Source: Globodera rostochiensis
Taxonomy: Eukaryota; Nematoda; Chromadorea; Rhabditida; Heteroderidae
Reading direction: 5' to 3'
NCBI GenBank assembly: GCA_018350325.1
Contig: JAEVLN010000001.1
Location: 4,927,254-4,991,253 of the forward strand
Length of the DNA stretch: 64,000 nucleotides
The notes beneath the pieces were generated by a model, which worked only from the letters and a program-made list of their open reading frames with translations, was not told where the DNA came from and ran no database searches. Below, in pieces: positions 1-64,000 of this stretch; positions within the stretch are counted from its first letter, which is position 1; every line of letters begins with the position of its first letter. The translations under genes were made by a program, and so were the position numbers.

Positions 1-714
1 ATGCCACCCTCTCAATGTGATTTCAATTTCATCCATTTTATAGACATCGAACAGCTTTAAAGTAAGTACATATACCTTCGTAGCATTCTGTTTAAACATT
101 CGGGTTTTGGCAGCGTGCCGGATTCGCTCGTTCTCTTCGACGCTTCTTTTTCTTTTGCCTCCACCCCCACCTTTGGGCCAAATTGGCTTATTTTGTCTAT
201 TTTGCCAAATCCGTCCGTCATTCTGCTTCACGCCTCCCCGCCGCATTCGTAATATTCCAATTAGTTTATTTTGTCTGAAGCTGAAGCCCTCCCCCTCCCC
301 TAAAATTTTAATGCAAAAGTCGGAAGAAGGCAAATCCAATTAGCCACCCACACGTCAAGGAAATGGCCAACGCTGTAATTCGACCTAATAATTTAAGTGG
401 AAGAAAGAGGGGAGGGGAGGGGACGGGGGGGGGGAGAGGGAATGAATGGGGGGGGGGGACGAAAGGGGGGGGGGGGAATTTTTGAAAATTTCTTAACAAA
501 ATGCAATAAAACCCCTCGAAAATACACTCCTAAATTGAATTTTTTTTAATTCTTTCCCCGGTGGTTCCGGTGGGCTGGACCATCGGACAAAAAGCGTTCC
601 AGAAATAATAATGGGAATTTAAATTTGTCGCGAAGTGTAAAACTATTTTATTTAAAATTTTTGGTGCTTAAAATAAAAAATTTTCAGCGAATTTAAAAAA
701 ATTTTTTCAAAAAA

Positions 715-846
715 GTCTCGATCTCGGGTCTCGAACCGAGAAATTTCTCGGTTTTTTTGGGTCTCGATCTCGGTCTCGAGTCTCGGGGTCATTTCTCGGT
801 CTCGACTCTCGAGTCGCGGTAAATTTTAAGTCTCGAACAGCCCTAG
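715..846. repeat. TCTCGG/CTCGAG-rich dispersed repeat, copy 1
   Basis: A block of about 130 bases is built from repeats of TCTCGG, CTCGA and TCTCGATCTCGG and ends at the motif CTCGAACAGCCCTAG. Read on the minus strand it begins CTAGGGCTGTTCGAGAC, which resembles the start of the copy at 22540 (CTAGTGATGTTCGAGAG) and the copy near 30278. Related sequences at three unrelated sites suggest a dispersed mobile-element remnant, not local slippage. No coding capacity is seen. Confidence 0.6.
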
Positions 847-1266
847 TAAAAGGGCAGAGACTTTGTTTAAAAATGTTGAAATTAAAGTAAAATGTAAAAT
901 GACTTCATTTAAAGTTGACAATATTTTAATCATATCGCAAGTCGTACCGTTTTTATTATTTTTTAATTTGAATACGTATTTTTGACATTGACGAAACGTT
1001 CGGACGCCCAAAAAAGTATTCCTTTTCGTTAGTCGCATTTAACTTTTTAAATTGAAATTCGTTTTCATTTTCGAAAAGTTTAACTGACAAATGAGCTGAC
1101 AATGATAATTTATATCGCACTTTATTTAAATAACCAAAGAGTCATTAATTTATGGCTTAAAAACAACGAATATTATGAACAAAAAACCATTTTTTGTCAT
1201 TTAAATAAAATGAATGATGCCATGGATGGGCCGGGGGTGGGGGAATAAGCGGCTAAATCGGTGCGT

Positions 1267-3317
1267 TCAGACCGGGTCCGTTTTGTTCTGCGGGCAAATG
1301 CTCCGGTTCATTTGGTCGTATTTGCGTGTCGAACAGTGACAAAATATTCGGCAGAACTGATGCCGAAAGCGGCGACCAAAAAGCGAGTAGATGAAAATGT
1401 TCGTGGCACTAAATCGGTGAAAGAGCCTTAAACGACATTATACAACAATACAACACAACTCGTTAATCATTCATTATTGCTAATTGTTAAAACAACCCAA
1501 CCACCCCACAACCTGTTGAGACACACTAAGAAATTCCCAATTGGAATACGCATGTTGCGCCCATCGTCCCTGACCAGGTCGAACGCCTCGATCACGTGGT
1601 TTATTCCTGAAAGAATGCCGCTAATTTGTAAGGCACCGATCGGTCGTTTGTTGAGGGCGTTTCTGTTACTCACCGGCCAGCCAATTGAACGAGACGAAAG
1701 CCGAAATCGTTACAACTGCCATTTTCGTACAGCGCGAATCTAGTGCCGTCGTGACAGAAGATGCCGACTCTTGCTGGTAGAAGAAGGCGTTGAGGGTGGA
1801 GTTGGCTTTAATGTTGTTGCTGTTATTGGAGTCGTTAATTGGCGGCTTCCGATCACTCGTCAATTGGGAAGTTCCCTTTAACTGATCGCCTTTCTGCGGC
1901 GGTTGATTCGGCTGAACAGTGCCGTTCCCGAAGCTGTCTCGACCTCCGCCGTCCACCACAATGCCAATGCCACTGCTATGGTTTGTCCTGCAAAGGCAGT
2001 GAAAAGAAATGTGAATAGAAAAGTTTTATTGGTAACGGCACCGTTTTCTGATCACCCGCATCTCACAACGTTGCACATTAGCCTTTCGGATGATGGACAG
2101 AATTTGGGCATTCAGCACGATTATGAACAAAAAGGGAGCGGCCAGCATCAGCAGCAAATAGCCTGAATTGTAGCGGCGGATAGTGCAACAACCGGCATTT
2201 TCTATGAAATTCTGGCACATAAAATCAAATAAGTAATTGTATTGAGCTGAGGGTTAGTTGTGCCGTTATTTTCTGCCATATTTTAAATTTTGTAGGAAAC
2301 GAATTTCCGTGCCGCGTCTACCGTAAGTGTAATAAATGATGAAATAAAGGTGGTCTTGGCGCAGTTCCGTCTTCGTCAGTCGCCCGCAATCGTTAAGTGC
2401 GACCTAAAAAGAGGGAAATGGCACAATTAGTGTCCGACAAAACATCAACCCGACAAACAAAAACGGACAAAACATCGACGGGTATTGTATACCTCGAAGA
2501 ACGACGGCATTTTGAAGAGGGCGGCAACGGCAGTGATTGAGAGGACGACAGTTTGGGCGCGATGGGCCGTGCACCTGCAAAAAGTATGGGAAACTATTGG
2601 CGGTTTTTATAATATTTTTGCCAGGCTCGCATGTGAAGCGGATACTTAACAGCCAAGTAACGGTCAATTGTGATGGCGACTACCGTCCAAACGCTAAACG
2701 AATGAATTCGATGGATCGATCAGCGATTTTGGCAATTCAGAGAGACCTTGCCGTTTGGGCCATCAGAGAGACCGGATAGGTGGCCAAAGAAGTGCGCCAG
2801 AAGAAATGGCATACCAAGCCTCGATTACCCTAAAAATGAGTGACATGGATGGCATCCTCGCACCTTCAACCCTTACGTCCTGAAGGCACAAATTCATGCT
2901 CGGGTAAATGATCACGGCACAGACGAGAAGCACAAAGTCGAAGCTGCTCAAAGCTGCAAGGTAAATGGAGAGGGAACAACGCATTTGGCGTCGTGTGAAG
3001 ATGAACACACAGATCAGTGCACCGACCGAGCCTTGATCGGTGGAATTTCTTTGAATACATTTAACCTTTGTTGACTCACCGAGAAGGCAAACAAAGGGCA
3101 TAAGAATGGAGTAAATGACCCGGGACAATTCGTCCAATGTTGGCGGATTGTGGTCGACCTCCTCACAGCTCCCCCCGGGCCCGGCACCTCCGGGCAGAGT
3201 CCATTCGACGCCTGTCGAAGTGTCAAAAGAGTGATTTTGGCCATATGCAAACAGTCCGGTGAGCAGTGCCAAAAAGCTGAGAAGAGCCAAAACGAAGTGA
3301 CGGAAGAGCACGGTCAT
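1267..3317 (-). CDS. FMRFamide-type neuropeptide GPCR (FRPR-like)
   Basis: A seven-TM rhodopsin-class receptor in at least nine exons, expected at the plasma membrane of neurons or muscle, where it would bind an RFamide-type peptide. The chosen start at 3317 gives a hydrophobic, signal-peptide-like N-terminus. TM1 ends in VGALICVFIFTRRQM; TM2 carries RCSLSIYLAALSSFDF, typical of nematode FRPRs. After exons reading FFWRTSLATYPVSLMAQ, TM3 has TVVAITIDRYLAVKYPL with the DRY motif. The chain continues through MRAWCTAHRAQ, ECL2 (VALNDCGRL), TM5 (LLLMLAAPFLFIIVLNAQIL), a long Ser/Asn/Gln-rich third loop, TM6, and TM7 NFLVCLNSATNIFIYSLFG, then a short Cys-rich tail with its stop at 1267-1269. Phases agree at all joins, but the intron at 2575-2621 must be GC-AG. 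The usual TM1 Asn (GN) is Ala here. The ligand is not inferable. Confidence 0.85.
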
Positions 3318-3732
3318 ACCAATGCCAATGCCAATGGGGTCAATAAGAAAAGGTGGAACAAACGAAGAGGGAAATTAACACTAAAGAGATCGGTCTTTGA
3401 TCTTTTGCAAAAGCGGCCAAAACATCGCATCGCTTCGGAAGCAAATTGCCTTCATTTGGATGCTTATTGTGTGTTGGGATGAGTGGGGCAAAAAAAGTGG
3501 GCGGACGGACGGAGGGATCGGATATCATCCGCCCACCCACCCACCCGACCCTCACCGATTAGCCTAGTTTATGTTCGTTTTGGTTTGAATGGAGTTCATC
3601 TTAAGAACACTTTTGTTAAAATCAATTTGAGTTTGTTGATAGCGGAAATGATAAGGAAAATGGCACAAAAAGGAAAGCATTGATAACATTCAAAGCTCTA
3701 CAGTGAAGAAGCCTTTGGATATTTGCTGCCAA

Positions 3733-3915
3733 TGCCAAAGGAAGTGCGGAGAGGGGATTTGCCGATTCCAAAGGGAGTTGGAGGGTGCCGATTCCAAAGC
3801 CGATGCCAAAAAGAGCATGGAGAGGGGATTTGCCGATGCCAAACTGAAAGGACGGAGGAATGGAGTTGCTGATGCGAGTGTGAAGGAGAGAGATGCCGGT
3901 GCCAAAGGGAGTTGA
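3733..3915. repeat. Imperfect GCCGATGCCAAA minisatellite
   Basis: Degenerate repeats of GCCGATGCCAAA or GCCGATTCCAAAG are interspersed with GGAGAGGGGATTTG. It directly precedes a poly-G tract. Non-coding as far as can be seen. Confidence 0.6.
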
Positions 3916-3920
3916 AAGGT

Positions 3921-3967
3921 GGGGGAGGAGGAGGGGGGGGAGGGGGGGGGGGGGGGGGGGGGGGGGA
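3921..3967. repeat. Poly-G tract
   Basis: Nearly uninterrupted G run with a few A interruptions. Exact length is unreliable because homopolymers are error-prone in sequencing. Confidence 0.8.
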
Positions 3968-4263
3968 GGGGGAGTGCAGCACACACTTCACGTCAGTTGT
4001 CAGCCAGCAGTCTCCTGCTCTACACCATAACTAATTCATCTCTTTCGACGACGACGACTTGGAGAAGGGGCTTCCTCCAGTGTTGGCGTTGGGGGAGCGC
4101 ATTTTCTCTTATTTATGGTGGACATAATGAGTGGGGGGCGGGGGTTGCAAAGGATGTGTTCCCCCAAATAAAAGAAGCAAAGAATGGGCACACTGGATAC
4201 AAAAGAAAAGCCCCAATCTTACCTCTTTTGGTCTGATGATCGCTGACTCGACTCGGGGGAAAG

Positions 4264-4337
4264 AGGGGGGGGGGGGGGGGGGGGGGGGGAAGGAGGGGGG
4301 GGGGGAAGGAGGGGGGGGGGAAGGAGGGGGGGGGGTT
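4264..4337. repeat. Poly-G tract with GGAAGGAGG interruptions
   Basis: Runs of about 10-25 G separated by AAGGA. Predicted G-quadruplex-prone sequence in intergenic DNA. Confidence 0.8.
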
Positions 4338-6173
4338 AGTGGCTTGCCGGAGAGCCATTACAACAATTTTGCACAGTTGGCAATCAAAAATATGCCATTT
4401 CCAATAAATGGGAGAAAGTAAAGCCATGGAAAGAGCTGAGCATTTAAGGTGAAAAGTTTGCCGAACAAAGCAAAAGCATCCGCTGTTAGAAAATTAGAAC
4501 ATTCGATTTGTTGATTTTTGAAAAAATTTTGGGTGCTTAATGTTTGGTAAATGGGAGGAAACGGAAGAAGCAAAAGGCGAACATTTTATATGGAGAGGTG
4601 CGGGGTTGTTTGGGATGGCATTGGCACCCGCCAAAAAGAATAATCCATCACCCAAAGTGCCGAAACACTTTTGAGGGGGCGGATTCAGCTTAAAAGAACG
4701 CTAGTTGAAGCTGAAACTTGCTCCTGCATATGTTTTGTTTGCAAATTATAAATAACTGAATGGATATTTCAAAAAGAAGTTCCAAAACGAAGCCATCAAT
4801 TAATTTGGGACAGCTGGCCACATAATTCAAAAAATAAACGAATATTTATAAAAGAAGCTAAGGTAAACAATATTTGCAGCCATTCCATTCATTCAAGCGT
4901 CCATCAGTCACCCGCATTTGAAGCCACAGGGGGCGAGGGGTTGGCAAATTAGCAATTTTTTTGCTAATTACACTGATGGAATGGCAAATGGCGATAGACA
5001 AAGTACGACGGAATGTCACAAAAAGCCGAAACTGTTATAGTTCATATTTAATCCTCGATTAAAAAGTGCCATTCTCAACTAAACGGCGATTGTTAACAGT
5101 TGGCACTTGACATTGTACCGCTAATAAATGTATTGGCAACATTTCAGTTTAAGCCGCTTTTGATAAACTTTATTAAATGCCACTTTTTGCCGTGACAGGA
5201 AAACAAATTAATATAAATAAAATTGTGGGGGGGGGAGCAAAGCAAAACAAACAAAAAACAGTGGCGGGCCGTGGGATAATTGCTGCATTTGCAGAATTAT
5301 TCCCGCTTGTCTCAAATGGCCAAATTGCGGGCGAATGAGCGGGGAAATGTTTTTTTTTTGCCATTATTACAACGAAACGAAAGAGGACAAAACGCAAAAT
5401 GCGTGCCGAAAGTCGTAGGCCAAAGCACTTAGCGCCCTCCCAATTTGTTTATCTTCTACAGTAAAGCAATTGTGAAACATTACAAAAGACAGTTTCTGCT
5501 ACACCCCCTCCCCCCCTCCCTTCCCCTCGGGGGATTCGCAATTCGAAATGAATGGCTCGGCAAAAAAAAGCCTAATTAATGAATGGAAGTCTCGAATGTA
5601 TGGGTTGAGGGTGTCGTCGTCTTCCTGTTCATCTCCAATTTCCTCCGTCAAAGTAAATTAGGGCAATTGCGTCAGTGGACTTGGTAGACCGGGATAAGGG
5701 CCGGGCACAAACAAATGGGCGACTAATGAAGAGCCATCCGAGTGAATTGGCGGAACAAAATGAATGAATTTAATGCAAAACGAGTCGAATTTTAATTAAT
5801 TATTACTGTCATGATAATCCTTTTTGAATTTAAATAAATTCTGTTGCACAAATGCGCAGGAGGAGGAAGAAGCCATTAGCATTTCTCTAGCAAATTCTAA
5901 TTGCGATGTTAATGACCCAAAAAATAAATTTAAAAAACTTTAAATAATGTTCAATTTACTATTTAAATTAAAAACTCTAAACCAAATATCACACATTAAA
6001 CAGATAAAGCCAAAATTGAATTTGTTTTTATTGAATGCGTCTTATGAATGAAAGAATGGAAAAAATAAACAAACAAACAAAAAAGTAACGAAATTGGAGC
6101 ATTTAGCGATAACCACCGACCGATTGATCGATTCCATTCTTTCCTCCCGCCCTTTTTTCGTTCGTTCGTTCGT

Positions 6174-7026
6174 TTAATAATACGAATTTGTGCCGAGCGC
6201 CAACCTTTTCTTTAGAAGCATTACCATTAAAGCGGCGACAAAGCCGAAAAGAGCGGCGAAACATCCGGCAAGAAATATAAAAAAGCTGTAGTTCAGAGAG
6301 CACTTCCCGCTGGGCGACGACGACGACGGCGAGGAGGTCCAATGGACGACAAAGTCTAAGAAATGTTAGCAATGACGTCACAATGATCAATTTTAATTAT
6401 TTTTTGATTTGAAAGTATTTGTTTTTTTCCGAAAAAGCTGCCGTTCCCAAAAAGCATTTAAACTTACTGTCATTTTCGCTGCATCCCCAAAAGAAGTAAA
6501 CGGTAGCGGCAACAATGGCAAGAATAAATGTGATGAAGGCCAAAGCGGGGAGGGCCCATCGGGGCTTGTTCTCCCAATCGGGGAACAGATCAAGCAGAAT
6601 GATCAGGGACCAGAACAGGGCGATAACCCCCACGAGGGCACTGATTATGCAGAGGACGGAGACAAAACGTTCGAAGAAAGACACACTCTAAAAGATGAAA
6701 GTTTGTAAAAGATCGGATTTTGGACAGCAAACGTTGGCCCAGTCCAGGCAGAAATCCTCCACTTTAGCTGTCTGATCAGTCACAGTGCTGCACAGAAAGC
6801 CGAACAAACCGGTGCTGATGCTGAACGAACGACTGGTCCGGTCGTGAAGTCGAATTTTGCCGTTTATGGAACGCCATCCTTAATTTGTAAGTTTGATTGG
6901 GGAGGGGACAAGTGTGGGGGAAACCCAAAAACCTGGAGTTAGAGAGGCTAAACCGATCAGCAAAGTTGAGATGAGGCACATTGTTACAGAGGCGATCAGG
7001 CAGGACTTGATACTTTGTACTCGCAT
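6174..7026 (-). CDS. Claudin-like four-transmembrane protein
   Basis: Small tetraspan protein assembled from four exons with consistent phases. It starts at 7026 (MRVQSIKSCL), with TM1 CLIASVTMCLISTLLIGLAS. The first extracellular loop begins LTPGWR and carries GLFGFLC followed by a second Cys in VEDFCLDW, which matches the W-GLW-C-C signature of the PMP22/claudin family with Phe in place of the second Trp. TM2 is VSVLCIISALVGVIALFW, TM3 is ALPALAFITFILAIVAATVY, and TM4 is FFIFLAGCFAALFGFVAALM. A short basic tail ends at the stop 6174-6176. Such proteins act at cell junctions or as channel-associated subunits. Nematode claudin-like genes are numerous and divergent, so orthology is not assigned. 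Introns are about 48-95 nt. Confidence 0.8.
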
Positions 7027-7949
7027 TAGGCACTTTGATTGGTGAACGGTTGATATTGATCGGTTGACGGTTTAGAGGAGTGAATAAACGAATTCTTTCA
7101 AAGCAACACTTATTTTGTGTTTTCAAGAATTGGGGACGCACTGATCGACTGATCGGGAGAGGGAGAAAATGGGGGGGGGGGGTGTTGACGGCTGAGTCGG
7201 TCGGTCGGTTGGGTGGGGTCATTTCCCCCCCCCCCCTACTTACTTTCTTTACGCCGTTTACTCTTTTTTGCCTTTCTGTCCACCAAACTCTCTCACATTC
7301 GGCAAAAGTTTGAAAGCCAAAGAAAGCATTTCGGTCGTCGCGAGAATGTTTTGTTTGTCCGTTGGTGACTCATTTCTCAGGCCCAAAATTCCCCCCCCCC
7401 TCCCCACATTTTTCCACAATATTTGCACTTTCTTTTTGTCCCCAGTGAATGCAATTGCAACAAGCAGAAAAGTTCTGTTCCAGCAATTTTTGATAAATGA
7501 GCTAAACAGAAGAAGTAATAAATAAGGAAGAAGTAAATGAAAGAGAGTTATCCCTCCCGGCGGTATGTTCGCGGGTGAGCCGAATCAAAGTTTATGGAAG
7601 CTTTGACAAATAATGGGTGATCAACAAACAAAGCGTACGAATGAAGGGGGGGGGGGGGGGAGGCAGATCAGCCGGACCCACGGATCACTCAATTCCATTC
7701 TCAAATCACATCATGATAACTTGAACTATTTTTGAATTATGCCACGTCGGAATGTTGAGCGGCACTTTTACGAAAGTCCATTTAACGCATTTACTTACCT
7801 TTTGATGATTTTTGGAAAATGAGAATTGTTTGTTTTTAGCTAATCTGCCTAAAGGCAGTTAGTTCAAATTACACTGTGTGCTTAAAGAAAAAGGACATTT
7901 CTCTCTCTCCCCCCTTAAACAGAAAAGCCCTTAAAATGGAATCCCCAAA
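7027..7949. other. Intergenic between claudin-like gene and ionotropic receptor
   Basis: Divergent spacer with a G run near 7170, a C run near 7228 and a 14-base G run near 7650. It must hold both promoters, but no specific element can be named. Confidence 0.5.
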
Positions 7950-10519
7950 ATGACTCTGCTGAACAGATTCTGGCGGCTTTTGCTTCTGTTGTCATCTGAG
8001 TCTCTACAATGGCAAGTTGTGAGCAGTGCGCGAAGAATGGGAAATGCCTGGGGCAACAGAACGAACAGTCCCATCATTCGCGTGCTGTTCTACCACAATC
8101 CGCCCGATGTTTTCGACAATTGTCACCGCTTTCCTAACCTCAAAGTCAGCAGCATGCGATGCCGTTTCCCTGGTCATTGTGTTGAGGTCCGGCGGTTTGG
8201 TTAAGCGAATCAAAGCCGATGATGTCCATCCAATTTGTTCAGCTTTTGATGCAAGTCGTTAACTATTTGGGCCTTCAAGTGGAGCCGGTGATAGACCACG
8301 GCCATTTCCTCGGGGGATACGTAAGCGTTGCAAAACAATGTCTGGGGGCCATGGATTTTTGTCGTCGGAAATACTCATTTATGCCGCCAATATTAATTAT
8401 AAGCGACATATGAACGATATAACACTTAAATAAATTGTTTTATTAAGACAAATTTTGAATATTCGAAGGTCGAAACGGATGTAACAAAATATGTACGTTT
8501 TGACAAATAAAAATAAGAAACGGCAATTTAACGATATCGTTTGTCGCTCGCTGCCTTTGGTCGTTGACTGATCAGATCGGTTTTGACCTCCTTATTACAA
8601 GTTGAACAACGGCACTCCAACGGGACTTCTCTCGATGCTTGCCAACGGAAGTGTCGACAGCATTTGCAAATTGTTCACGCGAACAAACGACAACGCGTTC
8701 GACTTTTCCCGCACCATTTACGCCGTAAGTGGAAAAGAATGCCAAAATCAAAAACAAAACAAAAAAGACTTGGTCCGGCATCGCTGTGCGTCGTCACTCG
8801 GGCGGCCAGATGTACAAGTGGGACATGTGGAGTGTGAGTGAACGATTATTTGGCCACTCATTTGGTCTTTTGTTGTTGAAGCTGTTCCACCCATTCACCG
8901 AAGGCACTTGGGTGGCCATCGGTCGGTACTTACGGCACCAGAAGTGATTTAAGCAACACATCCTTCTGATTCCAATTATCTGTTTCTCGATTTTGTCCCC
9001 ACTCTAATTGTAGGTATAATGCTTCTTGTCTGGATGGTCCTCTTTCCGATGACCAACCTCGTCGAGTCCAAAATTGCCAATAAGCCGACCAGTGATGGCT
9101 TTCAGGTGGCGGCATTCTTGCTTTTGAATTGGATCCCCGCAAGCGTTTTCATTGTTCACAGATTCTCTGGCGAATGTTTCGCCTCCAACTCCAACAGCCT
9201 GACGTAATTCGCTTCAATACCATCTCAGGCATCGAAATTCAATTCAATTAATATGCTTTTCTACGCAATTTTTCAGGCAATTTTTCTTACGTGGTTTATG
9301 GCCTGCTGCACGTGATGCTCTTTTGCTCCCTATATCAAGTACTTACTTAATCAAAAGCAATGAATGATCATTGTCTCTCCCCCTCCCCCCCCCCTCAATA
9401 CTTAATCAAAAGCAATGAATGATCACAGTCCCACCCCTTCCGCCCCCAATACTTAATCAAAAGCAATGAATGATCATTGCCCAATACTTAATCAAAAGCA
9501 ATGAATGATCACAGTCCCACCCCTCCCGCCCCCAAAACTTAATCAAAAGCAATGAATGATCATTGCCCAAAACTTAATCAAAAGCAATGAATGATCATTG
9601 TCCACTCCCTCCCCCCCCCCAACAAAGTCGTGGATTTTGACCACTCTGATCGGCGGAGAGCGCGTGCTGCCATTCCGGAGTGTCGAGGAGCTTGTCCCCC
9701 TTTTGGAGAGCGGCCGTTACAAATTCGCAGCCCTTCCAACCAATCATTGGTCTTCTTGCTTCAGTTTCTTTATAATCAAATGCCCCCAATCCCTAAAAAA
9801 GGTTCTTCGAAACCGTTGAAAGTTCCAATGACCCACGACATATTCGAATCAGAGAAGCGATGCGCAAATATCCGTTAGAGATTTATGAGGACGAGTCGGA
9901 AGTGATGGAGCTCGTCCAGGTGTCATCAATTAGTGTCTTTCGGTCCCTTTCATTCCGATTCAGTCCGGTACCCATGTGGCCGTCGTCCAAGGCTGGAGCA
10001 CTCTCGAATGGGTGGCCAACTCATTCTGTGACGTCGTTTTCGTCAAGGGCGGAATGCCGGAGAAGGCCATCCATTTCGCATTTTCAAAGGGTTCCCCATT
10101 TGTCAAACTTTTCGATGAAGTCGATTACCCTCAATTTTTCGCAATTTGCTTCTAATTAGCAGGCAATAGGACACGAGGCGGTGTTTATGCACAGAAAGCG
10201 TTGGAAGTACGGATATTACTCGGAGAAGCAAAGAGAACGCTTTTGTTTGGAGAATGACAACGAGCGAAAGCGGTTCAAACCTTTGGGTGACAGCGATTCT
10301 CGAGAATTCGAATTGCAATTTTAGTGCTTTTAAGGCCTAATTCCCTTCTTGGGACCCTGCGTTGTCCTTCTCGCCGGAAATTGCTTCGCTTTGGTTGCAT
10401 TTACTATGGAAAAAATCGCTCGCTGTTACTCGCGGAGTCGTAAGAAGATTGAACCCCCCAGGGGACGAATGGCCGAGGCCCTCAGGGCCGAAACGCTTTG
10501 CACTGACAGAACTTTTTGA
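7950..10519 (+). CDS. Ionotropic-receptor-like ligand-gated channel
   Basis: About 500 residues over roughly 12 exons (first three: 7950-8186, 8243-8320, 8602-8724). The N-terminus has a signal-peptide-like segment, then a ligand-binding S1 half (PIIRVLFYHNPPDVFDNC, RCRFPGHCVE, IYATWSGIAVRRHS). TM1 is IMLLVWMVLFPMTN; a pore-side segment (AAFLLLNWIPASVFIVH) and TM3 (YVVYGLLHVMLFCSLYQ) follow. The S2 half includes SVEELVPLLESGRYKFAAL, GTHVAVVQGWSTLEW and GHEAVFMHRKRW. TM4 is LIPFLGPCVVLLAGNCFALV with a basic tail, stop 10517-10519. There is no separate N-terminal LIVBP domain and no SYTANLAAF motif, so it fits the divergent IR-like group rather than AMPA/kainate receptors. The join after 9196 works in frame only with a GC donor; otherwise the gene has an indel there. 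Confidence 0.8.
9346..9605. repeat. Six-copy intronic minisatellite, core CTTAATCAAAAGCAATGAAT
   Basis: A 25-base core is present six times without change (copies begin near 9346, 9401, 9452, 9487, 9538 and 9573). The copies are separated by variable C-rich linkers of 10-30 bases. The array fills the receptor intron just after the TM3 exon, and the first copy abuts the splice donor. Confidence 0.85.
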
Positions 10520-10942
10520 GATGGATCAGAGAAAAAGAGAAGCTACCAGCCGACGATGACGAGAGGGGACCCATTCATTCATTGAGAAAATGTCCTTATC
10601 AATTAATTCATCTTCGAAACTTCGAAATGGACCCTGGCAGTTGAATCCTGCATTTGTTTGCCGTAGGGTTGATGATGTATTTTGCCCGGAGGGTCGAGGT
10701 TTTTGAGTCAATAAATACTCTGAGGAAGTTTAGTATTTCTTTTTTATGAATCCGAACTTTCTGTCATCCTGCTGTACTGTTGCAGAACTTGTTCCATGGA
10801 TTGGAGGAGAGATATAAATCTTCGACTTTGAGGCGAACCAACCAGCCAAAATAATGTGCAGATCCTTCAGTTGATTCTCAACTTATCCCTCCCAATTAAT
10901 CCCTTAACATCCAATAATTAATAAATTCTTTTTCCAATCCGA

Positions 10943-12243
10943 ATGCGACGTCGGAATCTGTTGAAACTGTTTTTCAACAAGTACTTATACTTCTTCGCTG
11001 CATTCATGGCCTCTGATTATGTGCTTTACTCCAAACTGTCCAAAACTCTGCTCAAAGAGGATTTGAAAATTGAGGAAATGAACGCGAAGACTTTCCATCG
11101 GGTGACCATTGATCAGCTTATCTCCAAAACCAATGGCCGTACTCCGTTGGACTTGCTGACGAGGATTCCGAATCGGAATGACAGCGATCCCAAGGAGAAA
11201 AGCGCATTCGCCTATCAGAGAGTGAGGCGGACAAAGTGCTTGATCTGATCGCAAACGATCGAAAATAGGCCAAAGATATGGACAGGGTTGAAAGTCACAT
11301 GATAAACATAAAATCGAATTAAAAAATTCATTGAAAATAATTCAGGCGGCGTGCAACTCGTTGACTCTGATTCGGGGAGAACGCAACAATTTTCGGATTT
11401 GCTATCCGCCGAAAAAAAATATTTCAGGACAATTGGCACGCTTTTTGTCCAATTAATTAAAACGCGAATGTTTAAGGCGTATTTCATTAATGGGAGAAGA
11501 GACTTTTTGTTTGAACGGAACTTCAAAACAATGTTAAACAAAGAGACGCGGCTGAAAGTGTTCACAAAGGTGCTCAATTACTCATTTAGGGTGTTTCTGA
11601 ACTTACCTAATGAGGGTAATCATCCAATAGCGAGTTCCAACGACGGAATTGGAGACGTGGCCAGAATGGGCGGACGTTGTGGAGGATGTGAACGTGAAAA
11701 TCTACACGGAACAGAGCGAAGACGAGAATGGACAGCGGCAGATGGGCATCAAAGATCTGATCGACTCGCGGGACGACTATCACTTGATGGAATTCCTCAA
11801 ATTCGAGATGAGCAGTCAGTTTGATGATTAGCATGGGGGGAGGGGGGAAAGCTCCAATATCCTCTTTAATGATCGATGCCCCCCCATCCAAAGACGTGAC
11901 CGACCCCATCGTGTTCTCCATCAACATCCCGGTGTTCGCCTCCCACCTCCTCCTCCGGCTCGATCACTTCTCCTACAATGAATTTCGCTACTTGATCAAA
12001 AGACTTGCCTATGCCCTCTATTTTCCATATTCAGTAAGGACAATAAACCAATCCCAGCAATTTATCCCTTCAAGATGGAATATGATCGGACTGGACATGT
12101 TCACTTTGTCTCACTAATGCACAAATACTCAATGGACAAATATAACGTCAGCGGTTTCGTCCAAGCAGAATGGAACGGAAAGACTCAAAGGATGAAAGAG
12201 AACGAAGAATTAGTGGGACGGAAGGGAAAGACGCGTAATGAAT
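10943..12243 (+). CDS. Poorly resolved multi-exon gene, weak TMEM231 resemblance
   Basis: I do not recognise this with confidence. A first exon from 10943 encodes a basic start, a membrane-anchor-like stretch (KYLYFFAAFMASDYVLYSKL) and a polar region with TIDQLISKTNGRTPLDLL. A downstream exon near 11630-11820 encodes TWPEWADVVEDVNVKIYTEQ, an acidic EDENG turn, and DDYHLMEFLKFEMSS. A third near 11885-12030 encodes DPIVFSINIPVFASHLLLRL and HFSYNEFRYLIKRLAY. A last piece near 12140 encodes YNVSGFVQAEWNGKTQR. The order and spacing loosely resemble the lumenal domain of the ciliary transition-zone protein TMEM231, but the C-terminal membrane helix was not found. Joins between the first exon and the rest are not settled; these may be two genes. 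Confidence 0.35.
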
Positions 12244-12378
12244 GAAGAGGGCGGCGGGGGGGGGGGGGGTAGTGAGGGTCAAAAGTCTATCTGATCAAAT
12301 GTTTGATTTTGGCGATTTAAGAGATTCAATTTTATTTATTAAAAATATCGATGTATCAAATTTGTCAACAAATGAAGC

Positions 12379-13492
12379 TCAGTAAAGGACGGGCTGTGGG
12401 TGAGGGGGTGCCATAATCGGAGACGCCGAATGAGGGCCAAGGCCGACTCGGCCGGCCTGCTGCATTAGCTGAGGCGGGAGTGGAGCAGATTGCTCGGCCA
12501 CAAAAGGCGGAGGCTGAGCGCCGTCGCCGTTGAAAAGCATCTGTCGGGGGGGGGGGGGGGGGGGGTGGAGACGGATAACGAAACAGAACGAAACAGCCGA
12601 ATCACCTGACCGCTCGGCGGGAACTTCTCCCAAGGAAAGTTGAAATCGAGCTCGTGGAACTCTGCGGGCGGGGGTGGAGGGGGGGTGGCTAATTTGTATC
12701 AAGCAGAACTCACCGTCCAAGCTCAGTTTCTGGTTGCTGTTCCGATCGAACTGGCGAAACACTTCCGGCAGCTGAGCGACACTCCTCTGCAATGTTCCGT
12801 TTATGTACGTGCCCAACTCGTCGACGCTAAGTTCTCCGTCCCGGTTTCCGTCGTTCTTCTTAAAAAAGTCTACGCTTAATACGCGGACAATTTTCGTTGC
12901 CTGAAGAGTGAGTTTTGATGCCTCCAGCATGGCCGTCTTCCGCTGCTCTTCCAAACGCCGCACAAACGCGTCGAACTCCGCTTTAGTCACTTTTGCATCG
13001 CCTTAATTTTTAAATTTTAACTCGAAAAAATCGCTCCCCTCAACGATTCGTGTCTATGTCATTGAACTCGGTGCGCACAGACTCAACATAAAAGCGATCA
13101 CGCTTCATGTAGTCGTCCAGAGTGATTTCATTGTCGCGATTAGTGTCAATTCGATGGAACATTTCATCTGAATCAATTTCTTTTTGGGCAAACGCTTGGC
13201 GGCCGGGCCGACCTTTGCTTTCAGGCTTCAACCCAACGAATTGCGAAGTGCCGCCGCTGGACATTATCTCCGGCATCGGCGGACTTTGTCTGGTAACTTT
13301 CGCCGTGGGCTTCGTCCCCTGTTCGGTTGTAGCCCATTCGTTGGAGGAGGGCGGTCTGATTATTTGGGATTGGGTGGTGGGGGACGATTGGGTGGTGACA
13401 TTTGGAGGAGAGGGGACAGAAGAATTTGAATTTTGTGCCATTCCAAGTGCTACAACGGCTGTGAGCAGAACGAACGAACAAAACACGGGCAT
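12379..13492 (-). CDS. Secreted four EF-hand protein
   Basis: The start at 13492 opens with a signal peptide (MPVFCSFVLLTAVVALGMAQ) and lies directly after TTTTGCAG, so a cis- or trans-splice acceptor abuts the ATG. A Ser/Thr/Pro/Gln-rich linker follows, then four EF-hand loops: DTNRDNEITLDD, DTNRDAKVTKAE, DGNRDGELSVDE and a degenerate DRNSNQKLSLDE. The C-terminus has a DFNFPWEKFPP segment and a Pro/Gln-rich tail ending HPQPVLY. Spacing resembles calumenin/reticulocalbin-type secretory-pathway proteins, but there is no HDEL or HDEF retention signal, so secretion is more likely. One intron holds a 22-base C run (G on the coding strand). The role is presumably Ca2+ binding in the secretory path or outside the cell. 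Confidence 0.8.
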
Positions 13493-14464
13493 CTGCAAAA
13501 CAAAGTGCCAACATTCAGAAATTAATTTGCTATTGGATGAAGAGGGAGGGTTTTGCCAAAGTCTGGAGACGGTTTGAGGGAAGGCATTTTGGAGGCTCGT
13601 CATTAAATGAATGCTTATTTTGAATCGAAGCGCTTTATAAATGCATTTTCTTTTTTGTGTATTTATTACGGCGTTTTGCTTGCTGAATTTACATTCATCT
13701 GCCGACGAGAGATTATGATTTCCCACGGAACGATTTATCCGATCAGAAAATGTACACAAAAAAACTTGTCAGAACGTTGGAGACAAAGCATTCGAAGTCC
13801 AAAATATTTTGTCCCGTCGATGGTTTGTATACAGAACAGACCACAAATCGGATCATTCGGAAGGGATCAGAAACAAGTCCCCGTCCGACACCCCCCCCCC
13901 CAAATGCCCTCAATTTTTAAGGTTCTTTTTGCACAAAACATTTTCTCTAATATATATATATTATACATATATGACAATATTAAATTGCTTACAATCGACA
14001 ATTATGAGGACTTTCCCCGTTAGTCTCTATGCCCCCACGGCGACTGTCCCTAACCCCCCCCCCCTTCCCCGCGCAGTACTTCCAGTCTCTCTCGCCAAAT
14101 TCCCGTCATCACCACCCTCCCCTCCCTCCATCCGGTTGTTTGGTTGGTTTGTTATCCTCTCGGCGTGATCCACCGACCAACAAACAAACAAAACAACCGG
14201 ACAGCGACGTTAGAAGAAGACTGCGTTCTTAGAAGGCCCCTTCCCAAAGTTTGTTTCTGTTTGCGCTTTCCTTTGTTGTTGTTTTTTGATGAATTAAAAA
14301 GCAGTGATTGTTTCTTAAATAAAAAATAAATTGGGTTGAACAATTAAAACAGAGTTTTCATCTTTACAAAATTTAAATAAATAAATTGTTTTGAACAATC
14401 AGATTGATATGTTTTAGTTAAATGACGAGCCCTAACACAAATAAATTGCCAAGTTTAAAGATAA
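13493..14464. other. Intergenic, no supported gene
   Basis: AT-rich and C-run-containing spacer (C runs near 13893 and 14046, an alternating TA stretch near 13951). No exon with proper phase and family resemblance was seen. Confidence 0.5.
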
Positions 14465-15933
14465 TCAACGCGGCGTTATCAGCGCCTTCCCACCGTCAAT
14501 TTTCAGCAGTTGCCCCGTGGTGAAAGTGGCATCACGGGCCAAAAAAAGAATGCTGCTGGCGACTTCCTCGGGGGTTCCGACACGTCCAAGCGCGTGAGTC
14601 TGTGCCCCTCGACGAACAAACTGAAAAACCCGTGGTTTTTATGGGACCAATTTCCCCTAATTTTGTTGGTGCCCGCAGGAAGGATTTGTCAAATTAAATG
14701 GCCAAGTTTTAAAAATGTCTAGCAACCCGAAAAGCATTATGGAAACGCTCAATGAACGTTAAATTATTAGGCGATCACTCACATCGTTGTATTGCTCCTC
14801 GGGCATTCCCGAACGCCGATGCAATTCAGTGACAATTAGTGCTGGACTTTAACGGGATTTACAATTAGTGAAAGAATTCATTAGAAAGTCCCCGACTTGA
14901 CAGCGTTGACTCGAATCCCTTTCGGTGCCAATTCCATCGAAAGACATTCGGTGAATTTGTCCACGGCAGCTTTGGAGATGCAATAATAAGTGACTGCGGG
15001 GAACTGAACAAAAATTCGTTGTTTTTTCTTCAATTTTATGAGATTAAAATTGATAATTGCCCATTTAAACAAACGACGACAAACCGCGCAAATTCCAGCG
15101 ATGCTGCTAACTGAATTTACAATAAAAAGTTAAAACTCGAAAATATTCACTAACCGTTCACAATGTTTCCTCTCGTTTTCTGAAGATGAGGCACCGCCAA
15201 TTGGCTCAGTCTGATCATACTTCAGGGAGGGAGAAGCTCTGATCAAAATATTAAAAGAGATGCTATGCATTTCATGCGACGTATTCAGAAAGTAATTCCA
15301 GTTTTGTGTGCTGTGTTCAAACACTCGAACACCTCTTAACGTTGACATCCATCAGACCATCCAAAACGGAGAGAGAGGTGTCCTCCGCCCCTCCGGGGGA
15401 AATGATGCCCGCACAATTCACCTTCAACCGAAAATTTAATTTGCTAATTTAAGTCTCGTCTCTGACCAGAACATCAATTCGACCAAATCGCTCGTCAGTT
15501 TGGTTCACAATGTTTTTGAGAGTTATTTCCTCGCGTACATCGCCGATAATTGTCAAAACCTTAATGGAATATTTTTTTCGAGACCATCACAGACCAAAAG
15601 CGTGCCAGAAATGTTTCGGGCTAACCAAAAAGTGCGAGTTTTAGACAATTTGAAACGGTCGGGACATAAACATTTATTCGTTTAAAGGGCAACCTGATCG
15701 TCGGCCAAGTCGCCTTCTTTCAGACAATTTACCGCCACGCCCTCTAAGGCTTTTTCATTGCGGCCACAGAGAGAGAGACGATAGCCATTTCGGGCGAACA
15801 AAAGCGCAGTTGCCTTCCCAAGGCCCGAACTCGCGCCTAAAAGTAGCAAAAATGCATTTTTGAGTGCTTATTTTTGTAATATATTATTATAAAAACCCTG
15901 ACCTGTTATGACTGCCACCATTTTTGAAGTCAT
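14465..15933 (-). CDS. Short-chain dehydrogenase/reductase
   Basis: Classical NAD(P)(H)-dependent SDR, about 260 residues in eight exons. The start at 15933 gives [11 protein letters not shown] joined to [18 protein letters not shown], the TGxxxGxG cofactor-binding motif. Further landmarks are [10 protein letters not shown] (adenine pocket), [11 protein letters not shown] (NNAG motif with Cys as second residue), [13 protein letters not shown] (catalytic Ser), [20 protein letters not shown] (YxxxK) and [13 protein letters not shown]. The C-terminal exon reads [19 protein letters not shown] and [14 protein letters not shown]. All catalytic residues are present, so an active cytosolic oxidoreductase is likely. 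Substrate cannot be told from sequence. Introns are about 45-150 nt. Confidence 0.9.
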
Positions 15934-16700
15934 TTTGAGTAGACGATTCTTTAACAACAAAATTAAATATTTGAACAAATCGGGAAATCTTATTTTATTT
16001 AACAAAAGAAAGAGAATTAATGAAATAAAGGTAAAATTGTGCAAAATTTTAGGCCAGAGGTCGGATACGTCCCTTTTTTTAAAGATTTGTCATTTTTAGG
16101 GTAAAAGAAAAAATCAGAAAACACCCTAAAATCAGGATAAAAAACCTGATAAATTAGGTATTATTGTCACCCCGGGTACACGCCCTTTTCCGTCCTTTAA
16201 TTGAAATTTCTGGAATTTTTGAAGAATTTTAAATTTGAAATCTTTAGACAGATGGCCAAATTTTGAGGGGACTTTTTGATTTGAATAATTTTTGAACCAA
16301 AACAAATTACTGCTTGGAAAGAATGTTGGAAAAAATCATTTCAAGCGAAATGCCATCCCTAGTTATGTATTTGCTTTAGTGAAACAAATCATGTGCTTCA
16401 TCTGTAATAATTGTTAAAAATGTTCAAGTGCAATATTAATTTGGAAAAAGTAAATAGTCGGGCCGTAGTGATGATGAATATAATTAAAAGATTTCATTGA
16501 TGCTATTGGTGGATGTTGTTGATATGCAAATAAAGCAGAGAACAAAGAAGTAATAGCAAGACGACGTACATTGTCATGTAAATACAAATGCCTGCAGCAT
16601 GGAAAATGTTTTGAAATTCATTTATTGCTTCATCACTATCTTTGGGCAATTCTTTTCAAAAAATGTTATCTAACGTATATTGGAATTATTAATCTGTTTT
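15934..16700. other. AT-rich intergenic with possible transposon end
   Basis: No gene seen. Near 16356-16370 the sequence ATGCCATCCCTAG, read on the minus strand as CTAGGGATGGCAT, resembles the terminal motif CAGGGATGGGC found at 22214. This could be an old DNA-transposon end, but no partner end or target duplication was confirmed. Confidence 0.35.
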
Positions 16701-18485
16701 CTAAGAAATTGTGAGCCTCTGCTTTTCGTCCGCGTTATCCACATCCTCCAGAGACTTTTGGTTTCCTCCGCTAACTTCTTCCACTTTGCCCAATGGCTCT
16801 CGGAGAGATTGTGCCCTGGCCGCCTCCTCCGTGAGAAACATATGCCACAATTGGAATACAATGTCAGTGGTGATCAAATCGCCCGCATTGGATGCTAAAC
16901 GCGACAAAAAGTCTAAAATTTGCTCATAAAAGTAAATTCATTTACTTACATATCAGACGAAGCAGAAAAACACCATCCGAACGCAAATAGCTGTTAACAA
17001 ACTTTCCGATCGCACGTTTTTCTGAAGGAATTGAGGATTGGCTCGGAAAGAGGTCAACCCAACACTTCGTTAGTGGCGTAACACCTAATGTAAACTTGGA
17101 AGACTTGGGAGTTTGTTAGTAAAATTGGAAGGAGAAGCATTTATAAGCAAAGAAAATCATTTTGCCTTAATTGTTGTAGTAACCTACCATTGGGGTCGTC
17201 TTCCTTTAGCAGATGATAAACTCGAAGGTATTGGCGAATGAACGATACGTTCTGTCGAGGAGTGGTCAGCCAATAGGTAAAGCTTAAGAAGGTTGCGACG
17301 CCGACCAGTAGAAGCCACCACCAGACGAACAAGTACACCTTCTCATTGAACTGTGTTGGGGGACAGCCGGATGGTGATCATGATCAGAAAAAGAAGGCCA
17401 TGAATCAATCACCATGTTAATCATCAGCACACATTGGACCGTGTGGCGGTGTTTATTTCCCAACACACGCACTTCAAAGTCGCACATTGTTACCCTGGGA
17501 AAGTGGCCAGATTCTTGCCATTCGTGCCCGTGGGCAAGGTCCCGAAGAATTTCGAAGCCCCAAAATGTGTAAGAAGTGCCAAGGAAGCTGTTGAGGACGA
17601 AAAACTGGCAGACCACTTGGAAAAGATAGAGCATTTTGATAACTGTTAAAGGAAAACTGGGGGATTAAAGAGAATAATGGACGACAAAGACCAAGATAAA
17701 GCCAGTTTAGGTAGGTGCCACGACGAAACAGGCAAGAGAGTAAAACTGAAATGTACAAATGAGAGAAAATCGAGCAGTTCAGTACTCACATCCTTTTGAA
17801 AGGGTTTGCTGCATTTTTAGAGAGTCCCGGATGTGAGTGGCAACGACCTCGACAGAGCTCCTGCGCTTGTCCACTTGCATGTTGCCCACATCCTCGCACA
17901 TTTGGATGATCCCTTTCACAGCCACACCTTAAACAGCAAATCCCACCAATTAATTCCCCTCCTTGCGCACCCGACTGCCAGTTAAAGATGCGCCATACCA
18001 GCGATGGCAAATAGAACAAAATGCCCTGGAGGCCAAGCACAAAAGGCACCCACTGGTAATAGCCTGCGGCATATTGTACATACAGTATGCCAAATCACCC
18101 AAAGGCTCACCAATTTCTTTCTCTTCTCTCTGCTCAATGTCCTGAGGGATATAATGGTTTAACGGCAAAAAATAAGTGTTCTGAACGAAGCAGTAGTTTT
18201 CGCTGTATTGTTCCTGAACGTGCGGGCGAATAAAACAAATAAACAAATTAAAAAGACCCAAGCTCCGGTGAATTGTGCCGGGATCCAACATTGGATGGGC
18301 TGACCGACGTATCTGAAAAAATGAGCGGATTCAAAACATTTTGAGCATTTAACTAACTGTTTTGCGGATAAAGTGAGTGCAAAGACGATGAACAACATTG
18401 GCGTGTAGTAATAGTTCAGTCTGTCCACAATGTCGTCATCGAACTGCGGCTTCAACCCCTGCAGGAATTTGTCCAAAAAGAACAT
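16701..18485 (-). CDS. Innexin (gap-junction subunit), copy 1
   Basis: Full four-TM innexin in nine exons, forming gap junctions or hemichannels at the plasma membrane. Start chosen at 18485 ([13 protein letters not shown]); an in-frame ATG at 18497 is the alternative. Signatures in order: [27 protein letters not shown] (first-loop Cys), [19 protein letters not shown], the family hallmark [29 protein letters not shown], and the second extracellular loop with [14 protein letters not shown] and [14 protein letters not shown]. The fourth TM follows in [14 protein letters not shown]. The tail includes LTKCWVDLF and [17 protein letters not shown], ending with a polar Glu/Lys-rich segment. All phases agree. 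It lies head-to-tail with a second, clearly diverged innexin; no specific C. elegans orthologue is asserted. Confidence 0.92.
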
Positions 18486-19921
18486 CGAGCAGTACAATAA
18501 AGAGTTTGATGTGCAAGTATGAGAAATGAGTAAGTCTTCAAAGTTAGCATAAAAAATAAATGTTAAAATTAAAAAAGGAAGTTAAAAACCCATCGATTTT
18601 TCGTTTGCCTTTCCCTCAGAATCGTCGGAGTCTCCCCAATTTTATTTTATGCCCTCACCCCGTCCTCGTCGCCTGTCAGTCGCCCCCCCCCCCGCCGCCC
18701 GAAATTGCGTTGCATTGAATTCCCTCACTGTTTGGTCGGTTGGTTGCCTCCACCAGCCCCCCCCCGCCGTCGCCCCCTCAGCTCCCCCCCCCCTCCCCTC
18801 CAGCGCCTCCAGCTCTTTTTGTGGAGTTGCGCAAATTTATTTTGGCGCATTTGTTCAGAATATAACAAAAAAATAAGGGAGAAAGTTGTTTCTAGGCTTG
18901 GACTGTTAGGAGTTGGGGACGGGCGGTGGGTGGTAAAGGGATTAGCAAAGGATGACAAACAGCAGCCGATTCACTGTATTCCCTTCTGCTGATCAGCCAC
19001 CCCCCCCCCTCCCCCATTTTGCCAAATTAGTTCCTTCTATCCTCTCCCCCCCCCCCCCGCCGATGTTTTTGTCTGTTATTTCTACTCTCTTTTATCACAG
19101 ACCAACAAAGTGCACTTTTCCACTCACCCCCCTAGGTACCGTAATCCCATGCACTCACTACAAACAGTTTACTGTAAAGCATTTCATTTTGTTAAAATTG
19201 GAATAATAGGCCTAAAGGCAGGCAAGGACAAAATGCGCCAATAGGAGAGTGGAGGGGGGGGGGGGAATGGGAAGGGGAACAGTGATTAATGGTCCAAACG
19301 CACGATCTGTGATCGAACGATACACGGGGAATTTGCATAGGGAGAAGAATAAAACGAAGATATTATCCTTCGTGCTGGCATTAAATATTTTGGATGGGTG
19401 GGGTGAACAACGTCAGTCGTCAAATTGGCGGAGGGGAGGGGGGGGGGGAGGGGTATAATAAGTAATAGAATGTCCTTGATGCAGAGTTCTCCGAGTGGAG
19501 GGGGGAGGGGGGGGACTTTGTGGAGGGGGGGGGGGAGGGAGCGGATGATTGGAGGAAGGACGCGTGAGTGGGAGGGAGGGGGGGGGGGTGGGGAAGGGGG
19601 GGGGGGAGAAGTACAACCAGCAGCAGTTAACTAAGCTGATCGGTGCCTGGTTATTGAAATGAATATGCAATAAATTAGCCTCAATTTTGGTTCGCTCTTC
19701 AAGAAATGGCTCGGAGAGAAAATTGAAAATGCAAAATGACAGAAGCCCAGTGAGACGACCTGAAACGATGTGGAAATGTGTACAGCAGCAGATTATGCAC
19801 ATATTTTGGTTATCCTTGACAAAAATTTTATTGTGTAAAGCACAAAGCAAAAAGTTTTATCAAGCTCTAAGAAAACGCATTTCTGAATTGTTTTTATTTA
19901 TAATCTTCCGGCATCGTCCGT
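18486..19921. other. Intergenic spacer between innexins, homopolymer-rich
   Basis: Contains C runs near 18680-18800 and 19000-19060 and G runs near 19254-19265 and 19435-19610. The Pro/Gly-rich frames on both strands are low-complexity by-products. No gene supported. Confidence 0.6.
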
Positions 19922-21521
19922 TTAATGCTTTTCCTTTCCATTGTTAGCTTTGCTGCTTAACAAGGGTACTGGCTCATTATAGGGAGGCGGTCGTCGGTGC
20001 TCCATGGAATTCGCTGCCTGTGCCTGGTAATCTCGCCTTTGGGAGTGCAAAATTGAAACGCGTCAATAAAAAAACCCCCAAATTTGTTTCACCATAAAGT
20101 GGAGACCAATTGGAAAGTGATCAAGTCGCCATTGTTTAGTGTGATCATCCGGATAAGCAACAGTCCGTCTGGTCTCAAAGTCCGTTCGATGAAGTCACGA
20201 ACTTGAGCTTTGCGAGAAAGTCCCCGACGAGAAGGACTCGGATCAATCTGAGTCGGGATTTGGCTGGTTGGAGGGAATTGATCAGGATATTGCCCTGTCT
20301 ATGTAGTTGTTGATCAGCAGAAAGTTGCTTTTTGTGTTGCAAACTCGGACCAACCATTGCAGACAGTTCAACAGGCTGAACACTGCGACAAAACAGAACC
20401 AAAACCAGAAGAAAATGAAGATTTTTTCGTTAAACTGAAAGAGTTTGGGAGGAATCTGAGATGGATGATGATCGGAAAGCTGACCATGTTGATCATCAGC
20501 ACGCATTGCACTGAATGTCGATGCAAGTTGCCAAGAACTCGCACTGAAAAGTCGCAGAGAGTGACGCGGGGGAAGTTGCCTGTCTCCGGCCATTCCCTGC
20601 CGGCAACCAAATCGGTCAACACCGTCCATCCCCACAGCAAGTCCGGCGTTCCGAGCATCCATTTGACCATTACAAATTGGGCCAACGCGTTCAAAGCATA
20701 GAGCAGTTTAACAAACTGAATATACGACATTGCAAGTCGAGGAAAGGAATCCATCCTTACAATGTACGTCAGCATCACCGTCCTTCCGTCCAACATCGAC
20801 TTGACGCGTCCTCCGATGTTCTTCGTCACATCGTGGTCGAAGATCAAAAACCTTGCAACCACCTGTGAGCAAGGCTTATAGAATGGAAAGTGAATGATTT
20901 GTTCTCACTTCCATGTTTTTGCTCCTCTCCTCCGGCTCCATGTTTGATTTGATGCTGCACGTCTCGCAGATCGCACGGACCTTGACACCTGTCGAGCTGT
21001 AAATGGACCGCCAAACGACAACGGGAAGAAAGAACATCAGAGCCTGAAGTGCCAGGATGAATGGCACCCACTGATAATAGCCTGATCGGAGGATGAAGAG
21101 CGGCGAGTCGTCCGTCAGATTAATTTCAATTTCATCTCTCACCGATTTGTTTTTGGTCCCGCTCCGTCCAATTCTTCGGAATCGGAATAATGTGGTCGGC
21201 AATGTCGAAATAATTGTCCGGCTTTATCATGTCGGTAAATGCGAGAAAATAAGTGTTCTGGATGTAGCAATAGTCCAGCGCATATTCCATCCACCAACCG
21301 CGATAATAAGCGGGGAACCAGCATTGTATCGGTTGGCCGACAAAACTTAACCGTAAAATGTCCAATCACAAAACAGAAACAGCCGCAGTGCACCTCCAAC
21401 CGGAGATGAAGGCGGAACCGATCACCAGAAAAGTGGTTGTGTAGCAGTAGTTAAGCCGATCGGACAGATCCCCGTCAGGAAGAGGAGAGATGGCGCTGAG
21501 TAGCCCTTGGACGATGTTCAT
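19922..21521 (-). CDS. Innexin (gap-junction subunit), copy 2
   Basis: Second innexin in the tandem pair. It starts at 21521 (MNIVQGLLSAISP) with GDLSDRLNYCYTT, then [78 protein letters not shown] and [14 protein letters not shown]. The last TM is FFWFWFCFVAVFSLL. The C-terminal region (DFIERTLRPDGLLLIRMITL, NNGDLITFQLVSTLW) continues through one more short intron to a tail with PPPYNEPVPLL, a PPxY motif that could recruit a WW-domain protein. Stop 19922-19924. The intron at 20248-20293 must be GC-AG to keep frame. It has about the same length as copy 1 but is clearly diverged, so the duplication is old. Confidence 0.92.
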
Positions 21522-21938
21522 CGGTTTGAACTTTAAATGACCTTAGGGGGGAGGGGTGTTCAGAGCAGCGGATGTCTTTCTGTCGGGGATGGATTTATGT
21601 GCCCCGGAGGGCTTGAATCGAATTGGGAGGGCTGGGAAAAGTTGGATCCATCGAATTGGGGAAGAGGAGGGGACGACGAGGCGCCTCCAGCATTTTATTC
21701 GCCGCGAATACCACCGAATCGTTGTGATGGGCGGGGGGCAAAATGGGCGAAGTGAATTCTTCCGTGGGCGATGTGAGCAGAGACATCACCGGAGGGTATG
21801 AGGGAGGCGAAAAGAATGTATGATAGATGAGAGGTTGGGAGATCAAAGAAACGTCAAATTGCCAGCAGAGAAGCAGAGTTGCGGCGGTTGGTGGTTGTAG
21901 GGCGTGGAGAAAGAGAAGGCGAGAGGGCGGCAGAGTTT

Positions 21939-22178
21939 GGGGGGGGTTGCCCATTCTCTCCCCTCGGGGGGGGGGGGGGGGGAGGGAGTTGCCCATTCTC
22001 TCCCCTCGGGGGGGGGGGGGAGGGGGTTGCCCCCCATTCTCTCCCCTCGGGGGGGGGGGAGGGAGTTGCCCATCTCCCCTCGGGGGGGGGGGGGGGAGGG
22101 AGTTGCCCATTCTCTCCCCTCGGGGGGGGGAGGGAGTTGCCCATTCTCTCCCCTCGGGGGGGGGGGGGGGGGGGAGAA
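21939..22178. repeat. G-run minisatellite, unit GGGAGTTGCCCATTCTCTCC + CTC(G)n
   Basis: About seven tandem units share the spacer GTTGCCCATTCTCTCCCCTC, each followed by a G run of 8 to about 20. Spacer sequence is nearly invariant while G-run length varies. It is intergenic, upstream of copy-2 innexin and downstream of the TMEM144-like gene. Confidence 0.85.
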
Positions 22179-22539
22179 AAGGGAAGGGCACTCACCGAGT
22201 TGTAAGGTGCCCACCAGGGATGGGCGGAAATCTATTTAAAAAACGGAACCTAAAGTTGCTTCTGCGCGAATTTCCACTTTTAATTAAAAATAAACAAATC
22301 CAAAAACATCCCCGGTTTTATCAAAATGGGCCTTTTTTTCAAAGTATCTGGAGTTTTGCCTAAATTCATCGGCACCGCCAATCCCCCCCCCCTCCCCTTC
22401 TTGAGCGACTGATTTCAAATTTTACACAAACTTTAAAAAACTGATTCTAGACTAACTAATACATACATGGATATAGCAGAATCAAAGATCCAGCAACATA
22501 TCGATTTGATTAAACAAGTAAAGCAGAATAAGACATAAC

Positions 22540-22590
22540 TAGTGATGTTCGAGAGTCTGGGGGTCAAGTCTCGGTAAATTAAAACAAACA
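22540..22590. repeat. CTCGAG-type dispersed repeat, copy 2
   Basis: CTAGTGATGTTCGAGAGTC followed by AAGTCTCGG. The opening matches the outer end of the copy at 846 (minus strand) and the copy at 30278 (GTGATGCTCGACAC). Confidence 0.5.
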
Positions 22591-22737
22591 AAAAAATTGT
22601 TCAGGAATACGATATCGGTACAGCCTAAACAGTACTACCAACCCGATTTTTCGATCACAAAATTATTGCACGAGGGAGAGCGAGATAAAGCATCCGTAAA
22701 TTTAAATTTGGGAGTATATGGGGGGAGAGGACAATTT

Positions 22738-24638
22738 TTAAGTCGAGTCAGAAAATTTGAAGAGAATAATTTTATCGAGTGGAACTTTCGACTTGGAGAC
22801 GAATATCATGAAAGCGCCGCAGAAAATGGATGTAAAGGAGCTGAAGATGATCAGTGAGTTTCGGCGATTCTGTTGGAATAAGATAAAGATAAGAATGGAT
22901 TTATGGATAATTTGTTTGAATCACTGACCATTTCAATCTCCTTAAAGAAATAAATGCTCCAAAGTGATGCCACACAACCCGGCAGAGTGACCAGTACCTG
23001 TTAATGGAGGGGGGGGGGGCTTTTCACATTTTGTTATGACCGCTTTTTCTTACCGGGTAAGTGACCGTTGGGGTGAGAAGGTCGTTGGCCAAAAATAGGC
23101 ATGCCATGCCACAGCCCCAAATCGCTCCGCTCAACAACGACGGTAAAATGACCGTGCCGTTGACGGTCGGATTGTTGCGTCTAGATTTGGAATAATGGCT
23201 AAACAAAATGATCAGACGATCGATCACATTACTTAATGAGGGCATTGACGATGAAGATGGCGGAAGAGGAGAGAAAAATGCCAAAGTAATGCGAGAAAAT
23301 ATAATTGAGGCCACTTAGAGGCGCGTCGGGAAACAGCTCGAGATTGTCTTGGATGACTAAAAGCAATTATCAATAAAATGTAAAACAACCGGCGGTTCTG
23401 TCGAACTTACAGAGAACCGGGATTACTGTAACGGAGTAGAAAAATCCACAAAACAAGGCGAGCAAAATGCACCTGTAAAAAATAATATTTACAATTCAAT
23501 AAATTCAAATGTCTGATGTTTTTCATAATATTTTATTAATGATTTATTCCGAAGCTCTTCAAACATTTTTTAAACTCAATGAATTTTCCCCTCACAATAA
23601 TCGATGTGAATTGCGCATTATCCATTTGCGAAACCGTTTAAAAATCCCATCGGAAGTGATTGAAGACGACGAAGACAAAGAAGTGATCAGATAACGGCGT
23701 TTGTCCTCCACTCGCTGAACCGCCCCATCGCCCATTTTGAAGGTTAAATGGCGTCCATTTTCATCTTTAAAAGTTGCATTTCCCTTGCTTTATCGTTATT
23801 CTGATCTCGAAACGAATTATTCGACCATTTTGTGTGCTTTTTCCATCGTCCGCTTCGAATAAGCCCAACGAGTTCGGCGTGTTCGGGTAAACATGCGCTT
23901 TGTCTTTCGGCTGATTGGACTTTCGTACGAATGCGAAACAAATGCCTCTTCAAAGGAACATTTAAATTCGGAAAAGATCGTTCTCCCCCCCCCCCCAATT
24001 CGGACTTACCCCGTTAAAAGAATGACAAGGCCAACCACATTCAGCACTTCGTGTTCTGGCACTTTTGCCTTCAGCCCAAACAAACCGAATCTGCAGGCCG
24101 ACCAGCCCGTCAAAATGTTGGTGGTGGACCAGAGGAGAAGTGCCGGGCCCAGTCCCAGTCCGGCGATGACATATTGAGAAATTGAATTTGCTAAATAAAC
24201 GGCAATTAAATTAAACTAAAATCGCCCAAAAACCGAATGCCCAAAAGGCTCCACCGCCGGAGACAGTCAACCGAAGAGGCGGAGATCCCATGGCCGCGTT
24301 AACCCCAAAGCCGACAAACAAACTGCCAAGAGACATCACCCACTGGACGAACAAACAATCCCTAATTGTGGCGAATATCCGAATTGGCACATGCTAAGAG
24401 TAAATTGATCAAATCATTAATAAAACGGCTGGCTATTCAAACGTGCCATTGTGCCAAAACAGAAGGCCCCGAGCAGTACAATGACAATGCCGTAGGCAAG
24501 GTTGTTGCCGGCGCTGTTGCTGAACGATTTTTCAACCGTCACAAAGTCATCGAATTGCTGGGCGGCTGATAATTTGAGAAAATCGGTCTTCTTCACAGTG
24601 TCATTCAAACTTATCAACAATGCCTCGGGCATTTTCAT
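22738..24638 (-). CDS. TMEM144-like ten-TM transporter
   Basis: Multi-pass protein of the TMEM144 family (drug/metabolite-transporter superfamily; predicted carbohydrate transporter), in about ten exons. Start at 24638 (or Met at 24632). Landmarks: YGIVIVLLGAFCFGTM then HVPIRIF, LFVQWVMSLGSLFVGFGVN, GGGAFWAFANSISQYVIAGL, LGPALLLWSTTNILTGW and EHEVLNVVGLVILLTG. A long polar loop (PKDKAHVYPNTPNSLGLFE and a Ser-rich stretch) separates the halves. The second half has ILLALFCGFFYSVTVIPVL, NYIFSHYFGIFLSSSAIF, LPSLLSGAIWGCGMACLFL, LTPTVTYPVLVTLPGC, WSIYFFKEIEM and IIFSSFTSIFCGAFMIF. Stop 22738-22740. The intron 24394-24446 is GC-AG. Two introns carry homopolymer runs. The loop is longer than I would expect. 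Confidence 0.88.
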
Positions 24639-25483
24639 TTAATCAATCAATTTGGCCTGAACATTTTTAAAATTCAAATTGATAATTTAATTTGGCATTT
24701 CTTTGGTTATACTAATTGTGAACTTCTTCTTATTCTTAACCCCGCTACTTTTAATGGGAAAGATCGAGATTCAGCTGTTCAAATAAAAGTCCATTTCGTA
24801 TTTTGGCAAACCGATCGATTGGAAATTCCATTCAAATGATCCAAAGGTTAAAGAGAGTTGGGACTTGCGACTTTTAATGTTTGTTTAGTTGTGACGTAAA
24901 GAATGGGAAGGAACAGAAGCAAAAAGTGCAAAAGTCATCGAAAAAAGTAAATGCTAACAAAGTAATGAAAAATAAATTTTTTAAAATAAAATATGAAATG
25001 TAATTTATTTTTCATCACTTAAATGAAGAAATGTGTCATTCATTCATTGTGTTTAAAGGAAAAATGTGGAATTGCCTAATGCCATAATCATTAAACAGAT
25101 AAGAAAAGGGGGGGGGGAGAGAATAATCGTCGCGGTCGAGGAACAAATTGACGGAAGGGGTCATTTATTTGGATATTAGAGGGTTGATTTGTGACCCTCA
25201 ACGTAAAACGCCTCGGGGGAGCGGGCTGATTTGTGAGGGAGGCGAAAGGCCGTGCCAATGCCGCGTTACCATTCCCATTTTCGAACCGTGCAATTTGACA
25301 TCAAATTAATAAATGGCAAAATGTTAGCAGGCAGAATTCAAAAATAAATGTGCCGGGATCGGCCCCACTTTAAAAAATTACCTTTCCCTCACAGCCGGTT
25401 GAGCTGAATGTATTTTAATGATCAAAATTTTATTCGAATTTTCTTTGAAATGATCGATCGATTAGGATTTTGTCGATCGTTTA
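24639..25483. other. Intergenic, no supported gene
   Basis: AT-rich spacer with one G run near 25109-25116; nothing gene-like was seen. Confidence 0.5.
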
Positions 25484-27746
25484 TCATCGCTTTGCACTTT
25501 CCTTTCCTTTTGGACAAATTTTCCGCATATTTTTGAAATGGGCACTGATCAGCGCCATCTCTTTAGACCCTTTTTCAAAATCATTGGCCAATAACACCGC
25601 CGACGTCATTCCCATGCTGCCCAAATGCATTGTTTGAATGATCCTTTGAGGGTTTAAAGAATTAATAATGAGTTTAGAATGAATGATTTGCCGCCCCACT
25701 TGAACACATTCAATGCGGTGACCAACTCAAGCCTGACCAGAACGAAGCCCCCGGCATAGGCCAATGCCTGGCTGAATTGCTGCAAGCCGTTGGTTGTGGC
25801 GAATCCAATGGCCTTAAATATTTTTGAACATTTGGCCGCAAATCTCACGTCGTACTCGTCCATTTTTGCTTTTGTTCAAGTAATTGCAGGCCAAGTGTTG
25901 AAGAAGTACTTGGAAGCAAAAGATTCCAGCGGCGAGAAGGCCCATCGGACGATTGTTTTGCAGAGAGGAGGCGATTGAGATCAGAATGGAGGCGACTCCG
26001 TAAATGAATTCGGCGGGGAGTAGCGGCACCCAAATGGGGGGGGGGGTAACATCGATAAAATGCATTAAATGACGGGAACTATTTCGGTCTGTCGTCCAGA
26101 ATCGATCCGTTTCGGGTTGGACTTCTCGTCAAACTTCGGGTCACGCTCGAGCTCATCTTGTAGCCGAAGGCCCATTTGTCCAAAGATCGTGTTCTGACAA
26201 TTCGAAACTTTTAAAATAACTGACCCCAAAAAAGGCAACCCAAAGAATGACAGCCCCAAATACGATCAGTCCCATAATGGCATAGGCCGAGCAAATCCAG
26301 AGGGCTTCTCTCACCAGGAAGTCTTTTTTACCTGTCACAATAATAAACAAAATTAAATTTATATAAAAATAAAAGGCACCCTTTTTTTGCTCAAAAATGC
26401 TGAAGAAAAGTCCGGTCAATCGGGTGAACACCGGATAAGCAAAGGAATGGACCAGACAAGCCAAAAAACCGACGGCACATTGGAAGGGCCATTTTCTCAG
26501 CAGAGAAAATTGAATTTTGACCCAACAACGTATAATCTGAAAGAGTTTTTGGTCGTTTTGGTGCTTTTTAAGGCTGCTGCTACCTCTGTCAAAGCTGTTG
26601 ATTTCCTGCTGGTGTTTGGCCAATTATTTCCCCGTTCCGCTTTATCCGCCGCGTTCGATGAAGTAGTCGTGTAATAATAGTCCACCGGATTCTTCTCATA
26701 TTCCAATTTGTCCAAATTCTCTTAAACTCCAAACATTGTTCTCCAATTCGTCTCCGTCCAGTCCCTTCTAACCATCGTGAACGTACTGCTGGGGTGCTTG
26801 GTGGTTCCCACACAAAGGCTTGAACTGCGCTCTCGCCTTGGCAAATTGGATGACGCTTGAACCGATCCCGGCGACAATTGTAAAAATAATGCCGGGCTGA
26901 CTGAGCTGCTTGGCATCCACTAAGAAAGTGCCGTAGCTGAATCAAAGGAATATGAGCGTCAAAAAAGCTTTTCTTTGAGTATACAGTCCGCCCAGAGACA
27001 GATTAAGGAAGAAAAGGCACAACGGACCGGCCAGAAATAAGCCCCTCACAATGGGAGGCTTTTGCTAAAATGTGTCAAAAATTACAATTTTTAATAAATT
27101 GCGCAACCTTTTCAAAAAGTGTGGTCCATGCGGTTACCAGAATCGGGACGACCAAAACGGGAATGGTAAGAGACAGCGAACTTAAGCAGCCGATCGATAT
27201 GCTAGCCACCAGAAAAGTCAAATCCCGAACAAAAATGGCAAGTTGCCTGAAATCAAAGGGAGCTGCTGGAGTTGTACAAAAGACCGTTTTGACCTTCTGT
27301 AAACGGTGGACAAGCGCACTTCGATGGTTTCATTGACTGTATTCATGGATATGTGATGGAGGAAAGGGAGCAAAACGGCGGCGGACCCGGCACTTAGAAA
27401 GTGTATTACACATTGAAGAAGCGGTAAGTGTTCGGGATGACCGTTTTTGGAAACGGAAACTGTCAAATAACTGAAGGGGGGGGGGGGAGGGATCGAATTT
27501 TATGGAAACGGAGTGGGGGAGGAGGGCTGACTGGCCGATGAACAGGTTGAACAGCGCGAACACCAGGCCCGAAAGGACGGCCAGAGAGAGATCGCAGCTG
27601 TACAAAAGCAATTCGCCAAGCGTAAAAAATGCCATCCTCTGCAGTGGAATGTATGCAAAACGTGAAAACGATCTGAACAGGCGAAAGAGTCGAACGATCG
27701 ATGGGAAAGTTTGTTTGAATTGGAACGAGAGACAATTTATCAACAT
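25484..27746 (-). CDS. ABCB-like membrane protein lacking nucleotide-binding domains
   Basis: Two half-transporter-like transmembrane regions joined by a short polar linker. The N-terminal half reads LYSCDLSLAVLSGLVFALFN, a first loop with KNGHPEHLPLLQCVIHFLSA, SMNTVNETIEVRLSTVYRR, QLAIFVRDLTFLVASISIGC, LTIPVLVVPILVTAWTTLFE and YGTFLVDAKQLSQPGIIFT ending SVIQFAKARAQF. The linker has EKNPVDYYYTTTSSNAAD. The second half begins LLRKWPFQCAVGFLACLVHS and continues with ICSAYAIMGLIVFGAVILW, NTIFGQMGLRLQDELE, ILISIASSLQNN, ATTNGLQQFSQALAYAGGFV, then the helix before the usual NBD (SMGMTSAVLLANDFEKGSKE), stop 25484-25486. No Walker A, signature or Walker B motif occurs after either half, and cytoplasmic loops are short. 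Frames are clean. The start is uncertain (27746 is the first plausible Met). Confidence 0.65.
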
Positions 27747-28624
27747 ATAATGGACCCGTACCAATCACGGGACAGAGTGGCTGCCACTTATTAATTGATA
27801 GCATCGATCACAGAATCCATTAACGGATGACGGCCGATCGCTCCAATTTTATCAATGACGTCTAAAGTCGGCCCTCAGGGATTTTGAATTCGTCGGAACA
27901 ATTCAACAATGAGCACATAAATAAATCATTTCCAACTTTACACAATGTTGACTCTCCCCCCCCCCCCCCCCCCCAGTCACTGATTTGTGAATGAATACGC
28001 ACGCAAAGGACTTTTTGATTTTTTCGTTTTAATAATCCGATTTAGAAGCGACTCGCCGCAGGGGGAAGGTGTAAGCTGTGGAGAAAACCAAAAAACATCC
28101 CTTGAACAGCTAGCAGGTTCATCAACAGGTGTCAATGGCTTCAAAATTAGAAATTAAATTTTAGTAATATTCGAATTTTCTAGTAATATTTGAAATCCTC
28201 TTTTAAAAAAAAAAATAGAAGTTGAATTTTACTGAGTTTATATATAATTTTTTATTCAAATTATCAAATTTTACTAGGAAAATTTAATTTTTAAATTATA
28301 CGCCGACATTTAATTTTAGAAATTAATTGTTTTTAAAGAATTGAAAGCTTTTGAGAAAAAAAAGGTCTTTGGTTGACGACGGCCCAGTGTTCTAAACCGC
28401 CCAGCAGCCTTGTCCAGCAGTTCTTGTGGGATGGATCATTCTTCTTCACCATTTGTACTAATTAACCACCATTTGTACTAATTATGCCTTTGTGAGTGCT
28501 CTCTTACATCATCAGACTCAATTGCCAAATTTTGCACATTTTAACAACAAAATTGCATATTTTGTTGCAAAATAGTTATTGTCTTTTCTTAATAGTTGAT
28601 TTTGCTGGGTCAGTCCGTAATTGA
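27747..28624. other. Intergenic, no supported gene
   Basis: Contains a C run near 27957-27975 and AT-rich repeats of short A/T words around 28140-28340. The true first exon of the ABC-like gene may lie here but was not identified. Confidence 0.45.
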
Positions 28625-30103
28625 TCAAAATTGGTCATCCCAAAAAGTGACGGATTTGGACGGCGGCATTGTCTTTGCGCGGACTTTCCTGCCAATGTGG
28701 TCCAGTCCCTGCTGTCCCTTTCGCGCAAACTTTGTTTCAGTTGTGGTGGCCGTTTCGATCATCGAAACAATTGAATTGGAATTAAATTATATACAACAAA
28801 AAACTCTCCTCAATTACTCAAAGTTTTCTTTTTTTTGAAGCCGAAATTTTTGCAGAAAATAATTTCCGTTAGCGATTGGGCCAATTGGACGCTGCCGAAA
28901 GTATTTATAGTGCCGCCCACCTGTCTCATCAAATCCTCCCGTTTTCGTTCTCCAATCGCTGCCATCCCAACTTTTCTCCCCATTTTCACAGTTTCACTCG
29001 CCTCGTCTTCATTTGCTGCCCCCGCACTTTCAGTATCTTCCCCCAGGAAATTCGCATAAATTCTATTGAAACTGAATTTTAAAAATCGGTTAAAATTATT
29101 GTCTGATTTATTGGACCATTCATTTCAAAATGTGACTTTCATCGCTCCGTTCACCTTTCACTTTCGCCCATTTCACCAGCAAATTCGATGTGAATTAACC
29201 CGAACATTTGGCCTAGCGCCCTTTGGAGGTTGGGGTCCTCTTCAAACAATTCCTTTTTAAATTCAAAATTGGCAAGCAATCGGATGAGCACGCGGTCGCG
29301 GAAATGATGAAAAATAATTTTGCGTATTTTGAAGTTTGAATCGAACTGCTTAATCAATAAATTTACGCTACAATCGGTCAGTTTGATCACAGTTAACCTG
29401 AAGGGGGAAAAGCATTGCGAAAACGGTTGGAATGGATTTATGGAGTGCAATGTTGAACAGCTCGGAAAGTTTGGACAGAAAATGCTTCTTCGTTTGGTGA
29501 TGGTTCGACACCAGCGGAAGCTCTGAGGGCGTGCAATTGAACATTTTGCAGGCGTTATTCTCCAGAGTTAAGGCAATCGCACCTTGCTAAGGCAGTAACA
29601 ACAAATTGCGTCTAATTTTGTAACGTCTTCACTTTTTTTATTTAATTCATTTTGTACAATTTGAATCGAATTAATTTATCAGCCCCCCCCCCTCTCCCCT
29701 AATAACCTCTTTTGAAGCAAGGAAATCGATCAGTTCCAGCTTGTCCTCGTCACTTTGAAGCACGCGAATTGCGTCTGCTATGGCTGCTCTCGCCAGAAAA
29801 TTGTGTTCATTGCCGCGCAATGCGGAAATGATGTCCAATTGGTAGCTGACAAATCAGTGGAAGGAGAGGCAATTAATTGTGTTGGCTTCGAGTAATTGTT
29901 ACGAATTTGCAAAATCCGGATGGGTCAAAATGCCCGCCGGCGGTGTCATTGTGAGGGCCGAGGAAGTGATCGGCGCGGTTAGTTTAGACTTGCTGCTGAT
30001 CGGCGGCGAAGTGATCAGCCCTGAAACAAATTGAGCAGATAAACACACAGCTTAATGCACTTAATGGCTCCGCAATTGCACTCATTTTGATGTCGGAAGA
30101 CAT
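28625..30103 (-). CDS. Conserved-looking helical protein of unknown family
   Basis: Complete seven-exon model with matching phases but no family I can name. It starts at 30103 (MSSDIKMSAIAEP), with a Ser/Thr/Pro-rich N-terminus (ISSKSKLTAPITSSALTMTP). A soluble, mainly alpha-helical body follows: YQLDIISALRGNEHNFLARA, IADAIRVLQSDEDKLELIDF, QGAIALTLENNACKMF, TKKHFLSKLSELFNIALHKS, FKIRKIIFHHFRDRVLIRLL and LFEEDPNLQRALGQMFGLIH. The tail is acidic then basic (ESAGAANEDEASE, GERKREDLMRQFARKGQQG, KVRAKTMPPSKSVTFWDDQF). No signal peptide or TM. The repeated helix pairs suggest a HEAT-like scaffold, and the basic tail a nuclear or RNA-related role; both are guesses. Confidence 0.6.
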
Positions 30104-30277
30104 TTGGCAGAGTTTGAAGAATATTTAATGTTTTGTATCAATTGGCTGTTTGTTGTTCAATGACTGAACGCTTTCAACCTTACTTTTTCATTTTATAAAT
30201 ATTTCTTATCATCTGTAACATTGAAAATTTGATAATCTAAAAAAGATTCGTTATCACTTCCACTCCCTAATTTATAG

Positions 30278-30340
30278 TGATGCTCGACACCTAAAATGTA
30301 CCGAGACTTTTCGAGACTCGAGACCGATAATTAAAGAATC
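30278..30340. repeat. CTCGAG-type dispersed repeat, copy 3
   Basis: GTGATGCTCGACACC followed by ACCGAGACTTTTCGAGACTC and GAGACCGATAA. Same word composition and same outer motif as the copies at 715-846 and 22540. Confidence 0.5.
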
Positions 30341-33300
30341 GCCATTTTGATTTTTTAAAGAAATGGCAAACCGTCATTGCTCCTTTCGGCCAATCACTTT
30401 CATCTCATCTTACTCCCTAATCCCTTAAATTCCTTTTCCTCCCAACTTCCGGTATTCTCTTGCCCTTCCTTCGTCCTCTCTTTCTCATTTCTCAGCTTCG
30501 TCCTACGCCCATTTCTTTTGGCCACCGCGCCCTTCGCGTCCCGAGTAATTAGTATTTATAAGTATGCAACCACCGCCCCCCCCCTTCCCCCCCCCAAACA
30601 TTGAGCGGCATCTAAAAGAGTGGGGAAAGAAAGAAAGGCGGGCGCCCTCTAGGGCACATGTTTCGCGCGGTAGAGGGTGGACAGAGTGGACAGAGGGCAG
30701 CGGGGAGAGGGGGGAGAGGGGGGAGAGGGGGGGGGGGGGGGGGGGTGCCATTGGCAATCGACGAGTGGAATAACTCGGGAGGTGGACGGATGGCTAATTG
30801 GACGGCGGTTTTACATTCAAAAGCGCATTGCATTACACTTTATGTTTTTAGTGAGATCGGTGGCAGTCGAAAACTTTAACATTCAATTCCCTCTGAAGAT
30901 TAATTGATCATTTTGTCCCAGGCGAACGTTCATTCCCTCCAATTGCTCTTATTCCATTGCCAATTCTTCCGGCAATTTGCTACCCGGGACCGGTACTTCA
31001 TCGACCTGTGAATGGTTAATAAAGCGGAAACATTGGCCTAATGAAAGGGCATCCCTGGGGAGTGGGTGGAGGAATAAGAAAGGACGCAATTTGGCATTGA
31101 CTGCGGGTGAGCCGTTGGGTAGGGGGGGGGGGGGGGTGGGCATTCAGATGGACATTCACTCCCTAGCGACGGGCTCCCCCCCCCCCCTTCACCGACCTCT
31201 GCCTTTATCCGATTTTGCGCAAATTTGAGAAATTCGCGTAAGGCAGGAAAGCAGGTATAGTCTCATCTACATAGAGGCAGATCAGACAGAGCTTTATGAG
31301 TCCGATCAGTTAGTTAAAGTTCGTTGGTCTCAGCGAAGCGGTAAAATCCCTTCGACCCGTCCAATCGCGCACATTCACCACATCCATTCCGCCCAATAAG
31401 TCTGGCTGACAGCTGCCCTTCCGGCGCCACTGTCCCATTAATCCCCGCCGACCATCCAACAAATTCATCCCCCGGGGGGGGGGGGGTCCATTCGCGCGAT
31501 TTGAGCCGTCTGTTCATTTGTTTACTTCCCCAGTCGCTTTCTGCCTTCCATAAACAAAAGTTCGCTGCGGTTTGCCAACCTTTCCCCTTTGGACAGAAAT
31601 ACTCGACCTTGGCATTTTTACACCTTTTGACGGCATTTTGTCCCTTATCCTCTCCCCTGTCAAGTGCCTCTCTTCTTCCCCCCCCCCCCCCCTCCCATCC
31701 ATTCAACACTTCACCCCCCCCCCCCCTCTCGTCCTCTCTTCCCTCCCACTCCTTTCTTCCGCTCATCCCTTCTGTCCAACTAATTATTCCCCCCCCCCTC
31801 TCCCCCCTCCCCCCTGGCCCTGTCCAAGGCCGCTCATTCTTCCCTTCCCCCTCCCGTGGTCACTTCCTCTCCTCCCCTGGGGGGAGAGGAATGAGCAAGC
31901 CATGCCCCACAATTCTTGATGGTACTGTCATTGTTTTGACCCTACACACTTTTGTTGTCACACCCAATTCCATTTGAACGTTCATCCCACCCCCCCCCAC
32001 ATTGCCCCACTATTCAATTAAAAAAGATTTGTTTGTTTAAATAAATAAAACAAAATGGAATCATGCCCTTTATTCTCTTCCATTCCAAAAGCCGAAAGAA
32101 AATGAAAATTTGCGTCAAGGGGCAACTGACCGAGACGGACTCTTTGCCTTCTTTTCAGCCACAAGTCCCCCCTCCCCTCCACCCCCTCAAGGTCTTTCCG
32201 GTCAGCAAAATTCCATCCAATAAAGCCATGGACGCCTTCGGAAGGAATTGATTGGATGCTTTTGGGGCAGGAGAAGGAGTTCTCTCAAACCCTCCCCTCT
32301 GCCAGCCATTCTTTAGCGTAGGAATGAATGTTTGCATTGCCTAACCAACGATTGTTCTTTTGATGAGTGCGGTGGGTGGAGGTGGTGGCGGCCAAATGCC
32401 ATAAAAGAATTTTATCGTTTCAACAAACTGGGGTGGGGGTGGGGAGGGAGGGGGGGGAGGGAGGGGGGGGGGGGAGGGGGGGAGGGGGAGGGGGGGAGGG
32501 GGGAGGGGGGGGGGGGGAGGGGGGGGGGAGGGGGGGGAGGGGGGGGGGAGGGGGTGAGGGGGGGAGGGGGGGGGGGGGTGAGCGAAAGGAATTCCCTTCA
32601 TTAATGAGAGGGGGGTGGGATCATTGCATGTTGGCATGGACTGTGAAGGAGGCGAAAGGTCACGCAAATGCGAGAAGAATCCAAATGCGAGTAGTCATTT
32701 GAATGGATATCGCCGTTGGCGAGGGCGAGCCGTGCCGAGCTTCCGGGGCTGTTGACCGTTCACCAATCCGCAACCGAAGAGTTGTTAACTGTCGTCCGTC
32801 CTCCCTCCGCTGTTTGATAGCATAATTTGCACTATCTCGTCTCCAACCATCCAACTAATCCATCACCAGATTCCCAACAAAAAAATTGTGAAATTTTCTC
32901 CATTCATTCGCTTCGAATCTCGCCTCATTGCGTGCGGCACATTATTGGCGCTTGCGGGCGTTGTCCATCCCAATGCTTTCTCTAATGCAATTTACCCCTC
33001 CAGGGCAGTCGAATAGTCCCCCCCCCCTCCCCGCATCCCCGGAGGGACTGCTGCTCTCCTCCTTTTAATCTCATCATTCTCTTCCCCGAGGCGTATAAGG
33101 AAGGATCCGCCCCATTTGGTGGTCACTGATGACTTGGCCAGACTGCAAACATCCACAGGCCATCCCGCATATCCCAACAGCAGTTTTTTCTGTCTTTTCC
33201 ATCCGCTCGGATGTCCCCAGGCCGGCCGGGCCGTCCATCAAACAATGGTCGACGAACGAAACGAATAAATGAGTAATGTCCAACGGAAGAGAAACAGCAA

Positions 33301-33578
33301 GCAGACTCATCGGACGGCTTTCTTAGACCCCCCCCCCGGCGCCCTTTCCCTCTCCCCCCCCCCTCCTCCTTTTCTCCGCCCGCCGCCAGTCTTCCGCCGG
33401 ACCAACGCAGTTCAGTCCCCTGCGGCGGTTATTCTCCCTAATCTCTTCCCTAAACCTCCAACCATTTTCTTCTGCACTTTTTGATTCGTTTTTTTGGCCT
33501 TTCTTCGTCTTCCAACCCATCCTTTATTGTTTGTAATTTGCGTCCAAGTCCCTTTGTTGTTCAAATTTCAACGGCATT
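30341..33578. other. Long homopolymer-rich spacer upstream of the cadherin
   Basis: About 3.2 kb with no supported gene. It holds a G tract near 30717-30746, C tracts near 31678-31724 and 31788-31815, and a dense G/GA tract at 32432-32578. It probably includes the upstream regulatory region of the giant cadherin, but no motif could be assigned. Confidence 0.5.
32432..32578. repeat. (G)n GA-interrupted tract
   Basis: About 150 bases of G runs interrupted by single A, low complexity on both strands. Confidence 0.85.
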
Positions 33579-33732
33579 TGCATATATATACCCAAATACA
33601 TTCCTTCTAACAATGGCATTCATTTTGACCCTTTCTATTTTTATGTTCAATGGTTTGGTTGGTCATTCTGCTGAATTCCCTCTTATCAAAAAACATTCGT
33701 TCTCTCATTCGGCGATCTGTGCCGTATTATCA
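33579..33732 (+). other. Possible alternative first exon with TATA-like stretch
   Basis: GCATATATATACCC precedes an ATG at 33613 by about 30 bases. The short frame starts MAFILTLSIFMFNGLVGHSA, a plausible signal peptide, and reaches a good GTAAGT donor at 33733 in phase 0. That is the same phase as the donor of the cadherin signal-peptide exon at 33926. It could therefore be an alternative cadherin first exon, or the first exon of a small secreted peptide gene; neither is proven. Confidence 0.3.
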
Positions 33733-33925
33733 GTAAGTCTCTCCCGTTTTTTTCTGTTACTTGCCACTTCATTATCCCTGCTAAATCGCCATATTTTACT
33801 TTCGTTTCCGATTCCTCAAAGATCAATTCTTTAATTTATCTAAACTTTGCATTTTTTAGATGATTTTTGAAGTTTGGGTGAATTAGCACTGTAATTGGCG
33901 GTCACTTCCTTTTTTATTCACCGCC

Positions 33926-36900
33926 ATGGCCCCCTCAGCGATCGTTTGGCCCACCATTTTGCACTGGCTTTGTGCGCTAATTGTCTCTTCGGCAGAGGGG
34001 TCAAAGGTCAGTCGGCTTTCGTTTTTAATTGCCTTAATTGGCGTATTGCCAACTTTTAACTGCTTTGTTGCGATGCGGACAAATTCGGTTATTTTACTAA
34101 AAAACATTTGTTGTGCCCGTTGTTTATAAGTAGTCATGCTTCTACAAGTTCCTCCATTTATCAATCATTATTCCACTTATATGTCAAGTGTTTAATAGTC
34201 CATAACTTTTGAGTGCTTTTTGGCACAATTATTGGCACTTGGCATTTTGGAGAATCTAAAAGGAAATTTGGATAATCAAATAGGAAATTGAAATTGGCTG
34301 TGATTTGGCTTGGGCAACCTTGAGGGGATTAGTCTTGGTAAGATGGCATTCTTTCTTCTTTAAACGCAGGGGGGAGGAGACTCTAAAAGTGCGTTGGTCT
34401 TACAATTATCGGAGATTGGCACAGTCTTCGGAATTGAGTGTATGTGCCATTCCATTGTCTTCTCCCAAACATTTTGTCGTTTTCCCTGCTGGACAGCAGG
34501 GCAATTCACATCAACTCACTTCTTCTCAGTTATAATGCCCATTATAGAGAAAGCGGACGGAATGAGTCGCTTTTTTGCAGACCCCTCCCCCCTCCCCCCT
34601 CCGTCTCTGATAATTGTGCCCATCTGTGACGAACAAAAATGGCGGAGTTAGAGGGGACGAGAGGAGAGGGGGGGGGCATTGAATGATTTGGAAGAAATAA
34701 TGAATGAATGAATGAGCATCGCTCTTGACAATGATGGACGGACTCATCATTTTCGAGACGAAATTGGGAGAAATTAGAAATGGAGGAATTCTTCACAATA
34801 TGATAGTAGCAATAGGCATAGAAATGACCTTTATAATGAGTAAATTGTGAAGCTTTAAAATAAAAGCTCAGATTTTCCCGGTGTGGAGTGACGCCCCGAG
34901 GGGATGGTTGATCGTCGATTTGGTGCTGGAGGGAATTGCCTCGGCAGAAGAACGACTTTCCCTCTCCAACTCCACCGGTTTCGGTCGTTACTTTGCAGTT
35001 GAACCCAACAGCACTTTTCTGGCCGTCGGCGGCCCTTTGGATCGATTCTCTTCTTCTTTGGGTGAAGCCCACGGATCTCGGCTTTTCCTAGTGGAAATAG
35101 AAGCGGGTAGAGAGCCTTTGTTGAGGAGAGTGATCACTTTGCAAGTGCAGGTCCAATCATCGTAAGTTTAGTCTTTTTGCATTTTATTTCAAAAGATAAT
35201 TCCAAAGTCAGGTCGTCTCCCCGTTTTCCCCGTTTCATCTCTCCAATTTATTATTCATTTTTGAATGCTTCTGCACAGCTTGGAACTATTCTGAACTTCA
35301 GCACCAGTCCCAATGCTCCAGCGGAGTTTAAGCGGATTCAAATCATTCTGGGAACACGGAAATTAGCGTCGAATTTGACGTTCAAAATGGCCTCGAATGG
35401 GGAAAAGTTTCGAGTGCAAAATGCGAGGGACCGTGAAAATGAAGAAGTGCACGCCAAAGTGAGCAACAACAACAACGAACATTATTATCCGGATAACCCC
35501 AAACAATGCAGATATCTTTGCTTCAACAACCTCTCTCCACAGATCGGGAGTGGCACCAATGGCTCTTTGCCGAGGAATCCTTCCCCGGAGGGAGCAGAAG
35601 GATCCCTCCCGTCCGACTCCACGTTTTCGTGCAGCGCCCGCCACCTCCCCCACCGCCTCAATTCGTCAAGCAGTTTATTCAACTCCGCCTCAGAGCACCG
35701 GTACTCGCTCACAAAACACTGATCCGAGTGACGGCAAAGTGAGTTCAAATTTACTTTCAAAGTTCCCCGACGTCAAGCACAACCAACCCCCAAGGGGAGG
35801 GAATTTCTCGCTAAGCACAACCACCCCCCCCCCCAAGGGGAGAGGAATTCCCGCCGCCTTCCCAATTCCCTCATTTGCAGCCAAAAGAAGCAAAATAAAT
35901 AATCAAATTTGTCTTGCCCTCGGGCAATGCGCTTGCTCTGGCCGACTTTGGTAGTCGGCCGTCCGTTCCGTTTCAATTAGCGCCTTTCTGCAAGGTCAAT
36001 CCATTCACCACTCACATCCAAACTCGCTGACCATTCGAGCGTCGTTAATAAGCAAATTCAAATATGAAAATGAAATGAAACTTTGTTTTCGCAAATTGAG
36101 GAGAGATGAACAGAGTTTCAGTTTCAGACATTTCAGTAACGACTAATCTTTACAATGGAAATCGGGATTTTTAAGTGAACGTAGTCTAATAGGGCGTTAA
36201 TCCTTCTTTAAATAGCGGCCTTTCGTTCATTGGCTACAAATTTTGAAAGGACAAAGATTGATGAAGAGATAGATGATGGTCGGTATGATATGAGCGATGA
36301 TGGGATGGATGATGGTTTAGGGGGGGGGGTAAAGGAGGAGGAGGGGGGGGGGGGTAAAGGAGAAGGAGGAGAGGGGGGGGTAAAGGAGGAGGAGGGGGGG
36401 GGGGGGTAAAGGAGAAGGAGGAGAGGGGGGGGGGTAGGAGGAGGAGGGGGGGGGGGGTAAAGGAGAAGGAGGAGAGGGGGGGGGGGGTAAAGGGAGGAGG
36501 GGGGGGGGTAAAGGAGAAGGAGGAGAGGGGGGGGGTTAAAGGAGAAGGAGGAGGGGGGGGGGGGTAAAGGAGAAGGAGGAGGGGGGGGGGGAGAAGGAGA
36601 AGGGGGGGGGGTAAAGGAGGAGGAGGGGGGGGGGGGGGTAAAGGAGAAGGAGGAGAGGGGGGGGGGGTAAAGGAGAAGGAGGAGGGGGGGGGGAGAAGGA
36701 GAAGAGGGGGGGGGGGGGGGGTAAAGGAGAAACGTCCGGCGGGACGAAGCAAAGGTTGGCAAAGAATGAGAGGGTCAGTTGCGCAATTGCAGCAACTAAA
36801 TGGTGGAGGGAGGTGATTTATCGAACTCATCAAAGGGATTTTGTTCAGAACTTCTCGCGGAACGCCCATCTACCGGGTTGAGCCCGAGTCGGCACCGTTC

Positions 36901-39900
36901 GACGTTGCCCCGTTGTTTGGCGATATTTTTGCTAAGAATCGGTTAGGGACTGGTCGATATGCGTTCAGAGTGATCGCGATGGATTCGGCAGGGCAGGTTA
37001 ACTTCTGCGGGAGACTGATCAGAATGAATGTTGTGATTTAGGAGGGGGAATGCGAAGTTGAGATCAAAACGGAGGGAAACTTCTCATCGTCGCCACCAAA
37101 TTATCGTCAGAAATCGCAATCGTTTAGTAACTTTGTGGACAAAGACAGGCCATTTGTAGTCCCAATTCGCAACCGACGGGACCGAGCCAACGATTTTGTC
37201 ATTTCTCTTCGCGAAGATCAACCTCTCGGCATGCTCAAACAGGTCGAAACTGATCAAACGGAAGAACAATGGCGGTAAAGTTGAAAGCATTTTCAGCGAA
37301 TTCCCCTAAACGTTGATGAGCGGGTGTCCAAGATGAATTCCGAATCGGAATGTTTGAGAGTCAACGAGAACGGCAGCCTGGAACTGATCGAAGCATTGAA
37401 CTTTGAACGGACTCCCGAACTATTTCAAGCGGTGCAAATCGACGGAATGCACAAAAGTGAGTCTGTTTTTCCAATTCTTTGTTCCTCAATGTATGTGTTG
37501 TCAAGACAGCTCCTCTTTCTCTTTAACTATGCATGAGTCTTCAAAAAGCTTATAATTAAAAAAGAGATGAATGGAAGGGACCAACCATCCAATGCAATGG
37601 CGGCCGTCATATAAATATCTCTAGGTTCATTAGGGAAGAGCATCAGAGGGGGGGGGGGGGGGGGGAAGGGGGGGGGGGGGGGAGGGGGGGCGGGGGGGGG
37701 GGGGAGGAAATGGGTGATGAGTCATCGTCAAAGGGAGAAAGAAGACGAATCAAATGGGCCGGGATGGAAGGGATATTCGGGAAAAAGAGAAATAATCCGA
37801 AGTGATTAGTGAGACCAATTAAGGTATTTACGAACGTTTAAATTCCAAATTCAGCCCGCCTTCAAACGATTAGAATTGACGTTTTGGATGTCGACGAACC
37901 ACCGGCCTTTCTCAACCAACCTCGACCTTTTCTAGCCGTTGTTCCTCCACTGGAAAACCTCCCCCAGGGCTTCCAGGTGTTCCGTTTGGAAGCCAAGGAC
38001 GAAAAGGGCGAGGGAAGTGCAGAAAATGTGACCTTCAGACTGATCAACACAGAACGTAAAAAGAAAACCTTCAAATCACTTTTTTATAAGCATTTTCTAA
38101 AAGTACAGCCCCAAATTCATTCTCTGTCGATGAATTGAGTGGAGCCATTCGTACGGCACTTCGAAAGTATTCGTCGGGAAGCACTTATAAAGTTTTTGTG
38201 GAGGCGTTGGACAGCAGTGGGGCTGAGGAACGTGTTCAAAATGTTTGTTAATGGTACAAAGTCCAATTTGGTCTGAACTGCTTGTCCCGAAGGGTCCAAC
38301 CGCCGTTGGCCGTTCTGTCGAAGTTGCCGTTGTCGAAGTGTTCGCCGGTGACCGTCCTCCCCAATTTCTGCGCCAAAAATACATCGCGACAGTGGCCGAA
38401 TCGCTGGACATAGGGCACAGTGTGTTGCAGCTGGAGACCGTCTCTTTTCCCTCAGTCAGCGAAGAAAATGGATTGCCAAAGGTACGGACGACGTCCGATG
38501 GACGGACGGAAACGGACTTTCCAATTAACGATAATTGCCACTCATTAGGGTCGGACAAAATACAGTCTCTTCGAGAATGGGAAAAACAGTGCGAAATTCA
38601 CTCGAGAGGCGCCCGCATTCTTTGGGATCCACGAAAGGACAGGACTGGTCTATCTGAGGAAGCCTTTGGACTACGACGATAGAACTCGGCCAAGGCTCTT
38701 TCATCTGATCGGTTTAACAGCAGGCTTTATCTCAAAACCATGGAACTCTTCAGGGATTGCCGAAGAGGATGGACAGGAATCTTCAGTACCTGTAGAGATT
38801 TCGGTCGTCGATGTGAACGACAACGCGCCTCAATTTGTTCAGCCCATATTCACCTCTTCAATTCGTGAGGACATTCCGATCGGAGAAACTATTTTGAAGG
38901 GTAAATGCGCGAGTTTAGGAGAAGTTATTTGTAATAATTTGTTGCTAATTGCTCAGTCGATGCGGTCGATGCCGATTCGGGGCTGAATTCGGCACTTCTT
39001 TATGCTGTCGACCATCCTCAGTTTATCATAAACGGACGCGGGGAATTGCAGAGGAAGCCGGGCTCGAAAGCATTGGATGCTGATCAGGTAAGCAAAATTA
39101 AGGGATATTAGCGACGGTCGAGTTCAGCTCCGAGAGGGCCACTTTCTCTACCGTTTCAACGTGTCCGTGTCCGATCAGGGCAGCCCTCCTCTCATTTCCC
39201 ATGCCGTTGTGCACATCCAAACCGAAAATGTTAATGATGAAGGACCTATATTTGTGCCCACCGCAGAATATATTGCAACGGTTATTTTTTTTGCATAATT
39301 TTATTTTGTTAAATCAAAAATTGTTCAGGTTGCGGAAGACGCTCTCGGGGGAACGCCTGTGTTGCAGGTGCAGGCAGTCGATCCGGATCGTGACCAAGTG
39401 ACCTACACATTCGTTAATGAGGGCGGAGACGAATCATTGGACAATCATTTATTTCAAATTGATCCTGACACCGGTTAGGAGGCAATCAATCTCAAAGTCA
39501 CAGAAATGCTTCTCTAGGTTTGATCAGACTCCGTCCATTCGTTCGTAACGATCAGCTTCTCTCGATGGACTCACCATACAATTTGACTGTCATTGCTCGA
39601 GATGACGGCTCATGCTGTTCGCAACGACGAGACGTCGGCATGAGACATACCGCAAAAGCGACGGTCCGGTGGAACATTAAAACCATTTGAATTACGCCTT
39701 GACTTGACATAGAAAGAGAAGCTACAAATAAAGATTCCCTCAAAAAGTAAGCGGGGAGCTGGAGAAGGTTAGTCGGTAGTTCACCAGGTTAGAACATCCG
39801 GTCGCTCAAGACGCCGCTCGAGGCCGTCCGCCCTTTTTTCTTCAAAAGCTTTTTCCCAATTTGAAGGTACTCGTTGGAGTTCTCGACTTGAACAACAACA

Positions 39901-42900
39901 AGCCGGAGTTCCCCCATTGTGCCGACTACTCCCGGTTGGCCATGGTCGAAGAGGGTCAATATCGCGTGAATACCCCGCCGATTCTCCGCGTGGAAGCCAT
40001 CGACCACGACTCGGGCCGGAATGGCCAAGTGTCTTACTCGCTTTACTACGCCCGCACCGAGTCGCGAAAGCCCTTTCTGATCGATCCCGAAAGTGGGGAA
40101 CTCCGTCCTTCGCCATATTTTGTGTTCGACCGCGAGCTAAAAGCTGCCGAAGAGGTTACCATCAAGGCGACGGACAAGGGCGACAGACCGTTGATCGGCT
40201 TCTGCCAGTTCAAAGTGCAGGTGGGCGATGTGAACGACAACGCGCCGACCTTCGACAAGCCTATCTATGAGACTTCGATGGGAAGAGCTGCTCGGGTTGG
40301 CACTGCCGTGTTGACAGCACTGGCGGAAGACCGTGACGGGCCGCGGAACGCTCACATCAGCTATGCCCTGGCATCGGACGAAACAGAGTCCGGCGAACAC
40401 CTTCAAGACCACCAGTTCTTCACTCTTCCTGACCCGGAATTGGGAGAAATTGTGCTCTCCCAAAAGCTCCCGACAGAGAAAACCCGTCTCCTCTTTTCCA
40501 TTATTGCAACGGACAACGGATTTCCGACGGCACAAAGCACCGCGGCACAGGTCGTCGTTCGAGTGCACGAAAAGCAACAGAACGCACCCCAATGGCAAGC
40601 ACATCCGGAGTGTCCCCCGAGGCTGACAGTGTCGGAAGATGTGCAGAAAAACACAATTCTGTTGAGATGTTATGCCATCAGTGGGGAGGACAAATCGAGG
40701 CCGATTTCCTACAAATTGTCTAATGGGGTCAACCCAGACCGGAACAGCAAGCAGACGTTTCGAGAATTCGAAGAGAAGGACCCGAAACGTGCGGACGTTT
40801 CCTGGGTGATGGTGCGGAACATGGAGAGTCTTGACTATGAGCAGGCCAGGAATTACACTCTGACCCTGACGGCAACCGACTTGATCTCTTCGGCAACATC
40901 CGAACGCCACTTTCACATCGATGTTTTAGATCAAGTGACCGCTTTATTTTAATTTCATTAAACATTAAATTCCATTATTAATTTGTATAATAATAAATTT
41001 GCTGAAGGAAATAAATTCTTATGGATTTAAATTCAGAATGACGAAGTGCCACGATTCATGGTGGACCGTTTCATTGGCACAATTGACGAAGAGTTGACAC
41101 CTGCCGAGTTCCAAGACCGGAATGGCGGGAAACCGATAACGGTAGTCACGGCAGAGGACGCAGATTCTCCGGGGAAACAAAGCGAGATTCGCTACCGGAT
41201 TCTGGACTCGCCGAGCCTCCGTGCCACGAGTTTGTTCCGCATCGATGAGATCAGCGGGGCGATCTTTCCATTGGAGAAGTTTGATCGAGAAAGGACGGAT
41301 TCGTTCATTTTCGATGTCGAGGCGCGCGACAGTTCGCCGTCTTCTCTTCCCGGAACTAAGCTGGGAATGCCAAACAAGGACCTGGTGAAGGTGCAAATAT
41401 TTGTAGCCGACTCCAACGACAACGCCCCGCACTTTCTGCACCCGCTGTACACCGTGCAAGTGTTGGAAAGCGTAGAAGTGGGCATAGAGCTGATCACCGT
41501 GAAGGCTGACGATCCGGACAGCCAATCGACGCTTCGATACTCGCTGTACTCCCCTTCGGGCGAGAAAATACCCTTCGGGGTCAGAACCGACTCGGGAATG
41601 GTCTACGTGAATGACCAACTGGATTTTGAGTCCCGACAAGAATACCATCTTGAATTGCTTGTCAGCGACGGAAGGCACAATGTGACGAGCGGAGTTCGAG
41701 TGTTGGTGCTGGACGAGAATGACAACGCGCCGGAGTTCGAGCGGCAACGGTACGAGGCGGTAGTTGAAGAGGGACCAACGAAACTTCCGAAATTATTATT
41801 TACGGCAAAATCGATGGACAGGGACAAGGTAAATGTGGCAATTCGGTCAATAAACACAATTTTGAAGAAAGAGACGAACGGTCGAATTGTCTACGCTTTG
41901 GAGGGGCAGGGAGTCGGCGACCACTTCCGAATTGGGCGAGAGGACGGCCGAGTCGAATTGGTCTCCGAGTTAGACAGGGACCCGCCGAACGGAGTGCCCT
42001 TTTGGCGCTTTATGGTCCAAGCGGTTGACAGAGACGGGCAAGGACTGGTCGGATATGCGGACGTTCAAGTACAGGTCGGCAAGGACAAATTGAGACGGAA
42101 TAAGTTGAATGGTAATTTTAGGTGCTTGACAGAAATGACAATTCTCCACGCTTTCCTGGCGAGATGTTCGGTTTTGTTGATGAGGAGCGGGAGCCCGAGG
42201 CTTTCGTGACGACCGTCGATGCTGTCGATCAAGACGACCCGCAGACGGGCAATGTGGGAGATGGATTTTGAAGCATTTAGGGAAATGTGACGAGTTCAGG
42301 CACAACTGGAGTACAGTCTGCTCAGAAACAAGGAGCTTAACGGGAAGCCCATCTTCAGAATTGACCCTCGAAGCGGAAAAATCTTCGCGATGGTCTCTGA
42401 AATTAAGAAGAGATTCTTTAAACTTTTGTTGTTAGGTTCGCTTAGATCGGGAACAATTAGCAGAAAGACAATTCCAAATTCAAGTCAGAGCGACGGACGG
42501 CGGAATTCCCCAGAGGGAAGGTAATATAAATAAATCGAGATTAGAGAAAATCGCATTAAATTCACTTTCTTTAAAATAAACATTTGCCGGAGCGAGTGAA
42601 CTAAATTATTTTAGCAAATAAATTTTGATTTAATGTTTTTGGAAACAATTTTTCTCGCGCAATCATTTTGTCTGCTTTCAAAGGCTTCGGTAATGTGAGC
42701 ATCCGATTGCTGGATGTCAACGACAATCCGCCCGCATTCGAACATTCCGAATACCGGGTCCACGTGCCCGAGACAACTCCGAAAGACGCGCCCATTTTGA
42801 CTTTGGTGGCCAAAGACCCGGACGACGAGGCCATGTGAGTTGCCGGAACGAACGAATTGTTCCATTCAAAATGCCGTTGTTGCGACTTTTAGTGACAACC

Positions 42901-43324
42901 AATTCGCCTTTTCGCTGTTGGACGCCCGACAGGAACACTTTTACGTCACCAGCGAAGACAATTCGAACGATGTGCGGGACAACGGGCACCGGGTGGGAGT
43001 GTTGCGCCTCAGAAAGGTGGGAAGAAGCAATTTGCCGAGTCCGGCCAATTAAATGAAATGTATTAACAACACAAACCCCCTCCCCCAATAACCAAATAAG
43101 TCTCCCCCCCCCGACCCCCCCCCCCCAACAAATAACCAAAAGTCTCCCCCCCCCCGACCCCCCCCCCCAAATAACCAAATAAGTCTCCCCCCCCCCGCCC
43201 CACCCCCCCCCCCAAATAACCAAATAAGTCTCCCCCCCCCGACCCCCACCCCCCCCCCCCCCCAAATAACCAAATAAGTCTCCCCCCCCCCCGACCCCCC
43301 CCCCCCCCAAATACAAATAAGTCT

Positions 43325-43355
<31 letters not shown>

Positions 43356-46300
43356 ATAACCAAATAAGTCTCCCGACCCCCCGCCCCCCGATTTTCCAAC
43401 CTTCTCATCCAATTCAACGTCATCGGAAAGAGAACAATTCGTCGGAGTTGGAAACTTTCACGGAAGTTGACCGACCCGGAGAATGGCTGAATCGAAATCG
43501 GAATGAGGGGGGGGGGGGGGATCAAAACATCCATAGAACCGCTATATAAAGAATCGCCTTTCTTTGCCCAGCGGGGAGTCACCGGACTGTCGCCAATTCG
43601 ATGAAAGATTTAATTATGGCGGATTTGGGGCATTTCGAACTTTTCTTTCGCCTTCAATTTTGCATCTTTCACCTTCACTCTTTCACTCTCTGAATTTTTA
43701 TTTAAGGGAAGTTAGGGAATTTGATTTCGGTCCCCCGTTTTTTGAAACTTTGCAGGGGGTGCCCCCCCCCCTATCCCTCCCCTCCTATCCCCCTCCCTCC
43801 CTCCCCCCCCCCTCCCTCCCTATCCCCCTCCCTCCCCCGCCCTCCCTCCCTCCCCCCCCCCTCCCTCCCTATCCCCACTCTCTGCTCTTCAGTCAGCTTC
43901 ATCTCTGCTGGCGATGATCGATCATTTGCAGTTGTGCGGAGAGTCAAGGACACGATGAGAGGAGATGACAACAAAGCTTTTTCCTTTCCTCATTTCTTTT
44001 TGTCCCCCCCTCCCCCTCTCCCCCCCCCCTCGACGTCCACCCTCCCCGGAGCTTCCTTCAGCTTTAAACCGGTCCGTCCTACCTTAACTCTGTCCCAATC
44101 CTTTCATCCCTTAGCAGCAATACTTCCAGATTAATGGGATTTGGATGGGCGAAAGGCAAAAGTTTTCTCATTAGGCGTTGATTGGGTTGGTCCGCCGATC
44201 AATTCATTCCGATAATCTAAGGGGGAGGACCCTTTCTTAATTGCATGGAGGCAAGGAAAGGAATTGGCGGATTATTGTGAACGAATGATGCGTAAAGGCG
44301 GGTTAGATGCTCATCTAATCCTCCTCTCCCTCTTCTTCATCCTCTTCCATTCCCCTCATCCTCCCTCTTCTTCATCCTCTTCCATTCCCCTCATCCTCCC
44401 TCTTCTTCATCCTCTTCCATTCCTTTTCCGCTCATCCTCCTCCTTTCCCCTCATCCTCCTCTTTTCCCCTCATCCTCTTCTTCATCCACCTCCATTCCGC
44501 TCATCCTCCTCCTTTCCCCTCATCCTCCTCTTTTCCCCTCATCCTCTTCTTATCCTCCTCCATTCCCTTCATCCTCTTCTTCATCTACCTTTTCTCCCCT
44601 CATCCTATTCTTCATCTACCTCCTTTCCCCTCATCCTATTCTTCATCTACCTCCTTTCCCCTCATCCTATTCTTCATCTACCTCCTTTCCCCTCATCCTA
44701 TTCTTCATCTACCTCCTTTCCCCTCATCCTATTCTTCATCTACCTCCTTTCCCCTCATCTTCCACCAGTCCCCTCATCTTCCACCATTCCCCTCATCATC
44801 CTCCATTCCCTCCTTTTCCCTCATCTTCCACCATTCCCCTCATCATCCTCCATTCCCTCCTTTGCCCTCATTGCTTTTTCCTTCAAAATGATGCTAATTG
44901 TCCATCGGCGACTTCTTAATTCCGCACAAAAGGCCCCTTTTTCATTCGCCAATCATCTAACAATCTGGCTTTTCTTCACATTTCCTTCAAATGGTCATTC
45001 ACAAATGGCCTGGAGGAAATTCCTTAGCCTCAACTTTGCCCAAGGCTACATAAGACTTATGAATCACCCCCTGCAAATGTTGCCCATTTTATATTTCCTC
45101 CTCGTCATTGTTTACGTACGCATAATGGCGTGATTCTTATCACTCCGTCTTCTCTTCTGTTTAAACAAATTTTACTTTTTACCCCCCCCCCTTTTCTGGT
45201 TGCGGTTTTGCCGTTCATTGTCCCCCCCCCCCCATCATTTCCCGGCCCCCCCCCCTCATCATTCCCCGGGGGCCCCCCCCCCCCATCATTTCCCGGGGTC
45301 CCCCCCCCCCCCCCCCCGCATTCGTCCATTAAACGCGACCAAACCAACTGTTGTTGGGGGCCGCCTCTTTCTCTCCGTCCGTGGCCATTTGCCCATCTCG
45401 AGAGTGCGGCCGCTGAGTGAGTGGCGAAGGGTTTCCCCCGACGACACGGCACAAAGAGTGTCCACCGGTGCATGTGTATTTCGGCCGCTTGAAAAAGCTC
45501 CAAAAGCCCAAATCCACCCGAAGGGGCGGCCACTCCACGACGCACAATCTTTGCGAAAATACAAAAGAAGAGAAACCGCCCATTGAGAGGGGGGGGGGGG
45601 CACTTCACTGAAGGAAGGAATATCCCCCGAGGGGTTGGAGAACAAAGCCTCCGCCATTCGGTTAGCTCATCGGCTTTTGGCCAGAACCTCCGTAATCTCC
45701 GCGATCGTTCATTTCCTCCTACAAAACCCCAAGGATAGCCGCCGACTGAGGAAACGGTGTAAAGGAAAGCGTTTACATATTTTAAGTTGCCTACAAAATT
45801 TGGCTTTTTGTTTTTTAGCAAATATACTTTTGAACCCCAGAAATCATTACAAAAAAGTACAACGATCTAAAAACGGTGAATTTCTTTTAATTGTTCACCT
45901 CCCCAACGCATTTTCATCCTTTGCATGTAAAAGTGAAGTCAGTCGCCCCACAACTTAGCCGCCCGCCGACACATCCCCACAATACAACAACAATAAATCA
46001 TTTTATTCACAAAACGTAATTTGCATAAATTACTCTCTTTTCCTCTCTCCATTCATTCTTCTTCACCTCGTCAAATTTACGCCTCTCCCTCTTCACTACT
46101 TCCTCCTCCTCCTCCTCCGCGACTGTTGGAGGTCATCACTCTGTGGCATAGCCGGAAGGGATTTGCCCCCCCCCCCGCTTCTCCACTTCCCCCTCTCTCA
46201 CCACGCTTCCCCCCCCCCCTCCCCCACTTTCATTGCGCAACGTCTCGTTTCGTTGTTTGCCCTCAGCCCCTTAGGCGCTCAAAGTGAGCACCAAAATTGA

Positions 46301-49300
46301 AGATGGCCGAGAAAAGCCTCAGGCAGGCAATTAGTCCTTCTTTTCCATTAGTGGTCAATGGTCAAAGTGTGCGGAAGCGATAAAATTCAATAAAATTACG
46401 CCGCCTCGAGTGCATACATCGGCGGAGGTCACAGAAGCAAATAATGTTTGAGAATTGCAAATCTAAAGCCAAAGCAAATTACCAAACTCAATCAAACAAC
46501 AAACATTGCTATTTACTAACTTCCGTAAACAAAAGGGGCAAAATAAAATGAACATAAATTTTTGTTACATTATCAATGAATATGCCAAGCATTTCACATC
46601 GGTCCCGAAGATGAAACGGCACGATGCTTCTAACCCCGAGATCGATTGACCCCCGGCTTCTTTTCTTAGCGCTTTTTCCATATTTCTCTTTTCCGATCAT
46701 TGTGTGCTGAACTGCTTCGCGTACAAATTGCGCTGCGGACAGACAAATTATACGAGTGACATGGGGGGATTTGATCGATTGGCAGGGGATTTACTGGGTG
46801 GACGGTCGGGTCGATGGGATGTTGTCGTTGTCGCCGGGGGGGGGGGGGTCGGGGGGATGTCATCCGCCCCGGGGGATGTCGCCCTCCCCCCAACTGTCAG
46901 ACTGTGCAAACAGACGATGGAAATGGACGATCGAAGCATTTTTCTCTATCCCATAGGTTTTACGACGACTCGGGCGAGGAGGAGAAGTGAGGGGGGCGAC
47001 TGGGTGATCATTTCTCGTCTCCGAATCGCCCGATCCGAAAACCCCCCAGGGCAGGCACTCTTCCCCCATAATTGCATATCCAACAAACCCTTTGCGCGAC
47101 ACGCCTTATGCTTTATGCTTCTTCAATTGATTTGATGAGATGCGGCGATAGTTTAATTCCTAAAAGCAATTTGTGATAGATTGAAAACTTTTCACTTTCA
47201 ATTAGAACATGAATGGCCCCGCAAGCATCGATTGGTTCTCTGCTGAATTCCTCCCCCCCCCCCCCCCCCATGTACTGAATTCCCCCCCCCCCCATGTCCA
47301 CTCCATTCTGCATTCTTCCGCCTGCTGCTGCTGATGAAGAAGGTCACCCCTGGGGGGCACTTTCTTTCCCCTCGCTTTCCTCTTCCTCTTTCGTACTTTA
47401 ACTATCTTTCCTCTCTTTCCTTCCTTAACCAATGTCGGAATTTTAAAATTCGCTTACCTCGTTTGATGCAATTTTTCTGTCATTTTTGTTTAGCGTTTGT
47501 TTATCAACCACCGGTTAAAAGGCTTAAAAGCATTGTCATTATCAATTCCTTTGACGCGTACCGCTGCCGACAGCTCTCTCCTCACAATTTACTCAAATAG
47601 TCTCTTCTTTTGCTATTCTTTCCTTTTCCGATTTCGAGGACTTCTTTTTCAATCAAAATGCCATCGGTCACATTTGGTAGGGCAAAAGCCATCCTCCTTT
47701 TTCCCCTTTTATTCTTGCGTTTTCTTCCTTTCACTATTTCTCATGGTTTCTCTCTCACTTACGCTCTTTTTCTCTCTTTTCTTTTCTCTTCTTTTCTATT
47801 TTCTTTCTTTTCTCTCTTACGCGCTCTCACTCTTTGTGTTAACTGATTCTGCAGCGCGTCCGCGTGAATAAAACAAAAAATGCCGTTTTACGGGAAAATG
47901 CCCTTCTTTTAGTCGGACTTGACAAATTCCTTCCCTTTCTCCTTTCCTTTTGTTGGGAGGGAACCCGTGGGAATTGGCCACACGTCCAATCTCGGCCGAT
48001 GGCCAACAAACATCCCGCGATATTATCTTAAAGCTGTAAAACATTGGGCTTTTACTTTTATCCAAAACGAAATAAGGAAAGATTTTAAGTATTCTTTAAT
48101 TGATGAAAAGCTTAAAATTTTGAAATTGAAGAAATAAATGTTTGTGACTCCCCCCCCCCCCCGAATAATATGAATAAGTCTTCCAAAATATCCGTAGGCT
48201 TGGCTTTGTTCACTTCCATCCCTTTCTCTTTTCCACGTCCCCCCCCCCCCTCCCTCCCCCCACACCCCACAACGGCACTTTGCTGCCCTCTTCCGTCCCG
48301 TTGCGATGGCATGCACTACCCCCAGGCAATCCAATTTTCTTCAAAATATCTTGAACTCCCTTTTCATCAATTCTCCGTCCTCCGGCATCATTATTTTGTC
48401 ATAAAATTCTCAATTATTCCCCCCCCCCCCCCCTTCGCTTTCAATTCGCAAGCCACCAAAAAAATGTATCCCATAAACATCCATAACCCCCGAGGCGACC
48501 CGAACACCCCCACCCCCACCAACCCCCAACATCCCCACCCCGAACACCCCCACCCCCCAACACCCCCAACATCCCCACCCCACACCCCCACCCCCCAACA
48601 CCCCGAACACCCCGAACACCCCCACCCCCCAACACCCCGCACCCCCACCCCCCAACACCCCCACACCCAACACCCCGAACACCCCGAACACCCCCACCCC
48701 AACACCCCCAACACCCCCACACCCAACACCCCGAACACCCCCACCCCCCAACACCCATCCCCACCCCCAACACATACCTTCTTTATGGATAGTACAAATT
48801 TGCATTTGTTGGCTCTCTCCCTCTCCCAAGCCTCAGTCTCTCTACGCCCCCCCCCCTCGTCCATCTCTTTTCCCTTCCGTTCTCTTATTTTCTGTTTGTT
48901 GCGCGTCGATTTGAATTTATGCGGAAAAGCAACAGCAGATTGGGGGGGGGGCACGGGAAGATGGCTTAAAATATGAATAAAATTGACGCTTTTATTCCCT
49001 CCGCTTCTCCATCGATCCATTCATATTTTGTCCTTGCTTCTTTCCCCCCCCCTCCCCCAAATATCGACCACAGCAAATGTGCGCGACGGCGTCTCGAGAG
49101 TGACCTCCACGCCCACTGCCCACCAAACCCACAAAGTCACTCACTCACTCACCTTGTCCCGCTGGTCATTGACCCGAAAACTGATTTTTGCTCGCATTGT
49201 ATTCCAACTTCCTCTTCCATTATCCAGAGATTCCTCCCCCCCCCCCCTATTTTTGTTCCCATTCACAGACATTAATTTATTGATATTCCACAATTTGTTG

Positions 49301-52300
49301 GATATTCCCCACTTCTTAGCCATATCATCTCCAGCAGCCCTCCATTTTCTGCCTTTTCTTGCGCATTTGCATTCAATAGAAAATTGTATAAATTCTCTAA
49401 TTGGAATCTGGGCTATGCTTCAACGGAATTTGAGCGGCAATATTGAAACGATTCCACCGGAGATAAAGTCGAATGAAAGGGCAGCACAGCAAGGACCCCC
49501 CCCCCCCCCCCCAATCCCCCCCCCCCCCCTCTCTTTGCCCCCTCCTCCATTCCCCCCCCCCCATTCCCCCCCTTTCCCCCCCCCCCCTCTGCTCGCCGTA
49601 TTAGGGGGAGGGAGGAGTCACCCGCCGATCGCACATTCTCATCCTTCGCCAACTAAAACCGATGGAATCGATGAACGAGAAATGATGAATGCTGCTCATT
49701 TCAAATTTGGATACTCTCAACTCGTCTTTCATTATCGATATTGAATGCCTGCTAATTCATCTTTGGACCTTTGGCTTGCCAATTAGTTACTTTAATACCA
49801 CTGCTTTATTCCTCTCGTTCTTCCTCGGAGCAACCCCCGTCGTTTGATCAGTAACTTAAAATCGCTAAAATTCTATCTGTTTTCTTATTCACTGCCAATT
49901 AATTTGAAAAGCCCCTCCTTCTATCCCCCCCCTCCCCCCCCCTCCCTCCCTCACCTCCTACCCCCCCCCCCAATCCCACCCTCACCGCATGCCCCCTCCC
50001 CCCCCCCATTCCCCCCCATCCCATCCCATCACATCTTCTGTCTCCTCGCAATCCCTTCAACTTTTGCGTTAAGCCTGCTCATTGCACTGCCCCTTCCAGT
50101 CGCCCTTTCCCAACTTACCATTTTCAATTCGCCTCCTCCATTTCGCGTCCTTGATTCCTCCTCTTCTCCCCCTCCTTTCTTCCGCCCCGCCCGCACTCTT
50201 CCTTTCCCTCTCCAACAGACCCATCAATGTAAAACGCCACTTTTGGTTTTGGAAGAAGGGATCTGATGAAAAACGAATTGGGCCGAACCAAACGCAAAAA
50301 GAAGAACAGCAGGACAATTTTCCGATTCGACGGTTGGGAGATGGAATTGGGGGGGGGAGGATGGGAAGAGAGGAGAGGGGGGGGGTGGGGGGAGGTAAAT
50401 TGAGGGATGCAAGCAGGTGGAGGGAGGGAGGGAGGGAGGTGGTGGGCAGCTGAAGAGCCCTGCCTCTGCTGAATGGTCTCCGAGGAGGATGATCCCCTGA
50501 ACAGAAATGAGAAAATGCGCCCTTCAAGAGTGGTAATGAGAGGGATTGAATGCCAATGACCCACCGACCTGTGCCCGCTGCCATTGTTCTTCGTCCAATT
50601 CCCACCATCAACTTCCATACCCTTCCCCCCCCCCACTCACTCCATCAATCCCCCCCCCTATCCCCCCCTTCACTGACTGATCGCCATCCCCTTCTTTCAC
50701 TCAATGCCGGGCAATTTGGGTGTGCAGGTTGGGGATGAAGTCAGCCTTAACCCCCCACAACTCTGCTGGACAGTGGAGGACGGGAAGAAATGTTCTCCCA
50801 GCGGTCACTCGCCCCAACACCCCCCCCCCCCTCTCCCCGACCCCCCCCTCCCCTCCCTCCCCCCTCTCCCCGACCCCCCCCCCCTCTTCCCCCCCCCCTC
50901 CCTCCCCTCTCCCCGACCCCCCCCCTCCCCGACCTCCCCCGTCCACCCCTCCCCCCCCCCCCCCGACCTCCCCCCGTCCACCCCTCCCCCCCCCCCCCCC
51001 TCCCCGACCACCCCCCGTCCCTCTCCCCCCCCCACTCTCCCCGACCCCCCCCCCCTCCCCGACCTCCCCCCGTCCACCCCCCCCCCTCCCCGACCACCCC
51101 CCGTCCACCCCTCCCCCCCCCCCCTCCCCGACCCCCCCGTCTTCGTCCTCCAACCTCCCGCATCCCTTCAACGCCATCACTTCAAGTCCAGCACGCATTA
51201 AGCGCTCATAAGGACAGAGTGATGGAGGAAAATCGCCAAATGGGAACAGTCCGCCGACTTCCATTGCATTCGATGCGATTTCTGTCCTCTTTGTTTGTTG
51301 ATCTTCATTCTTCATTGACATGCAAATGCATTTGGGCCGGAATCTTCCATTCGCTTTATCTTCTTCATCCATTTAACAACTCACTTCCTCCTTTCGTTTC
51401 TTATCGAAACGAGCCCTTTTTCTTTCCGCTTTATAACCCCTTCGGCGAGTCGCCTCTTTTGCGTGCCGCCTCCAACAAGTCATGAAAGGCGATCGTTTTG
51501 GCATTTTCTCATCTGAATTGATTGTTGGTGCACTAAACATTGAGCCATAAATTGGAGAAAGGTTCAAAATGAATGCATTTTGTGTTCTTCTCTTTTTTAT
51601 TCTTAAATATTAAAGTATTTTCATTTTATCATTTTCTTCTTTTTTTTTTGCTCAGCTGTCGGCTGATCCCCGAAGGGCTCATCCTTTTGTGGTCTTTCTC
51701 TCGAGAAGATCGTTCGTTCTCGCGCTAGTTCCATCTTCACAATGCCCGCTTTTATCACCCCTCCACCCGACCCAAAAGATCTTACGACTGCCGCCTCTCC
51801 GCCGCTTTTCCCCGTTGGTGATGGATGGACAGCTTTACCCAATGAGTCATCATCTTCGTTGCTTTTTTGTCCCACAAAAATTGCATTACGCCCCCTCCCC
51901 CCCCCGTCCAGTCTCCCCCCCCCCCTCCCCTCCTCTCCCCCACGTACAGTCATCGTTTTTAGTCCCCAATTCACATTCTTCCGCTTTCAACAGTTATTTA
52001 TTTCACCATTTCTCCATCGTCGTTGTTTTCCCTTCCTCTCCCCCCCCCCCCGGCACCCCCCCTCCCCTCTATCCCTTCCATATACCTATCCCCCCCCGGG
52101 CACCCCCCCCCCCCTCTATCCCTTCCATATATCCCTCCCCCCGGGCACCCCCCCCTCTATCCCTTCCATATACCTATCCCCCCCCCCCGGGCACCCCCTC
52201 GCCCCCCCTCCCTCTTCGTCTCCCTCTCATTTGTTCACTCTCTCACGCCCGCGGTGTTGCCATTTCCTCACATTTCACCTTTTTCGCCGACTTTTCTTTT

Positions 52301-55300
52301 ATTTCGCTTAATTTTCGACTTTCTTCACCAGCAGGGACCGATTAATTGCTAATAATTAAATATATTTGCCGTCCGTCTCCAGCGCCGGCGGCCATTATTC
52401 ATTCCCTCCCTTTGCCCCAAAGTCTTTCACCCATTTTAAAGTGCCTCTGCCCCAAAAATCCTTCAAACCTCTCCAAAAAGGGTCGGGGGGAGAAAAATAA
52501 ATAAACAACAAAAAAAATTGTAAAAAAAAAACAACGAGAAATTAAAACTACAAAAGTTGTTCGGGACTTAAACATTTGCAGTCTTTGGACTATGAAGACC
52601 CCGCCCAACGGGACAACGGCTTCCTTCTGCACGTGCGCGTCTTCGACGGTCGTTTCTACGCCAGCACAAAGGTAAAGGTTAAAGTGCCAAAACAAATTCA
52701 AAAAAAATTGAATAAAAAATAACTAATTATTTTAGTTTTATTAAAATTCTTTGACAAATTAAGAATTAGCGTTCCTAATTTCGCGATTTGTTAATTTCTG
52801 TTAATAGAACGCTTTTTCCACTTATAGGTGCATGTCCAAGTCGTCGACTGCAACGACAACCCTCCGGAATTGGTCGGTCCCCGGCAGTTGTCCTTCCCCG
52901 AGTCCACTCCGATCGCAGTCCTTTTGGCCTCCTTCTCGGCTCGTGACGCCGATCAGGGCGACACACACTTTGAGTACGATCATTCTACGACAGTCAACTT
53001 CGCCAATTCATGGCCAAAGAAATTTGCGCGCCAAAATTGTGAAATTTGAAAGTGGCTCCCCGCCGACCCTTTCCCCGTCCCCGATGTCCCTACCCTCCAA
53101 AATGGCCATATTCCTATTCGTCCTTGTGGCCTTGCTTTCGCCAGTTTGTGGCCAATCCTCTGGCCCCTCAAACCCCTACGGGGCCAACGTATTCCATCGC
53201 TGGGGAGGGTCTCAGCAGAAGAGCACTCGCGAGATTATGCTTTCGGTTGTCAAAAACATCACCGAGGACACCCCCGGGGGCGAAATTCTGCTCAATTTTC
53301 GCGCCGAAGACAAGAGCTCGCCCACCTACAACCTCACGTAAGAAGCAGTTCCGTTCCCCCCCCCCCCCCCTCCCCCCGTTTTTCTGTCCCGTTAGTTGCA
53401 AGACGTTCAAAACATTTTTTCATCTTGAGAACGACCTCGAACGGCGTGAAAAGGCTGTAACAATTTTGGAGATCGTCAGATTCTTTTTTTATTGAGAGGG
53501 TCAGCAAATCTTTCAGTCGGAAATTCGAAACCAATTATTGCTTATACAAATCAATCTTTCTTTGTCCGTTCTCGAATTCTGAATGTGTTAATCCACCAGT
53601 GTTTGGAATTCCAAATTGCTGGTTATGTTAAAAGGTGAAAGCAGTAGCAGAATTCTTTCAATTAAAAAGAGTGCTGTTTCGTTGGACAGGTACCGAATCA
53701 GTCGCGAGACGGACCCCAAGCGACAGTTTTCCATTGATCAGAATGGGGCACTCCGAATTGCGCAGCCTCTCGACAGGGAGGACATTCCCTATTACGCACT
53801 TCGAATTGAGGCTTTTGACCAAGGTTCGGTCGAATCGAAACCAGAGATGTAACCGTATACCAAATTCCGGCTCCCAAAAAATGTCCAATCCGGACACAAA
53901 AATGTTCGGAATCCGGTTTACATCCTTGATCGATCGATACTGATCAATGCTTCTTTTTGCCTCTGACGACTTGACCATGTGTAATTAAGCGGGCAACATC
54001 GGTGCCCAGTATGTGGACATTTACCTGCAGGATGTGAATGACAACGCGCCCAAGCTGCTCACCCACCCCTACCCGTGCGTGTTCATGGAGAACACTTCGC
54101 CCGGTAAAAACTTATTTTTATAAAAGTTTAACAAAATAATTATTCGTTTTTGTCTGCAGAACAACAACCGCCCTGCGAAATTCGCGCCATCGACCCGGAC
54201 ACAGAGTGGCGAAACAATCGCATTGAATCCAAATGATTCCCGCAATTCAGAGAGAATGGGCCACCGTTCAACATGACACTGAGCCCGGACTTCCAATTCC
54301 GCGATTATTTGGACGTTCAATTTGACCGTGGCGGAGACAACGGAAGGGGTTCAATGCATGTGAAGGCGCTCAGAGAGTTCGACCGCGAGGATCCGGATCT
54401 TCCGGACAAACGCTTCACCGTCCCGGTAATTGTGTCGGACCGGAAGGGAAAGCAGAGCGAGCAGAAAGTGCACATAATCATCGGGGATTTGAACGACAAT
54501 CCGATGAGTGACGGGCGTATGGAAGTCCACGTGTACTCGTATAAGGGACAGCTGAAGAAGACAGTGATCGGAGTGCCCTACGTTGAGGTGGGCTAGAATT
54601 GGCTTTTCGAATCAAAACCTCGAGACTAATCTTTTATTCAGGACAAGGACGACTGGGATGTCGTGGACAAAAGTTTTCAGCTCGTCAAATCCGAGAACCA
54701 GTATTTCCATCTGCAGGACAAACAGGTGGGAAGGGAACAACTTTCCATGCTGCTTATCAGGGCATCAATTTGAAGCTGGTCATCGATGCTGAGTTGCCGG
54801 AAGGCACTTACGAGTTGGAGGTCAAAGTGGAAGACAAAGTCCGAAATGAACGCGCAATGTCTTTCATCAAAGTGAGCGTCCGAATGGTGCCCGAGATCGC
54901 CTTCGAAAGACATGTAAGCTGGCTTTATCGAAAAGTGTTTTTGAATAAATGTGAATCCCCCCAGGCGACCATCCGTCTGCTGGTCGATTCTTCGTTGTCT
55001 CCGGTTAACGACCTTTTGGACGAGGAGGCCAAAGGGTTGGCATCTGCCCTGGTTCACGAAGAACATGGGGAGCCATCGCGGCTGGAGCTGTTCCGTCGAG
55101 AGATGGAAACGCTAACCCAAGCCTTTGTGGAGGTGGTCTCGCTGAAGCCCGACGAGCAGCTCCTTCAACGCCTCTCGACTAAAGTGGTGGACCTTCGCTT
55201 TACCGCGCGAACTGGTGACGAATACCTCGACCCGGTTCATCTACACGGACTCGCCATGCGCAATAAGGAAAGACTGGCAACGGTGCTGAGGACGCGCATT

Positions 55301-58300
55301 CTGGCGGTGGGCGTGGATATGTGCAAATGGACGACGTGCGACAACGGATGCCGGACGGAGAACAGAGTGGACAATGTTAGCGCCGGGGGGGGGGGGAAGA
55401 TTGGAAGATGTCATTGAATGCCAATATTAAATGGAAATGAAAGAAACTTTGGACAATATTCGTATTTGTTTAACAGAGTGGCGTTGTGGTTCAAGCTAAT
55501 CGAACAGTTATCGTTGGTTTAAACGCATCGGCCGTCGACGTGTGCGAATGTCCCGCGTATTCCCCGAGAAGTGAATGCGACCGGACGGTTTGCTACAACG
55601 GCGGAGTCTGCCACGACACTCGGCCGGGGACCTTGTGAGTTTTATCCGGAAATGAATCCTGAAAAAGACTTTTGTTTTCTAATTCTGATCATTTTCTCAA
55701 CTCTGATCGGTTCCTTTTACTATACCGTAAAAGCCGTCCAAACTCTCTCACAAAAAATCCATAACAGTTGCGAATGTCGCAATGCTCAGCTGACCGGCTT
55801 CCGCTGCCAGGGCAACTCGCGCAGTTTCGACGGTCGCGGCTTCGCTTGGTTCAAGCCGATGCCCGGTTTTTCAATTCCTGCAATTGACCAAACTCTCCAA
55901 TTTCAGCGTGTACTTCGCTGAACATTTCGCTTCGATTCATGACCAAACAAGACGGCGTGCTCCTCTACAACGGGCCGATGGGCGACCCGCATTTAGACGC
56001 GCTCAATTACAATGATTACCTGTTGATGTACATCGAGAAGGGCATGCTGCACGCAATGCTTCAATTCAATGGCAAGGAACCGGTGGACCTATTGGTCGAG
56101 CAGATGGTCGCGGATGGACGATTTCACCGAGCGACACTCAGCCAGCAGCACAAGAAGCTGCGGTTGGTGTTGGACGACTGCACTTCGCTGGAGGTCAGCT
56201 CGCAGCAGCAACAGAGGCCGAGTCTGTCCAGCTGCATGATGAGTCGGGACGCGCCGGACGATGACGAGCGGCTGAACATCGCCGCTCCACTCCAGCTTGG
56301 CGGGCTGGCGCCGCTATCGGGGGCGGAGGACTACCCGAACGCGGTCAGGGAACACGCCCTGGGCAACTTTGTGGGCTGCACTCGCGAGTTGGTGGTCAAC
56401 AACGATGTGAGCGAACGAAGGCCACCCACCCACTGACTTTTTACGCTTTAGCATTACGATTTGTACCGACCGATTTATGCCGAACAAAGTTTCCCCGGCT
56501 GCTCAACGTTTTGGGGTGTTTCGTGCGCGGGCGATTCGCCTTCTTCATCGGCTGAGGACCATCCAAATCAGCTGAAGGACAGCTCGCCCGCCTCCGCTTA
56601 CTCACCAGCAGCACCATTCACCAGCGGCTTCTGCAATGGACATGGCGAATGTTTTGTCGAATCAATGGATCAGCAGATGGCAAAGTGCGAGTGTGAGCCC
56701 GGATGGGAAGGGGAAAGGTAAGCCACATGTGCAGCAAGTTATTTAAAGACGCTCCCTCCCTCATCTTGAGGTGCGATCGTCCGATCGACTGGGTGGAGTT
56801 CACTTCTCGGGACTCTTTCCTCAAGTACATTCTCCAAGTTCAACCAGCATACCAAGAGTCCCGAATGCGTGTTTTGTTTTTGCCGGGCTCTACCGGAATG
56901 GGACAGTTGGCATCGACTCTTGGGCAAAATCAGCCCTCGGCTTACATGAAATTGGAGATCAACCGGTTCGGTTTTTCAATTATTCTTGAATTGCTTAACT
57001 TTTATTAAGATTCACCACCCGAGGGACATTTGATTTGATGCCTTCGGCAATAGGAACCAATGCGGCGCCTGTGGAAATGGAGTTGCTAGAGCCTCGGCTG
57101 AATCATTCTGTTCCTTATTTGGTTGATTTTCACCGGACTCCCAGCAGGTGCGTGCCCCGTTTAAAAAGTTTTTGGATTTTAAAAGTTGAAAATTTAGTGC
57201 TCAACTTTTGGTTGATGGTCAGTACCGGCTGTTGAGAGAATTGGTGCCGGACAAAGAGGGCTCTCTATTTGCCGCAAGAACTTTCTTTGCCGGCAGTCAG
57301 CAAGGCCAACAAGGCTTCCAAGGCTGCATCGGCAAATTCCATTACAACAGTTTTGAGATGGGACTCCGTTTGGACGAGAGCGCCGTCGAGGGAACGCTGA
57401 ACACTGCCGGGGGGAACGAGTTGGGCGTTGCGCCCGGGGGCCCGACGTCCGCGCGACTGCAGCAAGAGGAAGACAACCGATTCCGGAGGTTCCGTCTCCA
57501 CCACCAGCACAGACAGCGACGGGAACCGCCCAACCCCGTGATTGTCCGACTGGACACCGTCAAAGGCGTCGTCCAGGGATGCTCACAGGTTCGAGAGTCC
57601 AAATCTTGGCATAACTTTTGCCTACTTTATTTTAAATAGCTGGCCACTTGCGATAAGCTCGGCGCTCATTTTTGCCCCCTCGGGCAAATTTGCACGGACA
57701 CCTGGAAGGGAGCCTTTTGTGTGTGTCCGGAGGGCAATCACGCTTCGCTGGACGTGAATGGGAGGCTGAGTCGGTGTAATCAGCGGGAAGCTGTGGCCAG
57801 CTTGGGGATCAGTAACTCAGCAATGGCCATGATTTTGGTCTCTTTGCTTCTGCTGACCCGTAAGTTGTCTCCCTCACTTAAAGTCCGAGCATTTAATGAT
57901 GTTCAGTCATCGTCATGTTGATGGTTGTCTACACAAGGAGACAAAAGCCTCCATTTGAGTCCGTTCGTCCGGAAGAGATGAAGCCGGACAGTCTTCGTCC
58001 GTACGACGTGGAGGGAGGAGGCGAGGCGGACAACACGCGACACAATTTGTCCAATCTGAGGAAGCCAGTGATGCCCTTGGACACCAACGGACTTGGCGGC
58101 GGGACGACCAAAGTGTACCCCCAGGGAGGAAGACAAATTGGTAGCCGGAGGGAACGTTTAAGTGTAGTCTAATTGACTTGGTACATTAGATGATGGACTG
58201 AATGCTCAAGTGAACGACTTGGAGACGGACCCGAACACGGGCCCGTACGACGAGTTGAGGATGTACAATGTGGAGGGGGACACCCAATCGACTCTGTCCC

Positions 58301-59858
58301 TGGAGTCCTTGGACTCGGCTCGAGTGGTCACCGGTGTCCACGGAAGCGGAGGAGCCGGCGGGCACAATTCCAACAATTCGAGCCCAAACGTAAGCATTGG
58401 TCGTTAGCATTAGCAACTCCCTCTCCCCCCTAAAGGTAAGGTGGCCCTCAAATGGATCGGCGGCTTCCGGTGGCACCGAAACTTCGTTTGTGCGGTGATC
58501 CGAGCCCCTCTTGACCTCTGACCATATTTTTGCCCGTTCCGCCACATTTTTGAGTTCCGTGCGTTTTTCACCCCATTCTTGCCATGGCTTGTCGTTGTTC
58601 CTTTCTTTGTCTCTTCCTTTTTCTCTCTTTTCCTTTTTCTCCTTTTTCTCTCTTTTCCTTTTTCTCCTTTTTCTTTCTTTTCCTTTTTTCCTTCTCTATT
58701 CCTCCCATTTGCTCACCCTTTTTTGCTTCTGTAACTATTTACTCGCACAATTAATACTTTCATCAACATTCAATCAGACGCCTTTTTTCTTTGCATTTAT
58801 ATTTTTATTTATATACCTAAACTTTCCACAGCTTACTTCAAATAAAATAATACATAATTATAAAACATTCTCAACAATTTGAAATTCTTTTTTGCTTATT
58901 CTTCTTTCGACGTTTTTTAGAGTTGGGCGAAACCCCCGGGACTTGGCAATTTGTTGGTCCCGGAAATAGCTCAACTCCAATAAAATGGTTTACTGCCACT
59001 CCATTCCCTTCTCTTTTTGATTTTGTTTATTTTATTATATATATTTTGGTTGTGTTTTTTGTATAAGCGATGATGAATAAAATAAATGCTATTTAATCTC
59101 TTTAATGTTGCCGCCTGGTTTAGTTATTGCATAGATAATATATAATTAATATTGACCCCACAATTGAATTGCTCCAAAGTTTGCCGCCCGCCGAATTTTT
59201 GGGGTCGGACGGAATTAATTATAATATTTTCAAAACGTGTATAATTAATTTCGTTTATTTACAATTGTAAGAGTTTAACACATAAATTAATTTGATTTTA
59301 TCGGATTCTTAGAGTGCATATGTCGGCGTATTTTGAATATTAGGATTATTCGAATAATCCCATTATCTGAATACTCTAGGATTATTCAAATAATACTTCC
59401 GACACATAATTATAAGCTCTTTAGGGCGTTTTAGAACATATAATCCGATCCCTAAACATAAGCATAGGAAACTAATTGCCCTTTTTTGTGCATAAAACTT
59501 TTTGTTCGATCACATCACAACACAGCCACCCCCAACTCTTTGCCCGCCCTTCTCCATTTCTTCAGCGTTCTTTTTCTTCCTCTTCTTTTGCTGCTCCTCC
59601 GGCCTCTCCAGCAAAAGTGCCGTCTTCGGATTTGCCAATTCCGAACGTCTGATGGCACTGCCGGAGAGTCCCATTGCCGGACGAAAATCGTCGCTGATTG
59701 ACCGCTGTGGAGAGACGAGTTGGATGAGGGGCCGAGGGGGCAGTGCCGTCGCGGGAAGACGACGGGACGGACCGCCAACGGACGCCCCGGGGGGACGAAG
59801 AGACGATTCAATTGAGGCCAAATTGGGCCGGGGAGAGTGGAACCAGATGGGGAACTAA
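33926..59858 (+). CDS. hmr-1: Classical cadherin with EGF/LamG and catenin-binding tail (HMR-1B-like long form)
   Basis: Giant type I adhesion receptor, roughly 3,000 residues. The first exon gives a signal peptide ([20 protein letters not shown]). About 15 cadherin repeats follow, marked by linkers such as [71 protein letters not shown] and DVNDNAPKL. Next come the membrane-proximal classic-cadherin domain (54,200-55,380), EGF ([14 protein letters not shown]), LamG, EGF ([10 protein letters not shown]), LamG, a further Cys-rich EGF-like unit and a TM ([24 protein letters not shown]). The cytoplasmic part has [11 protein letters not shown] (p120-catenin type) and [20 protein letters not shown] (beta-catenin type). 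This fits nematode HMR-1/N-cadherin; fat-like cadherins lack these tail motifs. One intron spans 43017-52581. The C-terminus either stops at 58496-58498 or splices to 59612-59858. An in-frame TGA at 54234 requires a GC-AG mini-intron. Confidence 0.85.
36310..36724. repeat. TAAAGGAGAAGGAGGA(G)n minisatellite
   Basis: More than ten units of GTAAAGGAGAAGGAGGAG plus a G run of 8-17, in a cadherin intron. Runs of G are on the coding strand. Confidence 0.85.
37648..37705. repeat. Poly-G tract in cadherin intron
   Basis: Near-continuous G with single A/C interruptions. Confidence 0.8.
43073..43391. repeat. C-run minisatellite, unit AAATAACCAAATAAGTCTC(C)n
   Basis: About seven tandem units with spacer AATAACCAAATAAGTCTC followed by C runs of 8 to 30, at the 5' end of the big cadherin intron. 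Confidence 0.85.
44315..44870. repeat. CTCATCCTCTTCTTCATC-type pyrimidine repeat
   Basis: About 550 bases of higher-order pyrimidine repeats (CCCCTCATCCT, TTCTTCATCTACCTCCTTTC). It opens a long frame of Ser/Leu/Pro/His that is not a gene. Confidence 0.85.
45180..45318. repeat. CATCATTTCCCGGGG(C)n minisatellite
   Basis: Three to four units of CCCCATCATTTCCCGG with C runs, within the large cadherin intron. Confidence 0.7.
48499..48770. repeat. AACACCCCGAACACCCCCAC minisatellite
   Basis: Array of AACACCCC, GAACACCCC and CACCCCC words, purine only at fixed positions. Large cadherin intron. Confidence 0.85.
50819..51141. repeat. CTCCCCGACC(C)n minisatellite
   Basis: More than ten units of CTCCCCGACC with C runs and a longer unit GACCTCCCCCCGTCCACCC. 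The Pro/Gly frames it creates on both strands are artefacts. Confidence 0.85.
52040..52204. repeat. CTATCCCTTCCATATACCTA(C)nGGGCACC minisatellite
   Basis: Three to four units of TCTATCCCTTCCATATA plus CCTATCCCC and GGGCACCCCC, ending about 380 bases before the next cadherin exon. Confidence 0.8.
53102..53337 (+). CDS. hmr-1: Internal first exon of the short cadherin isoform (HMR-1A-like)
   Basis: A separate signal peptide ([20 protein letters not shown]; an in-frame ATG at 53084 is the alternative start) heads an exon reading [37 protein letters not shown], the start of a cadherin repeat. It ends at 53337 with two bases of a codon (AC) before GTAAG. The shared exon starting at 53690 supplies G and then TACCGAATCAGT, giving [11 protein letters not shown]. 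The upstream long-form exon ends at 52973 with GA, also phase 2, giving [11 protein letters not shown] through the same acceptor. Two mutually exclusive 5' parts thus feed one downstream gene, so the short form has few cadherin repeats plus the shared EGF/LamG, TM and catenin-binding regions. Confidence 0.8.
59314..59407. mobile_element. Short inverted-repeat element (MITE-like)
   Basis: TATGTCGG at the left and CCGACACAT at the right form imperfect terminal inverted repeats. Inside is the perfect 18-base palindrome GGATTATTCGAATAATCC and a second half-copy AGGATTATTCAAATAAT. Size, AT-richness and symmetry suggest a non-autonomous DNA transposon in the cadherin's last intron or 3' region. No target-site duplication was confirmed. 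Confidence 0.5.
59612..59858 (+). CDS. hmr-1: Probable last exon of the cadherin
   Basis: A donor at 58494 (TTTGTGCG, then GTGATC) overlaps the alternative stop. Splicing to the acceptor CTCTCCAG ending at 59611 restores frame and reads [34 protein letters not shown], then an Arg/Gly-rich tail ending EWNQMGN, stop 59856-59858. The frame stays open for 82 codons in otherwise AT-rich DNA. It would add a basic tail after the beta-catenin-type motif; the unspliced form would instead stop at 58498. Confidence 0.5.
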
Positions 59859-59859
59859 A

Positions 59860-61515
59860 TCAGTGAGTCAGCAGTGTGTCGGCAAATGGTCTCGATTCTG
59901 ATTTTATTTTTAACTTTTTTAGAATAATAAGTTTTGGAACCCCCCGCCCCCTGCAAATTATCCCCGGAGGGATTCCCCCCCCCCCACAAATTACCCCGGG
60001 AGGGATTCCCCCCCCCCACAAATTATCCCCGGGAGGGATTCCCCCCCCCCACAAATTATCCCCGGGAGGGATTCCCCCCCCCCCCCACAAATTATCCCCG
60101 GGAGGGATTCCCTCCACCCACCGTCTCCCCCCCCCCGGGAAATTATCCCCAGGAGGGATTCCCTTCACCCACCGTCTTTTCCAACACCGCCAATTCAATC
60201 TCGCAAAAGCGCGTCCCCAATAAATCCGCCAATTTTTCCCCGCTCATCCGGTCAACTTCCCGCGTCTTTTGGCTGATTATCAGCCCAAGCAGCACAAATT
60301 TTTTCTGAATAAAAACAGAATAAATATTCGTTAATAATAAATATATATTTAGTAACGATTTACCTTTCCTTTCATTGTGTTAATTGCCTTCGGGGAATAA
60401 TATTCAAACATTTTTTGAATGCATTCGAACGATTCCCTTTGATCGATGCGACAGACGAGCACAATTCGCTGGGCAATTCCAATTTCGACGGTCAATTCAG
60501 CCGGCGACTTATGTAATTAAATAACAGAAGCAAAAAAAAAAACAAATAACTGCCCCAACTTCTTTGCCCTCAGTCAATTCGATGTGTCGCGCATTGTCCA
60601 AATGGACAGAAAAAGCGCGGCGAATTTCCGTTTGGAGGGGTCCGACTGAGGAGACGACCAAAACGAAGGGCTTTTCAAGCGGAGAAGAGAAGAGCGAACT
60701 TGCGGAGCCGGTGGTCGCCGAGCGGAAGGAGTGCACACTGACGCGACATTTGTTGGCATTGGCATTGGCATCATCTGATCGATCGGTTCAGTCTTTGATC
60801 GAACGGACAGGACACTCACCGTCCATTTGTTGTGCATATTTATTTTTAATTCGAAGAAAGCTTTTCCGCAAATTGCCCATCCTCGAGAATTGCTGTTGCT
60901 GTTGTCCCATTTCTTTTGTGGCGTCCGCCTCCAAATTGGCGTCCTCCGCTCTTTCTGGCAACACAACATTCTTTGGACGACGCTGACTTGCCCGCATGGC
61001 CTCTCTTTGTAACATTCTGGCCTTAGTTTTAACGGATTTTGCGATTTATTTGGGCCTTTAGTCCTTTATCCTTTCACCTCTTTTGATGAGTGAATTGTGC
61101 GCCGGAGGGCATTTCGGATGAAGTTGCTCTTGCCGGAGGAGTCAATTCTCTTAAACTCAGCCACTTTCTAAAACAATAATTCTGAGAATTCGGGAAAAGT
61201 ATCTGCCTGAGTGATTGTGGTGTTCGGGATGGGCGGCAGCGTGGGACAACGGCAGAAAGGGCAAACGGTGGCACGACGGAGCCACGGCTGAATACAGTGA
61301 CGACAGAACGAGTGGCCGCAGCTGAGGATCAAAGGCTGAATTTGCGACTCATTAGCAAAGCGAATATCCGATGCAGCGGTTAATGAGAACTTCCCGCTGA
61401 CCTCGTTGAACATGTTCTTGCAGAGAAAGCAACACAACTCATCGGCTGCTTCGGATTGTGCAGACGCCGAAGCAAACTTTGCGGGCGATGAAGCCGTAGG
61501 AAGTGATCGGAACAT
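59860..61515 (-). CDS. RING finger fused to a degenerate Ras-like domain
   Basis: Start taken at 61515 (MFRSLPTASSPAKFASASAQ). A C3HC4 RING follows: CFLCKNMFNE joined to PLILSCGHSFCRHC, then IQPWLRRATVCPFC, typical of E3 ubiquitin ligases. A GC-AG intron (61168-61206) leads to a basic segment (KVAEFKRIDSSGKSNFIRNA) and then in phase to ARMLQREAMRASQRRPKN. A Gln/Asn-rich linker with NANAN precedes a domain laid out like a small GTPase: RVSVHSFRSATTGSASSLF in the P-loop position, QRIVLVCRIDQRESFECIQK (the Ras LVYDI..SF region), KKFVLLGLIISQKTREVDRM where NKxD should be, and GEKLADLLGTRFCEI. P-loop Lys, DxxG and NKxD are all missing, so GTP binding is unlikely. The last intron is a C-run minisatellite; the final exon ends ADTLLTH. 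Confidence 0.65.
59938..60172. repeat. C-run minisatellite, unit ACAAATTATCCCCGGGAGGG + ATTC(C)n
   Basis: About six units share AAATTATCCCCGGGAGGGATTC with C runs of 8-14, inside the last intron of the RING/Ras-like gene. The spacer carries the palindrome CCCGGG. Confidence 0.85.
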
Positions 61516-62143
61516 CCTTCGGGGAAAGTCGGCCAGAACGGACAAAAAATAACTGATCGGAGCAACGGAAAAATTATGTTCTATGCGGTTAAGAAATATT
61601 CCGAATGAAAAGGATGTGAGGGAGGGGGATAAATGGGGGAGGGGGGGGGGGGGGGGGGGGGGGATAAATGGGGGAGGGGGGGGGGGGGGAGGGGTCACAG
61701 ATGTGAGTATTTACGGGGGGGGGGGGAATCGATGGAGGATGAAAAAAAACTTGGATTGGGGGAGATGAACAACGTTTTAGGGACAAATTGAACGGGGAGG
61801 CGGGGGCGGAGTGCGGGGATGGGAGGAGAACAAAGACCGGGGGAGGGGGCCGGGGCGAGGCGGGGAAATCCTCAAATCAGTCAGTAAGCAAAAGGCAATG
61901 ACAGAACTTTGTTCATTTTCGTGCCCAAGGCCAATTTCCCAGATGGCATATCAAAATGTGAAGTTGCCGTTTTTTTATCTTTTATTTCAAAGAACCAAAA
62001 GAATTATATTTTTACATTCTTTGGAAGTATTTAACCCTTAAGACAAAAAGGTTTCGACAAAATTGCTTAGAAATTTAATATTTTAATTTGGCCAAAGATG
62101 CAAATGGACAATTTATTTATTTTTTGCTTTGTCGAGAAATTCA
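61516..62143. other. Divergent intergenic region with poly-G
   Basis: Separates the divergently transcribed RING/Ras-like and DEG/ENaC genes. Two copies of GGGATAAATGGGGGAGG with G runs of up to about 25 lie at 61626-61692, and another G run near 61718. No gene supported. Confidence 0.55.
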
Positions 62144-64000
62144 ATGCATTTCGGATGTTTATTTTTCTTTCTGAGGAGGGTAAAACGTACAAAATCTGAG
62201 CTGCTTGCTCTTTATATCGTTCGCTCGACATACTCTCGAAGAGTTCGCAAATGCTTTACCGCTGAAAAGCCGGACTGCCGCCATTTTGCCGTTACACCGA
62301 TCGACGGCATGCCGGTAGTGCCACAGCCAGTCATTCCCTGCGCGATGTGCCGTCTTCATTGGCGGAATCAGCTGCACGGCTTCTCCTTTATGTTGCAGGT
62401 CACTCACTGAAAATGCCTTCCCCTCGGCTTTTCCTCTTTTTCTGTCCTTATCCTTCCCCCCCCCTTCGGCGGCTTCACCTACAAAATTCGCCGCATTTTC
62501 ACAGAGAAAAAGCATCGCTCAGAGAGTCGTTTGGTTTGTGGTCATTTGCCTACTTTTTGTGATGGCACTTTACTTCTCGGTTGTGTTGCTGAAAGAATAC
62601 GTGGACAGGAGAGTTGTCAGTAGACTAAGCAAAAGACAACAAATAAATGCTTACAATCAATCCGTCCGTTCAGGTCACCCTTAACACCATCCACCAGGTT
62701 CCGTCTACAGCAAGCAGTCCAAGTCCATCTTCTAAAATCAATTCAGGTCCAGCGTCTTCACTTCCCGAATCTCTCTTTTTGTCCCAAACACGTGGACACA
62801 GTGAATTTCACTGGCATCGAAAATGGTTCAATTTTTTTTTGCCTCAATCGGCGGCAGCTAATTTCGACGATTTTCCAAAAAAGATTTGCGCTTTCATTTG
62901 CCCTTTATGGCCGACTACCAAATTAACCAACTGCTGATGTTCGCAATGGCTGGCGCCGGTTTTCAGCATTTTGACTCGTACACAAAATTAGTGAAGCGAT
63001 CGGAAGTCGAAGAGTTGGCGGATTTATTCCGGCATTGGAGAGGCAATCGCAGCAATTTGGAGTTCTTCAAGTTCTTTTTTGAGGAAAACGGGTACAAATG
63101 TGAACAGGTCCAAATGATCAGAATCGGAATTTTTCCCCAAAATGCCGCGTTTCTCAGCTCTTCCAAACTTGCTATTACGGCAAGCGCGAGATCCCTTGCT
63201 GCGATTTGTTCAGGCCAAACTGTGAGCCAATTCCCTTCCCCCCCCCCCGCCCTCCCCGGAGAAGTGCCGTCCCTTAAGAATCCCCCCCCCGGCCCCGCCC
63301 GCTCCCAATCCCCCCCCCCCCTCCCCGGAGAAGTGCCGTCCCTTAAGAATCCCCCCCCGGCCCCGCCCGCTCCCAATCCCCCCCCCCTCCCCGGAGAAGT
63401 GCCGTCCCTTAAATCCCCCCCCGGCCCCGCCCGCTCCCAATCCCCCCCCCCTCCCCGGAGAAGTGCCGTCTTAAGAATCCCCCCCCCCCGGCCCCGCCCG
63501 CTCCCAATCCCCCCCCCCCCCTCCCCGGAAGTGCCGTCCCTTAAGAATCCCCCCCCGCGCTCCCAATCCCCCCCCCCTCCCCGGAGGTGCCGTCCCTTAA
63601 GAATCCCCCCCCCGCGCTCCCAATCCCCCCCCCCTCCCCGGAGATGCCGCTTAAGAATCCCCCCCGGCCCCGCCCGCTCCCAGCTCACAAGCACAAAAGG
63701 GTAAAGTAATGGGGCAATTCATCACCCGCAAGACGTTATGATGCGCGGTCGCTGCTTTATCATGCGCGAATTTGCGCAGACGGAGCCGGACGAAGCGGGC
63801 AAGCTTATGTTTTTCTTCCACCAAATGCACTCGCCCTTTTTGGACGCCGAAGGAACTCAGGCAAATCTTTGGCCAACAACAGAATCGGGCCAAGAAGAAT
63901 GATAATTATTGCTCAGAAGCAGATAGTGGCTTATATATCGCAGCTGTACGAAGACATCCCCACCTTCCCCCGCTTCTACCTGAACAACCACACTTGGTAC
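62144..64000 (+). CDS. DEG/ENaC sodium-channel subunit, partial (3' end outside window)
   Basis: Degenerin/epithelial sodium-channel family, two-TM trimeric cation channel of the plasma membrane. An N-terminal exon contains the His-Gly gating motif in NQLHGFSFMLQ, joined to RKSIAQRVVWFVVICLLFVM, which is TM1. The post-TM1 signature follows as VTLNTIHQVQRLHFPNLSFC and PKHVDTVNFTGIEN. The finger region includes LFRHWRGNRSNLEFFKFF and YKCEQ, then LFQTCYYGKREIPCCDLF, a Cys-rich family hallmark, and RGRCFIMREFAQTEPDEAGK. The last exon seen begins KQIVAYISQLYEDIP after a GC-AG intron (63861-63916). TM2 and the selectivity filter lie beyond the window. The start at 62144 is the first Met in frame; an upstream exon is possible. 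Confidence 0.85.
63236..63688. repeat. C-run minisatellite with GAAGTGCCGTCCCTTAAGAATC spacer
   Basis: About seven units of CTCCCCGGAGAAGTGCCGTC, CCTTAAGAATCCCC and GGCCCCGCCCGCTCCCAATC with C runs. Later copies carry short deletions. It fills an intron of the DEG/ENaC gene. Confidence 0.85.

Follow-up and report, generated by a model that had tools for sequence, protein, structure and literature searches.

A conserved P-glycoprotein-like membrane protein without nucleotide-binding domains in tylenchomorph nematodes

Gene structure at the locus

The window, a 64-kb stretch of the Globodera rostochiensis genome, contains on its minus strand, from 27635 to 25484, a 12-exon gene for a 538-residue membrane protein in two halves (Table 1). 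Splicing in the sequence gave one open frame across 11 introns of 43–61 nt, all of them GT..AG, to the stop at 25484, so that both halves join in phase as the initial annotation had proposed. The overall exon chain of that annotation stands, with two corrections. The donor of intron 8 is TGG/GTTGCC, giving an intron of 46 nt rather than 31 nt, as in the annotated proteins of Globodera pallida and G. rostochiensis. Translation is likely to start at ATG 27635 rather than at ATG 27746. The former is also the start of the Heterodera trifolii and G. pallida proteins and has a TGCAG acceptor-like site just upstream of it; the latter is a possible start to which the relatives give no backing. The first model, of 580 residues, followed the earlier coordinates and differs from the final one in these two points.

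For 10 of the 11 splice junctions at least one annotated protein has the same junction (at least 12 of 13 residues each), and for seven of them the protein annotated in G. rostochiensis itself does. The loop-3 junction (26122–26079) is the sole one without support from any annotated protein. Short poly-C/poly-G runs are numerous in the window (27956–27974 and others). Within the gene they occur in intron 1 and immediately ahead of TM9; such runs may disturb assembly and gene prediction alike. Scanning the window for Rfam families and tRNAs gave no match. The translations of the two long open frames on the plus strand presumably resemble cadherin repeats.

Table 1. Exons, shared introns and neighbouring features in the window. 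Entry labels (P0001 to P0008) are given under Relatives and conservation; C45 is a P-glycoprotein (P-gp) gene of the same genome.
Feature	Position	Strand	Basis
Exon 1: TM1, ATG at 27635	27532..27635	-	Starts of P0001 and P0002
Exon 2: TM1–TM2 loop, TM2, what is left of cytoplasmic loop 1	27294..27470	-	Junction in P0001 and P0002
Exon 3: TM3–TM4, conserved R101-D102	27108..27246	-	Splicing, alignment
Exon 4: TM5; loop 2 down to a few residues at the preceding intron	26985..27064	-	Splicing
Intron 4: phase 2, codon before YGT; position and phase as P-gp C45	26937..26984	-	Intron comparison
Exon 5: TM6 and linker start	26773..26936	-	Splicing
Exon 6: polar linker at the place of NBD1	26584..26720	-	Identity 25/45 to H. 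trifolii, 4/23 to D. destructor P0004
Exon 7: TM7	26380..26536	-	Splicing
Exon 8: TM8	26240..26331	-	Donor as P0002 and P0003
Intron 8: phase 0, before NTIFG; position and phase as P-gp C45	26194..26239	-	Intron comparison
Exon 9: loop 3 start; its 3' junction is the only splice in doubt	26123..26193	-	Splicing, junction comparison
Exon 10: TM9–TM10	25856..26078	-	P0007 has MVPLLCTEFFYG, P0005 MVPILSAELYYG
Exon 11: TM11, conserved TNGLQQxxQA; preceding intron where loop 4 is missing	25700..25812	-	Splicing, alignment
Intron 11: phase 2, codon of VF[K]; position and phase as P-gp C45	25644..25699	-	Intron comparison
Exon 12: TM12, conserved C-terminal KICP tail, stop	25484..25643	-	Splicing, alignment
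Downstream neighbour: TMEM144-family transporter gene	24006–24638	-	PF07857, E 6.4e-27, pieces joined by eye
Upstream neighbour: gene with weak HbrB match	28921–30103	-	E 0.056; fused to the present gene in P0003
Two long open frames	39780–42206	+	Translations

Relatives and conservation

Protein database searches with E cut-offs of 0.001, 1 and 10 gave 3, 7 and 4 matches among 7,993, 7,998 and 7,997 scored candidates. They covered proteins up to 1.75 times the query length (about 1,000 residues), so that any longer, NBD-bearing relatives would lie outside their reach. Eight distinct entries, complete or partial, were found: H. trifolii (P0001), G. pallida (P0002), G. rostochiensis (P0003), Ditylenchus destructor (P0004 and P0006), Meloidogyne enterolobii (P0005), one ENA contig (P0007) and D. 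dipsaci (P0008). Those that bear names are annotated just as hypothetical or uncharacterized. Seven are 389–653 residues long and the ENA piece is 226. The initial annotation had proposed a search for orthologues that likewise lack nucleotide-binding domains (NBDs) and, among proteins up to about 1,000 residues, this is what was found, with no ATP-binding domain match in any of the eight entries, partial ones included. Lineage records place D. destructor, M. enterolobii and H. trifolii in the Tylenchomorpha, to which we take Globodera and D. dipsaci to belong as well.

Identity to the model is 79% for H. trifolii and 42–56% for the remaining four aligned entries; G. pallida reaches 94%, counted over its shorter protein. 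Between residues 62 and 373 (312 residues) P0003 and the model do not differ. The public models appear to be partly wrong. P0002 and P0003 stop in loop 3, the latter being also fused to the upstream gene, P0008 leaves the family sequence after TM9, and P0001 is without the TM9 start present in other relatives. The ENA contig (P0007, 923 bases) has a 45-base in-frame read-through at the VF[K] intron site and no intron before TM11, and therefore appears to be genomic sequence from a nematode not yet sampled, one with fewer introns.

Conservation is strongly uneven, as would be expected under selection. Against H. trifolii, exons 3 (TM3–4) and 4 are identical at 45/47 and 24/26 positions and the linker exon at 25/45; against D. 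destructor P0004 the TM11 exon is identical at 26/37 and the linker at 4/23. The best conserved part is TM11–12, with a polar cluster (N456, Q459, Q460, Q463, N483, K486 and Q489) identical in four species, and the R101-D102 pair in TM3 is identical in the same four. Across the window, P0001, P0004 and P0005, 139 columns are identical; they include a single Glu, E316, which follows closely on TM7. Within helix ranges set by eye, the acidic and histidine residues that all four have in common are D15, D102, H297 and D507 (TM12 end). The start of the linker, VHDENLDKLEYEKNP, is conserved within the cyst nematodes, and the linker is not conserved outside them. Searches of the 92.6-Mb genome, in which the window lies on contig C1, matched with both halves only the locus of this gene and gave no sign of paralogous copies in G. 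rostochiensis.

Absence of nucleotide-binding domains

That the protein has no NBD, as claimed initially, is borne out by several scans. At E <= 10, Pfam gave no ABC_tran match in the 580-residue first model or in any of the eight entries. A genome-wide profile search with PF00005 listed 21 places, none of them in the window; since 19 of its 112 candidates were scored, the NBD of a local P-gp was also compared with the window by tblastn, giving three weak matches (E 4.0, 6.0 and 9.2) against 9e-52 for its own gene as a control. Regular expressions for Walker A or the signature had five matches in the window, all outside the gene and none of them an NBD as judged by eye. At the place of NBD1 there is a polar linker of about 60–75 residues, close to the earlier estimate of 60–70.

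The stop comes directly after the second half, as had been noted. A [KR]I[SCA]P tail is found 3–9 residues before the end in all six comparable C-termini (window, P0001, P0004, P0005, P0006 and P0007), of which P0004 and P0006 are from one species; P0002, P0003 and P0008 were left out since they end elsewhere. A tail common across genera would hardly be expected had the gene further exons, which makes missed NBD exons unlikely, and together with the negative NBD scans this led to their rejection. The C-terminus therefore looks genuine. Members of the ABC superfamily have one or more NBDs bearing the Walker A, signature and Walker B motifs, either within the same protein or encoded next to it; neither arrangement was found, and by strict definition the protein is not an ABC transporter.

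The initial annotation left two readings, a family that had lost ATP coupling and kept its membrane body, or a decaying P-gp gene with frames still unbroken. Several donors and acceptors are, by eye, off the best consensus, and the gene is cut short or fused in the annotations P0002, P0003 and P0008, as decay might produce. The comparable parts are nonetheless open in four genera, in relatives without an NBD match; the C-terminal tail is common to them, and TM3–4 is far closer to H. trifolii than the linker is. These observations argue for a maintained family, and decay is very improbable.

Relationship to P-glycoprotein

The body was read by eye as P-gp-type in the initial annotation, and descent from a P-gp is supported by three lines, none strong alone: sub-threshold profile matches, structure models and introns. 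Of the two Pfam profiles first suggested as a check, ABC_tran was absent as foretold, and ABC_membrane stayed below its cut-off of 28 bits in four of the eight entries (best 20.8), with no match in P0005 to P0008 or in the 580-residue first model. The weak ABC matches are collinear. Searches of the PDB by sequence gave weak ABC matches (best E 0.17, 0.19 and 0.03) mixed with unrelated chains, and NCBIfam gave one weak MsbA match (E 0.15) in one of four relatives. Pfam matches to Cpta_toxin, ABC2_membrane and DUF3671 (E 0.44 to 8.6) were weak and were taken as chance.

Structure prediction, also suggested initially, was carried out on the relatives P0005 and P0004. Among the folds listed, those closest to the models were ABCB1/BSEP, with nearly ABC-only matches, but confidence was low (pLDDT 53 and 45), and the second model had a TM-score of only 0.25 to P-gp. 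SbmA was not among the fold matches listed, which carries little weight.

Three of the 11 introns (4, 8 and 11) coincide in position and phase with three of the 13 in C45, a normal P-gp gene of the same genome and the only one compared in detail. Introns shared with a P-gp gene, as would be expected within the P-gp lineage, are thus present. The match at the TM8 intron depends on choosing the first of several tandem donor copies in C45, and that at the TM5 intron on an alignment by eye at YGT, where MAFFT placed a gap; a second P-gp-like gene, on contig C11, reads through the TM5 intron site. The tandem repeat in C45 (locus L016, 5070–5240) is short, starts at the TM8 intron donor and repeats that donor several times. 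In all, 13 P-gp loci were scanned by tblastn (L016–L028, L016 being C45), and none is claimed as the parent.

An unrelated 12-TM family merely resembling P-gp would account for the weak similarity to ABC proteins and for the low-confidence models. It would not be expected to share three introns with P-gp, to match it collinearly or to find nearly ABC folds only, and is hardly credible.

Shortened cytoplasmic loops

The loops that couple a P-gp body to its NBDs had been described as short, and counts by hand agree. From TM3 to the TM5 intron there are 68 residues against 122 in C45 (54 fewer, the span of ICL2), and from the TM8 to the TM12 intron 135 against 201 (66 fewer, ICL3 and ICL4); cytoplasmic loop 1 is short too, by eye only. 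The full-length ICL1–4 of the P-gp lineage are therefore not present, by count for ICL2 and for ICL3 with ICL4, and by eye for ICL1. The gaps of loops 1, 2 and 4 lie at or beside introns 2, 3 and 10, which looks like exon loss; later intron gain could be an alternative. The pattern suggests that the NBD-docking loops shrank along with the loss of the NBDs.

This bears on the idea of a split ABC transporter, in which another gene supplies the NBDs in trans. Separate TMD and NBD genes are described in bacteria (PMC13316013), but no NBD gene was found in the 64-kb window and the docking loops are shortened. With no ATPase in the protein and little of the docking loops left, ATP coupling by NBDs in trans is quite unlikely.

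The gene is thus a conserved, spliced gene of tylenchomorph nematodes encoding a single chain of two halves, with no NBDs and with shortened loops.

Possible function

The best explanation, in which we have moderate confidence, is a P-gp-derived body that would need no ATP and would probably act as a carrier or facilitator of the alternating-access type. The initial annotation, which named a channel, a sensor and a dominant-negative partner, had not listed such a carrier. There is no ATPase in the protein and little left for docking one, and ATP-free working would follow from this. The cargo could be an amphipathic small molecule or lipid, moving down its own gradient or with an ion, and could bind in the old P-gp pocket lined by TM5–6 and TM11–12. 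Compaction of the loops may allow folding and ER exit without NBDs, which human P-gp cannot achieve unaided. TM11–12 forms part of the pocket wall in P-gp. Since it is also the best conserved part, with its identical polar set, a carrier or facilitator is placed first, if still somewhat tentatively, ahead of a receptor or regulatory partner and, further behind, a channel.

A non-transporting receptor, scaffold or regulatory partner is the main rival and is appreciably less probable. It would bind either a ligand or one half of a functional P-gp, and would signal, sequester or damp in a dominant-negative manner. The single locus matched by both halves suits such a role, and the [KR]I[SCA]P tail and the linker start of the cyst nematodes could serve docking. 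P-gp without NBDs is described as rescued by tariquidar, a TMD binder (PMC4705942, PMC4505440), and an engineered Bombyx mori ABCC2 without NBDs is mentioned in a review in connection with Bt toxin pore insertion (PMC8145640). Conservation, however, peaks in the pocket-lining TM11–12, and not in the linker and loops as one would expect of a pure scaffold, and outside the cyst nematodes the linker is unconserved, as the comparison with D. destructor P0004 shows. An ion channel, the P-gp body being gated without ATP as a stripped-down analogue of CFTR, would make use of the TM11–12 polar cluster and the TM3 charged pair identical in four species. No selectivity motif is recognisable, charges are few, and the sequence gives no pointer to ions over solutes, so that a channel is improbable.

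If the carrier or facilitator reading is correct, the family could represent a class of eukaryotic transporters, secondary or facilitative, that do not depend on ATP, derived from P-gp minus both NBDs and coupling loops in parallel to SbmA and so far seen only in plant-parasitic tylenchomorphs; this wider suggestion is put forward tentatively. The species that carry the family are crop parasites. In titles and abstracts of the open-licence literature, no description of the present family, and no NBD-less ABC family or P-gp lineage of eukaryotes, was recognised. A review states in general terms that some transporters are single-domain (PMC10300789), and in an opinion article on ABC genes of plant-parasitic nematodes (PMC7715011) no passage on missing NBDs was found for the terms searched.

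Comparison with known systems

The protein resembles the P-gp/ABCB1-type exporters (C45; human ABCB1 and ABCB11) in having two six-helix halves in one chain, in the order of its TM helices, in its predicted fold at low confidence, and in three introns of the same place and phase as in C45. It differs in the absence of NBD1 and NBD2, the linker between the halves, the shortened cytoplasmic loops and its size, 538 residues against 1280 in human P-gp.

The same domain content is found in the laboratory truncations of P-gp without NBDs made by Loo and Clarke, which reportedly keep their loops. Human P-gp minus both NBDs is described as ER-held and loosely folded, with rescue by tariquidar (PMC4505440), and the separate TMD1 and TMD2 have likewise been studied (PMC4705942). 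Those proteins do not leave the ER unless a drug rescues them, whereas the nematode gene is natural and conserved. A body of the kind that misfolds in human cells when its NBDs are removed has been kept in several nematode genera, and the family must have solved this problem of ER retention and folding. It offers a natural test of why a P-gp body needs its NBDs and coupling loops.

By analogy, the closest working parallel would be the bacterial peptide transporters SbmA/BacA (SLiPT), which have a proton-driven, NBD-less ABC body; the nematode family is not one of them. Like the SLiPTs, the nematode protein lacks NBDs, and it would also have the TMD of a type IV ABC exporter without coupling helices. 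A SLiPT consists of two identical protomers, each with two additional helices, and has a glutamate ladder, whereas the nematode protein is a fused single chain. It has no SbmA-like conserved ladder, E316 being the sole Glu among the 139 identical columns, and the SbmA mechanism therefore cannot simply carry over. For the 580-residue model and the eight entries, the Pfam listing at E <= 10 did not include the SbmA_BacA profile, and the nematode family would have a separate origin, from a eukaryotic P-gp. SbmA is described as proton-driven and without coupling helices, and its origin is speculated to lie in an ABC TMD that parted from its NBD (PMC13316013). Working without ATP has been shown for SbmA and we infer it for the nematode protein. 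The family also offers a natural test of how a primary pump can turn into an ATP-free protein, a step that is described for bacterial SbmA.
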